This document shows, one piece after another, positions 1 to 64,000 of a stretch of DNA of 64,000 nucleotides. The translations under genes were made by a program, and so were the position numbers. The notes beneath the pieces were generated by a model. The model was given only the letters and a program-made list of their open reading frames with translations, had not been told where the DNA came from and made no database searches. Source of the DNA: Flavobacteriales bacterium (lineage in GTDB: Bacteria; Bacteroidota; Bacteroidia; Flavobacteriales_D; UBA2798). The stretch lies in the NCBI GenBank assembly GCA_019694795.1, contig JAIBBF010000006.1:1-64000 (forward strand), in the 5' to 3' direction. Each line of letters starts with the position of its first letter. Positions within the stretch are counted from its first letter, which is position 1.

Positions 1-1357
1 GTGGTGTTTTATTGAATTGTTGTTTTTCTAAATCAAAATAGTTCAATCCACCACCCCAGGTACCGAACCATAATTTTTGTCCCGACTTTTCGAGGCACAA
101 AATATTTTCATGGGTATAATTTTGTTCCCTTCCATAATGCACTATTTCGCGACTCTTCCTGTTAAATACCGCTAAGCCTTCACCAATGGTGCCTATCCAG
201 ATTTTCTCGAGCGATTCTTCCGCAAAACAAAAAATGGTATTGGTCCGCAAACCTTTTGCATCGTAACTGTCGGTATTAATGTGATTGAATTTACCGATGC
301 TTCGGTGATAAACCGTAATTCCATACGTATCGGTTCCCAACCACATGGAGTGCGCTTTGTCTTCGTATAAAACGCGGACAAAATTATCGCGCATCGAAAA
401 GGGATTTTTCTCAATGGCTTTTACGACTCGAAAATTATCTTTTTCGGGATCATATAAATCAATTCCATCGGCAGTGGCAATCCATAACTGACCAATATGG
501 TCTTCTAAAATGGAAGTGACCCTCCGGCTCGATAAGGAATGTTCATCGTGTTCGTCGTTAAAATAGTAGGTGTATTTATTAGTGGCCCGGTCGTATTTGG
601 CGAGGTAACCTCCGTCATATCCGATCCATAAATTCCCGTTGCTGTCCTCATAAATAGCTCTGATACGATTACTGTTCTCCACTACATAGTCGCCCTTCGC
701 ATCCAGATCCGAATGATCTTTAAACGACTGCGTTTTTAAATCGTAGGATAACAATCCCGAACGTGTAGTTCCAATCCACAACACGCCATTCCTATCCTGA
801 TACAAGGTTCTTATCTGATCATTTTTAATCACCTTGGAAGGATTGTTAGGGTTCACCATTTCATCGAGATACCGCTGGAATTTTCCGGTGGAAATGGTGA
901 AGAGATGCAATCCGTTATCGGTACCGATCCACAGCGAATTCTCATCGTGTTGAACAATGGATGTAATATTATCCGAATGAAGAGCGGATTCGTTGCGTGG
1001 ATCTGCACGGTACGAATCGAATTTGTTAAAGTATTTATCGTAACGGTTTAAACCACCTTCCAAGGTACCTACCCAGAGAATGCCTTTGTTGTCGACATAC
1101 AAACAATTAATCCAGTTATCCGATAATGTGCGTTCAATTTCGGGATTGTGTTTAAACACAGTGATTTCTCTTCCATTATACCGGTTTAATCCATCATCTG
1201 TTCCAAACCATAAAAAACCATCTTTATCTTCCGTAATTGCATTGACCCGACTTTGCGATAATCCTTGTTCTTTACCAATATGCTTGAATTTAAATTCCTG
1301 AGCATAGGTGTTCAGTTGAACCACAAACAGAATTAGGACAAAAATCGATTTCCTCAT
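1..1357 (-). CDS. Exported two-component-regulator-type beta-propeller protein (partial)
   Basis: The leftward reading frame opens with an ATG directly abutting the aroQ stop codon and is still open at the window edge, so only the first 452 residues are visible. It starts with a signal peptide (MRKSIFVLILFVVQ, cleavage probably after TYAQ). At least nine repeats of the Reg_prop type follow, each carrying a core such as DGFLWFGTDDGLNRY or NGVLWIGTTRSGLLSY. Such repeats form 7- or 14-blade periplasmic propellers, usually the sensor half of hybrid histidine kinases or of LuxR- or GGDEF-type regulators in Bacteroidota. The output domain lies outside the window, so the class of sensor cannot be told. 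The zero spacing suggests cotranscription with aroQ. Confidence 0.85.
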   Translation of the reverse strand, partial: MRKSIFVLILFVVQLNTYAQEFKFKHIGKEQGLSQSRVNAITEDKDGFLWFGTDDGLNRYNGREITVFKHNPEIERTLSDNWINCLYVDNKGILWVGTLEGGLNRYDKYFNKFDSYRADPRNESALHSDNITSIVQHDENSLWIGTDNGLHLFTISTGKFQRYLDEMVNPNNPSKVIKNDQIRTLYQDRNGVLWIGTTRSGLLSYDLKTQSFKDHSDLDAKGDYVVENSNRIRAIYEDSNGNLWIGYDGGYLAKYDRATNKYTYYFNDEHDEHSLSSRRVTSILEDHIGQLWIATADGIDLYDPEKDNFRVVKAIEKNPFSMRDNFVRVLYEDKAHSMWLGTDTYGITVYHRSIGKFNHINTDSYDAKGLRTNTIFCFAEESLEKIWIGTIGEGLAVFNRKSREIVHYGREQNYTHENILCLEKSGQKLWFGTWGGGLNYFDLEKQQFNKTP

Positions 1358-1774
1358 TTACAGAAAACTTTGAATGGCCAATTCGTATGATTTTAATCCA
1401 AAACCAAGTATTACCCCTTTGCAGTTTTTTGCCAAAAGGGAATGATGGCGGAATTCTTCACGGGCGTGAACATTGCTGATGTGGACTTCAATAACCGGAG
1501 TTGAAATGGAAGCAATCGCATCCGCGATGGCCACGGAAGTATGGGTATATCCACCGGCATTTAAAATGATGCCATCTGCTTGTCCAAATCCAAATTCATG
1601 AAGTTTATTGATAATTTCTCCTTCAATGTTGCTTTGAAAATAGAGAATTTCATGCGCAGTAAAACGACTCCTTAATTCAGGAAGATATTCCTCGAAGGAC
1701 TTATCGCCATAAACAGAAGTTTCGCGTTGACCCAACAAATTGAGATTGGGACCATTTACGATGAGTAGCTTCAT
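1358..1774 (-). CDS. aroQ: 3-dehydroquinate dehydratase, type II
   Basis: The 138-residue protein has the normal length of type II dehydroquinases, which convert 3-dehydroquinate to 3-dehydroshikimate in the cytoplasmic shikimate pathway. It opens with the family signature NGPNLNLLGQRE. Tyr22 fits the catalytic tyrosine and His98 in EVHISN the general acid. The NAGGYTHTS segment near residues 72-80 is the conserved substrate-binding strand. The gene diverges from xerD, with 83 bases between the two starts. The downstream propeller gene begins at the next base after its stop, so the two probably share a transcript although they are functionally unrelated. Identification is secure. Confidence 0.97.
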   Translation of the reverse strand: MKLLIVNGPNLNLLGQRETSVYGDKSFEEYLPELRSRFTAHEILYFQSNIEGEIINKLHEFGFGQADGIILNAGGYTHTSVAIADAIASISTPVIEVHISNVHAREEFRHHSLLAKNCKGVILGFGLKSYELAIQSFL

Positions 1775-1857
1775 AGTATAAATATAGCACTATTCCCCAA
1801 TTTTGCATTGAACCAATAAAAATGTAACCTTTTCAGAAGAATAACGATATTCATGCT

Positions 1858-2763
1858 ATGAACTGGCAGGTAGCAATAAGGGGATTCCAATCCTATCTTC
1901 GACTGGAAAAATCACTTTCGGTCAATTCTATCGATGCCTATGAAAACGATGTAAGAAAGCTTCAGGAATGGACCGAATTAAAAGGGAATAAGCTGTTTCC
2001 CGATGAAATCAGACTCAGCGATCTTCAGGAGTTTGTAGCTTATATCAACGAATTGGGATTGTCCGCCACCAGCCAGAGCCGGATTCTTTCCGGAATTCGT
2101 GCTTTTTATCGTTATCTGTTGCTGGAAAATGAAATTAAGTCGGATCCAACCGAATTGTTGGATATGCCCAAAACCGGCAGGAAATTACCGGATACACTCA
2201 GCTACGAGGAAATACAAAAAATTATCGATGCCATCGATCGCAGTTTGGCCGACGGTGAACGAAATAAGGCTATCATTGAGGTGTTATACAGTTGTGGATT
2301 GCGGGTAAGTGAATTGACCGATCTGCGATTATCCAATATTTATTTTAACGAAGGTTTCATTCGTGTTATTGGTAAAGGAGATAAAGAACGACTGGTACCG
2401 ATTGGTCGACTGGCCCTGGAACAAATTCTTCGCTATAAAGAACAATTGCGCGATCATCTTAAGATCGTTAAAGGCAATGAAGATCATGTCTTTCTAAATC
2501 AACGCGGCTCTGCAATTTCAAGGGTGTATGTGTTTACTATGATTAAAGCACTTTGTCTGAAAGCCGGAATCAGGAAGAAAATTAGTCCACATACTTTTCG
2601 CCATTCCTTTGCCACCCATCTGGTTGAAAATGGAGCCGATTTAAGGGCGGTTCAGGAAATGCTTGGTCATGAAAGCATCACCACAACGGAAATATACACC
2701 CATCTCGACCGAAACTTCCTCAAGGATACGCTATTGAGTTTTCATCCACGCTCAGGGAAATAA
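1858..2763 (+). CDS. xerD: Site-specific tyrosine recombinase XerD
   Basis: The protein has 301 residues, the usual Xer length. It has an N-terminal SAM-like core-binding domain (about residues 1-90) and a C-terminal catalytic domain. All six catalytic positions are visible: Arg149 (GLRVSEL), Lys173 (GKGDKERL), His245 and Arg248 (SPHTFRHSFATHL), His271 (LGHES) and nucleophile Tyr280 (EIYTHLD). With XerC it would resolve chromosome dimers at dif during division. I call it XerD rather than XerC or a phage integrase from overall similarity and the core-gene context, with no att site, tRNA or mobile genes nearby. XerC versus XerD is less certain than the family. Confidence 0.9.
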   Translation: MNWQVAIRGFQSYLRLEKSLSVNSIDAYENDVRKLQEWTELKGNKLFPDEIRLSDLQEFVAYINELGLSATSQSRILSGIRAFYRYLLLENEIKSDPTELLDMPKTGRKLPDTLSYEEIQKIIDAIDRSLADGERNKAIIEVLYSCGLRVSELTDLRLSNIYFNEGFIRVIGKGDKERLVPIGRLALEQILRYKEQLRDHLKIVKGNEDHVFLNQRGSAISRVYVFTMIKALCLKAGIRKKISPHTFRHSFATHLVENGADLRAVQEMLGHESITTTEIYTHLDRNFLKDTLLSFHPRSGK

Positions 2764-2819
2764 ATCCACAATAATCGAACGCTTTTTGAGTTTGTTTGTA
2801 CAGCTCTAAAAGTCTTTCT

Positions 2820-5800
2820 ATGCCTCGCCTCCTCATTCTCCTTATTGTTGCCTTTCCTCTTTCGTTTCAACTCATACCTGAAAAAAAGGAACCGCGTATT
2901 GAAGTTGCAATAGAATCAAAACAATCAAAGGCCATAGATACCATAGTGCCATTAACAGATACCTTAAAAAATTATCCGGAATTAAAAGTAAAGGATCCTC
3001 AAAGTGGCAAAAAGAGCGAATTAAGGGTGTCAACATTAAATGTTGATGTGAAGGTCAGCGGTAATTTTGCAACGACCACCTTTGATATGTTGTTCTATAA
3101 TGAAACCGACCGTGTCCTGGAAGGTGAATTAATTTTTCCACTGGGTGATGGTCAAACCATCTCGCGATTTGCGTTGGACGTAAACGGAAAATTACGTGAA
3201 GGCGTTGTGGTGGAAAAGGAAAAAGGACAACAGGTTTTTGAGTCGACCATTCGCAGAAAAGTGGATCCGGGATTATTGGAGCATGTGCAGGGTAACAGTT
3301 ATAAAGCAAGAGTATATCCCATTCCCGCAAAAGGAAATAAACGACTTGTTATTGCATTTGAACAGAATCTGAATTACGATGGAAAAGAGTGGATTTATTT
3401 ATTGCCCATGCAGTATCCCTATTCCATTGATGAATTCCATTTAAAAACAGAGGTCGTTCAACAGGAAATAGAGCCCATTCCTTATCAAAATGAATTGGCC
3501 AATATGAGTTTCAAAAAAATCCGAAGCAGTTACTTGGCTGAAGTAAATGAAAAAGATTATAAAGCAAATCAACAAATTGGATTCGCTATTCCTACTGACA
3601 AGGATCGACAGATCTATACTTCCACACAGAATAATGAAAATTATTTTTGTGCCATTTTGCATCCGAATTTACCCGAAGTAAAACGCAATCCTGTTTCGTC
3701 TACCTTGTTGGTTTGGGATGTTTCCACCAGTGGTGAAAAGCGGGATCATGCCAAAGAATTTGCACTTCTGGATAAGTATTTCAAACACCACCAAAACCTG
3801 GTTGTTTATCCCGTTTTATTTGCACATGAAATCATTGATAAAGGAAAAAGTTTTAGAATCGTTAATGGAAACTGGAATGAATTACGTTTATTTCTAAGTT
3901 CGCTTTCCTATGATGGAGCCAGTTCAATGGGCTGTTTAAATTTTCAGGATTTCAAACTCGGAAACCGATATTCGGATGAAGCTTTATTGTTTAGTGATGG
4001 CTTATCCAATTTTTCAGAAAGCAATCCCAGTCTTTCCTCCTATCCTGTTTCCACGATCATCACTTCTCAAAATGCCGATCACGGAGTGATGAAAAAAATC
4101 GCACTTAGCAGTGGAGGATCGTGCATCAATTTAATGACGGAGACCGTTGAAAGCGGATTGAACAAAATGATCCATTCGGATTACAGAATTAAATCCATTG
4201 TTTCTTCCGATAAATCTGTTTACGACGTAGCCGGTATCAGTACTATTATTACGGAAAATACGCTGATCATAAGCGGAAAATACAATGGAAACCGAACCAT
4301 GTTTACGCTGGTTTTCCAGGCGGGTAATCAAGCTGAAATTCCATTTATTGTTACACTGAATGGAGTAAACCAGCAAAGTGAAATGGATATACAGCGGATT
4401 TGGTCATGGAAAAAATTTGAGGATTTAGAGCTTTTAAATCCGGAAAACAAAAAAGAAAATGCTGCATTTGCTAAGGAGAATAAATTAGTTACTCCCTATA
4501 CCTCACTCATTGTATTAGATGAACTGGAAGATTATGTTCAACACCGGATCGTTCCTCCTATTGAACTTCAAACAGAATACTGGAAAATGGTAGAAAGTGA
4601 AGTTAAAGCTCAAAATGATGCCAAGGAAAGTCACATGGAAGCCGTTGTTCAAATGTTCCTTCAACGTCTCGAATGGTGGAATACTGATTTCAGCAAACAG
4701 AAAAAAGAAACGACAAGCACCAAGGTAGTAGAACATGAAATAAATGAAGAATCCGCTTCAGAAGGAGTTTCGATGGATTCCATTTCCTTTTCTCAAGGAA
4801 GATTGGAGGGAATATCGAATAATGTAAACGCAAATAATGTTACCGTGTCGGGTACTTATTCTATTCAGGTGACCGATGCAAATGGGGCTACAGCGTTTGG
4901 ATTTAGTACTGGAGATGGATCAGACCTGGATATTGGTTTTAAAAACAAACAAGGCTACAGCGGAACCACCACACTGGATGAATGGAACCCGGATATGCCT
5001 TATTTGAGAGAAATCAAAAAAGCTTCGGAGGGCACACTGTACTCGACCTATTTAAAACAAAAAGCTGAGCACGGAAATTCACCTGCATTTTATATTGATG
5101 TTTCCGATTATTTTATTTCCCTGGGCAAAAAACAAGAAGCGCTCCGAGTGCTTTCGAATGTAGTTGAAATTGAATTGATGAATTATAAATTCATGCGGAT
5201 TCTTGCCCATCGTTTGTTGCAACTGGGTTATGTCGATTATTCCATTGCTCTTTTCAGAAAAGTATTAGAGATTCGTCCCGAAGAACCCCAATCCTATCGC
5301 GATCTGGCTCTTGCCCTGGAGCGAAAAGGTGAATACAATGAGGCCATTGCTTTATTGTATCATATCGTGGAAAATCCCTGGGATGGACGTTTCCCCGAAA
5401 TTGAATTAATCGCGTTGGAAGAATTAAATTCCATCGCTGCACGTTATCCGAAATCAAATGTGAGCAAGGTTCAGGAAAAACTACGTAAAGCCATGCCTTG
5501 CGATATTCGTGTGGTGGTTACCTGGGATACGGATAATTGTGATCTCGATTTATGGGTGACCGATCCAAATGGTGAATTGTGTAAATATGATCATTCCAGA
5601 ACGGCAATGGGAGGATTAATCAGTCGCGATTTTACAGGTGGGTACGGACCCGAGGAGTTCCTTTTAAAGAAGGCTACCAAAGGGAAATATAAAGTCCAGA
5701 TTAACTATTACGGAACCTCAGAACAAACCTTAACCGGACCGGCCACCATTCAGGTGAAAATGATCCGATCGTTCGGTACGCCGTTCGAAAAAACGACAGA

Positions 5801-5861
5801 AGTCACCAGAAGATTATCTACAGCTAAAGAAGTGGTAGATATCGGAAGTTTCGAATATTGA
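2820..5861 (+). CDS. Exported VIT / VWA-like / DUF2135 protein
   Basis: I place the start at the ATG that opens a signal peptide (MPRLLILLIVAFPLS); a TTG eight codons upstream is less likely. The mature protein has a VIT (inter-alpha-trypsin) domain at about residues 65-185. A VWA-like domain follows, with a recognisable metal-site loop DVSTSG. Next come a Gly/Asn-rich stretch that resembles a TonB-receptor or carboxypeptidase-like linker, a helical TPR-like segment (around residues 750-870) and a C-terminal DUF2135 domain (VTWDTDNCDLDLWVTDPNGE) covering the last 110 residues. VIT-VWA proteins are presumed adhesion or scaffolding proteins; the substrate is unknown. The gene is monocistronic and meets the next gene tail to tail with no spacer. 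Confidence 0.85.
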   Translation: MPRLLILLIVAFPLSFQLIPEKKEPRIEVAIESKQSKAIDTIVPLTDTLKNYPELKVKDPQSGKKSELRVSTLNVDVKVSGNFATTTFDMLFYNETDRVLEGELIFPLGDGQTISRFALDVNGKLREGVVVEKEKGQQVFESTIRRKVDPGLLEHVQGNSYKARVYPIPAKGNKRLVIAFEQNLNYDGKEWIYLLPMQYPYSIDEFHLKTEVVQQEIEPIPYQNELANMSFKKIRSSYLAEVNEKDYKANQQIGFAIPTDKDRQIYTSTQNNENYFCAILHPNLPEVKRNPVSSTLLVWDVSTSGEKRDHAKEFALLDKYFKHHQNLVVYPVLFAHEIIDKGKSFRIVNGNWNELRLFLSSLSYDGASSMGCLNFQDFKLGNRYSDEALLFSDGLSNFSESNPSLSSYPVSTIITSQNADHGVMKKIALSSGGSCINLMTETVESGLNKMIHSDYRIKSIVSSDKSVYDVAGISTIITENTLIISGKYNGNRTMFTLVFQAGNQAEIPFIVTLNGVNQQSEMDIQRIWSWKKFEDLELLNPENKKENAAFAKENKLVTPYTSLIVLDELEDYVQHRIVPPIELQTEYWKMVESEVKAQNDAKESHMEAVVQMFLQRLEWWNTDFSKQKKETTSTKVVEHEINEESASEGVSMDSISFSQGRLEGISNNVNANNVTVSGTYSIQVTDANGATAFGFSTGDGSDLDIGFKNKQGYSGTTTLDEWNPDMPYLREIKKASEGTLYSTYLKQKAEHGNSPAFYIDVSDYFISLGKKQEALRVLSNVVEIELMNYKFMRILAHRLLQLGYVDYSIALFRKVLEIRPEEPQSYRDLALALERKGEYNEAIALLYHIVENPWDGRFPEIELIALEELNSIAARYPKSNVSKVQEKLRKAMPCDIRVVVTWDTDNCDLDLWVTDPNGELCKYDHSRTAMGGLISRDFTGGYGPEEFLLKKATKGKYKVQINYYGTSEQTLTGPATIQVKMIRSFGTPFEKTTEVTRRLSTAKEVVDIGSFEY

Positions 5862-6341
5862 TTAATAGTTAATGGGAATTCCGGATGCCTTCAAGGGTGA
5901 AAGGAATTCGGCCAAATTTTTCTCGCTTGGAAAAAAGAGCTGAAGAGAAAGTAGATCTCTGTTTTCCTTTTGATGGAAGATAAGCGTTAATATTTTTCCG
6001 TTGCTTCCTTTATAAGAATGAAAACCTTCGTCTTTAATGTTGACTTCCGAATACAAACCGAAATAATAATTAACCACTTCCCCGTTTTGCTCAAGAATGA
6101 TTTCTTCAGCGGATAATAAAAGTTTTCCTGCATGATAAATCTTTCCGGCGCGAACGAAAAAAAAGAGACCTGTTAAGGCAAAAACCATTACCATTCCCAT
6201 TAAGATAACTCCTGCAGAATAGGACAAGTTGGGAGCGGTAGAAAGAAGAAAAAACAAAGTCATGGCTGCCACAATAAATCCTGCGGCATACATTATTTTA
6301 CTTCGTTTGTGCTGATCGATTGAAACGAGTTCAAATTCCAT
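5862..6341 (-). CDS. Small membrane protein, two N-terminal TM helices
   Basis: I do not recognise a named family. The 159 residues contain two membrane segments (about 16-38 and 43-65). A soluble C-terminal half follows, rich in beta-strand-like hydrophobic alternation, resembling PH-like domains of small bacterial membrane proteins. Its ATG overlaps the stop codon of the upstream SurA-like gene by one base (TAATG), so it is translated from the same leftward message and may be linked to the envelope chaperone group. Its stop codon is immediately adjacent to the stop of the convergent VIT gene. Confidence 0.7.
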   Translation of the reverse strand: MEFELVSIDQHKRSKIMYAAGFIVAAMTLFFLLSTAPNLSYSAGVILMGMVMVFALTGLFFFVRAGKIYHAGKLLLSAEEIILEQNGEVVNYYFGLYSEVNIKDEGFHSYKGSNGKILTLIFHQKENRDLLSLQLFFPSEKNLAEFLSPLKASGIPINY

Positions 6342-7690
6342 TACGGATTTGTTTTAATCCAGTTGTATTGGAATTCATAATTGCGGAAATCTTCGGCAAT
6401 CCAGATATAGGTTCCGAATATTTTTCCTTTCACCCATTTTTCGACTTCCTTATTATGCTTATCGTTTTGCGTAGCGTTTTGCAATAACTGATAATCATCG
6501 GTAAGATTAGCTCGATGTGGAGCTGTTCGTTTATTCAGTTTTAAAATTCTGAATCCTTGTTTTCCATCACCGGAGGTGTACGGAACAGGCAAAGAAATTT
6601 CGCCTTCTTTCATTCGATCCAGCGTCAGAAATAATTGAGGATCTAAATCGGTCACATCAAATCGCGTATCGCCGTTGACGGGGTTCGATACTACTCCTCC
6701 ATTTTGTTTGGTGTCCTTATCGTCGCTATATTTTGCAACGGCATCTAAGAATGAAATTTCCTTATTCATGATGCTGTGATACACCGAATCGAGTTTAGCA
6801 CTGGCTTTACGCATATCCATACTTGAAACTTTGGGAACATATAAAATGTGTCGACCCTTATATTCATCGCCGCGGCGTTGGATTAATTGCATAAAATGAT
6901 AACCATAATCGGTTTCAAACACTTCAGAAAACTCACCATCTTTTAAACGGAAAGCAATGGCATCGAATTGGGGTACAAACGTACCGCGTGGAATAAAATC
7001 CCATTCACCGCAACGTGAACGTGATCCGGGATCATCGGAGTCGAGTGCTTCAACGCAGAAGGAGCAATCGCCTTTCATAATGCATTGACGCACCTTTTCG
7101 AGTTTCTCTTTAATGCGTTTTTTTTCCTCAGACGTTACTACTGGAATTATCGTGATTTGCGAGAATTCTACCTGAGAATTAATCAGTGGCAGACTGTCCT
7201 TCGGTATTTTTTTATAAAACTCACGGATATCCTGAGGTGTCACTTTTAAATTCTCTGTAATTTTTCTCTCCATCGCTTGCGATAAAAGTTTATCCTTTAC
7301 CATGGGGTAAAACTCTTCTTTAATTTCAGCCACGCTTTTACCGTAAAATTCCTCCAGTTTTTTTCTTCCTCCAATCTGATTTTCGAAAAAGCGGATTCTA
7401 CCTTCCAGTTCATTTTGAATTTGTGCTTCTGTCACTTCCAGTGAATCGATTTCAGCATGATGAATTAACAACCGTTCGTACAATAATTGATCAAGGATTA
7501 AGCCTTTTCCATTTGGACCGAGATTAAAACCTTGGGAAAGCGCCTGGATTCTTTGCATCTCAACTTCGGAATACAAAATAGGATGATCGCCAACCACGGC
7601 AATAACACGGTCGATATTCTGTGTTTGTGCCGAAAGTTTCAAGGTGGAAATCACCATGACAAGGAAAAAAAGTAATTTATTTCTCAACAT
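6341..7690 (-). CDS. surA: SurA-like periplasmic chaperone / parvulin PPIase
   Basis: The 449-residue protein starts at the internal ATG (MLRNKLLFFLVMVIS), which gives a clean signal peptide ending near LSAQ. An ATG nine codons upstream would add an Arg/Lys-rich tail. After the signal comes a SurA N-terminal chaperone region (DRVIAVVGDHPILYSEVE). Parvulin-type repeats follow: QVEFSQITIIPVV...YGYHFMQLIQRRGDEY and GRHILYVPKVSS...GFRILKLNKR. It would fold and deliver outer-membrane beta-barrel proteins in the periplasm. It is the last large gene of a leftward run guaB-ppiC-lipoprotein-surA and overlaps the lipoprotein gene by 14 bases. The gene symbol denotes family similarity, not proven equivalence to E. 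coli SurA. Confidence 0.88.
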   Translation of the reverse strand: MLRNKLLFFLVMVISTLKLSAQTQNIDRVIAVVGDHPILYSEVEMQRIQALSQGFNLGPNGKGLILDQLLYERLLIHHAEIDSLEVTEAQIQNELEGRIRFFENQIGGRKKLEEFYGKSVAEIKEEFYPMVKDKLLSQAMERKITENLKVTPQDIREFYKKIPKDSLPLINSQVEFSQITIIPVVTSEEKKRIKEKLEKVRQCIMKGDCSFCVEALDSDDPGSRSRCGEWDFIPRGTFVPQFDAIAFRLKDGEFSEVFETDYGYHFMQLIQRRGDEYKGRHILYVPKVSSMDMRKASAKLDSVYHSIMNKEISFLDAVAKYSDDKDTKQNGGVVSNPVNGDTRFDVTDLDPQLFLTLDRMKEGEISLPVPYTSGDGKQGFRILKLNKRTAPHRANLTDDYQLLQNATQNDKHNKEVEKWVKGKIFGTYIWIAEDFRNYEFQYNWIKTNP

Positions 7691-8516
7691 AATTTTTAAT
7701 CTCAGTTTGCGCCGCATTTAATAATTCAATCCGCATTTTCCGAACAATTTCAGTTGTTCTTGCATTCAATATCCTGGCTTTAATGTTATCCCGTTCAAAT
7801 GAAATGGGAGAAACTTCATCCTTTAAACTATAATCGTAAATGGTAAGGAAATACACAAATTCTTCATCTTCAAAACTGATGTTTTTTGTCGATTTTAAAA
7901 ACGAGGTTTTGTCCTCCACCTTAATGGGTACTTCCTTTAACAGGTCGCTGAAATAAATCCAGCTTTCCTGATCATTATAAAAACTAACGGCATTTTCTGC
8001 ACAAAATTTTTCCAAATCAGCAATATCTTTTTCATTGCCCGATTTATACCATTTTTCCACCTTTTCACGTCCTTTTACCGTTTTATCCAGCTTAACGTAC
8101 AACACTTTTACGATGTAGTCGGCCAGTTTAAATTCGTCCTGATTTTCCTTGTAGTGCTTTTCAATTTCCTCTTCAGAAACAAGGGTGTCCAGCTTTTGCC
8201 TCGCAAATTCTTTTTCGTACTCGTACACCAGCAAGGAACGTTTATAATTTTCCAGACGGGCTTCTACGTTTCTCGTTTCCTCCGGTAAATTCTCTTCGGC
8301 CTGGTGGACAATCACCATATCCCTGATCCATCCGTCCACAAATTGTTTTACGAATTCAGTGGAATCTTCAGGATTTAACCCTTCGGGAATTAAGGGCAAA
8401 ACTTGCTCCAGGGTCAATTGCTTATCATAAACCTCGGCTAAAAGATCTCCATCTCCCCCATTGGGTTTACCTCCCGAACAAGAGGCCAGTGCGATAAGAA
8501 TAAACCACTTTTTCAA
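7677..8516 (-). CDS. SurA-related lipoprotein
   Basis: The 279-residue protein begins at a TTG codon; no other start would preserve the lipoprotein signal MKKWFILIALASC, in which Cys13 is the lipidation site. The body (EVYDKQLTLEQVLPLIPEG and the following helices) resembles the SurA N-terminal chaperone domain. The C-terminal PPIase-like region lacks recognisable parvulin active-site motifs. It sits between two PpiC/SurA genes, 7 bases after one and overlapping the next, so the three probably work on the same client proteins. Role inferred: membrane-anchored, catalytically inactive holdase partner. Confidence 0.78.
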   Translation of the reverse strand: MKKWFILIALASCSGGKPNGGDGDLLAEVYDKQLTLEQVLPLIPEGLNPEDSTEFVKQFVDGWIRDMVIVHQAEENLPEETRNVEARLENYKRSLLVYEYEKEFARQKLDTLVSEEEIEKHYKENQDEFKLADYIVKVLYVKLDKTVKGREKVEKWYKSGNEKDIADLEKFCAENAVSFYNDQESWIYFSDLLKEVPIKVEDKTSFLKSTKNISFEDEEFVYFLTIYDYSLKDEVSPISFERDNIKARILNARTTEIVRKMRIELLNAAQTEIKNYVEK

Positions 8517-8523
8517 AGCGCTC

Positions 8524-10476
8524 TTACTTGATGGTATAAAGCACTTCTTTGTTGATTTCTACAGGATATTTCTTCCTCAAGGACTCCAACCAGGTTTTTT
8601 CCAAATAGCTCTGATAATCGGAAGTAATAATTCCTTTCGCTTCATTCAGGGCTTTTGGCATTGGCTCAATAATGGCGTTGGTGCGAATGATTACTACCTG
8701 ACCATTTTCCTGAATGTCGGCAGATAAACCTGCTTTCGCTGGAGTATTTTTCTTCAGTAATTCATTGTCCTCTGCAGATAATTTTCCGCCATCCACTTTA
8801 AGATTCAATTGCGATTCTTTATTGTATTTCTCTTTCAATTGATCATTGGTCATTTTCCCTTTTTTCAAATCTTTACGCAAGGCTTTGGCAATGGTTGAAT
8901 TGGCGCAATAATATACATCTACATCATAGCGCTTTGGCCACATGTAGTTCGATTTGTTCGCTTCATAGAACTGATGCAGACCGGCAGAATCTTTAACGGC
9001 TTTGGACCATACTTTCTGATCGGTGAGTTCAAATAATAAAATTCCATCACGGTATTCTTTCATCAGCATTCTGAATTCAGGATACAATTGCTCTAAACGT
9101 GCATCTTCATAATTGATCAATTCCTCAGACACCCATTTATCGTATATGTTATTTAGAAACAACACCATGTCTTCTTTCGGAATCTGACGTTGATTTTTTA
9201 CCAGGTAATTAGTGAAATCAGTTTGCGAATAATTTTTATCAGCAAAAGAGAACATTGCACCTTTCAGTGAAGCTGCTTTTTTACCATCCCAGGTGGCATT
9301 AAAAATATTGGTATCAACAACCGTATAAAATGCTTTTAACGCTTTAGGATCATCTTTAAAATTATACTTCGCTTTTAATTTAGCTACGAAAGATTTTTTA
9401 GGTAAGTGACTTCTCGAATCGCGCTGAACTTTTTGTTTTAAGTTCGCTTTCATTGCATCAAACGATTCAAGTGGTTTTAATTCCAAACGTTTGATGATAT
9501 GATAACCATAGGACGTTTGAATCACAGGAGAAATATCACCGTCGTTTTTCAATGCAAAGGCAGCATCTTCAAATTCCTCTACCATTTTACCGGTGCTGAA
9601 CGGATTTAATTCTCCGCCCTTGCGGTTTGAACTTGGATCTTCAGAAAATTGTTTGGCAAGCGTTGCAAAATCTTCACCCTTGTCTAAACGTCCCTTGATC
9701 TCATCCGCTTTTTTACGGGCGTTCTCCTTCATTTCTGGCGTATCTTCAGCTTTGGATCCGATAAGGATGTGAGCAACTTTAATGGTGCCTTGAGCGGGAC
9801 GACGACCGGTCAATTTAATAACGTGATATCCGAATTTAGTACGTACCGGTTGCGAAACATCACCTACATTCATTTTGTAGCAGGCATTTTCGAAATTGTA
9901 AACCATCATAAAAGCAGTAAACCAACCCAAATCACCTTTGTTTCGAACTGCGCTTGGGTCTTCACTTCCGCCTTTACCAGAAGCTACTTTACCAAAGTCT
10001 TCACCTTTTACAATGCGTTGACGAAGTTTCATCGCTTTATTGTAGGCAGCAAGTGAATCTTTCGGATCCGCATCCCATTCGCATTTAATGAGAATATGAC
10101 TTGCTCTCAATTCGGTTTGCATACGATCGTAAGCTTCCTTCACCAATTGATCCGTCATTTCATTATCTACCAGATAAGGACGAGCCAATTGTTTACGGTA
10201 GCCGTATAACTCATCTTTAAATTTGCGATTGGTATCCAATCCCAATTCCTCTGCTTCGGTAACCTTCAATTTAAAATTGGTAAACAAAACCATGTATTCA
10301 TCCAATGATTCTTTGGTGATAACGGTTTCTTTCTGATTCTTTCTGAAAATAGCTTCGAATTCCGATTTGTAAACCGGTTTGCCATTTACTTTCATGATCA
10401 CAGCATCGGATTGAGCGGCCACGGAAAAAGAAAGGCAAATCGCCGATAGAAATCCTAAAAATTTCATTGTTTTCAT
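8524..10476 (-). CDS. PpiC-type peptidyl-prolyl isomerase with two parvulin domains
   Basis: This exported 650-residue protein has a signal peptide ending at VAAQ. A SurA-like N-terminal region follows (VIMKVNGKPVYKSEFEAIF), then two tandem parvulin domains. The first covers about residues 125-225 (ASHILIKCEWDADPKDS...GYHVIKLTGRRP), the second about 228-335 (VAHILIGSKAEDTPE...YGYHIIKRLELKP). The remaining 300 residues form a helical C-terminal extension typical of Bacteroidota PpiC proteins. It would isomerise prolyl bonds and chaperone outer-membrane or secreted proteins. It follows guaB by only 24 bases on the same strand, an arrangement I recall from other Bacteroidota. Either of two nearby ATGs (residues 1 and 4) could start it. 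Confidence 0.9.
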   Translation of the reverse strand: MKTMKFLGFLSAICLSFSVAAQSDAVIMKVNGKPVYKSEFEAIFRKNQKETVITKESLDEYMVLFTNFKLKVTEAEELGLDTNRKFKDELYGYRKQLARPYLVDNEMTDQLVKEAYDRMQTELRASHILIKCEWDADPKDSLAAYNKAMKLRQRIVKGEDFGKVASGKGGSEDPSAVRNKGDLGWFTAFMMVYNFENACYKMNVGDVSQPVRTKFGYHVIKLTGRRPAQGTIKVAHILIGSKAEDTPEMKENARKKADEIKGRLDKGEDFATLAKQFSEDPSSNRKGGELNPFSTGKMVEEFEDAAFALKNDGDISPVIQTSYGYHIIKRLELKPLESFDAMKANLKQKVQRDSRSHLPKKSFVAKLKAKYNFKDDPKALKAFYTVVDTNIFNATWDGKKAASLKGAMFSFADKNYSQTDFTNYLVKNQRQIPKEDMVLFLNNIYDKWVSEELINYEDARLEQLYPEFRMLMKEYRDGILLFELTDQKVWSKAVKDSAGLHQFYEANKSNYMWPKRYDVDVYYCANSTIAKALRKDLKKGKMTNDQLKEKYNKESQLNLKVDGGKLSAEDNELLKKNTPAKAGLSADIQENGQVVIIRTNAIIEPMPKALNEAKGIITSDYQSYLEKTWLESLRKKYPVEINKEVLYTIK

Positions 10477-10501
10477 GGTGTATAATTATGATGTTTTATT
10501 A

Positions 10502-11977
10502 TTAAACAATACTGTAGTTCGGAGCCTCACGGGTGATGGTGATGTTGTGCGGGTGACTCTCGCGGAATCCGGCAGTTGTAATTCGAACAAACTTGCTGGT
10601 TTTTTGAAGTGTTGGAATATCTTGTGATCCGCAGTAACCCATACCGGCACGGAGTCCGCCAATAATCTGATAGGTAACTTCCGCAAGACGTCCCTTATAC
10701 GGAACGCGACCAGAAATTCCTTCCGGAACCAATTTTTTGATATCATCTTCCATATCCTGGAAATAACGGTCTTTTGATCCATGTTGCATGGCTTCAATCG
10801 ATCCCATTCCGCGGTATGATTTAAATTTTCTTCCTTCATAAATAATTGTTTCACCGGGTGATTCTTCCACACCTGCAAACATAGAGCCAACCATTACGGT
10901 TGATGCACCTGCTGCAATGGCTTTCACAATATCGCCTGTATAACGAATACCACCATCAGCGATCAATGGAACATCCGTTCCCTTTAATGCTTCGGCCACC
11001 ATCATAACGGCAGATAATTGCGGAACACCAACTCCCGCTACTACACGGGTAGTGCAAATGGAACCGGGACCAATTCCCACTTTCACTGCATCTGCACCAG
11101 CTTCTGCCAATGCCAATGCTGCTTCGCCGGTAGCAATATTACCAACGATAACCTGCAATTCAGGGTATGTTTGCTTAACTTTTTTTAACGTTTCAATTAC
11201 ACCTTTGGAGTGACCATGCGCTGTATCGATGGTAATGGCGTCGACTCCCGCATTTACCAATGCACCGACACGTTCAAGCGTATCATGCGTTACACCAACA
11301 GCAGCCGCCACACGTAAACGTCCAAATTGATCTTTACAGGAATTCGGATGTTCTTTCAGTTTTATAATATCACGGTAGGTGATTAAGCCAACCAATGTGC
11401 CCTTTGCATCTACTACAGGTAATTTCTCAATTTTATTTGCCTGAAGAATTCCTTCTGCTTGCGTTAAATCAATTCCTTCATTGGCGGTGATTAAGTCTTT
11501 GCCGGTCATTACTTCTGAAACCGGACGATTCATTTGTTTTTCGAAACGCAAATCGCGGTTGGTAACAATGCCGACTAATTTTCTGTTTCCGTCAATCACC
11601 GGAATACCACCGATTTTATTTTCCGACATTTGCTTTAATGCATCTGCAACCGTTGCATTTACAGGAAGCGTAACCGGATCCTGAATCATTCCACTTTCAG
11701 AACGTTTCACTTTGCGCACTTCATTCGCTTGCGCTTCGATGCTCATGTTTTTATGAATCACCCCTATTCCACCCTGTTGTGCCAATGCAATAGCCAGTTC
11801 AGATTCAGTAACCGTATCCATCGCTGCCGCAACTACAGGAAGATTTATTGTTATGTTGCGTGTAAATTTTGAACGAATATCCACATTGCGTGGCATTACT
11901 TCAGAATAAGAAGGAACCAACAATACGTCATCGTACGTTAATCCTTCTCCAATAAGCTTTCCGGGGGTGATTGTCAT
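10502..11977 (-). CDS. guaB: Inosine-5'-monophosphate dehydrogenase
   Basis: This enzyme oxidises IMP to XMP, the committed step to GMP. The 491-residue protein shows the catalytic barrel interrupted by a Bateman module of two CBS domains (about residues 95-150 and 157-212). The nucleophile is Cys308 in GSICTTRVVAGVGVP; the flap carries Arg404-Tyr405 and the IMP loop contains MVGSMFAG. Length and architecture are normal. It is the first gene of a leftward run with the PpiC/SurA genes, and a perfect TAnnTTTG box lies 24 bases upstream of the ATG. Confidence 0.98.
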   Translation of the reverse strand: MTITPGKLIGEGLTYDDVLLVPSYSEVMPRNVDIRSKFTRNITINLPVVAAAMDTVTESELAIALAQQGGIGVIHKNMSIEAQANEVRKVKRSESGMIQDPVTLPVNATVADALKQMSENKIGGIPVIDGNRKLVGIVTNRDLRFEKQMNRPVSEVMTGKDLITANEGIDLTQAEGILQANKIEKLPVVDAKGTLVGLITYRDIIKLKEHPNSCKDQFGRLRVAAAVGVTHDTLERVGALVNAGVDAITIDTAHGHSKGVIETLKKVKQTYPELQVIVGNIATGEAALALAEAGADAVKVGIGPGSICTTRVVAGVGVPQLSAVMMVAEALKGTDVPLIADGGIRYTGDIVKAIAAGASTVMVGSMFAGVEESPGETIIYEGRKFKSYRGMGSIEAMQHGSKDRYFQDMEDDIKKLVPEGISGRVPYKGRLAEVTYQIIGGLRAGMGYCGSQDIPTLQKTSKFVRITTAGFRESHPHNITITREAPNYSIV

Positions 11978-12001
11978 GATGTAGCGAAATTTTTAATTGG
12001 G

Positions 12002-12009
12002 CAAAGATA
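12002..12009 (-). promoter_or_regulatory. Bacteroidota -7 box upstream of guaB
   Basis: On the minus strand the sequence reads TATCTTTG, a perfect TAnnTTTG element, placed 25-32 bases upstream of the guaB ATG. I do not see a matching TTG element about 19 bases further upstream, so the -33 half is weak. Confidence 0.6.
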
Positions 12010-12112
12010 GCAAAAAAGGCACCTTGTGAGAGGAAAAAAATGAAAATGAAGGAAAGGAAATATTCAATACTCCAGTTCCGGATTTAAGCAAAAATTCTTC
12101 CCCGCTTTTTTC

Positions 12113-12120
12113 TATTTTTG
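12113..12120 (+). promoter_or_regulatory. -7 box of the exported WD40-caspase module
   Basis: TATTTTTG matches TAnnTTTG and predicts transcription starting near position 12126, just before the GTG codon at 12143. This supports the GTG as the true start of the first gene. No further convincing promoter is seen before the end of the four-gene run. Confidence 0.55.
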
Positions 12121-12142
12121 AACACCCAAAAATCAGTAAGTA

Positions 12143-12778
12143 GTGCGAATTATTACATTAACTAATTCATTTTCAAAAAAATGCATTAGGAAAAAGGAAT
12201 TTCTCTCTTTTCTCCTGCTTTTTCTTTTTTTATCCGGAACAGCGCAATCATTTGAAAAACATGGGTTCCGGTACAATACACTGGCCGGCCATCAATGGGG
12301 ATTGTCCTTTCCCGTTTCCGGTTTTTGGGTAATGACCAGCGATTACGATTACGAATCGACTGATGCAAAAAACACCGCCCTCTTCAGTGCAGGAGCAATG
12401 CTCACACTAAAAAATGATGCCGACAGAGGAATTGGATTTGGCTTAGGATTGGATTATGCAACCACCGGATATTTCAGAGCCAATGCACTCATCGATCTGG
12501 ATTTTCTTTTTCATTTTATTGCTCCAATGGGTGATAATTTCTCATTGGGGGAATCGGTTTGTTCTAAATGGAAAATCAGTTCGGTACTGGGAACAGTGGA
12601 TGGAAAAAAAATCAGGGAATATTATATTTCTGTTAACTTTTTACAAATCCATTTTGGAAAGTTCACGTTTACGATGGGACTAAACAAAGGAATTTTCCGA
12701 AAACAGTTTCCTCCCTTTTATGCAGATCAAGGGTTGAATTATGGCTTGACCTACACCTTTAAAACCAAAAGAAGATGA
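12143..12778 (+). CDS. Exported barrel-like protein, first gene of WD40-caspase module
   Basis: I do not recognise the family. The 211 residues start at a GTG positioned a few bases after the predicted transcription start. The only ATG nearby is out of frame. A long Lys/Arg-then-Leu-rich signal (FLSFLLLFLFLSGTAQ) indicates export, with cleavage around residue 35. The mature part is rich in alternating hydrophobic/aromatic strands and Gly turns (GIGFGLGLDYATTGYFRANAL) and ends in an aromatic strand (GLTYTF), as in small outer-membrane beta-barrels. Its stop overlaps the next ATG (ATGA), so the four genes are translationally coupled. Confidence 0.75.
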   Translation: MRIITLTNSFSKKCIRKKEFLSFLLLFLFLSGTAQSFEKHGFRYNTLAGHQWGLSFPVSGFWVMTSDYDYESTDAKNTALFSAGAMLTLKNDADRGIGFGLGLDYATTGYFRANALIDLDFLFHFIAPMGDNFSLGESVCSKWKISSVLGTVDGKKIREYYISVNFLQIHFGKFTFTMGLNKGIFRKQFPPFYADQGLNYGLTYTFKTKRR

Positions 12779-13545
12779 AGCATATTTTCGTTTTATTCCT
12801 TTTTTTGGTACTTGAAACCGGCATAAACGCACAGCGAATCAGTTCAGGTTTTACGGCAACCACTCCTCTGGCAGGCAGCATTCATTTTAATCAGAATTAT
12901 TATAATCCGGTTAATACAGTTCGCATCTATTTTGTGCATGAACCCGGAGCCGATCAATCGAGAATGACCTTCTTTTCTCCAATGGGATTGGGAATGAAAT
13001 GGTATAAAACATTTGGACTTGGAGTCGGATATCAAATGAAAGCTGAATTCAACCGTTATATTTTGCGATTGGGTTATCAGTTCATTTACAACAGTGCCAC
13101 GGTGCGATTAAATCATTTTGGTTATTCGGGCGAAGTAGATAACTACAAAGCCTTGTTCAATATGCAAAATCTCCAGCATCGAATTCCGCTTACCTTTTCC
13201 ATTAATCTAAAAAATCATGCAAGTTCACCCATGATTGTTGTAGGTGCGGAATACGGACAAATCGTTTACATGAAAGAACGTATCGATTGGGATCCGGGTC
13301 ATTATGACCGCTACTACATCCCATTTATGTACGGCAAATACTACGATAATAATCCATGGATAACTGCCAATATCGGATATGGAAAAAAACATAAAAACAT
13401 CGAATGGTACTTGCTGTGGAAAACAAGGGTGGATAAACATAAATCGGACTTAAGCATGCAAAACCAGCAGATGGAATTTACGTTTGCCTGGTATTTATCG
13501 TATAAATCACTTCGCAGAAAACACTTTATCTATTATGAAGAATAA
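12775..13545 (+). CDS. Exported barrel-like protein, second gene of WD40-caspase module
   Basis: The 256-residue protein has a clear signal peptide (MKHIFVLFLFLVLETGINAQ). The mature sequence is dominated by aromatic beta-strand patterns (LGMKWYKTFGLGVGYQMKAEF, split by Gly turns) of the kind found in Bacteroidota outer-membrane barrels. No named domain is recognisable. It starts in a 4-base overlap with the preceding gene, and the following lipoprotein gene starts 11 bases before its end. It is unlikely to be an enzyme; a porin-like or anchoring role in the outer membrane is an inference from composition alone. Confidence 0.75.
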   Translation: MKHIFVLFLFLVLETGINAQRISSGFTATTPLAGSIHFNQNYYNPVNTVRIYFVHEPGADQSRMTFFSPMGLGMKWYKTFGLGVGYQMKAEFNRYILRLGYQFIYNSATVRLNHFGYSGEVDNYKALFNMQNLQHRIPLTFSINLKNHASSPMIVVGAEYGQIVYMKERIDWDPGHYDRYYIPFMYGKYYDNNPWITANIGYGKKHKNIEWYLLWKTRVDKHKSDLSMQNQQMEFTFAWYLSYKSLRRKHFIYYEE

Positions 13546-14623
13546 ATTATTATTCCTTCTCTTCCTTATGGTAACTGGTGTATCCTGTAAAAAAATAGAT
13601 GCTCCAACAGATGAAATTGTGGAACGTTACACCTGGCTGGATGCCATTTGTGTTTCTTCACTGAACTACGATTCCTATTCTGGAAATAATCTGTATTTCA
13701 CCATGGAAGCAGCCGCGTTGAAAAATGGCAAATTGGTGGATATTTATCCCGATTCTGCCTTTTACAGTATTTATGGTTTTGCATTAAGCGCGAATGCATT
13801 GGTCGATTCGGTTTACACGTTGGAATACCAGAACGATTTTTCGTATCAAAACATCATGATTGTCGACCAGGCCGGTTACGATTATCAATTTGTAGATGAC
13901 GGAAATTTTATTGATGCAATGAACCGGATGGACAAACTTTGTGATCCCTCAAAAAATCAATATTGTTCATTTGGATTTTTTGCCCGCGAAAGTTTAAACG
14001 GCAATTCACCTGTACATTTTTTAGGCGAAGAAAGCGGAAATTTATTCGATCATAGTCACGAAGAAGTCATGGATTTCCTTTCTACCAATTATACCAATCT
14101 CGGAAGCGCAAGCAATTCTTCTTTGTTTGATGCCATCGACCGGTCTCTGGACAAACTCATTTCAGATCCCCGATCCACCCGCCGATCGGTTACTGTAGTG
14201 TGTAATAATTACGACGATGGTAGCAGCGCTGTTAATGCCACTGCTTTAATCAATAAAGCAAACACCAATAACATCTCCATTAATGTAATTATGCAGGGCT
14301 TTTCATCTTCCGATTTGTACCGACTTGCCCATGAAACGAATGGCTATATTTCAGAAGCTAACTCAACCCCATTTGGAGGATATCCATACAATCTTTCCAG
14401 AACCATTGTGTATCATAATCACGATTTATTAGCCGGTAATGGGAAACGTTATGTAATAAAAGGACATGTTTACAGACCTTCTTTGTGGAATGTTGGACAT
14501 ACTTTTTCAGGGTATCTGGTGGCCAATTACCAAAAAGAAATCAATTCCAATTATTTCGAAGACGATCTAACGGATGATTTGGATTTAAATCAACGACTAC
14601 CTATTTATATCAAAATTCCATGA
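13535..14623 (+). CDS. Lipoprotein with VWA-like domain, third gene of module
   Basis: The start is the internal ATG giving MKNKLLFLLFLMVTGVSC, a textbook lipoprotein signal with the lipidated Cys at residue 18. A 17-codon upstream extension would spoil it. Of the 362 residues, the C-terminal half resembles a von Willebrand A fold. It has a segment SSLFDAIDRSLDKLI like the conserved helix after the metal-site threonine loop, a strand VTVVCNNYDDGSS where VWA proteins have the TDG motif, and ISINVIMQGF followed by LYRLAHETNGYI. The N-terminal MIDAS loop is not clear. It overlaps the next gene by ATGA, so it is probably a partner of the WD40-caspase protein. Confidence 0.75.
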   Translation: MKNKLLFLLFLMVTGVSCKKIDAPTDEIVERYTWLDAICVSSLNYDSYSGNNLYFTMEAAALKNGKLVDIYPDSAFYSIYGFALSANALVDSVYTLEYQNDFSYQNIMIVDQAGYDYQFVDDGNFIDAMNRMDKLCDPSKNQYCSFGFFARESLNGNSPVHFLGEESGNLFDHSHEEVMDFLSTNYTNLGSASNSSLFDAIDRSLDKLISDPRSTRRSVTVVCNNYDDGSSAVNATALINKANTNNISINVIMQGFSSSDLYRLAHETNGYISEANSTPFGGYPYNLSRTIVYHNHDLLAGNGKRYVIKGHVYRPSLWNVGHTFSGYLVANYQKEINSNYFEDDLTDDLDLNQRLPIYIKIP

Positions 14624-17600
14624 AAACTAGTTTAATCCTTTTCTTTTTTGGAATTTCAATCCTTTCGCTTCAGGCGCAGCACATCACGCCGGCTGTACAG
14701 CAAGGACATTACGGTCCAATTAAAGCCATTGCAGTTTCTCCCGATCAAAAATCCATTGCTTCGGTTGGAGATGATGGTCAGCTCATCTTCTGGGATCTCA
14801 ATTCCGGAATGCAGCTTAAGCGGAAAATGATTTACTCATTACACAATCACTATTCGATTTGTTATGGCGGACCAACCCAACTTTTATTCAGTTCAAACGG
14901 ATCTACCCAACGCTTCGATGCCGAAAAAAATCAATGGGACGGCAATGCTAATCCACTTTATTTACCGCTAAAGGGAGATTCGTTGGTCGACGGTGAATAT
15001 TGCATTCGGATAAAAGGACCTGAAATTTCATTTAAAAAATCAGGTGTCATTTTTTCACGTAAAACATCCCGCTTTTTCAATGAAGGTTTCACCCAAATGG
15101 TGATTCATAAACCATCATCGAGTGTATACGTTGCCTCGCTCGACGGCAGAATTTATGTTTACAATTATAAAACGGGGAAAATAAAAGATCACCTTGCACT
15201 GCATCAATCGGCGGTAAATGATTTGGATTTGAGTCCCGATGGTAAAAAATTATACAGTGGCAGTTCAGACCGAACCATTATAGAATGGGATGTGGAACAA
15301 GGTAAAATGCATCGACGATTTCACGGTTACAGTTATCGTGTTAGTGCAGTAAATTTTTCATCTCAATACGATCAATTGATCTTTGGCGATGAAATTGGTA
15401 ATCTTAAGTTTTTCGACATGAGTAATTATTCTCAAGAGATAAAAACCATTAAGATTTCAGAACATCCTCTGTTGCAAATTATCCCGCAGGGCCAAGATCA
15501 ATTACTCATCATTACACCCGAAAACCGCATTCGTTCTTATTCTGTTTCTACAGGTAAAACCAGAACCCGTCATAAATATCATCGCCTAAGCTGGAAGCTG
15601 TTTCAGCAATCATTTTTTGAGCATGTTTTGGGAATGTATATGGAACCTCGTTTCAATGCTTTTTATTATTCTGCCAACGAATCGGGTTCCGTTGAAGTGT
15701 ATGCCGGAAATGAAAAATATAACCGGAATCGCCGAAAAACGGTCGTAAAAAAACCGGGAATCAAAAAGCGGAGAACCATTCGTGATAGTCAGAATTACAT
15801 TCAATCCCTTTTATTAATTAATGATAGCACCTTTGCTGTTTTAAGAGCCGATTCAGGAAGTTTTTCCGTTGGAACAACCAGCTTTTCCAATCAATTGGAG
15901 ATATGGACCCTGAAGAAAAATACCTGGTACAAAAAAACACTGGGTTCGGGTTCTAATTTTGATGATGTAATTCGCTGGGATAATCAATCGGTTTTGGAAT
16001 TAACAAAAGGTGGAATTCTCATGGTGCAAAATGTATTTACCAATGCGAGTTTTAACCTGAACATTCAGATTCCCCCATCCTATCGGAATAAACTTTTCAG
16101 AAAGAAAAATCTAATAGGAATTGCATCACAAAGTGATTTTTACCTGTTTAGTTTGGGAACAGGATCAGATTATAAATTCATAGGAAAATTTACGGGTCAC
16201 GATGCAGAAATTAACGATTTCGATTTTTCGCCCATCAATAATACACTGGTTACAGCCTCGAATGATGCCAGCATTAAATTCTGGAATACTACCAATCAGA
16301 AATTAATTTCTACGCTAATTCCTACGGGGAAAAAAGATTTTATTTTGGTAGATCCCGAAGGGAATTACCAAATCACCAAAAACGCTTATAAGAAATTTGG
16401 ATTTTGCTCCGGAATGCAATTTATTTTTCCCGACCAGTTTGATCTCAAATTTAATCGTCCCGATGTAATTCTCTCTTCCATGGGAATTGGAAATTCAGAG
16501 CTACATCAATTGTTGTCAAAAGCCTACATCAAGCGCCTTAAACGCATGGGTTTTTCATTGGAGGAATTAAACGGAGAATCTTCGTTGCCTGAAATTGCGA
16601 TTGAAAATACCACTAAAAGCGACCAGCAAATCACCCTTCGGGTGAAGGCAAAAGATGAGTTATGGGCGCTGGACCGAATCAATTTATTAGTCAATGATGT
16701 GCCTATTTTCGGATCAAAAGGATTTCAATTTTCAGATACCGGATTGCATCAATGGAGTGGTGATTTAATGGTTCCATTATTAGATGGAAAAAACAAAATT
16801 GAAGTTTCTGTCCTCAATAAAAAAGGGACCGAATCGGTTCGGACTTCTTTAATTGCAGAAGGAAAAAACACTGCGCAAGCCAACCTCTTTTTAGTATCAC
16901 TCGGTGTAGGAAAATATGCAGATTCCCGTTTTAATCTTACTTACCCTGGTAAAGACGCTATCGATATTCAGAGTGCCTACAAAAGCATGGAAGGAAAATT
17001 TGTAAATAAGGTGTACAGTTTATGTTTACAGGATTCCGCTTTTACACTGCAATCACTTTCCGGCATCAGATCCTTTTTACAAAATGCAGGAGCTAATGAT
17101 TATGTAGTGATGTTTTATGCGGGACACGGTGTTCTGGATGCAGATTTAAATTATTATCTGGGCACTTATGCAATGAACTTCCAAAATCCAAAAGAAAACG
17201 GACTAAGCTACGAAAGCTTCGAAGCACTGGTGGATGGCATTAAACCCATGCGGAAATTAATTCTTATAGATGCTTGTCACAGTGGTGAAGTGGACAAGGA
17301 AGAAGTGGAACAAATTAGCATGAATACCGAAGGAAATGGCGACATCCGGTTCCGTGCGGCAGGTGCAGGAATTCAAAAGAAGAATCTTGGATTAAAATCC
17401 ACTTCCGAATTAATGGCTGAACTATTTACCGATCTACGGAAAGGAACAGGTGCAACTGTAATTTCATCAGCTGGTGGTGCCGAATATGCCATGGAAAGTG
17501 CAAGCTGGAAAAATGGTTTGTTCACTTATTGTCTGCTCAATGGAATTCGTTCGAAAAAAGCCGATTTAAACCGTGACGGGGAAATTGTATTGAGTGAATT

Positions 17601-17700
17601 ACAACAATTCCTACGAACAGAAGTGGTACGCTTAAGTAAAGGGATGCAGCAACCTACTTCCCGAATGGAAAACCCTGCAATGGATTTTCGTTGCTGGTAA
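14620..17700 (+). CDS. Exported WD40-repeat caspase-fold (peptidase C14) protein
   Basis: The 1026-residue protein has a signal peptide ending near LQAQ. N-terminal WD40 repeats follow, the clearest being HYGPIKAIAVSPDQKSIAS, SAVNDLDLSPDGKKLYSGSS and AEINDFDFSPINNTLVTAS. Then comes an Ig-like segment and a caspase-like domain from about residue 755. The catalytic dyad is intact: His836 in YAGHG and Cys886 in DACHSG. Residues 982-993 form a perfect EF-hand loop (D-x-N-x-D-G-x-I-x-x-x-E), so calcium may modulate activity. Prokaryotic caspase homologs usually cleave after Arg/Lys or Asp; specificity here is unknown. It is the fourth, coupled gene of an exported module. Confidence 0.9.
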   Translation: MKTSLILFFFGISILSLQAQHITPAVQQGHYGPIKAIAVSPDQKSIASVGDDGQLIFWDLNSGMQLKRKMIYSLHNHYSICYGGPTQLLFSSNGSTQRFDAEKNQWDGNANPLYLPLKGDSLVDGEYCIRIKGPEISFKKSGVIFSRKTSRFFNEGFTQMVIHKPSSSVYVASLDGRIYVYNYKTGKIKDHLALHQSAVNDLDLSPDGKKLYSGSSDRTIIEWDVEQGKMHRRFHGYSYRVSAVNFSSQYDQLIFGDEIGNLKFFDMSNYSQEIKTIKISEHPLLQIIPQGQDQLLIITPENRIRSYSVSTGKTRTRHKYHRLSWKLFQQSFFEHVLGMYMEPRFNAFYYSANESGSVEVYAGNEKYNRNRRKTVVKKPGIKKRRTIRDSQNYIQSLLLINDSTFAVLRADSGSFSVGTTSFSNQLEIWTLKKNTWYKKTLGSGSNFDDVIRWDNQSVLELTKGGILMVQNVFTNASFNLNIQIPPSYRNKLFRKKNLIGIASQSDFYLFSLGTGSDYKFIGKFTGHDAEINDFDFSPINNTLVTASNDASIKFWNTTNQKLISTLIPTGKKDFILVDPEGNYQITKNAYKKFGFCSGMQFIFPDQFDLKFNRPDVILSSMGIGNSELHQLLSKAYIKRLKRMGFSLEELNGESSLPEIAIENTTKSDQQITLRVKAKDELWALDRINLLVNDVPIFGSKGFQFSDTGLHQWSGDLMVPLLDGKNKIEVSVLNKKGTESVRTSLIAEGKNTAQANLFLVSLGVGKYADSRFNLTYPGKDAIDIQSAYKSMEGKFVNKVYSLCLQDSAFTLQSLSGIRSFLQNAGANDYVVMFYAGHGVLDADLNYYLGTYAMNFQNPKENGLSYESFEALVDGIKPMRKLILIDACHSGEVDKEEVEQISMNTEGNGDIRFRAAGAGIQKKNLGLKSTSELMAELFTDLRKGTGATVISSAGGAEYAMESASWKNGLFTYCLLNGIRSKKADLNRDGEIVLSELQQFLRTEVVRLSKGMQQPTSRMENPAMDFRCW

Positions 17701-17704
17701 TCGA

Positions 17705-18469
17705 TTAAGGTTTTCTGCAGATGTAGAGAACTTCTTCCTTTTGCAAACGATAGCGCTCAGAAAGCTTTGGATCCATTTCTGCAGCCATTTTATTTTCCTC
17801 TACCACAAATCCTGCTTTTCTTAATTTATCCGGGTAATCCAATCCGAATAAACGAAGATGATCTTTTTGCCAGAAATGCTTCTCACGATCTTCGGGACTG
17901 GTTATTGACCGGTCCTCGTACGTTTCCTTACGGGTATAATCAATCGGAACCTGCATAATAGCCCATCCACCCGGTTTTAAAACCCTTAGCACTTCTGTCA
18001 TGCATTGATGCGGATCATCCACATGCTCCAAAACGTGATTAGAAAACACGATATCGAACTCTTCGTTCTTAAAGGGCATATGATGCATATCCATGTGAAC
18101 ATCGGCCAATGGCGATTCTAAATCGGCGGTTACATAGCGTAAATTCTTCTGGGCGCGAAATTGCTTGTAAAAGCACTGTTCCGGTGCAATATGCAATACA
18201 TCATGTTTGGCTGTAAAATAATCGGTATTCTGCTTTAAATACAACCAAAATAAACGGTGACGTTCAAGGGTGAGGCAATTCGGACAAAGTACATTGTCGC
18301 GCTGATGTGTTCCGTAGGGTAAAAACTTTCTGAATTTTTTCTCACATACCGTACACTCAACTTTATTCCCTTTTAAAAACAAAGGTGCAAACAAACGAAA
18401 CACATAACTCAACCGAATTAACATCGGCCGGGGAATTGTCCTTAATAACCAACCATAAAATTTCTTCAT
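17705..18469 (-). CDS. SAM-dependent methyltransferase with N-terminal zinc ribbon
   Basis: The 254 residues begin with a short hydrophobic helix, then a zinc-ribbon-like pair of Cys-x2-Cys motifs (CTVC near residue 39 and CPNC near residue 62). A class I methyltransferase of the Methyltransf_11 type follows (motif I region VLHIAPEQCFYKQF, then DMHHMPFKNEEFDIVFSNHVLEHV). The substrate is not evident; zinc-ribbon methyltransferases in Bacteroidota are often next to envelope or glycan genes. It lies 26 bases downstream of the ABC transporter gene on the same strand. It meets the caspase gene tail to tail with a 4-base gap. Confidence 0.85.
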   Translation of the reverse strand: MKKFYGWLLRTIPRPMLIRLSYVFRLFAPLFLKGNKVECTVCEKKFRKFLPYGTHQRDNVLCPNCLTLERHRLFWLYLKQNTDYFTAKHDVLHIAPEQCFYKQFRAQKNLRYVTADLESPLADVHMDMHHMPFKNEEFDIVFSNHVLEHVDDPHQCMTEVLRVLKPGGWAIMQVPIDYTRKETYEDRSITSPEDREKHFWQKDHLRLFGLDYPDKLRKAGFVVEENKMAAEMDPKLSERYRLQKEEVLYICRKP

Positions 18470-18495
18470 CGTCTCTCCTGCCCTGCTTTAATGGA

Positions 18496-21400
18496 TTAGG
18501 ACTTCTTTTTCTTTTTAGGAATAATTCCGGATAATAATGATCCTATGTTCAATAACTTTTTGAGCAAATCAAAATAGAGCGCAATGGTGAGTGTTAATGA
18601 CATCAACCAAATCACCATCATATTTGCCCAAAAGGTATCAATATACGATCCAAACAACCGTTTACGCGGCGCATAGAAATGCGATTCCAGGAATCCTTTA
18701 TCATAAGGATCCAGGTAAATCGGATCACTTTTTTGAACCAGGTATCCGTTTTCCACCACAATTGGTTTCAGGTCATTTCTATTCGTAACGAAATTGGTCA
18801 GACTTTGATTGGTATATTCATCCTGCTCTTTAAGGAAGGCCTCATTGAGTTCAGGTGTCTTGGTCATTTCCCGCTTTACGCTATCCAGTTTATTGCTCGA
18901 TTCTTTGTAAACATTTTTATAATGTTTCTTCAGTTTACCTAAATAAACTTCCGTTTCAACCAGAACATTTTCATTGACTTTTTCAGGAGTCAGGTCATCT
19001 ACCATAGGGTGAACAATCGCTTTAATAAAAGCCATTTCACGCTTAATTTCATTTTGGAGGATGATCAGATTTTCTTTTACCAATTCTTTGGCTTCGGCAT
19101 CCGGATTGGCCATATTCAGTTTTACTTCCTGAACATATTTATCCAGTTCCTTCATCCACCAGTCCTTTTTCCAGGTTGCGAACTTGGAAGTTTTGGTATA
19201 ATTAAAGAATTGCTTCTCGAATTTATTGTCCTTAAACTGCGCAACGGCCATTGCCTCATAAGCCCAGCGGGATGCCATTACATTACCAACCAACGGAACT
19301 TTCGATTGAGAAGAGAACCAAGGGTGTAGTTTGTCGAAACGTACAATAACTCCCGAGAATAATAATTGAGGAATAATTAAAATCGGAATGAGGATGTAAA
19401 TAACTTTTGCGGAATTAAAGGATGCGGAAATATTTAATCCTAAAATATTGGCAAAACAAGCTACAGAGAATAAAGCAAACCAATGCGTGAAGGTCATGCC
19501 CTGAATCTCGAGAATAAAGTTTCCTACCACTACATACAATAACATTTGTATAGCAGAAATCAGGAACATGATGGTGATTTTACTATTCAGGTAACTCCAT
19601 TTGGAAAGATTCAGGAAGGATTCCCTTTTCAGGATTTTCTGATCCTTAATAATTTCTTCGGCAGCAACGGTAAGTCCGATAAATAAAGCCACCACTACGC
19701 TGATAAATAAAAACTGAGGAACGTTTTCAGAATCGCGGAATACATAGTGTCCCGATTGTGCACTTTCATTATCGAAGAACTTCACAAAGAAAGCCAGAAT
19801 TAATGCGAGTGCAGGAGCTTCAAACAGGTTAATCAGGACATATTGCTGATTGGTGAGTTTGGATAAAACATCACGAACCAGGTATACCCAGTATTGTTTT
19901 AACTTATTCGGAATTTTAAATGTGCTCTCGGGAATATCTTTTTGCGGAGGTGCTTCCGGAAGTTTGCTCGCAATTTTTTCAAGATAAAATTCATTCCACT
20001 CTTTAGGAGAAATTTTACGGTTTTGCGTAGCATTTCCATATTCATCCACCACTTTCGATTCAATGATGTTGAATATCTGTTCCGGATTTACATTACCACA
20101 AGTAGGACATTCACTTTCGTTACAGTTAACGTGGTTAACCTGTGTTTTAAAATAAATTACAGCGTCTACAGGATTACCATAATAAATCGGATATCCTCCT
20201 ACATCCAGAATCATCAGCTTATCGAACATTTTGAAAATATCCGACGAAGGCTGGTGAATGACTACCCAAACGAGTTTACCTTTTAAAGCAAGCTCTTTAA
20301 GTAAGTCCATGATGTTTTCGGAGTCGCGCGATGACAAACCAGAAGTTGGTTCATCCACGAATAACACCGATGGTTCACGAATCAATTCGAGACCGATGTT
20401 CAAACGCTTTCTTTGTCCACCCGAAATCGTTTTATCCAGCGGATTTCCTACTCTCAGATCCTTCGTTTCGTATAATCCGAGTGCGGTAAGTAGGTTTAAA
20501 ACCAATTTTGTTATTTGAGCATCGCTCATGTTTCCAAAACACAATTTTGCATTGTAAAACAGGTTTTGGAAAACCGTTAATTCTTCAATCAGAAGGTCAT
20601 CTTGCGATACATAACCGATAACGCCTTCGATTTTGGAACTTTCTTTATAGATATCCACTCCATTAACGGTAATGGCCCCCTGCGTTGGAGGGTAATTTCC
20701 GTTCAATACGTTTAATAAAGTCGATTTACCGGCTCCGGATCCTCCCATAATTCCTAATAGTTTTCCTGATTCTTCAGAAAAACTCAAGGGATGCAATCCG
20801 ATTTTTCCTCCTTTAAAGTGATACATGATATTATCCACCTTAAATACAATTTTACTGGTGGTGGTATCACTGAGGAATTTGGAAATTATATCGGAATAAT
20901 AGATCGGTTGTACACGCGAGGAACGAATGGATGAACCTTGTGTTAGAATGTAAACGCGTAATGGCGTAATGTTAATACCATTCAGGTAAATCTCTGAATT
21001 GCCATAGTAGCGCAGGAAATAAATTCCAACTGAATTGATACGGACTACACGGATTTGTCCTTGAATACCTTCGCTGTAGATGTGTTTTGCTTCGAGGAAA
21101 ATAGATTCTTTGCTGTTATTGATATAAAGCAAATGTGATCCATCTTCAATTTGATCTTCTTTATTATCTACGAAATTTTTGCAACGGCGGAATTCTTCAT
21201 CAGAAATGTTAAAGGTTTCAGCTACTGTACTTGCAAACTCTAATTCCTGTTCGGTAATGGATAAATTTTCATTGATAAATTCGAGGATACGAACCAATAC
21301 AATGATTTTCTGTTTTTGTGCAAGCTCTTCATTGATCTGGGTACAGATACGAAGGACTTTAACCGAGTTAACGGATGTACGTTTTTTTGCTCCGTCTTTC

Positions 21401-21618
21401 TTTTGTGATTTCCCCTGGTGGGTTTCCAGGTATTCATCAAAAAGCTTGAGGTATTCATCAACTAACTCCTGATTGAGCTGCGACTTAAGGAATATTTCAA
21501 CGATACGTCGACCGCCTCCCTGGGGAGTTTCCGAATCGGCTTCGGGTTCGTCCTCGTCTTCAACCCTCGCAATAATCGCGAAGAGCTGCATCAGGGCTTT
21601 TAATATCCGTTCACTCAT
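18496..21618 (-). CDS. Large ABCG-like ABC transporter with N-terminal TerB/FHA-like regions
   Basis: One 1040-residue chain combines several modules. An acidic helical N-terminal region (about residues 1-150) looks TerB-like. Next is an FHA-like beta segment (about 160-250). The ATPase has Walker A GGSGAGKST near 292, signature ISGGQRKRL near 398, Walker B VLFVDEPTSG near 417 and switch His455. A Cys cluster (C-N-E-S-E-C-P-T-C) near 499 follows, then an ABC-2 membrane domain of about six helices. A long periplasmic loop sits between helices five and six. This nucleotide-domain-first order is that of ABCG half-transporters, which work as dimers. The transported substrate is unknown. A methyltransferase follows it closely. 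Confidence 0.88.
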   Translation of the reverse strand: MSERILKALMQLFAIIARVEDEDEPEADSETPQGGGRRIVEIFLKSQLNQELVDEYLKLFDEYLETHQGKSQKKDGAKKRTSVNSVKVLRICTQINEELAQKQKIIVLVRILEFINENLSITEQELEFASTVAETFNISDEEFRRCKNFVDNKEDQIEDGSHLLYINNSKESIFLEAKHIYSEGIQGQIRVVRINSVGIYFLRYYGNSEIYLNGINITPLRVYILTQGSSIRSSRVQPIYYSDIISKFLSDTTTSKIVFKVDNIMYHFKGGKIGLHPLSFSEESGKLLGIMGGSGAGKSTLLNVLNGNYPPTQGAITVNGVDIYKESSKIEGVIGYVSQDDLLIEELTVFQNLFYNAKLCFGNMSDAQITKLVLNLLTALGLYETKDLRVGNPLDKTISGGQRKRLNIGLELIREPSVLFVDEPTSGLSSRDSENIMDLLKELALKGKLVWVVIHQPSSDIFKMFDKLMILDVGGYPIYYGNPVDAVIYFKTQVNHVNCNESECPTCGNVNPEQIFNIIESKVVDEYGNATQNRKISPKEWNEFYLEKIASKLPEAPPQKDIPESTFKIPNKLKQYWVYLVRDVLSKLTNQQYVLINLFEAPALALILAFFVKFFDNESAQSGHYVFRDSENVPQFLFISVVVALFIGLTVAAEEIIKDQKILKRESFLNLSKWSYLNSKITIMFLISAIQMLLYVVVGNFILEIQGMTFTHWFALFSVACFANILGLNISASFNSAKVIYILIPILIIPQLLFSGVIVRFDKLHPWFSSQSKVPLVGNVMASRWAYEAMAVAQFKDNKFEKQFFNYTKTSKFATWKKDWWMKELDKYVQEVKLNMANPDAEAKELVKENLIILQNEIKREMAFIKAIVHPMVDDLTPEKVNENVLVETEVYLGKLKKHYKNVYKESSNKLDSVKREMTKTPELNEAFLKEQDEYTNQSLTNFVTNRNDLKPIVVENGYLVQKSDPIYLDPYDKGFLESHFYAPRKRLFGSYIDTFWANMMVIWLMSLTLTIALYFDLLKKLLNIGSLLSGIIPKKKKKS

Positions 21619-21643
21619 GTGTTTGTGTGTATTGGTTTAAACA

Positions 21644-21671
21644 CAAAAAGACATTACCAATGAATGTCTTT
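21644..21671 (-). terminator. Rho-independent-type hairpin after the 21.7-23.1 kb gene pair
   Basis: On the minus strand a perfect 9-base stem (AAAGACATT / AATGTCTTT) with a 7-base loop is followed by a short U-run. It lies 22 bases after the stop of the upstream exported gene and 26 bases before the ABC transporter start, so it probably separates the two units. Confidence 0.6.
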
Positions 21672-21692
21672 CTGCGTTCGGCTATTACCGTT

Positions 21693-22151
21693 TTATTTTT
21701 TGATCTGTTTGAATCCGATGAGCATCACTGCACATCCTGATGTTTTTTTATTGGGATCCAAACGAGCTTCGATGATCACGTCGAGGGTCGACTCCACTTT
21801 AAAATCCCAATAGGTAGCGTTTCCGTAATCCATATTGGAGAAAAGCAGATTTCTTTCTTTATCGTACACGTCGAAAATCACGTATTTGTCTTTTGTACCG
21901 GCAGAAGCTGCAATGCGGTAGGTAGAACCTCCGAAAAATGTTGTGGTAAATTCTGCAGTTTGTTCTTCATCTAACAAGGCTCTGTAGGTCTGACCATCCG
22001 AAATAAAAATAGCGCTTTTGTCTTTTTTACTTGGTTTGGTAAGGTAATCCTTACAGATATTAGTTAATGAATCGCAGCTTTGAGCATTTACAAAACCTGC
22101 CGTAAAAAACAGGGCCAAAGCAATGAATAGAGTGTGCTTATTCAGTTTCAT
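21693..22151 (-). CDS. Small exported protein of unknown function
   Basis: No family recognised. The 152-residue protein has a standard signal peptide ending at VNAQ. A first Cys-containing loop (SCDSLTNICKDYL) follows, then a predominantly beta-rich body (TTTFFGGSTYRIAAS and VIIEARLDPNKKTSGCAVMLIGF). The pattern resembles small secreted beta-sandwich proteins of Bacteroidota. Its ATG overlaps the stop of the preceding lipoprotein gene by four bases, so the two are coupled and may form a periplasmic or cell-surface pair. Confidence 0.7.
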   Translation of the reverse strand: MKLNKHTLFIALALFFTAGFVNAQSCDSLTNICKDYLTKPSKKDKSAIFISDGQTYRALLDEEQTAEFTTTFFGGSTYRIAASAGTKDKYVIFDVYDKERNLLFSNMDYGNATYWDFKVESTLDVIIEARLDPNKKTSGCAVMLIGFKQIKK

Positions 22152-23068
22152 AGGGCAGATTCAACGATTTTGGTTCTTAATGCTTTTACTTTTTCAGTGA
22201 TGGAGGTCAAAATTTCCGGAGTAAGGTTCACCTTGGTGGTGCTCTTAATTACGGTAATTTGATTATCGGCATCAGTTTCTGGTTTTTGGTAGCTGTAGGT
22301 AAATTCTACATTAGCGAAATAGCTGTAAAGTTCTTCCATTTCAGAAAGAAGGTTGCTATAGCTTTCTTCTGTATTGTACTGCTCAAGTAATTCAATCAGA
22401 TTCGAAAGTGTGGTTTTTTGCTCACCGATACGGTTGATCAGATTTTGGTTATTGTTTTGTTGCACCACTTCGCAGGCGAAATACAATGCTTCAACCCATC
22501 CACCGGTAAGAATTAAACCTGCTTCTTGCGAACGATCATTGTTTTTCAGGTATTCATCTCCATTTCTGTAGGCATCACTAACGATAACCAGCATGGAATC
22601 TTTATTCCCCATGTTTTCGGAGAAACGATCCATGATGTCTTCAGAAAATGCACCTCCCATATCGAGTTCTTTCGATAATTGTTCAACAGAAGAGAGATAA
22701 GTCAATGCTTCATTGGTATTATCATACATGGTAGCATAGCCTAAATCAGCTCCGTAAACACCTAAGTTGAGTGCTTTCGCAAATTTTGTAGAATAGCTGG
22801 CCGTAGCACTGGTCGGATTTAGCATCGACGCATTGTAAGGCGCACCGGTACTTTTAATCAACTCCGCTGTTTGAAACGGTGAAGGAATACTAAACAACTT
22901 ACCGTTGATCGTCATCCCCATTGCATCGTTGGTGTCGAGTACATTAGGATTTACCTTCGTCACATCCTGTTCAGTGGTATTGGAATCTCCACAGCTCGCT
23001 AATGCAAGGGAAACTATCCCCACAGAAACGATACCGAGCTTCCTGAGGTCTTTTGAAAAATTAGACAT
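22148..23068 (-). CDS. Lipoprotein of unknown function
   Basis: The 306 residues start with a short polar stretch and then a lipoprotein signal (GIVSVGIVSLALASC, lipidated Cys near residue 27). The mature part is mostly amphipathic helix with many Glu/Asn, few cysteines and no catalytic motif that I can recognise. Helical, Glu-rich regions such as SNLLSEMEELYSYFANVEF suggest a helical-bundle surface lipoprotein. The gene is upstream of and coupled to a small exported beta-rich protein. Its promoter is not clear; the nearest candidate, near 23090, is imperfect. Confidence 0.7.
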   Translation of the reverse strand: MSNFSKDLRKLGIVSVGIVSLALASCGDSNTTEQDVTKVNPNVLDTNDAMGMTINGKLFSIPSPFQTAELIKSTGAPYNASMLNPTSATASYSTKFAKALNLGVYGADLGYATMYDNTNEALTYLSSVEQLSKELDMGGAFSEDIMDRFSENMGNKDSMLVIVSDAYRNGDEYLKNNDRSQEAGLILTGGWVEALYFACEVVQQNNNQNLINRIGEQKTTLSNLIELLEQYNTEESYSNLLSEMEELYSYFANVEFTYSYQKPETDADNQITVIKSTTKVNLTPEILTSITEKVKALRTKIVESAL

Positions 23069-23212
23069 ATTCAGACTGGCTTTTTTTTAACGGTGCAAGT
23101 AATAAAATTTTAGCGATATCTCAAAAAAGAGATGTTCGATAAAAAAAAGAAAATGTTCGCCGAATTTGCGCTTTGATGGGGTCAATGAATTGTGAAAAAG
23201 CCTTCTTTGTGC

Positions 23213-23219
23213 TATTTTG
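23213..23219 (+). promoter_or_regulatory. -7 box immediately before pfkA
   Basis: TATTTTG is preceded by TTG at a spacing of 20 bases. It ends 6 bases before the ATG at 23225, predicting a leaderless or nearly leaderless transcript. It also excludes the upstream in-frame GTG at 23192 as the start. Confidence 0.55.
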
Positions 23220-23224
23220 CAACA

Positions 23225-24193
23225 ATGAAGAAAATCGCTGTTTTCACCTCAGGAGGTGATAGTCCGGGAATGAATGCCTGTATTCGGGCAGTTGTGCGTA
23301 CCGCTGCTTTCCATAATATACAAACCACTGGTATTCTGCATGGTTACGAGGGAATGATGGATGCTGAATTTGTAGAACTTACCCGAAGTTCTGTGGCCAA
23401 TATCATCAATCGCGGGGGGACCATCCTCAAAACGGCCCGCAGTAAGCGCTTCATGGAGGCTGAAGGAAGAAAAATAGCGCTGAATAACCTTAAATCTGCC
23501 GGAATCGATGGTATTGTTGCTATTGGGGGCGATGGCACATTTACAGGAGCCAGGGTTTTTTCAGAAATCTGCGATATTTCCATTGTAGGGTGTCCGGGTA
23601 CGATCGATAATGATTTAGTGGGGACCGATTACACCATCGGATACGACACCGCTATTAACACAGTGATGGAAGCTGTTGATAAAATTCGGGATACGGCGGA
23701 AAGTCACGACCGGCTTTTTTTCGTGGAGGTTATGGGACGCGATGCGGGTTTGATTGCTTTGCGTTCCGGAATTGCGGTTGGAGCGGAAGATATTTTAATT
23801 CCTGAAACCCGGACAGATCTTAACCTTTTGATAGAAAAATTAAGGGAAGGAAGAAAAACCAAGACCTCAAAAATCATCATCGTTGCAGAAGGAGATGAAG
23901 CCGGGGGAGCATTTACGGTAGCAGACCAGGTGAAAAAAGCATTGCCCTTTTATGATACACGGGTTACTGTATTAGGACATATCCAACGCGGGGGGAATCC
24001 AACCTGTATGGATCGGGTCAATTCTTCGCGTATGGGATTTGCAGCGGTAGAGGCTTTAATGAACGGAAAAAATGGGGTGATGATCGGAATTGTGAATAAC
24101 AATATCACTTATACACCATTCGAAAATGCCATAAAGCATATTCAGCAAATATATCCCGACTATCTTCGCATGATGGAAATTCTTTCCATGTAA
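23225..24193 (+). CDS. pfkA: ATP-dependent 6-phosphofructokinase
   Basis: This glycolytic enzyme phosphorylates fructose 6-phosphate. I chose the internal ATG giving MKKIAVFTSGGDSPGMNA; a GTG 11 codons upstream precedes the promoter box. The 322-residue length is typical of group A PFKs. Gly104 in GGDGT marks ATP rather than pyrophosphate use. Asp128 in PGTIDND is the catalytic base, and MGRDAGLIAL is the substrate-binding helix. It is immediately followed by priA (7-base gap). The start is well supported by family alignment and the promoter position. Confidence 0.96.
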   Translation: MKKIAVFTSGGDSPGMNACIRAVVRTAAFHNIQTTGILHGYEGMMDAEFVELTRSSVANIINRGGTILKTARSKRFMEAEGRKIALNNLKSAGIDGIVAIGGDGTFTGARVFSEICDISIVGCPGTIDNDLVGTDYTIGYDTAINTVMEAVDKIRDTAESHDRLFFVEVMGRDAGLIALRSGIAVGAEDILIPETRTDLNLLIEKLREGRKTKTSKIIIVAEGDEAGGAFTVADQVKKALPFYDTRVTVLGHIQRGGNPTCMDRVNSSRMGFAAVEALMNGKNGVMIGIVNNNITYTPFENAIKHIQQIYPDYLRMMEILSM

Positions 24194-24199
24194 GTAATT

Positions 24200-26674
24200 G
24201 TGACGGATCGTAAAACATATTTTGCCGACATCATTCTCCCCCTAGCGGTTCCCCAGTATTATACCTACCGGGTCCCCATGGAGTTGAATGAAAGCATCGC
24301 CATTGGAATGCGTGCCATTGTTCAATTTGGAAAAGCCAGATTGTATACCGGAATCGTGCGGAAAATTCACGAGGTGGCACCTGCACATTACGAGGCCAAA
24401 TACATGGAGGGATTACTCGACGACCGGGCCATTGTTACTGAAGGACAAATGCAATTCTGGGAATGGATGGCAGGCTACTATTGCTGCACCGTTGGTGAAG
24501 TTTTTGTAGCAGCTTTACCGGGAAGTTTACGCCTTGCTTCCGAAACCAAAATCGTATTGTTATCGGAAGAAAATGAAGGATCGCATTCACCAAAGGAACA
24601 AGTGATTTTAGATGCGCTTTCAGCAAGAGGGACCTTAACACTTTCTGAAGTTTCGGAATTACTACATCAAAAAAATGTTCAGCCTTACATTAAAAGTCTG
24701 ATCGAAAAAAACAGAATCGCTGTTGAGGAAGAATTAAAATTCAGGTATAAGCCAAAATATGAAACTGTGCTTGAATTGCATGAGGCTTATCAGGATGAAG
24801 AAAATCTGAAATCGCTTTTTGCCCAATTGGAAAACGATAAACGGGCCATTAAACGGGTTGATGCATTATTAAAATTTATTCAGCTTTCCGGTAAATACTC
24901 AGCGAAGGAAATTCCCGTTAAAAAATCGGAACTCATTCAGCAATTGGAAGGAAATGCTTCACCGATTGAGACGCTGATAAAAAATGGGATTTTAATTCCC
25001 AGAAAAGTGAGAGTCGACCGGCTAGCTCTGGATTTGGGAGAGTCCTCCCCTATGCCTGTATTGTCGGAAGAACAACAATCGGCATTGGATCAAATCAATC
25101 ATCATTTTGAAAATAAAGAAACCGTTTTACTTCACGGGGTGACCGGATCCGGAAAAACGGAAATCTATGTAAAACTGATTGATCAGGTGTTAAAATCGGG
25201 ACAAGGACAAGTATTGTACTTATTGCCGGAAATCGCTTTAACTACCCAAATTATTAATCGTCTTCGTCGATTTTTTGGCGATGTTGTTGGCGTGTATCAT
25301 TCTCGATTTAATGAACAGGAAAGAGCGGAGATATGGACCAAAACACTAAAAGGAGAATACAAAATTCTTATTGGAGCACGATCTTCTCTATTTCTGCCTT
25401 TTCATGATTTGAAATTGGTAATTATCGACGAAGAACATGAAAATTCATTTAAGCAATACGATCCTTCGCCACGCTATCAGGCACGCGATTCTGCCATTGT
25501 ATTGGCAATGATGAATAAAGCAAAAACATTATTGGGATCGGCAACTCCCAGCATAGAATCCTATTACAACGCATTGCAGGATAAATATGGATTAGTGGTG
25601 TTGAAAAAGCGTTTTGGAGGAATGTTATTGCCCGAAATTCAATGCATCGATTTAAAGAAATCGCATCAGCGAAAGGAAATGCACGAATCGTTTTCGCACG
25701 ATTTATTGGAGTTTATCCGAACAGCCATTGGTAATAAAGAACAAGTCATTTTATTTCAGAACCGAAGAGGATATACTCCCCAATGGAAATGCGAAACGTG
25801 TGGATGGGTTCCAAAGTGTAAAAACTGCGATGTCTCGCTCACTTATCACAAGCATAGTCATTCACTGCAATGCCATTATTGCAATTTGAATATGAGTCCA
25901 CCCAAAGTATGCAGCGCCTGTGGAAGTCACAAACTCAACATGCTGGGATTTGGTACTGAAAAAATTGAAGAGGATCTGGTGCAACTCATTCCCGGAATCC
26001 GCGTACAGCGATTGGATCTGGATACTTCCCGGTCGAAAAACGCCTATTTACAATTGTTGAGTGATTTCGAAGATCATAAAATTGATGTGTTGGTGGGAAC
26101 ACAAATGGTGACCAAAGGTCTGGATTTTGATAATGTTGCTTTAGTCGGTGTTTTAAATGCCGATAGTCTTTTAAACTTCCCCGATTTCAGAGCTTTTGAG
26201 CGATCATTTCAACTTTTAGCCCAGGTATCAGGAAGATCCGGAAGAAAAAACAAAAGAGGATTGGTCCAGATACAAACCTGGGAACCCAATCACTGGGTGA
26301 TACAAAAAGTAATGCAAAATGATTACGAAGGTTTATATAAACAAGAAATCATTGAACGAAGAAATTTTCATTATCCTCCATTTATTAAATTAATACGGAT
26401 TACCATTCGCCATAAAGACCGTTTAAAAGCGGCCGAAGGAGCTGATGCTTTAGCTAAAACATTGCGCAAAGAAATGGGAAAACGAATTTTAGGTCCGGAA
26501 GAACCTGTTATTTCAAGAATTCGCAATTATTATATTCGAAACATCACCATCAAAATCGAAAAAGGATCGACTTATCCGCAATGGAAAAAACACCTGATGG
26601 ATGTTATTTTAGATTTTAGAAAAATTAATGACAAAGGAAAATACCTGGTCGATATTGATGTTGACCCTGCATGA
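24200..26674 (+). CDS. priA: Primosomal protein N' (replication restart helicase PriA)
   Basis: The 824-residue protein starts at GTG, 7 bases after the pfkA stop. It has the N-terminal 3'-DNA-binding region (FADIILPLAVPQYYTYRVP), then the helicase core with Walker A GVTGSGKTEIY near residue 313 and Walker B IIDEEHE near 410. Eight cysteines in CETCGW, CKNC, CHYC and CSAC form the two zinc sites of PriA (about residues 530-575). The core continues with TQMVTKGLDFDNV. PriA reloads the replisome at stalled forks. It meets the convergent cyclase gene with no spacer. Confidence 0.97.
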   Translation: MTDRKTYFADIILPLAVPQYYTYRVPMELNESIAIGMRAIVQFGKARLYTGIVRKIHEVAPAHYEAKYMEGLLDDRAIVTEGQMQFWEWMAGYYCCTVGEVFVAALPGSLRLASETKIVLLSEENEGSHSPKEQVILDALSARGTLTLSEVSELLHQKNVQPYIKSLIEKNRIAVEEELKFRYKPKYETVLELHEAYQDEENLKSLFAQLENDKRAIKRVDALLKFIQLSGKYSAKEIPVKKSELIQQLEGNASPIETLIKNGILIPRKVRVDRLALDLGESSPMPVLSEEQQSALDQINHHFENKETVLLHGVTGSGKTEIYVKLIDQVLKSGQGQVLYLLPEIALTTQIINRLRRFFGDVVGVYHSRFNEQERAEIWTKTLKGEYKILIGARSSLFLPFHDLKLVIIDEEHENSFKQYDPSPRYQARDSAIVLAMMNKAKTLLGSATPSIESYYNALQDKYGLVVLKKRFGGMLLPEIQCIDLKKSHQRKEMHESFSHDLLEFIRTAIGNKEQVILFQNRRGYTPQWKCETCGWVPKCKNCDVSLTYHKHSHSLQCHYCNLNMSPPKVCSACGSHKLNMLGFGTEKIEEDLVQLIPGIRVQRLDLDTSRSKNAYLQLLSDFEDHKIDVLVGTQMVTKGLDFDNVALVGVLNADSLLNFPDFRAFERSFQLLAQVSGRSGRKNKRGLVQIQTWEPNHWVIQKVMQNDYEGLYKQEIIERRNFHYPPFIKLIRITIRHKDRLKAAEGADALAKTLRKEMGKRILGPEEPVISRIRNYYIRNITIKIEKGSTYPQWKKHLMDVILDFRKINDKGKYLVDIDVDPA

Positions 26675-28354
26675 TTATTTCATGAGGTAACGCTTACGTT
26701 TTAATTTCCCAAGATTGGTTGTCTTTTGCTTATTCCGCAAATTAATGGCTGATTCCGTATAATAAATATGTTTCTCCAGGAAATGGATTTGTTTTTCTAC
26801 CCATTCTTTTCGGGATAGTTTAATATCCTGTTCCTTCATTTCTTTATACAAGGTTTCTGCAATATCGTCGTAGTCTTTTCTACCGAGATAATCGTAGTCT
26901 GCATCATTCATAATTTGTTGCAAACGGGTTTTGGGGATAGACCGCACTTTGGTAGTTCTGATAATGCCGGATATCAATTTGATTTGTGCAGAAGTATATC
27001 CATAATCCGGCAATATTTTGCGTGCCATTTTCACTGCTAATTCCTCATTGTTGTGGTAGGTATACAAATAACCACAATCGTGCAACAAAGCAGCTGTATT
27101 CAACATTAATTGCTCTTCTTCATCCAGTCCTTCTTCCTTACCTATAACCATTACTGCCTGCAATACATCCACGGTGTGATGAACGCCATGATAATATAAA
27201 TTGGCGGGAAGTTCATTGGTAAGTCGATCAATGATATAATCTTTCAAACGCTCATACTGAACAAAAATAAGTCCGGCAACCTGTTTCATTAATTTATTAG
27301 GGTGCGTGCCCTTCCCTCCTATCGAATACTCGGGTTTTAATCCGGTGATGTAATACATGCCAACGTGACCAATATTTTTGCCTTCGATTTGTCCACGGTA
27401 ATGACAGTCGAAATAATCCTTTATTTTTTCGAAGGTAGCTGCTGAAATGTTGACTTTCCCTGGTTCGCAATTCGAGCAAATTCGGGATGCGATATTCACC
27501 GTATCGCCCCACACATCGTAGGCAAATTTTTTCTTCCCGATTACTCCTGCTACGAGTGGACCACTATGAATTCCAATCCGTAATTCCCAGGCTTTTCTTC
27601 CCGACTTACGAAGTTGATGCTTCATTTTTTCCATGTGGTTGGCAATTTCCAATGCAGCAAGGGCCGAAAGAATCGGATTTTCTTTTCTCTTTTCCGGAAC
27701 ACCTCCAACACTCATGTAAGCATCACCAATGGTTTTGATTTTCTCCAGATGATAACGCGTAATGGTCCGGTCGAACTGGGCAAAATACGAGTCGAGAGTA
27801 TTGACCAATTCAACTGCCGACATCTCACGGGTTCGGTGAGAAAATGAAACGAAATCGGTAAATAACACCGATGCCATGGCATAGCGTTTTGGTTTCACTT
27901 TGCCGGAGGTTTCAAGTTCCATCGCAATTTCCCTTGGCAGGATATTTAGGAGCAATGAACGAACACGTTTTTTCTTATGAAAAAGCTTTACAAATACTTT
28001 TACCATCGACCGGATTGTTTCCGGTTGAAAGGGCTTTTCGATATAATCTACAGCGCCCGATTTATAGGTCTCGGCCACCTCATAGCGTTTGTGGTCTTTA
28101 TCGAGCGTAATTATCACATGCGCATCTTCACCATGGTGATCCTGGCGAATCGTGTGCATAAATTCAAAGAGATCGAGTCCTTTTAATCCATAGTCGAGAA
28201 TAATAACAGCCACCTCGGTATATCGCATTATATCCAGTGCTTTAGCAGCAGTGTCGGTACGAATGATAGTACAGGGTAAAGGATTTAAAATCTCCTCCAG
28301 CTTGGCCTGCTGGGAGATGTTGTCGTCGATAATCAGGACTGTTGTTTCGGCCAT
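26675..28354 (-). CDS. Receiver - class III adenylyl cyclase - HD-domain fusion
   Basis: The 559-residue protein starts at the ATG giving MAETTVLIIDDN; longer upstream starts add an unrelated tail. Domains in order are a response-regulator receiver (acceptor Asp54, Lys107), a class III nucleotidyl cyclase and an HD hydrolase-like domain. The cyclase covers about residues 155-340: metal Asp167 and Asp211, purine-specificity pair Lys207/Asp280 indicating ATP, and transition-state Asn287 and Arg291. The HD region (about 385-500) has His389, His393, His425-Asp426 and Asp484. It is soluble, with no signal or membrane segment. It would make cAMP on phosphorylation; the HD part may hydrolyse a nucleotide. 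The partner kinase is not in the window. Confidence 0.88.
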   Translation of the reverse strand: MAETTVLIIDDNISQQAKLEEILNPLPCTIIRTDTAAKALDIMRYTEVAVIILDYGLKGLDLFEFMHTIRQDHHGEDAHVIITLDKDHKRYEVAETYKSGAVDYIEKPFQPETIRSMVKVFVKLFHKKKRVRSLLLNILPREIAMELETSGKVKPKRYAMASVLFTDFVSFSHRTREMSAVELVNTLDSYFAQFDRTITRYHLEKIKTIGDAYMSVGGVPEKRKENPILSALAALEIANHMEKMKHQLRKSGRKAWELRIGIHSGPLVAGVIGKKKFAYDVWGDTVNIASRICSNCEPGKVNISAATFEKIKDYFDCHYRGQIEGKNIGHVGMYYITGLKPEYSIGGKGTHPNKLMKQVAGLIFVQYERLKDYIIDRLTNELPANLYYHGVHHTVDVLQAVMVIGKEEGLDEEEQLMLNTAALLHDCGYLYTYHNNEELAVKMARKILPDYGYTSAQIKLISGIIRTTKVRSIPKTRLQQIMNDADYDYLGRKDYDDIAETLYKEMKEQDIKLSRKEWVEKQIHFLEKHIYYTESAINLRNKQKTTNLGKLKRKRYLMK

Positions 28355-28449
28355 AAGAAGTCGAAAATTAGTCAAAAAAATAAACCGGAAGAATGCTAAC
28401 TGAGGAAATTCAGTTTTCAACGGACAATGTTTCGCAAGGAAGGATTGAC

Positions 28450-28457
28450 TATTTTTG
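28450..28457 (+). promoter_or_regulatory. -7 box of hisS
   Basis: A perfect TATTTTTG lies 17 bases upstream of the hisS ATG. It falls inside the longer open reading frame that would begin at 28427, so that earlier ATG cannot be the start of this transcript. Confidence 0.55.
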
Positions 28458-28474
28458 GGCAACGATTAACACTT

Positions 28475-29845
28475 ATGGCAGAAAAACCTTCAATACCCAA
28501 AGGCACACGCGATTTCGGACCACAGGAAATGGTTCGCAGGAATTACATTTTTGAAACGATTCGGGGACATTTCCGGAAGTATGGATTTTTGCCCATTGAA
28601 ACACCGGCGATGGAGAACCTAAAAACGCTGATGGGGAAATATGGTGAAGAGGGAGACCGGTTAATCTTCAGAATCCTGAACAGTGGCGATTTTCTGGACG
28701 GAATGGATTTGGAGGAACTGAAATCAAAAGGATCGTTGTATGCCTCTTCTAAAATCAGCGAAAAAGCACTTCGTTATGATCTAACCGTTCCTTTTGCCCG
28801 TTTTGTGGTACAACATCAAAATGAGATCAGTTTTCCCTTTAAACGATACCAGATTCAACCTGTATGGCGAGCAGATCGTCCACAACGTGGCAGATACCGC
28901 GAGTTTTATCAGTGTGATGCAGATATGATCGGATCGGATTCACTTTTAAATGAAATTGAACTGATTCGATTGATGGATGATGTGTTTACGGATTTAAACA
29001 TTAAGACCACCATCAAACTCAACAACCGCAAAATTCTGGGAGGTATTGCTGAAATAACCGGCGAACAAAACCGGATTGTAGATATCACGGTGGCCATTGA
29101 TAAACTGGATAAAATCGGTGAAGAAGCTGTGCTTAACGAAATGCGGGAAAAGGGAATTTCAGAAAATGCCATTGCTAAAATTCAACCTTTATTAACGCTA
29201 AAAGGAAGTGCTCAGGAACAACTTAATGTTTTGCAGGATTTGTTTGTATCTTCCGAAACCGGTAAAAAAGGAATCGACGAATTGAGATATATTTTTAATT
29301 TATTTCAATCGGAAAACATGCAACTTTCCACTGCCATTTTAGAATTGGATATTACGCTTGCAAGAGGATTAAATTATTACACCGGTGCCATCTTCGAAGT
29401 AAAATCGAACGAAGGCGAATTAAAGGTTTCTATCACCGGAGGTGGACGATACGATGATTTAACCGGAATTTTTGGCTTAAAAGGAATGTCGGGCGTAGGA
29501 ATTTCTTTTGGGGCAGACCGTATTTATGACGTGCTTACCGAATTAAACCGTTTCCCGGAAAGTCATTCCGACTCCACCCAACTCTTATTTGTAAATTTCG
29601 GTGAACAGGAAGCATTCTGGTGCATTCAGCTTTTGCAATTATTGAGGAAAAACGGTATTAATGCAGAGTTGTATCCCGATAAAGCAAAAATGGCCAAGCA
29701 GATGAAATATGCCGACGATAAACAAATTCCATATGTGGCCTTAGTGGGCTCTTCGGAATTGGAGAGTGGTACCATAACTGTAAAAAACATGAAAACGGGC
29801 GAACAAAAACTGATGCGTCCGGAAGAACTGATTCAATTATTCTGA
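28475..29845 (+). CDS. hisS: Histidyl-tRNA synthetase
   Basis: This class II synthetase charges tRNA-His. The 456-residue product starts [17 protein letters not shown]. Motif 2 ([13 protein letters not shown]) and the histidine-binding motif [15 protein letters not shown] are intact. The C-terminal anticodon-binding domain ([18 protein letters not shown] onward) is complete. The upstream ATG at 28427 lies before the promoter box, so I do not use it. It is followed by hutH with a 2-base gap, so both histidine-binding enzymes are probably on one message. Confidence 0.97.
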
Positions 29846-29847
29846 CT

Positions 29848-31353
29848 ATGAATTTTCATTATATAACACCCGATCATTTAACTATTGACGCCATTGATGA
29901 ATTAGTTCATTCAGGGAAAAAAATTGCCCTTTCCGAACGTTCGGTTCAATTGATTGAAAAATGTCAGCACTACCTGCATAAAAAACTTCAGGACAGCGAT
30001 GCGCCGATTTATGGAATAAATACAGGATTCGGATCCTTGTGCAATACGAAAATCGAGAAAGATGATCTTTCCCTATTACAGGAAAACCTCGTCCGTTCGC
30101 ATGCCTGTGGGATGGGACCTGAAATTGATCCGCAGATTGTAAAAATTATGCTGCTGTTAAAGATTCATGCTTTAGCATTGGGACATTCCGGTTCAACTTT
30201 AGCCACTGTTCATCGATTAATCGAAATGTATAATCATGAAGTATTGCCCATCGTATATGAACAAGGATCATTGGGAGCCTCCGGCGATTTAGCCCCACTC
30301 GCCCACTTATCTCTTCCACTCATTGGTACAGGAGAAGTGCATTACAAAGGCGAAAAACGATTTGCAGCAGATGTATTGAGAGAACTGAATTGGGAGCCCA
30401 TTCAATTGCAGGCAAAGGAAGGATTAGCATTGTTAAACGGAACACAATTCATGAATGCCCACGGCGTATATGCGCTTATCCGACTGAAAAAATTAAGTCA
30501 GCTGGCCGATACCATTTCTGCAGTATCTCTGGATGCATTTGAAGGATTAATTGCGCCATTTCACTCCTTGATTCAGGTGATTCGTTCACATAAAGGACAA
30601 GCCATAACAGCAGCAAATATTCGTCATCTACTTCAGGGAAGCGAATTACAAAATAAACCAAAAACACAAGTACAGGATCCGTATACGTTCCGATGTATTC
30701 CTCAGGTACACGGTGCCAGTAAGGATCAAATCCGCCATGTTTCTTCCATTGTAGAAACGGAAATCAATTCGGTAACCGATAACCCAACGATTTTTCCGGA
30801 TGAAGACCTGATCATTTCCGGAGGAAATTTTCATGGTCAGCCCCTTGCCATTTCATTCGATCTTTTAGCCATTACCGCTGCAGAATTAGCGAGTATTTCT
30901 GAACGGAGAATTTATAAATTAATATCGGGACAAAGAGGCTTACCTCCATTCCTGGCAAAGGATGCCGGACTCAATAGTGGATTTATGATTCCACAATATT
31001 CTGCGGCTTCCATCGTTTCTCAGAATAAACAACTTTGTATGCCGGCTTCTGTGGACACCATCGATTCAAGCAATGGACAAGAAGACCATGTAAGCATGGG
31101 TGCTAATGCTGCCACAAAAATGATTAAAGTGGTGGATAATTTAATTTCTGTTCTCGCTATTGAATTAATGAATGCATCGCAGGCATTATCCTTTAGAAAA
31201 GAGAAAACTTCTCCTTTATTGGAAAAATTTATTTCCAACTATAGAGAACACGTTCCATTAGTAGAAAAAGATATTTACATGCACCAGGAAATGGAAAAAT
31301 CCAGACAATTTATTTTGTCCTGTTCCATCCCCGAAGGATTGGAAGCCTGGTAA
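29848..31353 (+). CDS. hutH: Histidine ammonia-lyase
   Basis: The 501-residue enzyme deaminates histidine to trans-urocanate. The MIO prosthetic group would form from Ala144-Ser145-Gly146 in GSLGASGDLAPL. Tyr56 in YGINTGFG is the catalytic tyrosine. The Ser84-His85 pair (LVRSHACG) is typical of histidine rather than tyrosine or phenylalanine lyases. No hutU, hutI or hutG is in the window; only hisS precedes it. The pair may balance histidine charging and breakdown, an inference from position. Downstream the giant TraB gene starts 11 bases later. Confidence 0.92.
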   Translation: MNFHYITPDHLTIDAIDELVHSGKKIALSERSVQLIEKCQHYLHKKLQDSDAPIYGINTGFGSLCNTKIEKDDLSLLQENLVRSHACGMGPEIDPQIVKIMLLLKIHALALGHSGSTLATVHRLIEMYNHEVLPIVYEQGSLGASGDLAPLAHLSLPLIGTGEVHYKGEKRFAADVLRELNWEPIQLQAKEGLALLNGTQFMNAHGVYALIRLKKLSQLADTISAVSLDAFEGLIAPFHSLIQVIRSHKGQAITAANIRHLLQGSELQNKPKTQVQDPYTFRCIPQVHGASKDQIRHVSSIVETEINSVTDNPTIFPDEDLIISGGNFHGQPLAISFDLLAITAAELASISERRIYKLISGQRGLPPFLAKDAGLNSGFMIPQYSAASIVSQNKQLCMPASVDTIDSSNGQEDHVSMGANAATKMIKVVDNLISVLAIELMNASQALSFRKEKTSPLLEKFISNYREHVPLVEKDIYMHQEMEKSRQFILSCSIPEGLEAW

Positions 31354-31364
31354 ATCATTAAAGA

Positions 31365-34300
31365 ATGAAAAAACTCCTATTCGCCCTTATCCTGCTTTTA
31401 AGCACTAGTTTTTTGTTGAATGCACAAAAAGAAGGAGGTCCGAAAAAATATCAAGGTTTACTTTGGGAAATTTCCGGCAATGGATTAAGTAAACCTTCCT
31501 ATTTATACGGTACCATGCACGTAAGTGAAAAATTAGCTTTTCACCTTAGTGATACTTTTTTTCTTGCCTTGAAAAAGGTGGATATGGTTGCACTGGAATT
31601 AGATCCTGCACAATGGATGGAGGAAACACTGGAGCTCGAGAAAGCGACCAATCAACGGGAATATTTGAGAGATCCGGGAAGTTCACGTGGCTTTTACGAT
31701 TATGCATTTAAAATATTTTTTCCTGAGAAAAACGATTACGCCCGAATCATCCGTTCGAAACCCCGATTGATGAATGCGATGTTGTATCGCTCTTCAGATT
31801 ACAAAAATGAATATGAAGAAGATACTTATCTGGACCTTTTCATTTTTCAGGCGGGAAAAAAATTGAATAAAAAAGTAGTGGGATTAGAAGATTTTATGGT
31901 CTCACGAAAATCCGTTGAAAAATCCTATACAGGCAAAGAGGAAATGGATCCCGAGAAGTTGAAAGAAGAACGTGAAATGATTCGTATCCGTGTCCGGCAA
32001 ATGGAGAAAATAAAACCTTTACGGGAATATCAGGAGGACGCTTACCGTTTGGGTGATTTGGACATGATCGATTCATTATACCGCCTGATGAATCCGGGAA
32101 CCAAGTTTCTTAAATACATGCTTTGGGATAGAAATATCGTAATGGCCAATGGCATGGATTCATTAATGAAAAAAAATAACAGTCTGTTTACCGGAGTTGG
32201 AGCAGCGCATTTACCCGGAGAAAAAGGAGTAATCGAGCTTCTTCGTTTAAAAGGATATACTGTTCGACCTGTTGTTTTTACTTCCCGCAGGGATGAAGAA
32301 ATGAAAACGGAAATCGAAAACTTAAAATATCCGGTCAAATTCGAAAAGCAATACCCGTCCGATTCCTTGTTCTCGGTTGATATGCCCGGCAAAATGTACG
32401 TGACCGCAGAACGCGCCGGAAAAACCGAGTATCTGTTTAATGATATGTCGAACGGCTCCTATTACTTTATTCAGCGTTATACTCATAATGGTGCTTATAA
32501 GGGACACCAACCGGATTATATTTTGAGTCGAATCGATAGTCTCTTGTACGAAAATGTTCCCGGAAAAATTCAATCAAAAAAAACAATAAAATCTTCCAAT
32601 GGATTTCCGGGTCTCGATATCGTGAACAAAACCCGTAGGGGCGATTTGCAACGTATGCAGATTTATGTTACGCCACTGGAAATAATTGTTTTCCGAATGA
32701 GCGGAAGAAATGATTATATCAGTGGTCCCGAAGGTGAAATCTATTTTAAGTCCATTCAGTTTTTGGACCGTTCTAATTCATCCAGCACTATCGTTTCATC
32801 CGATCACGCCTTTCAATTTAAAATTCCCGGAAACTGGATATCTGGTTACAATAACTCCACTTACAGCGGCATTCAAAAAAGGAATTATTCTTCGGTTGAT
32901 AAAGACGGGAATTATTATTTCATGACTCAGTCGCAACTGATCGATTTCAGTTATATTGAAGAAGACACCTTTGAATTAAATTATCTCAGTGAGCGTTTTG
33001 CAGAAGACCTGAATGGTAAAATCGTATCGCGCGAATTGAAAATTACCGATGGTCGGCATGACCTTTACACCACCATTGAAGCAGACGGAAAAAATTACCA
33101 GCTTCGCTTATATATAGCAGGTGATAATTATTACATGATCGGGACAAATCATCCGGATAAAAATACCGCACTGAATTACGTTTCATCATTAAAGTCCCTC
33201 ACCTATACCTATCCGCAAGCGTTTACCCATTATACCGATACTTCGCTTCATTTTAGTGTTAACACCATTGTTAATCCATCGCCATATTCCTCCATGGCTT
33301 ATTTGGGCGACGATATGGGTATGAATTTGTTCGATATGGACGAAATCAAGGAAGAAGAAGCGATTTATCGTCCCATCCGGAATTCCAGGTTTTATCAATC
33401 GTATGCAACAGGTGAAAAAATCTTCGTGGAGTTCAGGAAGTTTTCCATGTATTACCAAATGGAAAATCCCGCTGAGTTTTGGGAAAAACAGGAAGAAGAC
33501 CTTAATCAGGACCATCGTTTTATCTTGCGTAAATCGAAAAAGGGATTTGTATTTAACGACAGCATCCGCGATTATCTGGTGGTCGACACCAATAGTACCC
33601 GTGGTGTTTTAGTGCGTTTTATCCAGAAATGTGGTGTCCTTTACACCATTGCCGCAACCGTTGATACCGTGGCGGGAGCTAGTCCTTTTGTCAGCGAATT
33701 CATGCGTTCCTTTACACCGAAAGACACCTGCATCGGTTCCAGCATTTATTCAGAAAAAATCAATGAATTCTTTTTTAATAAAATCTATTCTGCCGACACA
33801 CTTGAAAAGAAGCGCGCTTATCAGGGTTTAAATTATGTGTTCAGCAATTTGAATGAAGTCCATGTTGAACCACTGAAAAAATTCATTTCAAATCCGAAAT
33901 TTGCTGATTTCCCATTGGAGGACAAACGTGAAATTATATCCGGTTTGGGTCGGATTAAACACAAAAGCATACTCCCCTACTACGATCAATTATATCAGCA
34001 TTACACCGATTCATCCGGTATTGAATTTGCGATTCTTGAAGGCGTTGCTAATCAGCGAACCCAAAAATCGGTTGAGTTATTTTTAAAATTAATGGAGCTG
34101 GATTTACCGGTAAGCGCTAATGAAAACGACATCCATTACATTCTAAACCCTTACCGTGATTCTGCACAATTAGCTGCACGATTATTCCCCGGTATTCTCA
34201 AGTTTACCAAATACCCTGAATACAGAAATGCCATATATTCACTGATGAGTGAATTGGTGAAGAACGGGTATTTAAAGAAGTCAGAATATTCCAAATTCAA

Positions 34301-35084
34301 AAAGGAAATCCTGCGCGATGCCAATTACGAATTGAAAAAGTACATGGCTTCCATCGAGGGAAATCCGGAAGATTTTAATTTTGGATTTGGTGGTTTCTAT
34401 AATGATGGATTTGTAAATAATGAGATGATCAATCCGGTTTGGGATTTAACGGAAGAACAACAAACTTTATTTCATTACGTATTGTTGCTGGGTCCGTTTA
34501 AAGGCGACGCCGAATGCGAAAAATTCTTCCACAAACTCTTTACTACACCGAAGGAAGATTTGAAAATTCTGGTGCATGCGTACCTGCAAACCCAGGGCTA
34601 TTCGAGTCCCGATTCCTTATGGAATAATTATGCTTCAGATATTAAAACACGTTCAATCTGCTACCGTGCTTTAGCGTATTATAAGCAATCGGATTTATTC
34701 CCTTCAAACTATGCAACACAAGATTTAGTTGGACAATCGCTATTGTATGGCAATAGTAAGGATGTAGATAAAGACACGATTGTGTTGGTTAAAGTCAGCA
34801 AAATTTCATCACCCGGTGCAAGTGGCAATATTTACTTTTATAAAGCCCGGCCAAAAGATAAGAAGGTTTGGAAATTGGGATACGTGGGAACGCAGCCCGA
34901 AGATTTGAAAAAGATCAATACCTATCCAGAATTAAAACGGAAAGGAATTTCGTTTGACGGGGAAGAAATGATGGAGAAAGAAATCAGTACAATCCTGAAA
35001 AAAATGAGAACCAAAGGTCGTCAACGCGCTGAAGCCAACGATTACGGATACGGCGATTATGAAGATTATGAATATGGAGAATAA
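31365..35084 (+). CDS. Exported TraB/GumN (TIKI-like) domain protein with 900-residue extension
   Basis: The 1239-residue protein has a signal peptide ending at LLNAQ. The first about 300 residues are a TraB/GumN domain: GTMH at 49-52 and GVGAAHLPGEKGV near 277-289, the two motifs carrying the metal-binding residues of TIKI-like metalloproteases. The remaining 930 residues are unassigned. Residues 300-800 are beta-rich, and the later part shows repeat-like helices (VEPLKKFISNPKFADFPLEDKR, ELKKYMASIEGNPEDF) that could be HEAT-like. The protein ends acidic (GYGDYEDYEYGE). It lies 11 bases after hutH and may be cotranscribed. Activity needs testing; the family link covers only the N-terminal part. 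Confidence 0.8.
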   Translation: MKKLLFALILLLSTSFLLNAQKEGGPKKYQGLLWEISGNGLSKPSYLYGTMHVSEKLAFHLSDTFFLALKKVDMVALELDPAQWMEETLELEKATNQREYLRDPGSSRGFYDYAFKIFFPEKNDYARIIRSKPRLMNAMLYRSSDYKNEYEEDTYLDLFIFQAGKKLNKKVVGLEDFMVSRKSVEKSYTGKEEMDPEKLKEEREMIRIRVRQMEKIKPLREYQEDAYRLGDLDMIDSLYRLMNPGTKFLKYMLWDRNIVMANGMDSLMKKNNSLFTGVGAAHLPGEKGVIELLRLKGYTVRPVVFTSRRDEEMKTEIENLKYPVKFEKQYPSDSLFSVDMPGKMYVTAERAGKTEYLFNDMSNGSYYFIQRYTHNGAYKGHQPDYILSRIDSLLYENVPGKIQSKKTIKSSNGFPGLDIVNKTRRGDLQRMQIYVTPLEIIVFRMSGRNDYISGPEGEIYFKSIQFLDRSNSSSTIVSSDHAFQFKIPGNWISGYNNSTYSGIQKRNYSSVDKDGNYYFMTQSQLIDFSYIEEDTFELNYLSERFAEDLNGKIVSRELKITDGRHDLYTTIEADGKNYQLRLYIAGDNYYMIGTNHPDKNTALNYVSSLKSLTYTYPQAFTHYTDTSLHFSVNTIVNPSPYSSMAYLGDDMGMNLFDMDEIKEEEAIYRPIRNSRFYQSYATGEKIFVEFRKFSMYYQMENPAEFWEKQEEDLNQDHRFILRKSKKGFVFNDSIRDYLVVDTNSTRGVLVRFIQKCGVLYTIAATVDTVAGASPFVSEFMRSFTPKDTCIGSSIYSEKINEFFFNKIYSADTLEKKRAYQGLNYVFSNLNEVHVEPLKKFISNPKFADFPLEDKREIISGLGRIKHKSILPYYDQLYQHYTDSSGIEFAILEGVANQRTQKSVELFLKLMELDLPVSANENDIHYILNPYRDSAQLAARLFPGILKFTKYPEYRNAIYSLMSELVKNGYLKKSEYSKFKKEILRDANYELKKYMASIEGNPEDFNFGFGGFYNDGFVNNEMINPVWDLTEEQQTLFHYVLLLGPFKGDAECEKFFHKLFTTPKEDLKILVHAYLQTQGYSSPDSLWNNYASDIKTRSICYRALAYYKQSDLFPSNYATQDLVGQSLLYGNSKDVDKDTIVLVKVSKISSPGASGNIYFYKARPKDKKVWKLGYVGTQPEDLKKINTYPELKRKGISFDGEEMMEKEISTILKKMRTKGRQRAEANDYGYGDYEDYEYGE

Positions 35085-35087
35085 GGA

Positions 35088-36044
35088 TTAATCCTTAAAC
35101 AAAGAATCTACAAATTCATGCTTGTTGAAGGCTTGCAGATCTTCCATTTTCTCTCCCACTCCAATGAATTTTACGGGGATTTTAAACTGGTCGGAAATTC
35201 CAATTACTACTCCACCTTTAGCGGTGCCATCGAGTTTGGTTAATGCTAATGCGGTCACTTGGGTTGCATTGGTAAATTCGCGGCATTGATTGATGGCGTT
35301 CTGTCCGGTGCTGGCATCTAATACCAAAAGCACTTCGTGAGGAGCATCCGGAATTACTTTCTGCATCACCTTTTTAATCTTACCCAACTCGTTCATCAGG
35401 TTTACCTTGTTGTGTAAACGTCCTGCAGTATCAATAATGATAACATCCGCATTACTTGCAGCACCCGATTGTACCGTGTCAAAAGCAACAGCAGCCGGAT
35501 CTGAGCCCATGCCCTGAGCTACAATCGGCACCCCTGCACGTTCCGACCAAACTTTAAGCTGATCTACCGCAGCAGCACGAAACGTATCTGCAGCGCCTAA
35601 CAATACCGATTTACCTTGCTTTTTAAACTGCCAGGCGAGTTTACCAATGGTAGTAGTTTTCCCTACTCCATTTACGCCAACCACCATAATGACATAAGGC
35701 TTTTTCCCTTCGGGAATGGTGATTTCATTATAGTTGCCGGTGGAATTGTTTTCTTCCAGCAATGCGGCCACTTCTTCTTTTAAAATTTTATTTAATTCGG
35801 AAGTATTGATGTATTTATCACGCGCTACACGGTCTTCGATTCTGCGGATAATTTTTACGGTTGTATCTACACCAACATCTCCCGAAACCAGGATTTCTTC
35901 CAGTTCATCCAATACCTCATCATCCACCTTGCTTTTACCAACAATGGCGCGAGAAATTTTAGAAAAGAAATTCTCTTTGGTTTTTTCTAAACCTTTGTCG
36001 AGACTTTCCTTTTTCTCCTTTGAAAAAAAACTAAAAATACCCAT
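35088..36044 (-). CDS. ftsY: Signal recognition particle receptor FtsY
   Basis: The 318-residue GTPase docks ribosome-SRP complexes at the inner membrane. The ATG five codons inside the longest frame gives MGIFSFFSKEKKE, the usual N-terminus. The P-loop GVNGVGKTTTI is near residue 123, with TFRAAAVDQLKVW and DTAGRLHNK following; the N domain covers the first 100 residues. It closes the leftward run rpmG-DUF4295-ftsY. A hairpin sits just upstream of its ATG. It meets the TraB gene tail to tail across a 16-base palindrome. Confidence 0.97.
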   Translation of the reverse strand: MGIFSFFSKEKKESLDKGLEKTKENFFSKISRAIVGKSKVDDEVLDELEEILVSGDVGVDTTVKIIRRIEDRVARDKYINTSELNKILKEEVAALLEENNSTGNYNEITIPEGKKPYVIMVVGVNGVGKTTTIGKLAWQFKKQGKSVLLGAADTFRAAAVDQLKVWSERAGVPIVAQGMGSDPAAVAFDTVQSGAASNADVIIIDTAGRLHNKVNLMNELGKIKKVMQKVIPDAPHEVLLVLDASTGQNAINQCREFTNATQVTALALTKLDGTAKGGVVIGISDQFKIPVKFIGVGEKMEDLQAFNKHEFVDSLFKD

Positions 36045-36062
36045 GATTACATAAAACAAGAA

Positions 36063-36089
36063 AAGGCCTCCTCACAATGAAGAAGCCTT
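36063..36089 (-). terminator. Hairpin between DUF4295 gene and ftsY (attenuator-like)
   Basis: On the minus strand an 11-base-pair stem (AAGGCTTCTTC / GAGGAGGCCTT, two G-U pairs) with a 5-base loop is followed by only a short U-rich tail. It lies 19 bases before the ftsY ATG, so it may trim expression of ftsY relative to the ribosomal gene. Confidence 0.5.
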
Positions 36090-36112
36090 CAGTTATTTTC
36101 CATTCGCAGAAA

Positions 36113-36265
36113 TCAATTCTTAGCGAAGAAATCTTTTACCTTTTCGTTGGGTACTACTTCTTCTTTAAAAGAATAAGCACCGGTTTTTGAAGAACGAACC
36201 ATTTTAATCACTTTAGTGAGGTTCTTTCCACCTTTCTGGAGGGTTGCTACGGTCTTCTTTGCCAT
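36113..36265 (-). CDS. DUF4295 small basic protein
   Basis: This 50-residue protein, too short for ordinary gene callers, reads MAKKTVATLQKGGK at its start and ends with KVKDFFAKN. It matches the DUF4295 family I know from Bacteroidota, always found between rpmG and ftsY. It is Lys-rich (about a quarter of residues) and begins 7 bases after the rpmG stop, so it is on the same message. It is probably ribosome-associated, inferred from composition and neighbours. Confidence 0.88.
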   Translation of the reverse strand: MAKKTVATLQKGGKNLTKVIKMVRSSKTGAYSFKEEVVPNEKVKDFFAKN

Positions 36266-36272
36266 GGCTTAA

Positions 36273-36455
36273 TTATTTGATCTCTTTGTGAACAGTTACT
36301 TTTTTCAATACCGGATTGTATTTTTTCAATTCAATACGATCTGGAGTATTCTTACGGTTCTTGGTGGTAACGTAACGGGATGTCCCGGCCATACCAGTAG
36401 CCTTGTGCTCTGTGCACTCAAGGATAACCTGAACTCTATTGCCTTTCTTTGCCAT
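36273..36455 (-). CDS. rpmG: 50S ribosomal protein L33
   Basis: The 60-residue basic protein has the L33 pattern ([37 protein letters not shown], ending with [10 protein letters not shown]). It contains a single Cys (Cys14) where zinc-binding L33 forms have four, so it is the zinc-independent (C-minus) form. A strong promoter of the TTG-N19-TATCTTTG type lies 30-60 bases upstream, so it starts its own operon with the DUF4295 gene and ftsY. Confidence 0.95.
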
Positions 36456-36485
36456 TGTATACGACTTAAATATTCAAACGGGCTG

Positions 36486-36515
36486 CAAAGATATTGAAAT
36501 AATTTATTTGTACAA
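36486..36515 (-). promoter_or_regulatory. Promoter of rpmG-DUF4295-ftsY
   Basis: On the minus strand the sequence has TTG, exactly 19 bases and TATCTTTG, a full match to the Bacteroidota housekeeping promoter. It lies just before rpmG and after the pepP-like stop, showing that rpmG has its own transcript. Confidence 0.8.
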
Positions 36516-36523
36516 GAGAAATA

Positions 36524-37969
36524 TTACTTTCCATTGATAAATTCTTCGAGTCCGCTGCTTTGTGCCATAATGCGCTCAATTTCGGCGATGGTTCGGGGAA
36601 CACAAGCGCTAAGATTTTCCGGACCTTTTTGGGTAATCAGAATATCATCCTCAATCCTTACTCCAATATTCCACCACTTTGGGTCGCAAGGACTACCTTC
36701 AGGAATATAAATCCCCGGCTCTACAGTAATCACTTGGTTTTCACCGAGTGATGCATACAATCCCGGATCGTGAACATCAAGACCGAGATAATGGGAAGTG
36801 CCGTGTAAAAAATACTGTTTTACTTCACCCGGTTTTTTGATGATGCCTAGCTCAAGAAGTCCTTTCGTAATTACCTCCGTGGCGGCTTCATGCGGATCCC
36901 AAAATTTATTTCCTATTACACATTTTGCGATGCCTGCATCCTGGGCCTTTAAAACCAAATTATAAATCAAGGCTTCCTCAACGCTAAATTTACCATCCAC
37001 CGGAAGGGTTCGTGTTACATCTGCAGAATAACCGTGGTATTCGGCGCCGATATCACTTACCAAAAGATCTTTGGAAGATAAAACGCGACGGTTGGTGCTG
37101 TAGTGTAAAATACAGCTGTTTTCTCCACCACCCTGAATGGAAGGAAAACCTTCGCTTTCTGCACCGGAAATAGCAAATACATATTCAACCACAGCTTCAG
37201 TTTGATATTCCTTCATACCGGGTTTTAACGCTTTCATTAATTCCCATTGCGCCTTGCAGGTAATATCGATGGCTTTACGCATCAGAATAATTTCTTCTTT
37301 CGTTTTATTTTGCCTCAATGTGGCCATGATTTCATTGAGCTTAAAACGATTCACTTTCCCTTTTAACGAATCTGTATGCTCAAAAAAGTTTTTCTTCATT
37401 GAATACAAATCACCACGGTCGTTTTTGTCGTCGCGATCGTCGTTAAACTGAGACAGTACCAGAATTTTATTGAATTGCTGGTAGGGGATCGGAAACTCGA
37501 TAAATGTTCTGCTTTGAAAAACATTTTCAATGAGCATTTTAGTCGGCGCATCTTTAATGGCCAACCGTTTTCCATTCCATACTTCCATACCCGGATCGGA
37601 GTCCTGAATAAACAAAAGTTCATTGGTAACGATATTACCAAAACGCACCGGGGTTTTTGTAATCACCAATACCGAATTGGTTTCTGTTAATCCTGTTAAA
37701 TAATAAAAATTAGGATCCTGATGGTATTCGTAATCGATATCGTTGGAGCGATTACGGATTGGAGCGGCAAACAAAATGGCCATGCTGCCATCCGGCATTA
37801 ATTTTCTGAATTCATCCCTACGCTCCTTATGAAATTGCGCCGGTAAAAGATCGGTATCGTATAAATCCCCTTCCGACTTTACGGTGAGGTGTTGGTGACC
37901 ATCATTGTTCTGTCCAATGGCAGATATAAAAATGGAAAGGAATAATCCGGTGAAAAGGGCTTTCGTCAT
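36524..37969 (-). CDS. Exported Xaa-Pro aminopeptidase-like M24B metallopeptidase
   Basis: The 481-residue protein has a signal peptide ending near SAIGQ, an AMP_N domain (PAQFHKERRDEFRKLMPDGS) and a pita-bread M24 domain. The five metal ligands are visible in SDIGAEYHGYSADVTRT (two Asp), HGTSHYLGLDVHD (His), ITVEPGIYIP (Glu) and VRIEDDILI (Glu). It would remove N-terminal residues preceding proline. The signal peptide implies a periplasmic role, unlike cytoplasmic E. coli PepP. It sits between rpmB and rpmG, separated from rpmB by a strong terminator. Its own promoter is not clear. Confidence 0.92.
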   Translation of the reverse strand: MTKALFTGLFLSIFISAIGQNNDGHQHLTVKSEGDLYDTDLLPAQFHKERRDEFRKLMPDGSMAILFAAPIRNRSNDIDYEYHQDPNFYYLTGLTETNSVLVITKTPVRFGNIVTNELLFIQDSDPGMEVWNGKRLAIKDAPTKMLIENVFQSRTFIEFPIPYQQFNKILVLSQFNDDRDDKNDRGDLYSMKKNFFEHTDSLKGKVNRFKLNEIMATLRQNKTKEEIILMRKAIDITCKAQWELMKALKPGMKEYQTEAVVEYVFAISGAESEGFPSIQGGGENSCILHYSTNRRVLSSKDLLVSDIGAEYHGYSADVTRTLPVDGKFSVEEALIYNLVLKAQDAGIAKCVIGNKFWDPHEAATEVITKGLLELGIIKKPGEVKQYFLHGTSHYLGLDVHDPGLYASLGENQVITVEPGIYIPEGSPCDPKWWNIGVRIEDDILITQKGPENLSACVPRTIAEIERIMAQSSGLEEFINGK

Positions 37970-37977
37970 GGAGTAAA

Positions 37978-38013
37978 AATAAAAAAACGTTGCTGCTTAT
38001 CGCAACAACGTTT
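37978..38013 (-). terminator. Rho-independent terminator of rpmB
   Basis: On the minus strand the sequence AAACGTTGTTGC, a 5-base loop and GCAGCAACGTTT form a 12-base-pair stem (one G-T) followed by a run of seven U. It begins 23 bases after the rpmB stop and ends before the pepP-like ATG. Confidence 0.85.
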
Positions 38014-38035
38014 CAATTATCTACAAATATCGTGC

Positions 38036-38272
38036 TTAACCGATGAAACCTTTTTCGCGAGCTTCTTTCAGACAAGCGCTGATACCTTTTTTGCTGATTG
38101 TACGTAAACCGGCAGCAGAAACTTTAAGTTCAACCCAACGGTTTTCTTCTGGAATAAAGAACTTCTTCACCAAAAGATTTGGGAAAAATTTACGCTTTGT
38201 TTTACGGTTGGAGTGTGAAACATTATTTCCAACCATCATTTTCTTACCGGTAATTTGACAAACTCTAGCCAT
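38036..38272 (-). CDS. rpmB: 50S ribosomal protein L28
   Basis: The 78-residue protein carries the L28 pattern [33 protein letters not shown] and the C-terminal [16 protein letters not shown]. In many Bacteroidota rpmB is directly followed by rpmG. Here it is a monocistronic unit: a perfect promoter lies upstream and a strong terminator downstream, with the exported peptidase gene in between. Confidence 0.96.
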
Positions 38273-38295
38273 TGCTATTCATTTTTAAAGGGATG

Positions 38296-38326
38296 CAAAT
38301 ATAAGAATTATTTCAATTCACCCAAA
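38296..38326 (-). promoter_or_regulatory. Promoter of rpmB
   Basis: On the minus strand TTTG, exactly 19 bases and TATATTTG match the Bacteroidota promoter at all key positions. The -33 element lies six bases from the stop of the T9SS cargo gene. Confidence 0.8.
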
Positions 38327-38331
38327 TTTTA

Positions 38332-41300
38332 TCATTGTTTGATGAATCGTTTATTTAAAACCACCCCGCTTCTGATTACCCGCACAAAATAAACGCCTGA
38401 TTCCAAAGCACTAACATCGATATCCCCCACCGGATTTGTCCAGGTAGATCTTCGGATCATTCTTCCGTTCATGTCCGTAATTTCGATGATGGCTTCCTTT
38501 TCAAAGCGATTTAAACGCACGGAGAGGATTCCATTGGTTGGATTAGGGAAAATATTCACGCTGTTTTCATCCAGGAATTCTTCCACTCCGGCACTGTTTC
38601 CTGCCACGGGTTGGGTGCGGTTGGAACGGGTTGAATTGTGGTTTTGAGCGCGCGTTGCTTCACAAACATCTGGAACAATTACCTCAATGAAATAACGCAA
38701 CGAGTCGCCTTCGTTCATGGCATTTAAATCGGTATACACCGTGGTGAATTCAGGTACAGAGTCTATAGCCACCCAGTTTCCGGCATTGCTGGTATCTCTC
38801 ATAATGCGGTAATAGAATGAAGGCATCGCAAATCCATCATATGGATCCCAATCAATGATAATATCATTCCCATTTACTTGTGGAGGGAACATGTAGATGG
38901 TTTGATGGTAGCCGCTTAAAGGACCTTCATTTCCGCAGGTATCAATTACGCTTACTTTATAGCGGTATTGCGTTACATTCGGATCAACCCCTGCATCGGT
39001 GTCGATATAGCTGCTCAATGAATCGTAAGCAATGCTTGCAATTTGCACATATCCTAAACCGGCAACGTCTCTGTAAACGCGGAATGAATCAATTAAATCA
39101 TTAGGTGTTTTTTCCCATGTAATTACATTGTGACTCGAAGTCTCATCTACGGTAACAAGACAAATCTCCTGCGCAATCTGATCGTCGAACGTTAATTGCA
39201 TTGAATTTGAAGTTCCATTTCCACAGGCATTGCTTCCTGCTACAGACATATTGTAATTGGTAGTTCCATAGGCGAAGTCAACGGTTATGGAATTCGTATT
39301 TGCACCTGATGTAATAACAGCTCCGGCAGGCAAATCCCAAACATATCCACTTGCATTAGCGATGGTAGGTACCATGTAGCTTATTCCGGTGGAGGGTGGA
39401 CATTGACTCAGACTGGTTGCACCCACAATAACACCTGCTGCATCCGGAAGTGGATTTACTACAACCGGAATTGTGGTTGAATTTCCATTACCACAAGCAT
39501 TTGTTGCATATACCTGAATGTTTCCGGAAATAGCGATGGTTGAATAGTCAACCGTAATTGAGTTGGTGTTGCTTCCACTTGCAATCACAGCACCGGAAGG
39601 TAAATCCCAGGTGATGGAACTCGCATTGGTAAATGCTGGAACGGAATAGGAAACGCCATTCTGACCCTGACACACTGTTGCTGATCCAGTAATAGATCCT
39701 GCATTGGAAGGTAATGGATTTACAGTAACGGATAAGTTAGATACTCCTCCATTTCCACAACTATTTTCACCATATACAGAAATGGTTCCACTACTTGCAT
39801 TTTGAGCAAAGTTTACAGTGATAGCTTCCGTTCCAGTTCCGCTGTTAATCGTCGCACCTGAAGGAAGTGTCCATACATAGTTAGTAGCTGTTGAAATTGC
39901 ATTGATGGAGTAATTCACCTGATTGGTTCCTGCGCAAACCGTGGTTAAACCGGAAATTGCAGAAGCATTTGATGGAATACTTTGAATGTTGATGTAGGAA
40001 TTTTTCGTTTCATTGTCGGAACCGTTCGGACCAGTAACCGATAATGAAATGGTTTGCGCACCGCTACCGGTGAAGGTAACCGTTGGATTTTGCAGATTGG
40101 AAGTACTTGGAGATCCATTTGGACCAAAATTCCAGCTCCATCCCGTTGCTCCCACTGAGTTGTCGGTAAAGTTCACCATTGTTCCGGAACAAGGCGTGGT
40201 GGTGGATGCAATAAAGTCAGCATAAATTAAACACTGCGGAGCAGAAGGATTATAGGTAATGTTTACATTATCGGTAGAGGCCGGACAAACACCATTGGTG
40301 ATGGTCCAGGTTAACACCACCGTTGCTCCACTTAAAATACCGGTTACATTGGTATTATTTTGCGTATCGTCGTTAAACGAAGCGCTACCTGTAGTTACGG
40401 TCCACAATCCCGTTCCCACCGTAGGTGAGTTCCCTTGCAGAACAGTGGTTCCATTGCAAATGGTTTGGTCGGCACCTGCTGATGCTACAGTTGGAGCTTT
40501 ATCGAAGTTGATTGTTTTACTGCTTGAAACACCGGTTCCGCAACCATTGGTGTTTGTTCCATAAACAGTAACGGTCCCTGAAGTCTGGGTCATAGCAGAA
40601 GGGAAATTCACTGTAATTGAATTGGTATTGGCACCACTTACAATGACTGTTCCTGAAGGAAAACTCCAGGTATATGAAGTAGCATTGGCAATTGCCGGTA
40701 CAGAATACACATAGTTACTTCCGTTCTTACATACCGTTGTGTTTCCGCTAATAGCTCCTGCCGCAGAAGGATAGGGATAAACATTTAAAGTAAATGTCCG
40801 GGTAATGGTATTGTTGCTCGAAAATCCATCATTAACGGTAACAGTTATTGTTGCTGAACCAAATTGATTCGCAGCAGGCGTTATAGAAAGCGTACCGGTG
40901 GAATTGGGATTAGTGTAAGAAACACTGATGTTACCAGACGGAACAAGTGTTGAATTACTACTTGTTGCTGTCACCGTTACATTCTGGTTTTCCAATGTAC
41001 TTCCATCTGAAATTCCACTTAAAGAAATGTAGGATGTTCCTGCATTCATACATGTATTTACATCCGAAAGTGCATTTAAAGTAGGTTGGTAATTTAAGGT
41101 CGTGAAATCGAAATAATGGTAAGAAGTACCATAGTTGTAGGTATTCCCTACTCCACTTCCGCAAAATGCCCAGCAACGCACGCGGTAATTACTTGCCGGT
41201 GCAAGATTGGTTAATGAAAAGGATGAACCTGTTGATGTATAAACCACATAATTATCCCCACTTAACAAATCACCATTTCCCCAAATGGTGCTTCCGGAAT

Positions 41301-41922
41301 AACCAGTTCCATCCACCGGCGCATTATAGTTTGCTCCTGTTGTTTGGTTATCACAGGTGATAAAGGTATTATAACCGGTCACCTTGGTAAAAGAGATGGT
41401 TGCAGAAGTATAACTTATTGAAGAAGCTGTTCCGGCAGAAACCAATGTGGTGGTTGGCGTACAAAGGGTGTACGCATTTTCCATATTATTTGCATTGGCT
41501 GATGTATTATAATAATAATTATTCCCAATCTGCGGGAACGTGGCCGCTACACGATTATATTCATAAGCAATTGCTGTGTATTGGGTAGATGCGGATAATC
41601 CGGTAACTGTTACGGAAGTACCTGTACCGTTATACACTACATAATTGCTGCTCCCTAAATTTGAACCGGATCCATAAGTAGCATTTGCGACATATCCCGT
41701 TAGCGAATTTCCTGATACAGGAACAACAGTAGATGAAGCTGCAGGTTTAAGCACCACCAAAACATAACTACCGTTACCTCTGGTCCATGTTAATGTTAAA
41801 CTACTTTCCGTTCTGGAAGAAATAGCCATGTTATAAGCCTGTACGGTTGGGGTTTGGCCAAACGTTAAATTGGAGACAAACAAGGCAATAAGCGCCAGGG
41901 ACAATTGTATACTTCTTTTCAT
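38332..41922 (-). CDS. Large secreted T9SS cargo protein with Ig/PKD-like repeats
   Basis: The start at the internal ATG gives MKRSIQLSLALIALFVSN and a signal cleaved near TFGQ, for 1196 residues. From the N-terminus there are fibronectin-III-like segments (SSLTLTWTRGNGSYVLVVL, NLAPASNYRVRCWAF), a PKD domain (SWNFGPNGSPSTSNLQNPTV) and four related 85-residue repeats. These have the pattern of a TVCxG loop, a YSVPAIxNATSYxW strand, a P-S-G-A turn and a closing CGNG, residues about 420-980. Two more Fn3-like segments follow. The last 75 residues are a type A T9SS sorting domain (NIFPNPTNGILSV ... GVYFVRVI). It would be exported by the system that includes PorQ and attached to the surface. Ligand unknown. 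Confidence 0.9.
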   Translation of the reverse strand: MKRSIQLSLALIALFVSNLTFGQTPTVQAYNMAISSRTESSLTLTWTRGNGSYVLVVLKPAASSTVVPVSGNSLTGYVANATYGSGSNLGSSNYVVYNGTGTSVTVTGLSASTQYTAIAYEYNRVAATFPQIGNNYYYNTSANANNMENAYTLCTPTTTLVSAGTASSISYTSATISFTKVTGYNTFITCDNQTTGANYNAPVDGTGYSGSTIWGNGDLLSGDNYVVYTSTGSSFSLTNLAPASNYRVRCWAFCGSGVGNTYNYGTSYHYFDFTTLNYQPTLNALSDVNTCMNAGTSYISLSGISDGSTLENQNVTVTATSSNSTLVPSGNISVSYTNPNSTGTLSITPAANQFGSATITVTVNDGFSSNNTITRTFTLNVYPYPSAAGAISGNTTVCKNGSNYVYSVPAIANATSYTWSFPSGTVIVSGANTNSITVNFPSAMTQTSGTVTVYGTNTNGCGTGVSSSKTINFDKAPTVASAGADQTICNGTTVLQGNSPTVGTGLWTVTTGSASFNDDTQNNTNVTGILSGATVVLTWTITNGVCPASTDNVNITYNPSAPQCLIYADFIASTTTPCSGTMVNFTDNSVGATGWSWNFGPNGSPSTSNLQNPTVTFTGSGAQTISLSVTGPNGSDNETKNSYINIQSIPSNASAISGLTTVCAGTNQVNYSINAISTATNYVWTLPSGATINSGTGTEAITVNFAQNASSGTISVYGENSCGNGGVSNLSVTVNPLPSNAGSITGSATVCQGQNGVSYSVPAFTNASSITWDLPSGAVIASGSNTNSITVDYSTIAISGNIQVYATNACGNGNSTTIPVVVNPLPDAAGVIVGATSLSQCPPSTGISYMVPTIANASGYVWDLPAGAVITSGANTNSITVDFAYGTTNYNMSVAGSNACGNGTSNSMQLTFDDQIAQEICLVTVDETSSHNVITWEKTPNDLIDSFRVYRDVAGLGYVQIASIAYDSLSSYIDTDAGVDPNVTQYRYKVSVIDTCGNEGPLSGYHQTIYMFPPQVNGNDIIIDWDPYDGFAMPSFYYRIMRDTSNAGNWVAIDSVPEFTTVYTDLNAMNEGDSLRYFIEVIVPDVCEATRAQNHNSTRSNRTQPVAGNSAGVEEFLDENSVNIFPNPTNGILSVRLNRFEKEAIIEITDMNGRMIRRSTWTNPVGDIDVSALESGVYFVRVIRSGVVLNKRFIKQ

Positions 41923-41939
41923 GAAAAAAATATTTTTTC

Positions 41940-41947
41940 CAAATCTA
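41940..41947 (-). promoter_or_regulatory. -7 box upstream of the T9SS cargo gene
   Basis: TAGATTTG on the minus strand is a perfect TAnnTTTG and lies 18-25 bases before the ATG chosen here, supporting that start over the upstream in-frame ATG at 42024, which sits inside the pckA terminator. A TTG at the proper distance is not seen. Confidence 0.55.
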
Positions 41948-42003
41948 TCGAAAAAATCAGCCCATTTATCTATTAAAATGTTGATTTCGTGAAATATTAT
42001 AAA

Positions 42004-42031
42004 CAAAAAAAGCCTGCGGTTCAACGCAGGC
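42004..42031 (-). terminator. Rho-independent terminator of pckA
   Basis: GCCTGCG and CGCAGGC form a perfect 7-base stem (8 with the flanking A-T pair) with loop GTTCAA. The minus-strand 3' side runs into seven U, 22 bases after the pckA stop. The plus strand also has five T, so it could work in both directions. Confidence 0.85.
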
Positions 42032-42052
42032 TTTTTCGTGACTAAAATGGAT

Positions 42053-43666
42053 TTAGGCGTTCACCTGTGCTTTTGGAGCTGCAGATAAAATATCGGCGCC
42101 TGTACCTTCTTCATATTGCTTAAAGTTCTTTACAAACTCGCCTGCAAGTTTATTCAAGGTAGCATCATAGGCATTCTTATCGGCCCAGGTGTTTCTTGGG
42201 TTTAAAATTTCGGTTGGAACATCCGGACAAGATTTAGGAATATTCAGGTTAAATACCGGAAGTGTTTCAAATTCTTGTCCCTCTAACGAACCATTCAGCG
42301 CCGCAGTGATCATGGCACGGGTAAAACGCAGTTTAATACGTTCGCCAACACCATAAGATCCTCCGGACCAACCGGTGTTTACTAACCATACACGCACATT
42401 ATTTTCTTTCATTTTTTTACCCAACAAGGCTGCATATTTCGCAGGGTGTAAAGGTAAAAATGCTCTTCCGAAACAAGCAGAGAAAGTGGTTTGAGGTTCA
42501 GTAACTCCAACTTCTGTTCCTGCCACTTTTGCTGTGTATCCGGAAATAAAATGATACATGGCTTGTTCAGGACTCAATTGTGAAATGGGAGGCAAAACAC
42601 CAAATGCATCAGCCGTTAAGAAGAAAATGTTTTTAGGATTTCCTCCGATAGAAGGTTTAACTGCATTTTCGATATGGTGAATCGGATAGCTTACGCGTGT
42701 ATTTTCAGTAATGGAGCTATCGTTATAATCAACGGTAGATGTATTTTCAACAAACCCGATATTCTCAAGTAAAGCACCGAACTTAATGGCTTTCCAGATT
42801 TGCGGTTCTTTTTCTTCGGTTAAGTCGATGGTTTTTGCATAGCATCCACCTTCGAAATTGAACACCGAACCATCGCCCCAGCCATGTTCATCGTCACCAA
42901 TTAATCCACGGTTTGGATCTGCAGACAAAGTCGTTTTTCCGGTTCCTGATAATCCGAAGAAAACAGCCGTATCACCATCTTTACCAATATTAGCGGAACA
43001 GTGCATGGAGAGAGTATTACGCTCTTGTGGAAGAAGGTAATTTAACACGGAGAAAATTCCTTTTTTAATCTCGCCGGTATAGCCTGTACCACCAATGATA
43101 ATCATTTGGCGGGTGAAGTTAATTACGGCAAAATTATGCTGACGAGTACCATCGATGGCAGGATCCGCTAAAAATCCCGGAGCGCATACAATATGCCAAT
43201 CAGCTTTAAACGTTTCCAGTTCGGAAGCTTCCGGACGAAGGAACATGTTATAGGCAAATAAATTCGACCATGGATATTCGCAAACAACACGAAGGTTCAA
43301 TCGGTAATTATTATCGGCGCAAGCATATGCGTCGCGAACGTAAACATCACGATTGGCCATATAGGCTTTCATGCGATTGTAAAGAGCATCAAATTTTTCA
43401 GGTGTAAATTTGATATTGATATCGCCCCACCATACGGTGTTTTCGGTTTTGGAATCAAAAACAATAAAGCGATCTTTCGGAGACCGACCTGTAAACTCAC
43501 CTGTTTCAATAGCTAGCGCACCGGTGTCGGTAAGAACACCCTGGCCATTGACTAATGTTTCTTCTACTAACTCAGCAGGAGTTAAATTCCAATACGCATT
43601 GGCCACTCTGCCTAATCCAAGCTCTTCAAGCGTTGAGTTTTTGGATCTTGTTCCGAATTCGTTCAT
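42053..43666 (-). CDS. pckA: Phosphoenolpyruvate carboxykinase (ATP)
   Basis: This enzyme converts oxaloacetate and ATP to phosphoenolpyruvate, the entry to gluconeogenesis. The 537-residue length is normal. The kinase P-loop GLSGTGKTTLSADP is at about residues 238-251, followed by the DDEHGWGDG metal/ATP segment. The oxaloacetate-binding region ETGEFTGRSPKDR is near residue 55. It is a single-gene unit with a TAAATTTG box upstream and a strong terminator downstream. Together with pfkA in this window it covers both directions of the hexose pathway. Confidence 0.98.
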   Translation of the reverse strand: MNEFGTRSKNSTLEELGLGRVANAYWNLTPAELVEETLVNGQGVLTDTGALAIETGEFTGRSPKDRFIVFDSKTENTVWWGDINIKFTPEKFDALYNRMKAYMANRDVYVRDAYACADNNYRLNLRVVCEYPWSNLFAYNMFLRPEASELETFKADWHIVCAPGFLADPAIDGTRQHNFAVINFTRQMIIIGGTGYTGEIKKGIFSVLNYLLPQERNTLSMHCSANIGKDGDTAVFFGLSGTGKTTLSADPNRGLIGDDEHGWGDGSVFNFEGGCYAKTIDLTEEKEPQIWKAIKFGALLENIGFVENTSTVDYNDSSITENTRVSYPIHHIENAVKPSIGGNPKNIFFLTADAFGVLPPISQLSPEQAMYHFISGYTAKVAGTEVGVTEPQTTFSACFGRAFLPLHPAKYAALLGKKMKENNVRVWLVNTGWSGGSYGVGERIKLRFTRAMITAALNGSLEGQEFETLPVFNLNIPKSCPDVPTEILNPRNTWADKNAYDATLNKLAGEFVKNFKQYEEGTGADILSAAPKAQVNA

Positions 43667-43698
43667 ATTGATGAAAATTGGTTAACGATTTAAGGCCA

Positions 43699-43706
43699 CA
43701 AATTTA
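43699..43706 (-). promoter_or_regulatory. -7 box of pckA
   Basis: TAAATTTG on the minus strand, perfect TAnnTTTG, lies 33-40 bases before the pckA ATG. TTG elements at spacings of 16 and 21 bases are present but imperfectly spaced. Confidence 0.55.
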
Positions 43707-43928
43707 AACTTTTGTAACCCAACAAGACAATAGGATTACTTCAATTATCCACAATTTATCGGGTTATTAACAGGTCCGATTTTCCGTTAAAAACTTTTAA
43801 ATGAGGGAAAATGATATTTATCATTCACTTTTTACCCTTGACCAGAATTTGGCTACCGTAGCCTAAACCACAAGCCACCTTTGGGCACGATTTTCGTTAT
43901 AGTAATAACAACAACAAAAACTTAAACT

Positions 43929-44117
43929 ATGAGCCGGGAAGAAAAAATCAGGTACATCCGCGAAAGCAGATTCTACAGTCTGGCCTATCGCAACCTGGAG
44001 ACTTGTACCGAACGGGAATTAGACGACATGATTCGAATGATTGTCCGTGAACTCCAAAAAGAAGAAATTAGTGTAAATGAAAATCAGGTTACCAATTTTT
44101 ACGTTTACCTGAATTGA
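43929..44117 (+). CDS. Small cytoplasmic hypothetical protein
   Basis: I do not recognise the family. The 62 residues are highly charged (MSREEKIRYIRESRFYSLAY, then ERELDDMIRMIVRELQKEE) and predicted to be mostly helical, ending with a short strand. There is no signal peptide or membrane segment. It is preceded by about 240 bases of noncoding sequence after the divergent pckA start and meets the convergent NlpC/P60 gene with no spacer. It could be a small regulator or a structural peptide; the coding call rests on start context and length only. Confidence 0.55.
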   Translation: MSREEKIRYIRESRFYSLAYRNLETCTERELDDMIRMIVRELQKEEISVNENQVTNFYVYLN

Positions 44118-44726
44118 TTAGAGTATTCGGCCAGCACGGCCCCAGGCTTTTTGCCAATAGGATTGGGTTAGATCAGAAATCATAACCCCTTTACTGGTGC
44201 TTGCATGTACAAAGCGATTGTTTTGCAAATAAATCCCAATGTGGGAATTTTTTCCACTGATATCGAAAAACACCAAATCTGATTCTTTCAGTTCCGATTT
44301 ATTGATCTCCTTGCATTGTCCGATAATTTCAGTTGCCGATCGTTTAAGCACTGTTTTAAACACATCTTTATAAACCGCATTAACAAAACCGGAACAATCC
44401 ACCCCCTCCTTCGTGTTGCCTCCGTATTTATAAGGAACTCCAATCCAACCGTCGATATATGCGTATAATTCCGGAAAGACCAATGACTTTTTATCTACTC
44501 CCAACTGAACAGCATATTTCTCGAGCAGAGAAGAACTCACCGCAGTGGTTTTACCGTTGTTGGGGTTATTAACGACTTCCTCTTTAGGTCTTCGTTTTTC
44601 TTTTCTTCCCCCACCCTCTTCTACAGAAAATTCAATTTTGTTTTCATCATCCGCCGCCTTTTTCCATTCGGCACACGAAGAAAACAAAATTGAACTAATT
44701 GCAAAAAGAGTAATCGATTTACGCAT
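44118..44726 (-). CDS. NlpC/P60-family cell-wall peptidase, lipoprotein
   Basis: The 202-residue protein has a lipoprotein signal (MRKSITLFAISSILFSSC, lipidated Cys18), a charged linker, then an NlpC/P60 domain with the catalytic Cys111 (GVDCSGF), His162 (NSHIGIYL) and third residue His174 (RFVHAS). Such enzymes cleave D-gamma-glutamyl-meso-diaminopimelate bonds in peptidoglycan. Its ATG shares one base with the stop of the metal-ligand-rich gene upstream (TAATG), so they are cotranscribed. Confidence 0.93.
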   Translation of the reverse strand: MRKSITLFAISSILFSSCAEWKKAADDENKIEFSVEEGGGRKEKRRPKEEVVNNPNNGKTTAVSSSLLEKYAVQLGVDKKSLVFPELYAYIDGWIGVPYKYGGNTKEGVDCSGFVNAVYKDVFKTVLKRSATEIIGQCKEINKSELKESDLVFFDISGKNSHIGIYLQNNRFVHASTSKGVMISDLTQSYWQKAWGRAGRIL

Positions 44727-45214
44727 TATTTGTTTCCGCTTTCAACTACTACTTTAACTTCTTTAACGTGCTTACCATTGATGATGGTGTCCGCTTCTTC
44801 CATTGATTTTGTCATGGTACTTCCACTGCATCCATCCATTATCATTCCATGATGTTTCATCCCCATTGATGATCCACACTCTCCTTTTGAAGAACAAGAT
44901 CCATGAGCACCTTTCATCATTGGACAAGAACCTTCGCCATGACCTTCACCCATTTCACATGTACCATGTCCTTTACCATGATGCATTTCTTTGTGACAAC
45001 CTTTTCCTTCACCACAGTGACCTTTGCAAGCCATTTTTACAATTCCGCCAACTACTGCACCAGTGATAATTAATAAACCAAATACAATGGCTGCATAAGA
45101 AATGATATGATGAAATTTACCATGTCCTTCTTTTTTAGAATAGGATAAAAACCACAGACCGGCCATGATCAGAAAAAACGACATCGCAACGGCGACGATT
45201 ACAAAATGAAGCAT
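44726..45214 (-). CDS. Membrane protein with Cys/His/Met-rich domain
   Basis: No family recognised. The 162-residue protein has two predicted membrane helices (about residues 3-24 and 38-60). A hydrophilic segment (61-138) follows with 8 Cys, 9 His and 11 Met in 78 residues, arranged in short motifs such as CHKEMHHGKGHG and SCPMMKGAHGSC. Such composition is typical of soft-metal (copper or silver) binding. The domain ends in a plain charged tail. A perfect palindrome overlaps the predicted promoter, and the gene is coupled to an NlpC/P60 lipoprotein. The metal role is inferred from composition and needs biochemical proof. Confidence 0.8.
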   Translation of the reverse strand: MLHFVIVAVAMSFFLIMAGLWFLSYSKKEGHGKFHHIISYAAIVFGLLIITGAVVGGIVKMACKGHCGEGKGCHKEMHHGKGHGTCEMGEGHGEGSCPMMKGAHGSCSSKGECGSSMGMKHHGMIMDGCSGSTMTKSMEEADTIINGKHVKEVKVVVESGNK

Positions 45215-45219
45215 AGAAT

Positions 45220-45240
45220 AAAATTTAGAGTTTCTCTAAA
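45220..45240 (-). promoter_or_regulatory. Perfect palindrome overlapping the -7 box of the metal-ligand-rich gene
   Basis: TTTAGAG TTT CTCTAAA (45224-45240) is a perfect 7-base inverted repeat with a 3-base centre. On the minus strand a near-perfect -7 box TAAATTTT overlaps its end, 6 bases before the ATG. The position suits a repressor operator. Confidence 0.5.
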
Positions 45241-45306
45241 ATAATTCATTCTGTGCCTCTGAAATAACGAGAAAAGAGGAGTTGTTAACAGGTAATGGGT
45301 GAAATC

Positions 45307-46710
45307 TCAATAAAAAATGAAATGATCATTTTTTTCGGGAATATCAATGTTCCGATAACCAGCTTCGTGTAGCTTTTTCTTCCATTCCTTTTGCGTCTCA
45401 TATTCACCATGAACCAAAAAGACGTGTTTGATTTGAGAAGCATCTTGACATGAAAGATATTTTAACATATCGTTGTAATCGCCATGCGCAGAATAGGATT
45501 CAATGATTTTAACCTTGGCTCGGACAGGGAATAATTCTCCAAAAATTTTCACTTCCGCTCTGCCGGCGCGGAGTTGTCCTCCCAAAGAATGAGGCTCAGC
45601 ATAGCCCACCAATAAAATTGTGTTTTTTGCATGTGCAATGCTATGGCGGATATGGTGACGAATCCTTCCTGCCTCAGCCATTCCGGAAGCGGAAATAATT
45701 ACGCAAGGTTCATTGTGTTCATTGAGCGCTTGCGAATCCTTTTTATCCGTAATGTAAATTAACTGTTCAAATCCAAATGGATCAGGATCCGTTTTGGCCG
45801 TTTCACGCACGTGTTCATTTAAACATTCAAGGTGTTTTCGGACGATGTTTGTGGCACTATATGAAAGTGGACTATCCACATAAATTTTTATTGGAGGAAG
45901 TTTACCACTTAATGATAGGTTATTTAAAGTATAAACCAGTTCTTGAGTCCTTCCCAATGAAAACGCAGGAATAATTAACCTGCCTTTATTTTGAACACAG
46001 GTTTCTAAAACAATCTCTAATAATTCCTGCGTGCTGTCTTCCGGTTTTTCATGCAAACGATTGCCATAGGTTGATTCGCACAATAAAATATCGGCCTGAG
46101 GAAATGGTTTTGGGTCATTCATTAACGGAGAACCATACCTTCCGATATCTCCGGTAAATGCAATTTTGGTTTCTTTATTTTCCTCAATTACCCTCAATAA
46201 AACGGCGGCAGAACCAAGGATGTGACCATTATCCGTAAAGGTGCAATGTACATCTGTAAATATTCTGAATTCCTGTGCAAACGGACGTTTCTCAAAGTGT
46301 TTTAAACAGGCGTCAACATCTTTTACCGAATACAAAGGCTTTAACCGGGGTAATCCTTTTGCTACACGTTTTTTATTTAGGAATACCGTATCTGCTTCTT
46401 GAATTCTGGCAGAATCCTGAAGCATGATTTCACATAAATCATAAGTGGCTTCGGTACAATAAATTTTTCCTTTAAATCCTTCATTAACCAAACGCGGAAT
46501 TAAACCGGAATGGTCGATATGTGCGTGAGATAAAACTAAAGCACTAATTTCTGAAGGTTCAAATCCAAAATGCCGGTTTAATGGATCTGTTTCCTTGCCC
46601 ATTCCCTGGAACATTCCACAATCCAGAAGTATTTTTTTTCCATCTTCCAGTGTTATCAGGTGTTTACTTCCCGTTACGGTTCTGGCTGCTCCAAAGAATT
46701 CTATTTTCAT
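45307..46710 (-). CDS. Metallo-beta-lactamase fold RNA nuclease with beta-CASP domain
   Basis: The 467-residue protein shows motif 2 SHAHIDHSG at residues 61-69, the beta-CASP insertion (STYGNRLHEKPEDS, GRLIIPAFSLGRTQEL) and the downstream motifs ASGMAEAGRIRHH, HGDYNDML and VHGE. Zinc-dependent beta-CASP nucleases of this type process or degrade RNA in bacteria. A role in RNA processing is likely here, but whether it is an endonuclease or exonuclease cannot be told. It starts 2 bases after the paaE stop, so it is cotranscribed with the phenylacetate epoxidase reductase, an unexpected pairing. Confidence 0.93.
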   Translation of the reverse strand: MKIEFFGAARTVTGSKHLITLEDGKKILLDCGMFQGMGKETDPLNRHFGFEPSEISALVLSHAHIDHSGLIPRLVNEGFKGKIYCTEATYDLCEIMLQDSARIQEADTVFLNKKRVAKGLPRLKPLYSVKDVDACLKHFEKRPFAQEFRIFTDVHCTFTDNGHILGSAAVLLRVIEENKETKIAFTGDIGRYGSPLMNDPKPFPQADILLCESTYGNRLHEKPEDSTQELLEIVLETCVQNKGRLIIPAFSLGRTQELVYTLNNLSLSGKLPPIKIYVDSPLSYSATNIVRKHLECLNEHVRETAKTDPDPFGFEQLIYITDKKDSQALNEHNEPCVIISASGMAEAGRIRHHIRHSIAHAKNTILLVGYAEPHSLGGQLRAGRAEVKIFGELFPVRAKVKIIESYSAHGDYNDMLKYLSCQDASQIKHVFLVHGEYETQKEWKKKLHEAGYRNIDIPEKNDHFIFY

Positions 46711-46712
46711 AA

Positions 46713-47786
46713 TCAGGCTACATCATAATCAACCACTAAACTGGCAGAACGGGGATGTGCCTGACATGTGAGGATATATCCTTCTGCAACCTCTTTATCG
46801 GTTAATGCATAATTCATCATCATCTCCGCTTTACCTTCTCTCACTTTCGCTTTGCATGTGCAACATACAGCACCCTTGCATGAAAAAGGTGCATCCGCAC
46901 CTGCGTCCATTGCTGCATCCAACAAGTTAGCTCCGTTGGCATCCAATTCAAATTCGGTTTCAATACCGTCCATGATGACTTTAACCTTTGCCACACCAGT
47001 GAAATCGGAAGCCGATGTTGTTTTCGGTTGTTCTGCCATTAAAACTGGAGTAGTAAATAATTCGAAGTGGATTTTATCTTTTGCCACACCGGCATCATTT
47101 AATGCAGCTGATGCATTCAGGATCATTTCTTCGGGACCGCAAATGAAAAATTCATTGGCAGATTTCAGGTTTTCAGTATTCAGCAATTGAGCTACCTTTT
47201 CCTTATTCAATCGTCCGTGGTAAACCGGATTTTCTGTTGCTTGTCTGCTATAAACAGAAATCAATTTGAAGCGTCCGTTAGATGATTGTTCAAGTGATTT
47301 TAATTCTGCCAGAAAAATGGTAGAATCGGAAGTCTTATTGGAATATACCAATGAAAATTTACTGTTCGGTTCTGCAACCAGCATCGATTTGATGATGGCA
47401 AAAATGGGAGTAATTCCACTTCCCGCTGCAATTCCCACATAGTGCTTGTTGTTCTCTTTTTTTAATTCAGTAAAGAAATTACCAATCGGCGCCATGGATT
47501 CAACCTTATCGCCAACTTTTAATTGTTGGTTCATGTAAGTAGAAACCTTTCCTTTTTCCACCATTTTAACTGCTACACGCAATGGTTCGTTCACCAATGG
47601 TGATGAACATAAGGAATAAGATCTGCGAAATTCTTCCCCGTTCAGGTTGAATTTTAAGGTGAGGTATTGACCCGCCACATAATTGAAATCTGATTTCAAT
47701 TCTGCCGGAATTTCAAACGCAACTGAAACCGAATCAGCTGTTTCTTTTTTAATATCGCTTACAACAAGGGTGTGAAATTTGGACAT
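46713..47786 (-). CDS. paaE: Phenylacetyl-CoA epoxidase reductase subunit
   Basis: The 357-residue protein combines a ferredoxin-reductase module (FAD motif RRSYSLCSSP, NADPH motif GIAAGSGITPIFA) with a C-terminal plant-type 2Fe-2S domain. The four cluster cysteines are in CKGAVCCTC and the distal LTCQAHP. This is the architecture of PaaE (PaaK), which passes electrons from NADPH to the di-iron PaaA. Unlike the usual paaABCDE order, paaE is transcribed divergently from paaABC-D. The identification is secure from the domains and the neighbouring paaABC genes. Confidence 0.94.
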   Translation of the reverse strand: MSKFHTLVVSDIKKETADSVSVAFEIPAELKSDFNYVAGQYLTLKFNLNGEEFRRSYSLCSSPLVNEPLRVAVKMVEKGKVSTYMNQQLKVGDKVESMAPIGNFFTELKKENNKHYVGIAAGSGITPIFAIIKSMLVAEPNSKFSLVYSNKTSDSTIFLAELKSLEQSSNGRFKLISVYSRQATENPVYHGRLNKEKVAQLLNTENLKSANEFFICGPEEMILNASAALNDAGVAKDKIHFELFTTPVLMAEQPKTTSASDFTGVAKVKVIMDGIETEFELDANGANLLDAAMDAGADAPFSCKGAVCCTCKAKVREGKAEMMMNYALTDKEVAEGYILTCQAHPRSASLVVDYDVA

Positions 47787-47805
47787 GCTTCATTTTTTGT
47801 GTGTG

Positions 47806-47839
47806 CAAAAATAACAATATGCCTCTCTTATGGTTCAAA
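47806..47839 (-). promoter_or_regulatory. Promoter of paaE
   Basis: On the minus strand TTTG, 22 bases and TATTTTTG precede the paaE ATG by about 20 bases. Its -33 element lies 3 bases from that of the rightward paaA promoter. Confidence 0.7.
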
Positions 47840-47842
47840 TAC

Positions 47843-47874
47843 TTTGTCTTTTCAGGCAAAATTTTCTATTTTTG
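47843..47874 (+). promoter_or_regulatory. Promoter of paaABC
   Basis: TTTG, 20 bases and TATTTTTG match the Bacteroidota promoter. Transcription would begin about 47881, leaving a leader of roughly 190 bases before paaA. Back-to-back with the paaE promoter, so both directions can be regulated at one site. Confidence 0.75.
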
Positions 47875-47897
47875 AATACCCAAAAACCCGAAGAAGG

Positions 47898-47923
47898 TTT
47901 CAAATTATTGTCAAAATTTGAAA
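47898..47923. promoter_or_regulatory. Inverted repeat in the paaA leader (candidate operator)
   Basis: TTTCAAATT and AATTTGAAA, a perfect 9-base inverted repeat around 8 bases, lies about 20-45 bases after the predicted transcription start. TetR-type phenylacetyl-CoA-responsive repressors bind such palindromes near paa promoters; which protein would bind here is not known. Confidence 0.5.
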
Positions 47924-48071
47924 TTTTCTTTCGAGAAAAAGACATTTTACAAAATTAAATTTTAAAAGTTCGGATTTTTTTTGATTTATGCAGGTTTCTG
48001 TGTCGAAACTGACTTGCATCATAATCAAAAGCGGTCCTTAATTGTTAAACTTGTGACAAGAAATTTTTCCT

Positions 48072-49016
48072 ATGGAAAACACAAAAAATGAACAGGACTT
48101 TCAGGCAAAAATTGATGCCGAAGAAAAGATTGAACCGCGTGATTGGATGCCGGATGATTACCGTAAGCATTTGATTCGTCAGATTTCTCAGCACGCCCAT
48201 TCGGAAGTAATTGGTATGCAGCCCGAAGGAAATTGGGTTAGCCGTGCTCCGAGTTTACGTGCCAAAATGATTTTGCTGGCGAAAATTCAAGATGAAGGTG
48301 GTCACGGTCTTTATCTTTATTCAGCTGCTGAAACCTTAGGGATTAGTCGCGATGAATTAATCCAGCAATTGCATTCCGGCAAAGCAAAATATTCTTCTAT
48401 TTTCAATTATCAGGCATTGACCTGGGCCGACATAGGAGCTATTGGATGGTTAGTGGACGGTGCCGCAATTGTAAACCAGGTTTCCTTACAACGCACATCG
48501 TACGGACCTTATTCCAGAGCAATGGTTCGTATCTGTAAAGAGGAATCGTTCCATCAACGTCAAGGCTATGAAATCATGGCGCATTTGGCATTGGGAACGC
48601 CGGAACAAAAAGAAATGGCACAGGATGCATTAAACCGCTGGTGGTGGCCTTCCTTAATGATGTTTGGTCCACACGATAGCGATTCTCCCAATAGCGGCAA
48701 TGCTTTTAAATGGAGAATTAAGCGTGAAAGTAACGATGAGCTTCGTCAGCGTTTCATTGACAAAACGGTTCAGCAAACGGAAGTTATTGGCTTAACTGTT
48801 CCGGATCCGGATTTAAAATGGAATGAAGCAAAAGGACAATATGATTTCGGAAAAATTAACTGGGAAGAATTCCAGCAAGTGATTTCCGGTAACGGTCCCT
48901 GCAACAAACAACGTCTCGAGCATCACATTCGTGTACACCATGAAGGTGCATGGGTTCGTGAAGCTGCGAATGCCTATGCCGAAAAGAAAAAGAAAAAAGA
49001 ATCTGTACTCGCATAA
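48072..49016 (+). CDS. paaA: Phenylacetyl-CoA epoxidase catalytic subunit
   Basis: The 314-residue protein matches PaaA, the di-iron subunit that converts phenylacetyl-CoA to its ring 1,2-epoxide. The first metal helix includes [18 protein letters not shown], and the second has [16 protein letters not shown] with the paired Glu/His ligands. EGGHG-like residues appear as [10 protein letters not shown]. Next to paaB, paaC and paaD the assignment is firm. The start follows a long leader with a candidate operator and lacks a Shine-Dalgarno sequence, as usual for this phylum. Confidence 0.96.
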
Positions 49017-49027
49017 TACAACAAGAC

Positions 49028-49324
49028 ATGAGCAACAAGAATGATAATCAATGGCCACTTTGGGAAGTGTTTATCCAAAGTAAATCCGGTCTCCCCTACA
49101 AACATGCAGGAAGTTTGCATGCCACAGATAAGGAAATGGCAATTCAAAATGCGAGAGATACGTATACCCGCAGAAATGAAGGCACCAGTATTTGGGTAGT
49201 TCCTGCCGATTGTATCGTTGCATCGAATCCAAATGATCAGGATGAACTTTTCGATCCGATGAATGATAAGGTGTATCGTCACCCTACTTTCTATGTAATG
49301 CCAGAAGGAGCTAAAAATATCTGA
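49028..49324 (+). CDS. paaB: Phenylacetyl-CoA epoxidase subunit PaaB
   Basis: The 98-residue protein has the PaaB pattern WPLWEVFIQSKSGLPYKHAG, then NARDTYTRRNEGTSIWVV. PaaB bridges PaaAC heterodimers in the epoxidase and is required for activity. It begins 11 bases after paaA and ends 17 bases before paaC. Length and order are normal. Confidence 0.96.
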   Translation: MSNKNDNQWPLWEVFIQSKSGLPYKHAGSLHATDKEMAIQNARDTYTRRNEGTSIWVVPADCIVASNPNDQDELFDPMNDKVYRHPTFYVMPEGAKNI

Positions 49325-49341
49325 TTTAAAAAAAATCAACC

Positions 49342-50100
49342 ATGACCCAACAAGAAGCTTTATTTCAGTATTGCCTCCGTTTAGGCGACAATGCTCTTAT
49401 TCTCGGTCACCGTTTAAGCGAATGGACTAGTTTTGCTCCAATTCTCGAAGAGGATCTTGCCTTGAGTAATATTGCATTGGATTTGCTTGGCCAGGCGAAC
49501 GGTTTTCTTGCTTATGCAGGAACTGTAGAAGGCAAAGGTCGCGATCAGGATGCTTTGGCGTATAAACGTGCCGAACGCAATTTTGTAAATGCACTTATTA
49601 CCGAATTACCGAATGGTGATTTTGGATATACGATTGTTCGTCAGTTCTTATATTCTAATTTCTCTTTATTGTTGTATACTGAATTGTGCAATAGTAAAGA
49701 TGAAACCATTGCTGCTCTTGCTGCCAAATCATTAAAAGAGGTAAAATACCATGTTCGTCACTCGAACGACTGGATGCTTCGTTTAGGAGACGGTACCACT
49801 GAAAGTCACAACCGTGTGCAAAAATCGTTGAACGACATCTGGATGTTTACCAATGATATGTTTGCAATGGACGAATCGGATGAAATGCTGATTAAAAGTG
49901 GAATTGCTGTTGACCTGAATGCACTTCGTACCAAATGGATAGATGCAGTTACAAAGGTCATTGCAGATGCCACACTCGAAAAACCTGCAGATGCGTATAT
50001 GCAATCGGGAAGTAAAAAAGGTGTACATACCGAATATCTCGGTTTTGCACTCGCAGAAATGCAATACTTGCCTCGTGCATATCCGGATGCAAAATGGTAA
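49342..50100 (+). CDS. paaC: Phenylacetyl-CoA epoxidase structural subunit PaaC
   Basis: The 252-residue protein is a ferritin-fold partner of PaaA: RLGDNALILGHRLSEWTS and ALDLLGQANGFLAYAG in the first half, HVRHSNDWMLRLGDGTTES in the second. PaaC has lost the catalytic di-iron role and stabilises PaaA. A perfect terminator-like hairpin follows seven bases after its stop, so full transcription of paaD may be limited. Confidence 0.95.
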   Translation: MTQQEALFQYCLRLGDNALILGHRLSEWTSFAPILEEDLALSNIALDLLGQANGFLAYAGTVEGKGRDQDALAYKRAERNFVNALITELPNGDFGYTIVRQFLYSNFSLLLYTELCNSKDETIAALAAKSLKEVKYHVRHSNDWMLRLGDGTTESHNRVQKSLNDIWMFTNDMFAMDESDEMLIKSGIAVDLNALRTKWIDAVTKVIADATLEKPADAYMQSGSKKGVHTEYLGFALAEMQYLPRAYPDAKW

Positions 50101-50106
50101 AATACA

Positions 50107-50134
50107 GACCCGGTAATTCCGGGTCTTCTTTTTT
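50107..50134 (+). terminator. Rho-independent terminator-like hairpin inside the paa operon
   Basis: GACCCGG, loop TAATT, CCGGGTC form a perfect 7-base GC-rich stem followed by TTCTTTTTTT-like U-run. It stands between paaC and orf36-paaD, so it could separate the structural subunits from the maturation factor. Confidence 0.8.
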
Positions 50135-50139
50135 AAATC

Positions 50140-50250
50140 ATGAATAAACTGAAGGATTTTTACAATAAATACTTCCCCTATTTTGTGGATGTTTGGCAAT
50201 ACATTGCTATCGTTCTCATTTTTATTCTTGCTGCACTTTTTATTCTGTAA
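50140..50250 (+). CDS. 36-residue single-pass membrane peptide in paa operon
   Basis: A short ATG-to-TAA frame lies between the operon-internal hairpin and paaD. It encodes a charged/aromatic amphipathic start (MNKLKDFYNKYF) followed by one strong hydrophobic helix (YIAIVLIFILAALFIL). It ends 2 bases before the paaD ATG, so it would be translationally coupled. A charged start and one uninterrupted membrane helix make chance unlikely, but the frame is short. No such peptide is a known PaaABCDE component to my knowledge. Role unknown; perhaps membrane attachment or regulation. Confidence 0.55.
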   Translation: MNKLKDFYNKYFPYFVDVWQYIAIVLIFILAALFIL

Positions 50251-50252
50251 TC

Positions 50253-50741
50253 ATGTTCAATGCTGATGAAATAAAATCCTGGCTGGAAGAACTTCCGGAC
50301 CCGGAAATTCCGGTGATTTCCATTGTGGAGTTGGGAATTATCCGTTCTATCGATGTGAGTGATTCAAGCGTACTTGTTTCAATAACGCCAACTTATTCGG
50401 GTTGTCCGGCCATGAAGCAAATTGAAGACGATATTGTTTCTACTTTAAAGCAACGCGGAATTCCGAATGTAGAAGTTAAAATGGTTTATTCGCCGGCATG
50501 GACCACCGACTGGATTTCTGATGCAGCCAAGGAAAAATTAAATAAATACGGTATTGCTCCTCCGGAACACAGCAGTATAGACAAGCGCGTTTTAATGGGG
50601 CTTGAAGAACGCGTGGTAAAATGTCCGCAATGCCATTCTTCCAATACAGAAATGATCAGTCAATTTGGTTCTACCGCATGTAAAGCGTTATACCGGTGCA
50701 AGGACTGTGCAGAGCCTTTTGATTATTTTAAATGTCTGTAA
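50253..50741 (+). CDS. paaD: Phenylacetyl-CoA epoxidase maturation factor PaaD
   Basis: I set the start at ATG 50253 (MFNADEIKSWLEELPDPEIP); an in-frame TTG 20 codons upstream lies within orf36 and adds unrelated residues. The 162 residues have the MIP18/DUF59 domain (DPEIPVISIVELGI, with TPTYSGCPAM carrying Cys) and the C-terminal zinc motif CPQCHSSN ... CKDCAEP. PaaD is thought to mature the iron centres of the epoxidase. It meets the convergent thioesterase gene with a 4-base gap. Confidence 0.94.
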   Translation: MFNADEIKSWLEELPDPEIPVISIVELGIIRSIDVSDSSVLVSITPTYSGCPAMKQIEDDIVSTLKQRGIPNVEVKMVYSPAWTTDWISDAAKEKLNKYGIAPPEHSSIDKRVLMGLEERVVKCPQCHSSNTEMISQFGSTACKALYRCKDCAEPFDYFKCL

Positions 50742-50745
50742 ATCC

Positions 50746-51297
50746 CTAAAGGACTACGTTCAATTTGCAATTTTCCTGTTCAAGCAAATGCAGGTTTGCT
50801 TCGATTTCAAGATCCGTTTTGGTATTATCCAGCTCCACCTTATAGCGTGCTTTTAATTCTTTTCGTTTCATAGCCTCCATAAAGCGACGAACTTCTTCTC
50901 TGCTCGATAACTCCAATCCCGGCACTGCGGTTGGAACCCCTTTTTCATCTTTTGCCACCATGGTGAAATAACTGGTATTGGTGTGCTTTACGGTTCCTTT
51001 CTGGAAATTTTCGGCAATTACTTTTATGCCAATGACCATGGAAGATTTTCCAACATGATTAACGGATGCCAGTAAGGAAACCATTTCCCCTACTTCGACC
51101 GGTTGCAAAAATTCAACTCCGTCTACCGATACCGTTACACAATATTTTCCGCTGTGTTTGGAAGCGCAGGCATAAGCCACCTTATCCATTAACGATAACA
51201 AAATTCCACCGTGAATTTTCCCTGAAAAATTCGCATAAGCAGGAATCATTAATTCGGTAATTGTCATTTTGGAATAATCCACATTCCTAAATTTCAT
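50746..51297 (-). CDS. Acyl-CoA thioesterase, hotdog fold
   Basis: The 183-residue protein resembles YciA/BFIT-type thioesterases. ANFSGKIHGGILLSLMDKVAYACA holds the Asn/Gly and Asp region that sets hotdog-enzyme catalysis, and TNTSYFTMVAKDE is the second conserved strand. It hydrolyses acyl-CoA thioesters in the cytoplasm. It is not the small PaaI type, though its position at the end of the paa operon may reflect release of CoA from aromatic-degradation intermediates. The C-terminal tail of 50 residues is charged. Confidence 0.9.
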   Translation of the reverse strand: MKFRNVDYSKMTITELMIPAYANFSGKIHGGILLSLMDKVAYACASKHSGKYCVTVSVDGVEFLQPVEVGEMVSLLASVNHVGKSSMVIGIKVIAENFQKGTVKHTNTSYFTMVAKDEKGVPTAVPGLELSSREEVRRFMEAMKRKELKARYKVELDNTKTDLEIEANLHLLEQENCKLNVVL

Positions 51298-51337
51298 ACA
51301 TTGTTTTTTTGCAAATTAATCTTTTTTAATCTTTAAA

Positions 51338-51368
51338 TTGTTGTATATACATCTATTTTGTATCTTTG
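51338..51368 (+). promoter_or_regulatory. Promoter of CGWC protein-dioxygenase pair
   Basis: TTG at 51338-51340 and at 51341-51343 (spacings 20 and 17) and a perfect TATCTTTG at 51361 precede the ATG by 13 bases. Confidence 0.75.
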
Positions 51369-51381
51369 AATAAACTACGCT

Positions 51382-52011
51382 ATGAACAAGCCCGAAATAT
51401 ATTATTTGTTTGATCCCCTTTGTGGCTGGTGTTATGCCTTTAGTCCCGTTATAAATCGCCTGTATAATGATTACAATTCAACCGCCGATTTTAAAGTAAT
51501 TTCTGGCGGAATGGTTTTAGGGGAAATGGTTCGTCCCATCGGAAAAATTTCGGAATACATTTTAAATACCATTCCACGTTTGGAGGAGTTGTCGGGACAA
51601 AAAATGGGTGATCCCTATAAACAAATGCTGAAAGAAGGAACTGCAGTTTACGGATCTGAGCGTCCCTCTATTGCTATTGAAGTGGTAAAATATTTAAATC
51701 CTGAAATCAGCTTTTCATTTGTAAAAGATATGCAACATCAGCATTTTTATGAAGGCAAAATAATGGAGCACGATGATTTTTATCTTCCGCTGCTCGCTAA
51801 ATATCAATTGCCCGAAAAAGCATTTTTTGATCGCTTAAATTCATTTGAATTTAAAACCAGTACCTATGACGGATTTCGGTTTTCGAACGAATTAGGTATT
51901 CGCGGTTTTCCTTCTGTAGTTGGGAAAAAGAATGATCAGTATTATTTACTGAGTAATGGATTCAGGGATTATGATTCAATGAAAAATAATGTTGATCTGT
52001 TTTTACAATGA
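51382..52011 (+). CDS. DsbA/FrnE-like thioredoxin-fold protein
   Basis: The 209-residue protein has the redox motif Cys14-Gly-Trp-Cys17 in a DsbA-type FDPLCGWCYAFSPV context, a helical insertion, and the cis-proline strand GIRGFPSVVG. It belongs to the FrnE/2-hydroxychromene-2-carboxylate isomerase-like family of thiol oxidoreductases, with no signal peptide. It overlaps the next gene by four bases (ATGA), so both are made together, suggesting a role for the pair in oxidation chemistry. Confidence 0.9.
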   Translation: MNKPEIYYLFDPLCGWCYAFSPVINRLYNDYNSTADFKVISGGMVLGEMVRPIGKISEYILNTIPRLEELSGQKMGDPYKQMLKEGTAVYGSERPSIAIEVVKYLNPEISFSFVKDMQHQHFYEGKIMEHDDFYLPLLAKYQLPEKAFFDRLNSFEFKTSTYDGFRFSNELGIRGFPSVVGKKNDQYYLLSNGFRDYDSMKNNVDLFLQ

Positions 52012-52874
52012 AACGTCGCGATTTTATTTATAAATCTTCACTTGCAGTTATAGCCATGAGCAGTTTAAAATCACTCGGTGATTGGGCCAGTACCCTACCC
52101 GATGCAGAACAAATGAGTCCGGTGATGTTTGTTGGACATGGAAATCCGATGAATGCAATTGAAGAAAATGAGTTTTCGAATGGTTTTAAACAAGTGGGAA
52201 AATTGATGCCTCTTCCTAAAGCCATTGTTTGTGTTTCTGCACACTGGGAAACCATTGGAACGAAAGTCACGGCGATGCCCAATCCTCCAACCATTCACGA
52301 TTTCGGAGGGTTTCCTGAAAAGTTATTTCAACAGCAATACCCTGCTCCCGGAAATCCGGAATTAGCGAAAGAGATTTGCAACACCATAAAAAATCCGTCG
52401 ATTGGAGAGGATCTGCATTGGGGATTAGATCATGGCACCTGGTCGGTTTTGCTTCCCATGTTTCCTAAAGCAAATATTCCGGTTATACAGTTGAGTCTCG
52501 ATTATACCAAGGATGCCCAATACCATTTTGATCTGGCGAAACAATTGGCCTTTTTGCGTAAAAAGGGAGTGATGATTATTGGATCAGGTAATATTGTACA
52601 CAATCTGGGAAATGCAGTTTTTAAGGATGTCGCTTATGACTGGACCATAGAGTTTGATTCGAAAATAAAAGAAGCGATTGATAAAAACGATAATGCTTCA
52701 CTGGTGAATTATAAAAAATTCGGAAAGGCCGCTACACTTGCTGTACCCAGTAATGAACATTATTTACCTCTGCTTTATATCGCTGCCTTGCGCAATGAAA
52801 AAGATAAGCTCACTTATTTCAATGAAAAAAACACAATGGGATCCATCAGTATGCGATCCGTGATTTTTCATTAA
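52008..52874 (+). CDS. LigB-type dioxygenase (4,5-DOPA extradiol-like) with Tat-like signal
   Basis: The 288-residue protein has an atypical twin-arginine N-terminus (MKRRDFIYKSSLAVIAMSS), then the LigB/YgiD family body: VMFVGHGNPM with His44, SAHWET with His79 and HWGLDHGTWSVL with His142, the zinc/iron ligands. This family opens aromatic catechol rings; most members, such as E. coli YgiD, are cytoplasmic, so a Tat signal is unusual. Overlaps the CGWC protein gene upstream. Its stop shares four bases with the convergent NhaC stop (TTAA), so neither gene has a spacer. Confidence 0.87.
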   Translation: MKRRDFIYKSSLAVIAMSSLKSLGDWASTLPDAEQMSPVMFVGHGNPMNAIEENEFSNGFKQVGKLMPLPKAIVCVSAHWETIGTKVTAMPNPPTIHDFGGFPEKLFQQQYPAPGNPELAKEICNTIKNPSIGEDLHWGLDHGTWSVLLPMFPKANIPVIQLSLDYTKDAQYHFDLAKQLAFLRKKGVMIIGSGNIVHNLGNAVFKDVAYDWTIEFDSKIKEAIDKNDNASLVNYKKFGKAATLAVPSNEHYLPLLYIAALRNEKDKLTYFNEKNTMGSISMRSVIFH

Positions 52875-54331
52875 TACACTTTTTCATCCTTCTCAAAGCG
52901 GGCAATCCGAAAGTTCAGGTAACCTACCACAACGGTCATTATCGGACTTAACAGATTAAAGAAACAATACATCCAATACGTTCCCGTAGCCACATTCAGA
53001 ACTGTAGCTTGTGTTGCTCCGCAGGTATTCCACGGAAATAAAACGGATGTTACGGTACCGGAATCTTCCAGTGTGCGTGATAAATTTTCACCTTTTAAAC
53101 CGCGATCGCGGAAAGTTTTTGCATACATTCTTCCGGGAACAACGATGGCCAGATATTGATCGGCAGCAGTTGCATTAAAAAACACACAGGTTGCAGCTGT
53201 GGAGGCAATTAATGATCCGGTTGATTTTGCCAGGGAAACCACTGCAGATGAAATTTTTTGCAATAATCCGCATGCCTCCATTACTCCACCGAATGTCATG
53301 GCACAAACGATCAACCAAATGGTATTCATCATTCCTTCCATTCCGCGTGTAGTAAGCAATTTGCTCACATTTTCATTCGAGGTGCTTACACTTACCTCAC
53401 CGTACATGGCATTGATTACGGCCTTATAAGAAGCATCCAGATAATTGCTTGCTTTACCGGCCACTTCAGTCACTAATTGCGGTTGAAAAATAATCGCTGC
53501 TATTCCTCCCAATAGGGCACCGATAAACAATGCAGGAATGGCATCTACTTTTTTAATAATTAAAAAGATAACCACCACAGGAACGAGAAACAAAACGGGT
53601 GAGATATAAAATTTAGATTCAATCGCAATCAGCATCCCATCTATTCCACCACTACTTGGTTTGGCATCGATGGAAAAACCGAGGATTAAAAAAATAATTA
53701 TGGTAATAATTAAAGTGGGAACCGTTGTAATCATCATATACCTGATATGCGTAAACAAATCTGTACCCGCCATTGCAGGTGCAAGGTTGGTGGTGTCGGA
53801 TAAAGGCGACATTTTATCCCCAAAATAAGCACCACTGATTATAGCTCCCGCTATCATTCCTTCGTTTATTCCTAATGCACTTCCTATTCCTAATAATGCG
53901 ACACCCACGGTGGCTACGGTTGACCATGAACTTCCTGTAGAAAGGGATACAATTGAACAAACAATTACAGCTGCAACAAGGAAGATGGTTGGATTTAAAA
54001 TTTTCAGCCCATAATATATCATTGTTGGAACAATGCCGGATATCATCCATGTTCCGGCTAATGCACCAATCATTAATAAAATTAAAATAGCAGGCAAGGA
54101 ACTCACTATACTGTGAACAATTCCATCTCTAATATTTTCCCATGTAAAACCTAAACCCCATCCCACAACCGCTGCAATTCCTGCAGAGAACAAAAGAGCA
54201 ATTTGATTCGGACCGTAGGTGGCTCCATCTCCATAAAACATGACGTTTACCGACAATAATCCGATAAGAAATAAAATAGGAATCAATGCAACGAAAAATC
54301 CCGGTTCCTTGGTATTGTTATTTTTTGTCAT
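52871..54331 (-). CDS. nhaC: NhaC-type Na+/H+ antiporter
   Basis: The 486-residue protein starts at the ATG giving MTKNNNTKEPGFFVALIPIL; an ATG 28 codons upstream lies in the DUF1684 gene and adds a basic tail. About 12 membrane helices are evident. The NhaC motif SLSTGSSWSTVATVGVALL and the ion-binding GDKMSPLSDTTNLAPAM are intact. It exchanges internal sodium for protons at the inner membrane. It is the last gene of the leftward run UbiA-maf-DUF1684-nhaC, with 31 bases to its predecessor. It is tail-overlapped by the dioxygenase gene. Confidence 0.92.
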   Translation of the reverse strand: MTKNNNTKEPGFFVALIPILFLIGLLSVNVMFYGDGATYGPNQIALLFSAGIAAVVGWGLGFTWENIRDGIVHSIVSSLPAILILLMIGALAGTWMISGIVPTMIYYGLKILNPTIFLVAAVIVCSIVSLSTGSSWSTVATVGVALLGIGSALGINEGMIAGAIISGAYFGDKMSPLSDTTNLAPAMAGTDLFTHIRYMMITTVPTLIITIIIFLILGFSIDAKPSSGGIDGMLIAIESKFYISPVLFLVPVVVIFLIIKKVDAIPALFIGALLGGIAAIIFQPQLVTEVAGKASNYLDASYKAVINAMYGEVSVSTSNENVSKLLTTRGMEGMMNTIWLIVCAMTFGGVMEACGLLQKISSAVVSLAKSTGSLIASTAATCVFFNATAADQYLAIVVPGRMYAKTFRDRGLKGENLSRTLEDSGTVTSVLFPWNTCGATQATVLNVATGTYWMYCFFNLLSPIMTVVVGYLNFRIARFEKDEKVY

Positions 54332-54362
54332 TCGATTTTTTAAGCGATTAAAAATAAAAACA

Positions 54363-54953
54363 TTAGTGGGATTCCCATAATAATTTTTCTCCTGCCTCAA
54401 TGCGGATGGGGACAAAATTCTCCATTGGCGGAATGGGACAATTATATCCTGTAGTATAGGCGCAGTAAGGATTATAACAAAAATTAAAATCCAATAAAAT
54501 CTGTTTTTTATTGATCATTTCAACTTCAAGATATCTACCTCCGCCGTAGCATTCATTGCCACTTGTTAGGTCTGTAAATGGAATAAAAAGATATTCCGGA
54601 TGTAGAACAGGACTATAAACTGATAATTGAATACTGGTGTCGTTACACCTAAAAAGGGCGTAACCAAGTAATTTATATTCCTTGATTTTGCCCGAACTGG
54701 TCGGCATAGTGATGATGGATTTTTTTTTCGCTTTTTTAAAATCAGCGGTAATCCGCCACTTTTCATTCGCATCGAAAAAATGTAAGGATTCAAACTTCAA
54801 AATTTCATCTTTTTTTAATGGGGATTTTACCGTATCCTTCATTTCAAGATTTCGCTCCAGCCGATGGTTCTTTACCGAATCCAGGTAATTTCCTTGTCCG
54901 AATGAAGTAAGCGTGCTGACTAAAAACAGCAGTAAAAAAAGTTTAATCTTCAT
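54363..54953 (-). CDS. DUF1684 exported protein
   Basis: The 196-residue protein has a signal peptide (MKIKLFLLLFLVSTLTSFGQ) followed by a DUF1684 domain: HRLERNLEMKD, then LFIPFTDLTSGNECYGGGRYLE and LLDFNFCYNPYCAYTTGYNC. The last two blocks contain the conserved Gly/Tyr and Asn-Pro-Tyr-Cys residues of the family. Function is not known for the family; it is often annotated as a possible FMN-linked or heme-related protein. It overlaps the maf gene by about 11 bases. Confidence 0.88.
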   Translation of the reverse strand: MKIKLFLLLFLVSTLTSFGQGNYLDSVKNHRLERNLEMKDTVKSPLKKDEILKFESLHFFDANEKWRITADFKKAKKKSIITMPTSSGKIKEYKLLGYALFRCNDTSIQLSVYSPVLHPEYLFIPFTDLTSGNECYGGGRYLEVEMINKKQILLDFNFCYNPYCAYTTGYNCPIPPMENFVPIRIEAGEKLLWESH

Positions 54954-55536
54954 TTAAAAAATCGATTAAATTCTCATACAATAACTGTAGTGGAAGTCCC
55001 ATTACATTGTAATAACATCCATTGATCCTGCTAATCCCGATAAAGCCAATCCAATCCTGAATTCCATATGCTCCTGCTTTATCAAATGGTTTATATTTTT
55101 CTACATAATATTCAATTTCACGGAGTGATAATTCCTTGAACCAAACTTCTGTTTCACCGAAAAAACTATGAATTTTCGTTTTCGTCATGAGCGTTACACC
55201 CGTATATACTGAATGTTTTTTTCCGGATAATTGGCGAATCATTGTAACTGCTTCGTTTTTATCTGCTGCTTTATTTAATACATGGTCCTCTAAACAAACG
55301 ATGGTATCTGAAGTAATAATTAGTTCATCATCTGCCATTGATTCTCTAAATGCAAATGTTTTTTTTGCACTCAGGTAAAGTGCAATTTCTTCCCGTTTTA
55401 ATTCAGGGGAAAATGTTTCATCCACTTCCATGGTCCGAACTGTGAAATCAATATCAAGTCCGCGTAATAATTCCTGCCGGCGAGGAGATTTAGATGCCAG
55501 CACAACTTTTTTATTGTTCAGTAAAGTGGAAATCAT
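54943..55536 (-). CDS. maf: Maf-type nucleoside triphosphate pyrophosphatase
   Basis: The 197-residue protein begins with an intact Maf motif LASKSPRRQELL, followed by ITSDTIVCLEDHVLNKAADK (catalytic Asp) and SGKKHSVYTGV, the conserved substrate loop. Maf proteins hydrolyse dTTP, UTP or modified nucleotides and are linked to septum formation arrest. It overlaps UbiA by four bases and DUF1684 by about 11, so these three are translated together. Confidence 0.96.
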   Translation of the reverse strand: MISTLLNNKKVVLASKSPRRQELLRGLDIDFTVRTMEVDETFSPELKREEIALYLSAKKTFAFRESMADDELIITSDTIVCLEDHVLNKAADKNEAVTMIRQLSGKKHSVYTGVTLMTKTKIHSFFGETEVWFKELSLREIEYYVEKYKPFDKAGAYGIQDWIGFIGISRINGCYYNVMGLPLQLLYENLIDFLNED

Positions 55537-56486
55537 GAATAGAAAATTGCGAATAAAACACCCGTAAACATGGAGAATTTCATCCAGGCAGATGCAACTA
55601 AAAATCCTTTGCGGTCTTTAGCCTGATTGCATTGGTAGGCGCTGTACATCATGGGTACTATTACCAATATTGTAACATAAAGCGATGAAATTAAATCGGA
55701 TGCAAATAATTGTTGAATGGCCAGAATGGAAATGGCGAGAATAAAAATTAAAACGCTGATAAAATTTTTAGTTTTTCGAATACCCCAAACCAAGGGTACC
55801 GTAGAACAATTTAATACTTCGTCCCCTTTCATATCGGCAAGGTCCTTCTGAATTTCCCGAATAAGGGTAGATAAAAAGGCAAATGAAGAAAAGATAATCA
55901 GCTGAAACATTACATTCTTCCAATGCTGATGTCCCATAGCAACATGCGATGGAATGTGTTCCGTATAGTTCCAAATACCGGGTAATTCAACTAGCCCAAC
56001 CAACACCACCACCAGCGCTGACATGATGGCAATGGTTAGATTACCACTCAGGAATTTTCGTTTTAATGTCAGTGAATACATCCATAATCCAAACGTGGTA
56101 AACAAATGAATGATCAAGGGAAAATAGTTACCGTATTTTATACTCAGGTAAAGTGCAATGGCAATGGCAAGAACATTAAGAATAGTATGCCATAACATGG
56201 CTACCCTTTTCTTAATAAATTTCCCAACAATTACTTTATCCGGTTTATTTACGCGGTCGATCTTAATATCAAAGTAGTCATTGATAATATAACCTGCAGC
56301 TGCAATGAGAACCGTAGAAAATACCAGCAGAAAAAAGTCCAGGCATCCCAAAGTCAGTTGTACGTTATAAGGATTGTTGCTTGCCCGCAAAATAGAATCT
56401 CCGATAACGGCATACTCCATGATGTACATTGTAAATACAATGATGAGGAGATTTAATGGCCGAATTAATCGAATAAAATGCTTCAT
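55533..56486 (-). CDS. UbiA-family prenyltransferase
   Basis: The 317-residue integral membrane protein starts at the ATG giving MKHFIRLIRPLNLL; an upstream ATG adds nine residues. The first conserved Asp-rich motif INDYFDIKIDRVNKPDK (Asn-Asp-x2-Asp ... Asp) and the second region (REIQKDLADMKGDE) are present. Eight to nine membrane helices are visible. Members in Bacteroidota are annotated as geranylgeranylglycerol-phosphate geranylgeranyltransferase-like; menaquinone and heme A enzymes are the alternatives. Without menA or heme neighbours I cannot choose. It is the first gene of the nhaC run. Confidence 0.85.
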   Translation of the reverse strand: MKHFIRLIRPLNLLIIVFTMYIMEYAVIGDSILRASNNPYNVQLTLGCLDFFLLVFSTVLIAAAGYIINDYFDIKIDRVNKPDKVIVGKFIKKRVAMLWHTILNVLAIAIALYLSIKYGNYFPLIIHLFTTFGLWMYSLTLKRKFLSGNLTIAIMSALVVVLVGLVELPGIWNYTEHIPSHVAMGHQHWKNVMFQLIIFSSFAFLSTLIREIQKDLADMKGDEVLNCSTVPLVWGIRKTKNFISVLIFILAISILAIQQLFASDLISSLYVTILVIVPMMYSAYQCNQAKDRKGFLVASAWMKFSMFTGVLFAIFYS

Positions 56487-56519
56487 AGCTTCTGTGCTAA
56501 TATAGGCAAGCAAGGGGAG

Positions 56520-56547
56520 AAAAAAAATCCCGGATGAACCGGGATTT
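56520..56547 (-). terminator. Rho-independent terminator of outer-membrane protein gene
   Basis: AAATCCCGG, 5-base loop, CCGGGATTT form a perfect 9-base stem followed on the minus strand by U-rich sequence (A-run at its left edge), 9 bases after the stop of the 56.5 kb gene. Confidence 0.85.
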
Positions 56548-56555
56548 AAATCTTA

Positions 56556-57296
56556 TTAAAACAATAATATTTTTCGCTTATTCGAGCACTTGGCTTTAAC
56601 CATGTAGGCGAAATCCAGATTAGCTTCCATTACCAATTGTGCAGAAAATGGATGCGAAGGCGTATAAGTAGCATAACTAACATTAGCCGGATACTGGTGA
56701 TTGGCCTGACCTTCTTCGCTGATTAAATCGGTTAATCCATAGCTAAAACGTGCTCCGAATGTAATTCCAAAATTTTCGGTTCCGATAAAATAACCACCGA
56801 ATCCTAAATTCATCGTTGGATACCCTGGTACCAGATTATCTAAAATTACACCATCGGAAGTTTCAAACGTGGGCAGTGTATTTGTACCGGACGCTTTGCG
56901 AATAATGGAGTATCCGGGTCCAACTTCAAAATAACGACCATCTTTATTATGACGATACATCAAAATGAAATCCATCGTATGGAACTGAAGTGATTTTTCG
57001 AATTCTGGACTAGCACCGGTAACGGTATCTTTTAAATTGTATTTAAAATCCTGCTGAAATTTACTGATCATAAAATCGAACGTGATTTCATGAAAATCAT
57101 CAAGATTAAATCCCACTTTACCACCGAATCCGTACCCGGTACTTAAGCGATGATTAAACTCCTGATCATCAAAAATGTTTTTATTAAACAACCAGGTTGG
57201 TCCCCATGAACCTTTTAAACCTATATCCAGCCACCGTTGTGATGAAGCTATAGAGGCGATAAAAATAAACGACAGCAGTAGGAATGATTTTCTCAT
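56556..57296 (-). CDS. Outer-membrane beta-barrel-like protein
   Basis: The 246-residue protein has a signal peptide (MRKSFLLLSFIFIASIASSQ) and a body of alternating aromatic/hydrophobic strands with Gly turns (GYGFGGKVGFNLDDFHEITF, MNLGFGGYFIGTENFGITFG). This is typical of small OmpA-N/PorT-like outer-membrane barrels in Bacteroidota. The last residue is an aromatic (Phe), as required for barrel insertion. A perfect promoter lies upstream and a strong terminator downstream, so it is a single-gene unit. No specific function can be given. Confidence 0.82.
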   Translation of the reverse strand: MRKSFLLLSFIFIASIASSQRWLDIGLKGSWGPTWLFNKNIFDDQEFNHRLSTGYGFGGKVGFNLDDFHEITFDFMISKFQQDFKYNLKDTVTGASPEFEKSLQFHTMDFILMYRHNKDGRYFEVGPGYSIIRKASGTNTLPTFETSDGVILDNLVPGYPTMNLGFGGYFIGTENFGITFGARFSYGLTDLISEEGQANHQYPANVSYATYTPSHPFSAQLVMEANLDFAYMVKAKCSNKRKILLF

Positions 57297-57317
57297 TATA
57301 TTTGGTTATTGGATTAC

Positions 57318-57347
57318 CAAAATTACCTAAAAAGCTAAACTAAACAA
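57318..57347 (-). promoter_or_regulatory. Promoter of the 56.5 kb barrel gene
   Basis: On the minus strand TTG, 19 bases and TAATTTTG match the Bacteroidota promoter and lie 22 bases upstream of the ATG. Confidence 0.75.
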
Positions 57348-57355
57348 GACCAAAA

Positions 57356-58102
57356 ATGAAATTATTGCAGGGAAAAGTGGCCTTAATTACGGGAGCCTCC
57401 AGAGGTATCGGAAAAGGCATTGCCGTTAAGTTTGCAGAAGCCGGTGCTGATATTGCCTTTACTTACGCTTCTTCGGATGAAAAAGCCAGAGCATTGGAAG
57501 CTGAGCTTTCTGCTATGGGAATCAAAGCAAAAGGATATAAATCTGATGCTGCCGACTTTAACCAGGCTGCTCAATTAGTGGATGACGTAGTGGCTGAATT
57601 CGGTCGACTGGATGTCCTGATTAACAACGCAGGAATCACCCGCGATACCTTGTTGATGCGTATGACTGAACAACAATGGGATGAAGTAATTAACACAAAT
57701 CTTAAATCTGTTTTTAATTTAACAAAAGCGGCTCAAAAGCCGATGTTAAAACAACGCAGCGGATCCATCATTAATATGAGCTCTGTAGTTGGAGTTAAAG
57801 GGAATGCGGGTCAGGCCAATTACGCTGCTTCTAAAGCAGGAATTATAGGTTTTACCAAATCCGTAGCGCTTGAACTCGGATCCAGAAACATCCGGAGTAA
57901 CGCGATTGCTCCTGGTTTTATTGAGACTGAAATGACAGCCGTTCTCGATGAAAAAGTAGTGCAAGGATGGAGAGATTCTATTCCCATGAAACGCGGCGGA
58001 TCACCTGAAGATGTTGCCAATGCTTGTTTGTTTTTAGCATCGGATATGTCGGCCTATATTACCGGACAAACCCTCCACGTTTGTGGCGGAATGTTAACCT
58101 GA
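57356..58102 (+). CDS. fabG: 3-oxoacyl-[acyl-carrier-protein] reductase
   Basis: This short-chain dehydrogenase carries out the first reduction of the fatty-acid elongation cycle with NADPH. The 248-residue protein has GASRGIGKGIA (cofactor loop, residues 13-23), NNAG near 90-93, and catalytic Ser143, Tyr156 and Lys160 (NYAASKAG). Length is typical. The next gene follows after 12 bases and may be cotranscribed. I see no clear promoter directly upstream; transcription may begin close to the ATG. Confidence 0.95.
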   Translation: MKLLQGKVALITGASRGIGKGIAVKFAEAGADIAFTYASSDEKARALEAELSAMGIKAKGYKSDAADFNQAAQLVDDVVAEFGRLDVLINNAGITRDTLLMRMTEQQWDEVINTNLKSVFNLTKAAQKPMLKQRSGSIINMSSVVGVKGNAGQANYAASKAGIIGFTKSVALELGSRNIRSNAIAPGFIETEMTAVLDEKVVQGWRDSIPMKRGGSPEDVANACLFLASDMSAYITGQTLHVCGGMLT

Positions 58103-58114
58103 TAATACATCGGT

Positions 58115-60202
58115 TTGAAAATTCTACTGACTTACCCGGCCTGGTATATACTGCTTTGCTTAGTGGCTGGAGCACTATATGCCGGGTTGCTTTATTACAG
58201 AGAAACCAGATTCGAAGAACTATCGAAAATCTGGAAAAGGATTTTGGCTGTTTCCAGATTTCTGGTGGTAAGTATTATTGCATTTTTTCTGCTTCAGCCA
58301 TTGGTAAAAACAGAAAACAGAAGAGTAGAAAAACCAGTGGTGGTCATTGCTCAGGACAACTCCTCCTCTATTTTACAAAACAGCGATTCTTCGTTTTATT
58401 CTTCCGGATATTTATCCTCCATTCAACAATTACAAAAAGATCTTTCGGATGAATATGATGTTAGAACTTACACAATTGGCGAATCGGTACGTGAAGGATT
58501 AAACATCGATTTTAAGGACCGTACTACCGATCTGGGTACTTTGTTTGATGAATTATTTACCCGCTATTACAATCGAAATCTCGGTGCCGTTATTCTTGCC
58601 AGTGATGGAATCTATAACCACGGTTCTTCACCCGTTTACTCTGCACAACGCTTAAAAGGCGTTCCTGTTTTCACCATTGCACTGGGTGATACTACCGTGC
58701 GAAAAGATGTTTTAATTGGCGAAGTTGAATACAACCGCTTGGCTTATTTGGGAAATGATTTTCCGGTGAATGTAATTGTTGATGCAAAAAAATGTAAAGG
58801 TTCCGAGATTGATGTAAAGATTAGTCAGAATGGTCAAGCACTGAAATCGCAAAGGGTGAGTATTGCGGACGACCATTTTAGCAAATCCATCCCCTTTTTG
58901 TTGGAAGCGAGAAAAACAGGAATGCAACATTTCCGGATTGAAACCACCATTCTCGAAAATGAAGTAAGTACGCAGAATAATGTTCGAGATATTTACATTG
59001 AAGTCCTCGACTCCCGACAAAAAATTCTTCTCCTGGCCGCTGCCCCGCATCCGGATATTGCAGCCATTTCTTCTGCCATTACTTCCAATAAAAATTATGA
59101 AGTAGTAAGTAAAACAGTTTCAGAATTTACAGAGAATGTCAATGCCTATGATTTAATCATCCTGCACCAGATTCCTTCTATTACGAATCCCTCCAAAACA
59201 ATCATCGACCAGGCGAAAACAGCAAAGGTTCCGCTGGTGTTTGTGTTGGGGTCTCAAAGCTCAATTCCATTGTTCAATACGCTGGAAACCGGATTGCAAA
59301 TTCAAAATTTCAGAAACGGTACTACCAATGCATCGGCCGTATTTAATACCGGATTTACTCTCTTTTCCATGGATGAAAAATCGGGAAGAAACTTTCAGCG
59401 CTTTCCACCATTGCAAATTCCGTTTGGCGACTGGAAAAGCTCAGTGGCCATGAACACCTTGTTTTTTCAAAAAATCGGAACGGTTGAAACACGGATTCCT
59501 CTTGTAATGTACAATAGCGAACGTGATCAAAAAATTGGAATAATCGGCGGTGAAGGAATCTGGAGATGGAAAATGCAGGAATTTGCCATGAACGGAAATT
59601 CCAATTCGTTTAATGATTTTATTCAAAAATCGGTTCAATTTCTCGCCTCGCGGATTAATAAAAGTTACTTCCGCGTTAATGCAGAAAACCGTTACGAAGA
59701 GAACCAAAGCATTATCGTTTCTGCTGAATTGTACAATCAGAGTTACGAATTAATCAACGATGCTGAAGTGGAATTTATTTTGCTTCGCGAAGACAAAAAA
59801 GATTTTCGTTACCAGTTTTCACGCAGTGGTTCTGCTTATCGCCTCGATTTGGGTCGACTCCTCCCCGGTCAATATTCCTACACGGCCAACACCACTTCCA
59901 ACGGAAAAAAATATTCGGTAAACGGTCAGTTCACCGTCACCCCGGTGATGGCGGAATTTACCAGAACTACGGCCGACCATCAGTTGCTGCGTCATTTAAG
60001 TTTCGTCACCAAAGGTGAAATGGTAAATAGCAGAGATGTTGCAAAATTGAAATCCATGCTCCAGCAATCAGAAGACATTGTTGAAGTGGTTTATCCGGAA
60101 CGCCGGTTTGATGATCTGCTTCATTTTAGAAGTCTGTTTTTCCTGATTGTATTCTTATTGGCCATGGAATGGTTTATCCGGAAATGGCTGGGTGCTTATT
60201 GA
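58115..60202 (+). CDS. Membrane-anchored VWA-like protein (BatA/B-like)
   Basis: The 695-residue protein starts at TTG, as the first membrane helix (YPAWYILLCLVAGALYAGLL) begins within residues 7-25 and no ATG is nearby. A second helix (about 45-62) precedes a periplasmic VWA-like domain with an intact metal-site loop DNSSS (around residues 81-85) and AVILASDGIYNHG. Beta-sandwich-like modules follow, and a C-terminal helix (LFFLIVFLLAMEWFIRKWLG) closes the chain. Such proteins are often found with MoxR ATPases and chaperone-like envelope assembly, though none is here. The gene follows fabG by 12 bases. Confidence 0.8.
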   Translation: MKILLTYPAWYILLCLVAGALYAGLLYYRETRFEELSKIWKRILAVSRFLVVSIIAFFLLQPLVKTENRRVEKPVVVIAQDNSSSILQNSDSSFYSSGYLSSIQQLQKDLSDEYDVRTYTIGESVREGLNIDFKDRTTDLGTLFDELFTRYYNRNLGAVILASDGIYNHGSSPVYSAQRLKGVPVFTIALGDTTVRKDVLIGEVEYNRLAYLGNDFPVNVIVDAKKCKGSEIDVKISQNGQALKSQRVSIADDHFSKSIPFLLEARKTGMQHFRIETTILENEVSTQNNVRDIYIEVLDSRQKILLLAAAPHPDIAAISSAITSNKNYEVVSKTVSEFTENVNAYDLIILHQIPSITNPSKTIIDQAKTAKVPLVFVLGSQSSIPLFNTLETGLQIQNFRNGTTNASAVFNTGFTLFSMDEKSGRNFQRFPPLQIPFGDWKSSVAMNTLFFQKIGTVETRIPLVMYNSERDQKIGIIGGEGIWRWKMQEFAMNGNSNSFNDFIQKSVQFLASRINKSYFRVNAENRYEENQSIIVSAELYNQSYELINDAEVEFILLREDKKDFRYQFSRSGSAYRLDLGRLLPGQYSYTANTTSNGKKYSVNGQFTVTPVMAEFTRTTADHQLLRHLSFVTKGEMVNSRDVAKLKSMLQQSEDIVEVVYPERRFDDLLHFRSLFFLIVFLLAMEWFIRKWLGAY

Positions 60203-60203
60203 T

Positions 60204-61268
60204 TCAACGAAAAGAATCTTTTAGTTTTAAAAAGTACCGTTCAATAAGGTAATAGCTGATCAGTGCAGCAATTAATGCTCCAATGCAATTTTGAGGAAAC
60301 TGTTGAAACCATAACTCGCTTCCCGGTCCTGTGCGCAGAAATAATCCCTGCCAGAGGTAAAATCCGTACGATATTTTTCCAAGGTAGTTCATGGGCGCAA
60401 ATTCCAGGAATTGCACCGATGTGGATTCCGGTTTACAATAAATCCATCCCAACATGATCGCTGCTGCACTTCCCTGGATTATCCATGAAAGAAGCAAAAA
60501 CTCTTCCGGCAAATAAAGTGGGGATATCCAAAAAAACAGGGCCAGAAAAGGAACCAACGGATGCAGTATTAATGTTTTTAACTCCCGCCTAAAATGAGCC
60601 ATCAGTGCTCCAAAAGCAATGGGCGAAGCAGCCGGGAATAACCAACGCAAGGGACGATAAGCCTCCATCAGCGGCATCGATTTTCCTCCAACAGTGGTCT
60701 GTAAAAAGGGGAAAATTAAAATCAGAACCACCGACAGAACGATAACCAACAGAAGTGCAAAAGGCAATCCGTTTCGCGGAATCCATTTTACCAAAAGAGG
60801 CCAGGTTAAATAAAACTGCTCCTCAACACCCAGCGACCAGGTATGGGTCAACTCCACCACATTGTGAACCTGGGGCAAAAAATTATAATAATAAAAGATA
60901 GCCGCCAGATAGGCTTCGCGATTGACCAGCAGAATTTCTTTTTTATCTAAAGCAAAAACTACCAAAAGGAAAAACACCAATGCCGGAACCAAACGAAGCA
61001 ACCTACGGATCATGAATTTTCCATAGTTGATGCTTCCTGTTTTTTCCTTTTCCACCTGCAACAGCATGGTGATTAAAAAACCCGACAAGGTAAAAAACAG
61101 CAATACGCCTGATTCCCCCGAAAACAATCGCCACACCCGTTCGTGCCAGAAAAATGATTCCGGCAAAAGCTCATACAATCCGGCGTGACTCCCCACCACG
61201 AGCAAGACGGCCAAGGCACGAATACCGTCGAATCCGGGGATGTATGTAGATTTGCTCGACAAATTCAA
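60204..61268 (-). CDS. Acyltransferase 3 family membrane protein (OafA/YrhL-like)
   Basis: The 354-residue protein starts at TTG, 13 bases after a perfect -7 box; no ATG is available. It has about ten membrane helices and the family signature FDGIRALAVLLVVGSHAG, in which His28 is the conserved catalytic histidine, followed by FFTLSGFLIT and MIRRLLRLVPA. These enzymes O-acetylate or acylate sugars of lipopolysaccharide, capsule or peptidoglycan. The acceptor is not evident. It meets the VWA gene tail to tail with a 1-base gap. Confidence 0.88.
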   Translation of the reverse strand: MNLSSKSTYIPGFDGIRALAVLLVVGSHAGLYELLPESFFWHERVWRLFSGESGVLLFFTLSGFLITMLLQVEKEKTGSINYGKFMIRRLLRLVPALVFFLLVVFALDKKEILLVNREAYLAAIFYYYNFLPQVHNVVELTHTWSLGVEEQFYLTWPLLVKWIPRNGLPFALLLVIVLSVVLILIFPFLQTTVGGKSMPLMEAYRPLRWLFPAASPIAFGALMAHFRRELKTLILHPLVPFLALFFWISPLYLPEEFLLLSWIIQGSAAAIMLGWIYCKPESTSVQFLEFAPMNYLGKISYGFYLWQGLFLRTGPGSELWFQQFPQNCIGALIAALISYYLIERYFLKLKDSFR

Positions 61269-61281
61269 TTTAATTTGAATT

Positions 61282-61289
61282 CAAATCTA
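61282..61289 (-). promoter_or_regulatory. -7 box of the acyltransferase gene
   Basis: TAGATTTG on the minus strand, perfect TAnnTTTG, ends 13 bases before the TTG start. It overlaps a run of AT-rich palindromic sequence (TTTGAATTCAAA) at 61274-61285. Confidence 0.55.
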
Positions 61290-61296
61290 ATTAGAA

Positions 61297-62046
61297 ATGT
61301 GGAAGAAGTTCGGGTTGATGCTGTTCCTTACCGGGATTGTTGTAACAGGGAAAGGACAATCGTTTGAAATTCCAAATGAGTGGACCGACGATTTTGAATT
61401 GGAATGGTATCGGTCTTCCGGTTCAAATCAGGGAATCGAGCGGATTAAGTTTAAAAAAAATTACTGCAATTACCGGGAATCACGACAAGGCCAGCTTTTG
61501 GAATTTCCCTTTAAATGGTCGGAAAAGGATCAAAATGCACTTCTGATTTTTCTTAAAGAGAAGCGGTTTAATCATATTAAAATCAATAAAATAAAGCAGG
61601 TTAAAACAGATAGCCCTTCAGATTATATTATATGCAGGTATAAGGGTCAGCAATACACTATCGGAAACGATAATCTGCAAAAAGTCCATCCCCGTGATTT
61701 AAAGCGCTACCAATCGATTCAACTTCATCTTTACAATCTGGCTCATCGTTATCTTGAACCTTTAAAGGTCAATTGCACCATTCCATTTTCAGACGAGCTG
61801 ATTAATCAACTTACTGAAATTGAACTTGAATTTGTGGTGAACAATATGCAATTGAAGTGGAAATCTGGTGAGATCCCCGGGCACTTTTCAGTTCAATTAT
61901 TCCCGGGTACATATTTGATCCATGTAAAGTATAGACTGAAAAATCAGGTCGACCTCAACTTAAAATCGAAATCGTTTTCGATAGAAATAAATGCCAATAA
62001 GGGGATCGGAATCAAATTTTCGGATAATGAAGTTTTATTTGAATAA
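61297..62046 (+). CDS. Exported protein of unknown function
   Basis: No family recognised. The 249-residue protein begins MWKKFGLMLFLTGIVVTGKG and has a signal likely cut after KGQ. The mature part has an N-terminal Trp/Tyr-rich segment (FELEWYRSSGSNQG), a helical Lys-rich middle (LLIFLKEKRFNHIKINKIK) and a beta-rich C-terminal half (GHFSVQLFPGTYLIHVKYRL). The ending residues DNEVLFE are acidic. It stands alone between the divergent acyltransferase and the convergent cmk, with a 45-base gap to cmk, the only loose convergent pair in the window. Function unknown. Confidence 0.65.
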   Translation: MWKKFGLMLFLTGIVVTGKGQSFEIPNEWTDDFELEWYRSSGSNQGIERIKFKKNYCNYRESRQGQLLEFPFKWSEKDQNALLIFLKEKRFNHIKINKIKQVKTDSPSDYIICRYKGQQYTIGNDNLQKVHPRDLKRYQSIQLHLYNLAHRYLEPLKVNCTIPFSDELINQLTEIELEFVVNNMQLKWKSGEIPGHFSVQLFPGTYLIHVKYRLKNQVDLNLKSKSFSIEINANKGIGIKFSDNEVLFE

Positions 62047-62091
62047 AGATTAATTAAATAATTTTAAATCAAACGATTAAAATATTTGTAT

Positions 62092-62790
62092 TCAAGCAGT
62101 ATTTTGATCCAAAATTTCCTGAACCCATCCTTTTGCCAGCTCAAATTGTTCCTCCATACTGAGCATTGAATTATCGATTACCCGTGCATCAGCAGCCTGT
62201 ACCAAGGGGGTTTCTTTTCGATGGGTGTCTTCATAATCTCTGCTGGCAATATTTTCCATCACTTCATCCATCGTCACCTGAACCCCTTTTGAGCGGAGTT
62301 CATCGTAACGTCGTTTGGCTCTGGTCTCCTTATCTGCTGTCATGAACATTTTAAGTTCAGCATCCGGAAAAACTGCTGTGCCAATATCGCGTCCATCCAT
62401 TACAACCCCTTTGTTCTTTCCCATTTCTTGTTGTAGAGCAACCAACTTTAAACGGACTTCACGGATTAGACTCACCAATGAAACATAACGCGACACCTCC
62501 ATTCCACGAATTTCGCCTTCCACATTTTCGCCATTAAGAAAAGTCTCCGAACGTTGAATTTCAGGGTTAAAATGGAAGGTAATGGATAATTGAGGTAAGA
62601 TCTCTATTAGCTGATCCTTCAGAACATAATTATCCTTGACCATCCCATTCCGAATACAAAACAAAGTAACCGCTCTGTACATGGCTCCTGAATCGACATA
62701 AATAAAATTAAAATGCCGGGCCAGATGCTTGGCCAATGTGCTTTTCCCGCAGGAAGAATAACCGTCGATCGCGATGTTGATCTTTTTCAA
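62092..62790 (-). CDS. cmk: Cytidylate kinase
   Basis: The kinase phosphorylates CMP and dCMP. I use the TTG at 62790, which gives MKKINIAIDGYSSCGKST, the usual start for this family. The longer frame begins at a TTG inside the TATATTTG promoter box. The P-loop GYSSCGKS is at residues 10-17, DSGAMYRAVTLFC follows, and MDGRDIGTAVFPDAELKMF is the nucleotide-binding region. The 232-residue length is normal. In many Bacteroidota cmk neighbours porQ, as here, where porQ ends 42 bases upstream. Confidence 0.95.
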   Translation of the reverse strand: MKKINIAIDGYSSCGKSTLAKHLARHFNFIYVDSGAMYRAVTLFCIRNGMVKDNYVLKDQLIEILPQLSITFHFNPEIQRSETFLNGENVEGEIRGMEVSRYVSLVSLIREVRLKLVALQQEMGKNKGVVMDGRDIGTAVFPDAELKMFMTADKETRAKRRYDELRSKGVQVTMDEVMENIASRDYEDTHRKETPLVQAADARVIDNSMLSMEEQFELAKGWVQEILDQNTA

Positions 62791-62808
62791 GACGAAGGAT
62801 TGAGAGGA

Positions 62809-62816
62809 CAAATATA
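62809..62816 (-). promoter_or_regulatory. -7 box of cmk
   Basis: TATATTTG on the minus strand, perfect TAnnTTTG, 19 bases before the TTG used as start. It lies across the alternative TTG start at 62811, so that start would be in front of the transcript. A clear TTG partner is not seen. Confidence 0.55.
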
Positions 62817-62832
62817 GCCTTTAGAACAGACT

Positions 62833-63870
62833 TTAATTGCGTTTAAAATCGTCCAACCGGAAAGAAAGTGTGATGTGATTAGAAAGTCCTGCCTGGTTAT
62901 AGGTGGCCAGCGCATAGGAAAGCTGGAACTTTTTAATTTTCATTCCCATTCCAAATGAAAATCCTGCCAAGCCTCCTTTTTCATTCACCTTTAACTCTTT
63001 TCTCCTGCGGTAATTATATCCGAAACCAATGAAGAAATTCTTGGTCGTCAGCTCGGTACCTATCACCATGTGACGCATAAGTCTATCTCCGAATCCGGGT
63101 GTTTTTACAGGAATTTCCTGTCCGGTGGTTGGATCAATACTTGGTTTTAGCGTTGGATCTACATAACTCAAATCCCATTTCTGAAGATTTTCTGCAGCAA
63201 GATGAAAACGAAATGGTGCATGTTTCAGCTTTTGAGAAATGGCAAATTGAACTTCGAAGGGTAAAGATTCTCTGTTCCCGGTATACATGGGCTTTAGATT
63301 ATACCCCAGGTTGCGCATCATCAAAGCAGCCGTGAATCCTTTACCGGGTTTGTGATAAGTTCCTGCCACATCCACAGCCATGGATAAGGCATTATAGGTG
63401 TAATAAGAAGAATAAATAGTTTTCAGATTCGCTCCAATTGAAAAGGAAGAATCGATTTGTCGACCCGCACTCAGGTTTAACACATAATCTCCGGCGCTAA
63501 ATTCCCCCAGTTTTTCTCCGGCTTCATTTCGTTCTTCGAATCTTCCGTAATTAAGATAATTAAAGGTCGCAGCAAATGTTGCCAAGGAATCTTTGTGCTT
63601 TACATAACTGAGAAAACCATAGTTGATGTCGCCAAAATAATTGACATACGACAAGGAAAAGGTATTGTCCATGCCTTTATTCAGCAGAGAAGGATTGTAA
63701 ATCCCCAGGGATGGATCAGCATCTTTAACAGCAATCATATTCCCACCCGAAGCAGCAATACGCGCACTGCTCACCAAATTGAGTGCAGAAGATGTGCTAT
63801 TGCCTCCGGTTTGGGCATGGATGAGCCCCGGAAACAGGATGATGAGAATGGAAAATAAAACCTTGTTCAT
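62833..63870 (-). CDS. porQ: Type IX secretion system protein PorQ
   Basis: The 345-residue protein has a signal peptide cleaved near IHAQ. The body matches PorQ, an outer-membrane barrel of the T9SS: SSALNLVSSARIAASGGN at the mature start, YNPSLLNKGMDNTFSLSYVNYFG, and a final beta-strand HITLSFRLDDF. PorQ belongs with PorU, PorV and PorZ in the attachment complex that releases or anchors T9SS cargo. The cargo protein at 38-42 kb in this window carries the matching sorting domain. Located immediately upstream of cmk, a known Bacteroidota order. Confidence 0.93.
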   Translation of the reverse strand: MNKVLFSILIILFPGLIHAQTGGNSTSSALNLVSSARIAASGGNMIAVKDADPSLGIYNPSLLNKGMDNTFSLSYVNYFGDINYGFLSYVKHKDSLATFAATFNYLNYGRFEERNEAGEKLGEFSAGDYVLNLSAGRQIDSSFSIGANLKTIYSSYYTYNALSMAVDVAGTYHKPGKGFTAALMMRNLGYNLKPMYTGNRESLPFEVQFAISQKLKHAPFRFHLAAENLQKWDLSYVDPTLKPSIDPTTGQEIPVKTPGFGDRLMRHMVIGTELTTKNFFIGFGYNYRRRKELKVNEKGGLAGFSFGMGMKIKKFQLSYALATYNQAGLSNHITLSFRLDDFKRN

Positions 63871-63977
63871 CGCTTTCAGAAACGCAATATAGCTATTCTT
63901 ATTTTTTGGTACCGACAGAATTTTTCAGGTCTCCAACTTGTGGGTATTTTTTCCGAACAATCGGAAGCTCTTTTGGT

Positions 63978-63985
63978 TATTTTTG
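63978..63985 (+). promoter_or_regulatory. -7 box for a gene beyond the right edge
   Basis: TATTTTTG, a perfect TAnnTTTG, sits 15 bases from the right edge, on the strand pointing out of the window. No TTG partner is clear. It probably serves a rightward gene starting outside. Confidence 0.4.
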
Positions 63986-64000
63986 CGCAAAACAATCTGT

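Follow-up and report, generated by a model that had tools for sequence, protein, structure and literature searches.

A recurrent four-gene module of candidate envelope proteins and an exported WD40-caspase in Bacteroidota

Layout and recurrence of the module

Three genes for candidate envelope proteins and a gene for an exported WD40-caspase, here called g1 to g4, form a recurrent module in the Bacteroidota. In the window, i.e., the whole 64,000-nucleotide stretch of Flavobacteriales DNA that was analysed, the genes are plus-strand ORFs: g1 (12143..12778; GTG start, 211 aa), g2 (12775..13545; 256 aa), g3 (13535..14623; 362 aa counted from ATG) and g4 (14620..17700; 1026 aa). Successive genes overlap by 4, 11 and 4 bases, as a preliminary description of this DNA had reported. 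Ten loci in 9 assemblies of Bacteroidales, Cytophagales and Flavobacteriales have the g1-g2-g3-caspase order on one strand, the loci being recognised by profiles and the count including the window locus (Flavobacteriales). The search among neighbours for a conserved order that the preliminary description had proposed did therefore find one, in distant Bacteroidota. Chryseosolibacter histidini PWU4 (Cytophagales), a named strain in culture, carries the module, and partial sets were seen at several further loci. Junctions within modules run from -14 to +11 bp, with one exception, a g1-g2 gap of 117 bp at locus L097; the g2 call there lacks a signal peptide, so its start was probably called too late.

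With profiles built without the window copies, window g2 scored 32.5 bits (hhalign probability 92) and window g3 67.4 bits (hhalign probability 98), and the other window proteins tested as controls scored at most 9 bits. By these comparisons, the g2 and g3 of the window are homologues of their counterparts at the other loci, in the same order and on the same strand. The corresponding profile of other g1 proteins gave 0.1 bits with window g1, i.e., did not recognise it, so that g1 is assigned to the module by position alone. Strong full-length g2 and g3 matches adjoined a WD40-caspase in all cases except genome G311, a co-occurrence to be read with the caveat that the g1-g3 profiles were seeded from caspase neighbours. 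Unseeded cases were also met. Genome G577, retrieved by the g2 profile, has its match beside a frame-broken caspase of the g4 family; this g1-g2-caspase locus (L207, 5848-8323), with its caspase frame in pieces, is either decaying or mis-assembled. At L084, the best WD40 match of g4, an ORF at the contig edge overlaps the caspase start and ends in NYLPFYVKIP, resembling the RLPIYIKIP of g3, and was read as a g3 tail. Forms of the module without g3 occur at L110 and L123, and g3 is thus not essential to every version. A lipoprotein at L087 was considered as a g3 and rejected as a YCF48/BNR-type protein.

Searches with single sequences gave a different picture. BLAST of g1-g3 against the neighbours of close g4 paralogues gave nothing convincing, single-sequence searches of 150 genomes of the order found no g1-g3 homologues, and a genome scan with a single sequence found no match. 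The refutation of the module that the BLAST searches had suggested was reversed by the recurring arrangement in the wider named set.

Two further observations concern the make-up of the modules. In GWA2_32_17 (L126, 3519-16077) two complete modules lie in tandem, with a SpoIIE/two-component-propeller protein in front. In four modules a lipoprotein of ~150 aa precedes g1 (L114, 2874-3341; L126, 9543-10040; L149, 2985-3449; L155, 3123-3557); it is missing in the window and is a possible fifth component.

Upstream of the window operon, TATTTTTG (12113..12120, plus strand) fits TANNTTTG and is a weak candidate for a Bacteroidota -7 promoter element. No clear -33 element was found near TATTTTTG. 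The TANNTTTG pattern has 39 matches in the window, rarer than the chance mean of 70 in shuffles, and because it occurs 39 times the promoter at 12113 is only suggestive. Of the single promoter proposed earlier, the fit to the pattern stands, but the motif is weak. In a same-genus genome, guaB and a methyltransferase gene are collinear with the flanks in the window and lie 90 bp apart, the guaB promoter TATCTTTG is kept, and the four-gene block is absent. Since the whole block is missing there, the four genes were probably gained or lost together. Their third-position GC does not stand out in the window, which contains no tRNA; nor does any relevant tandem repeat point to a mobile element, and a plasmid search gave one distant match only. 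In the same-genus genome G001 (L070, 14853-16331) an in-frame TAG splits guaB, probably through an assembly error.

The four products

Read from the sequence, the N-termini of g1, g2, g3 and g4 all resemble Sec signals, in keeping with the export signals originally noted on all four products; that of g4 is MKTSLILFFFGISILSLQAQ. Pfam matches to g4 were above cut-off for both WD40 (6e-25) and Peptidase_C14 (1.6e-10), with 41.5 bits against PF00656 (cut-off 21.4). The WD40 matches place the propeller region approximately at 14689..16314 (plus strand). Downstream on the same strand lie the codons for the catalytic His836 (CAC, 17125..17127), in an AGHG motif, and Cys886 (TGT, 17275..17277), in a DACHSGE motif with Asp884 two residues before the Cys. 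The C-terminal 485 residues were modelled with AF2 from 24 homologues; the model had a pLDDT of 82 and, when compared with the PDB, matched MALT1 best (1.8e-9), with caspases below 1e-4. Pfam, codons and modelled fold thus agree on a WD40 and caspase protein with His836 and Cys886 intact, and the catalytic half is assigned, on the model, a caspase fold with an intact predicted dyad. Both dyad residues, Asp884 and the Asp of a KDA motif are invariant in 106/106 relatives, partly by selection, because the search pattern for many of these relatives included the Cys motif. The nearest solved sequences to the g4 family by profile are plant metacaspase-4 and GSU0716, and both Asp residues align with plant metacaspase-4, whose family cuts after Arg/Lys. 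Orthocaspases likewise cut after Arg/Lys (PMC6426788). By analogy, g4 probably cleaves after Arg or Lys. The T9SS tail (TIGR04183) was found at 123 places in the genome and in none of the four genes, so that g4 is not ordinary T9SS cargo.

For g2, the barrel assignment comes through its family: the Pfam model OMP_b-brl_2 was found in 7 of 14 members (best 2.5e-7), and window g2 itself has no direct match. This supports g2 as a putative small outer-membrane barrel of an OMP_b-brl_2-like family. The g1 product is an exported-type protein that looks barrel-like by eye and occupies the position of g1 in other modules, and it had no match in Pfam or NCBIfam. Of the two barrel-like proteins first proposed, g2 is therefore supported through its relatives, but g1 has no profile support. 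Barrels of the family and controls could not be told apart by a beta-strand alternation score.

The g3 product has a lipobox (VSC, Cys18), and a candidate lipobox Cys is also present in complete relatives. Window g3 alone had no Pfam match and no visible VWA domain; a degenerate VWA-like domain at about residues 105-290 is predicted from relatives, which match VWA slightly below the cut-off (9e-5 to 2.5e-3), and the family profile aligns with VWA-OmpA lipoproteins. The lipoprotein part of the original VWA-like lipoprotein assignment was thus borne out in the window itself, and the VWA part emerges only through relatives. The VWA metal-site motif DxSxS is absent from window g3 (DQAGY), so that this copy probably lacks the usual metal binding; the motif reads DASGS and DQSGS in L148 and L134. 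The lipoprotein surface signal C-X-K-(D/E)2 (PMC5080379) is absent from window g3, which favours a periplasmic face. A surface-type CKKEEE follows the Cys of the module lipoprotein of L114. An AF2 model of g3 alone was uninformative (pLDDT 36). Among 396 phylum genomes, the g3 profile had one other full-length match, the one in G311, which is not beside a caspase. The remaining matches were mostly to the VWA part of longer proteins, and six of these that were inspected were all VWA proteins, most with an OmpA-type tail. The VWA-OmpA lipoproteins of the phylum resemble g3 in their lipobox and in the VWA-like domain predicted for it; g3 differs in having no OmpA domain and in its degenerate metal site.

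Exported caspases and the two halves of g4

The preliminary description had treated an exported caspase as exceptional, homologues being mostly cytoplasmic. For this phylum that does not hold. Seven C14 proteins are encoded in the genome. Across that genome and four more from the order, 23 further proteins share the C-terminal half of g4 at 34-49% identity, and almost all of them begin with a signal-like stretch. A search of a species collection gave 485 caspase relatives, of which the best 80 loci were taken further. In the named set, 70 of 86 called ORFs had a strongly hydrophobic N-terminus, and many of the exceptions resemble fragments or mis-called starts. Overall, most of about 100 g4 relatives have signal-like N-termini, the opposite of what would have spoken against an exported caspase, and the phylum therefore has many exported WD40-caspases. 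There is also precedent, in that a 2012 survey reports that many metacaspases probably carry signal peptides and that some metacaspase operons contain OmpA or surface genes (PMC3501461).

Most exported WD40-caspases stand alone, with no conserved neighbours. Partners of the g1-g3 type are absent beside the other six C14 proteins of this genome and beside close g4 paralogues in related genomes. Co-occurrence thus runs in one direction: strong full-length matches to g2 and g3 adjoin a WD40-caspase except in G311, but most exported WD40-caspases do without them. Other neighbourhoods also recur. A CHASE2-domain protein and an exported protein of 258-261 aa lie directly upstream of a WD40-caspase in Bacteroides, Tannerella and Winogradskyella records (L119, 4536-6555; L153, 2376-4300; L157, 4752-6703), with a CHASE2 Pfam match in L119 and L153. 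In a third arrangement a barrel protein and a lipoprotein precede the caspase (L135, 3428-5983; L151, 1438-4499; L156, 209-1847), with PepSY_like repeats in L135 and L151; its three caspases form one clade. Elsewhere in this genome (G000:C27; L032, 6165-7448) another WD40-caspase paralogue has a T9SS-tailed protein encoded 62 bp upstream, and a related gene is at the same place in a same-genus genome (L038).

In a tree of 106 catalytic domains, the g3-bearing members were scattered, with 7 changes, at least 3 of them forced by strong branches, and the catalytic domain of the window grouped with two module-less proteins of its own genus. Module members found each other at a mean percentile of 0.78 by the WD40 half versus 0.59 by the catalytic half; the WD40 percentile was reached by 0 of 2000 random sets, also once close relatives had been removed. 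Similarly, g1-g3 distances correlated with those of the WD40 half at r 0.84-0.94 and with those of the catalytic half at r 0.59-0.68, across 10 loci of which six are close relatives. These comparisons are read as indicating that the WD40 half fits the partners and that the catalytic half may have been swapped or converted between paralogues. The scattered catalytic-domain tree could alternatively reflect an old module that was lost many times. If exchange did take place, we consider it possible, and put it forward tentatively, that a sensor set of two barrels, the VWA lipoprotein and the matching WD40 propeller is inherited as a unit while the caspase domain is exchanged within a lineage, so that the exported caspases of one genome would be outputs of different envelope sensors. 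The split between the two halves marks where partner specificity would lie.

Known systems and possible roles in the cell envelope

Gingipain-type C25 enzymes are clan CD proteases that leave the Bacteroidota cell by the T9SS; g4 is likewise a predicted exported clan CD protease, but belongs to C14 and has no T9SS C-terminal tail. With the WD40-linked orthocaspases and metacaspases of PF00656, g4 has in common the caspase fold, the His-Cys dyad, the acidic residue two positions ahead of the Cys and the WD40 repeats. It differs from WD40-linked prokaryotic homologues in being exported, in its C-terminal catalytic domain and in its fixed envelope partner genes; the WD40-linked forms described in the accessible part of the survey are mostly metacaspase-NACHT-WD40 proteins (PMC3501461). 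The same part of that source has operons joining a caspase homologue to outer-membrane genes, as here, but those have an OmpA domain where the present ones have OMP_b-brl_2 barrels and a VWA lipoprotein, and it does not describe the four-gene set (PMC3501461). The EACC1-type caspase conflict systems (NF047832) have a caspase domain related to that of g4; g4, however, scored 59 bits, below the cut-off of 140, no effector-associated domain was found in it, and it has export signals. No description of the g1-g2-g3-caspase set was found in open-licence literature, in agreement with the preliminary description. Thus, as far as the accessible survey text goes, signal peptides on metacaspases and some operons with OmpA or surface genes were already known, and the fixed four-gene set appears to be new. 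As the set recurs in distant Bacteroidota and no description was found, it probably represents a cell-envelope protease system that has yet to be characterised.

We propose, at about an even chance of being right, that the operon encodes an outer-membrane-associated, partner-gated protease. The proposal draws on the gene order and its recurrence, the export-type N-termini, the lipobox, the caspase fold and dyad, the missing T9SS tail, and the way in which the WD40 half tracks the partners. The g2 product, and perhaps that of g1, would be small outer-membrane barrels, and g3 a lipoprotein of the outer membrane that binds through a VWA-like domain. The g4 protein would reach the periplasm via Sec, where its WD40 propellers would dock on g3 and the barrels, so that these partners control the caspase domain. 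The barrels or the lipoprotein would sense a signal that then releases or activates this domain, which would cut envelope proteins after Arg or Lys. Against such gating, sequence does not support the family membership of g1, and most g4 relatives have no such partners.

The export signals on all parts, and the CKKEEE of the L114 lipoprotein, would also fit a surface or secreted effector that the barrels and lipoprotein move or hold in place, and whose targets are external protein, for digestion, or neighbouring cells. Such a role seems unlikely, given that g4 has no T9SS tail, that window g3 lacks the surface motif and that barrels of ~210-250 aa would probably be too small for passage of a folded 1026-aa protein. 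Bacterial caspases often belong to conflict systems (PMC8195603), and we wondered if the barrels and lipoprotein might sense envelope damage, with the caspase destroying the cell's own envelope in self-killing or phage defence. A weak PADLOC caspase match, and the occurrence of the whole block in one species of the genus but not in another, are in line with this, but the match is limited to the caspase domain and WD40-like repeats, with none for g1-g3, no defence genes were noted adjoining the module loci examined, and the known systems are cytoplasmic, which makes the idea fairly improbable. It is highly improbable that there is no functional unit and that a stand-alone exported caspase lies behind unrelated envelope genes by chance. 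Ten ordered, tightly spaced operons across distant orders, the congruence of g1-g3 divergence with that of the WD40 half, and the prospectively found g3 of L084, all argue against chance, even though most paralogues are solitary, other exported caspases have different envelope neighbours (CHASE2, PepSY-like, OmpA) and the single-sequence search of 150 genomes of the order gave no g1-g3 homologues.

Discussion of bacterial caspase homologues has centred on cytoplasmic roles in death or defence. Here they appear as a widespread exported family of the Bacteroidota, a subset of which has fixed envelope partners. If these partners gate the protease, the module would be a caspase-based envelope response system, open to test in Chryseosolibacter histidini PWU4.
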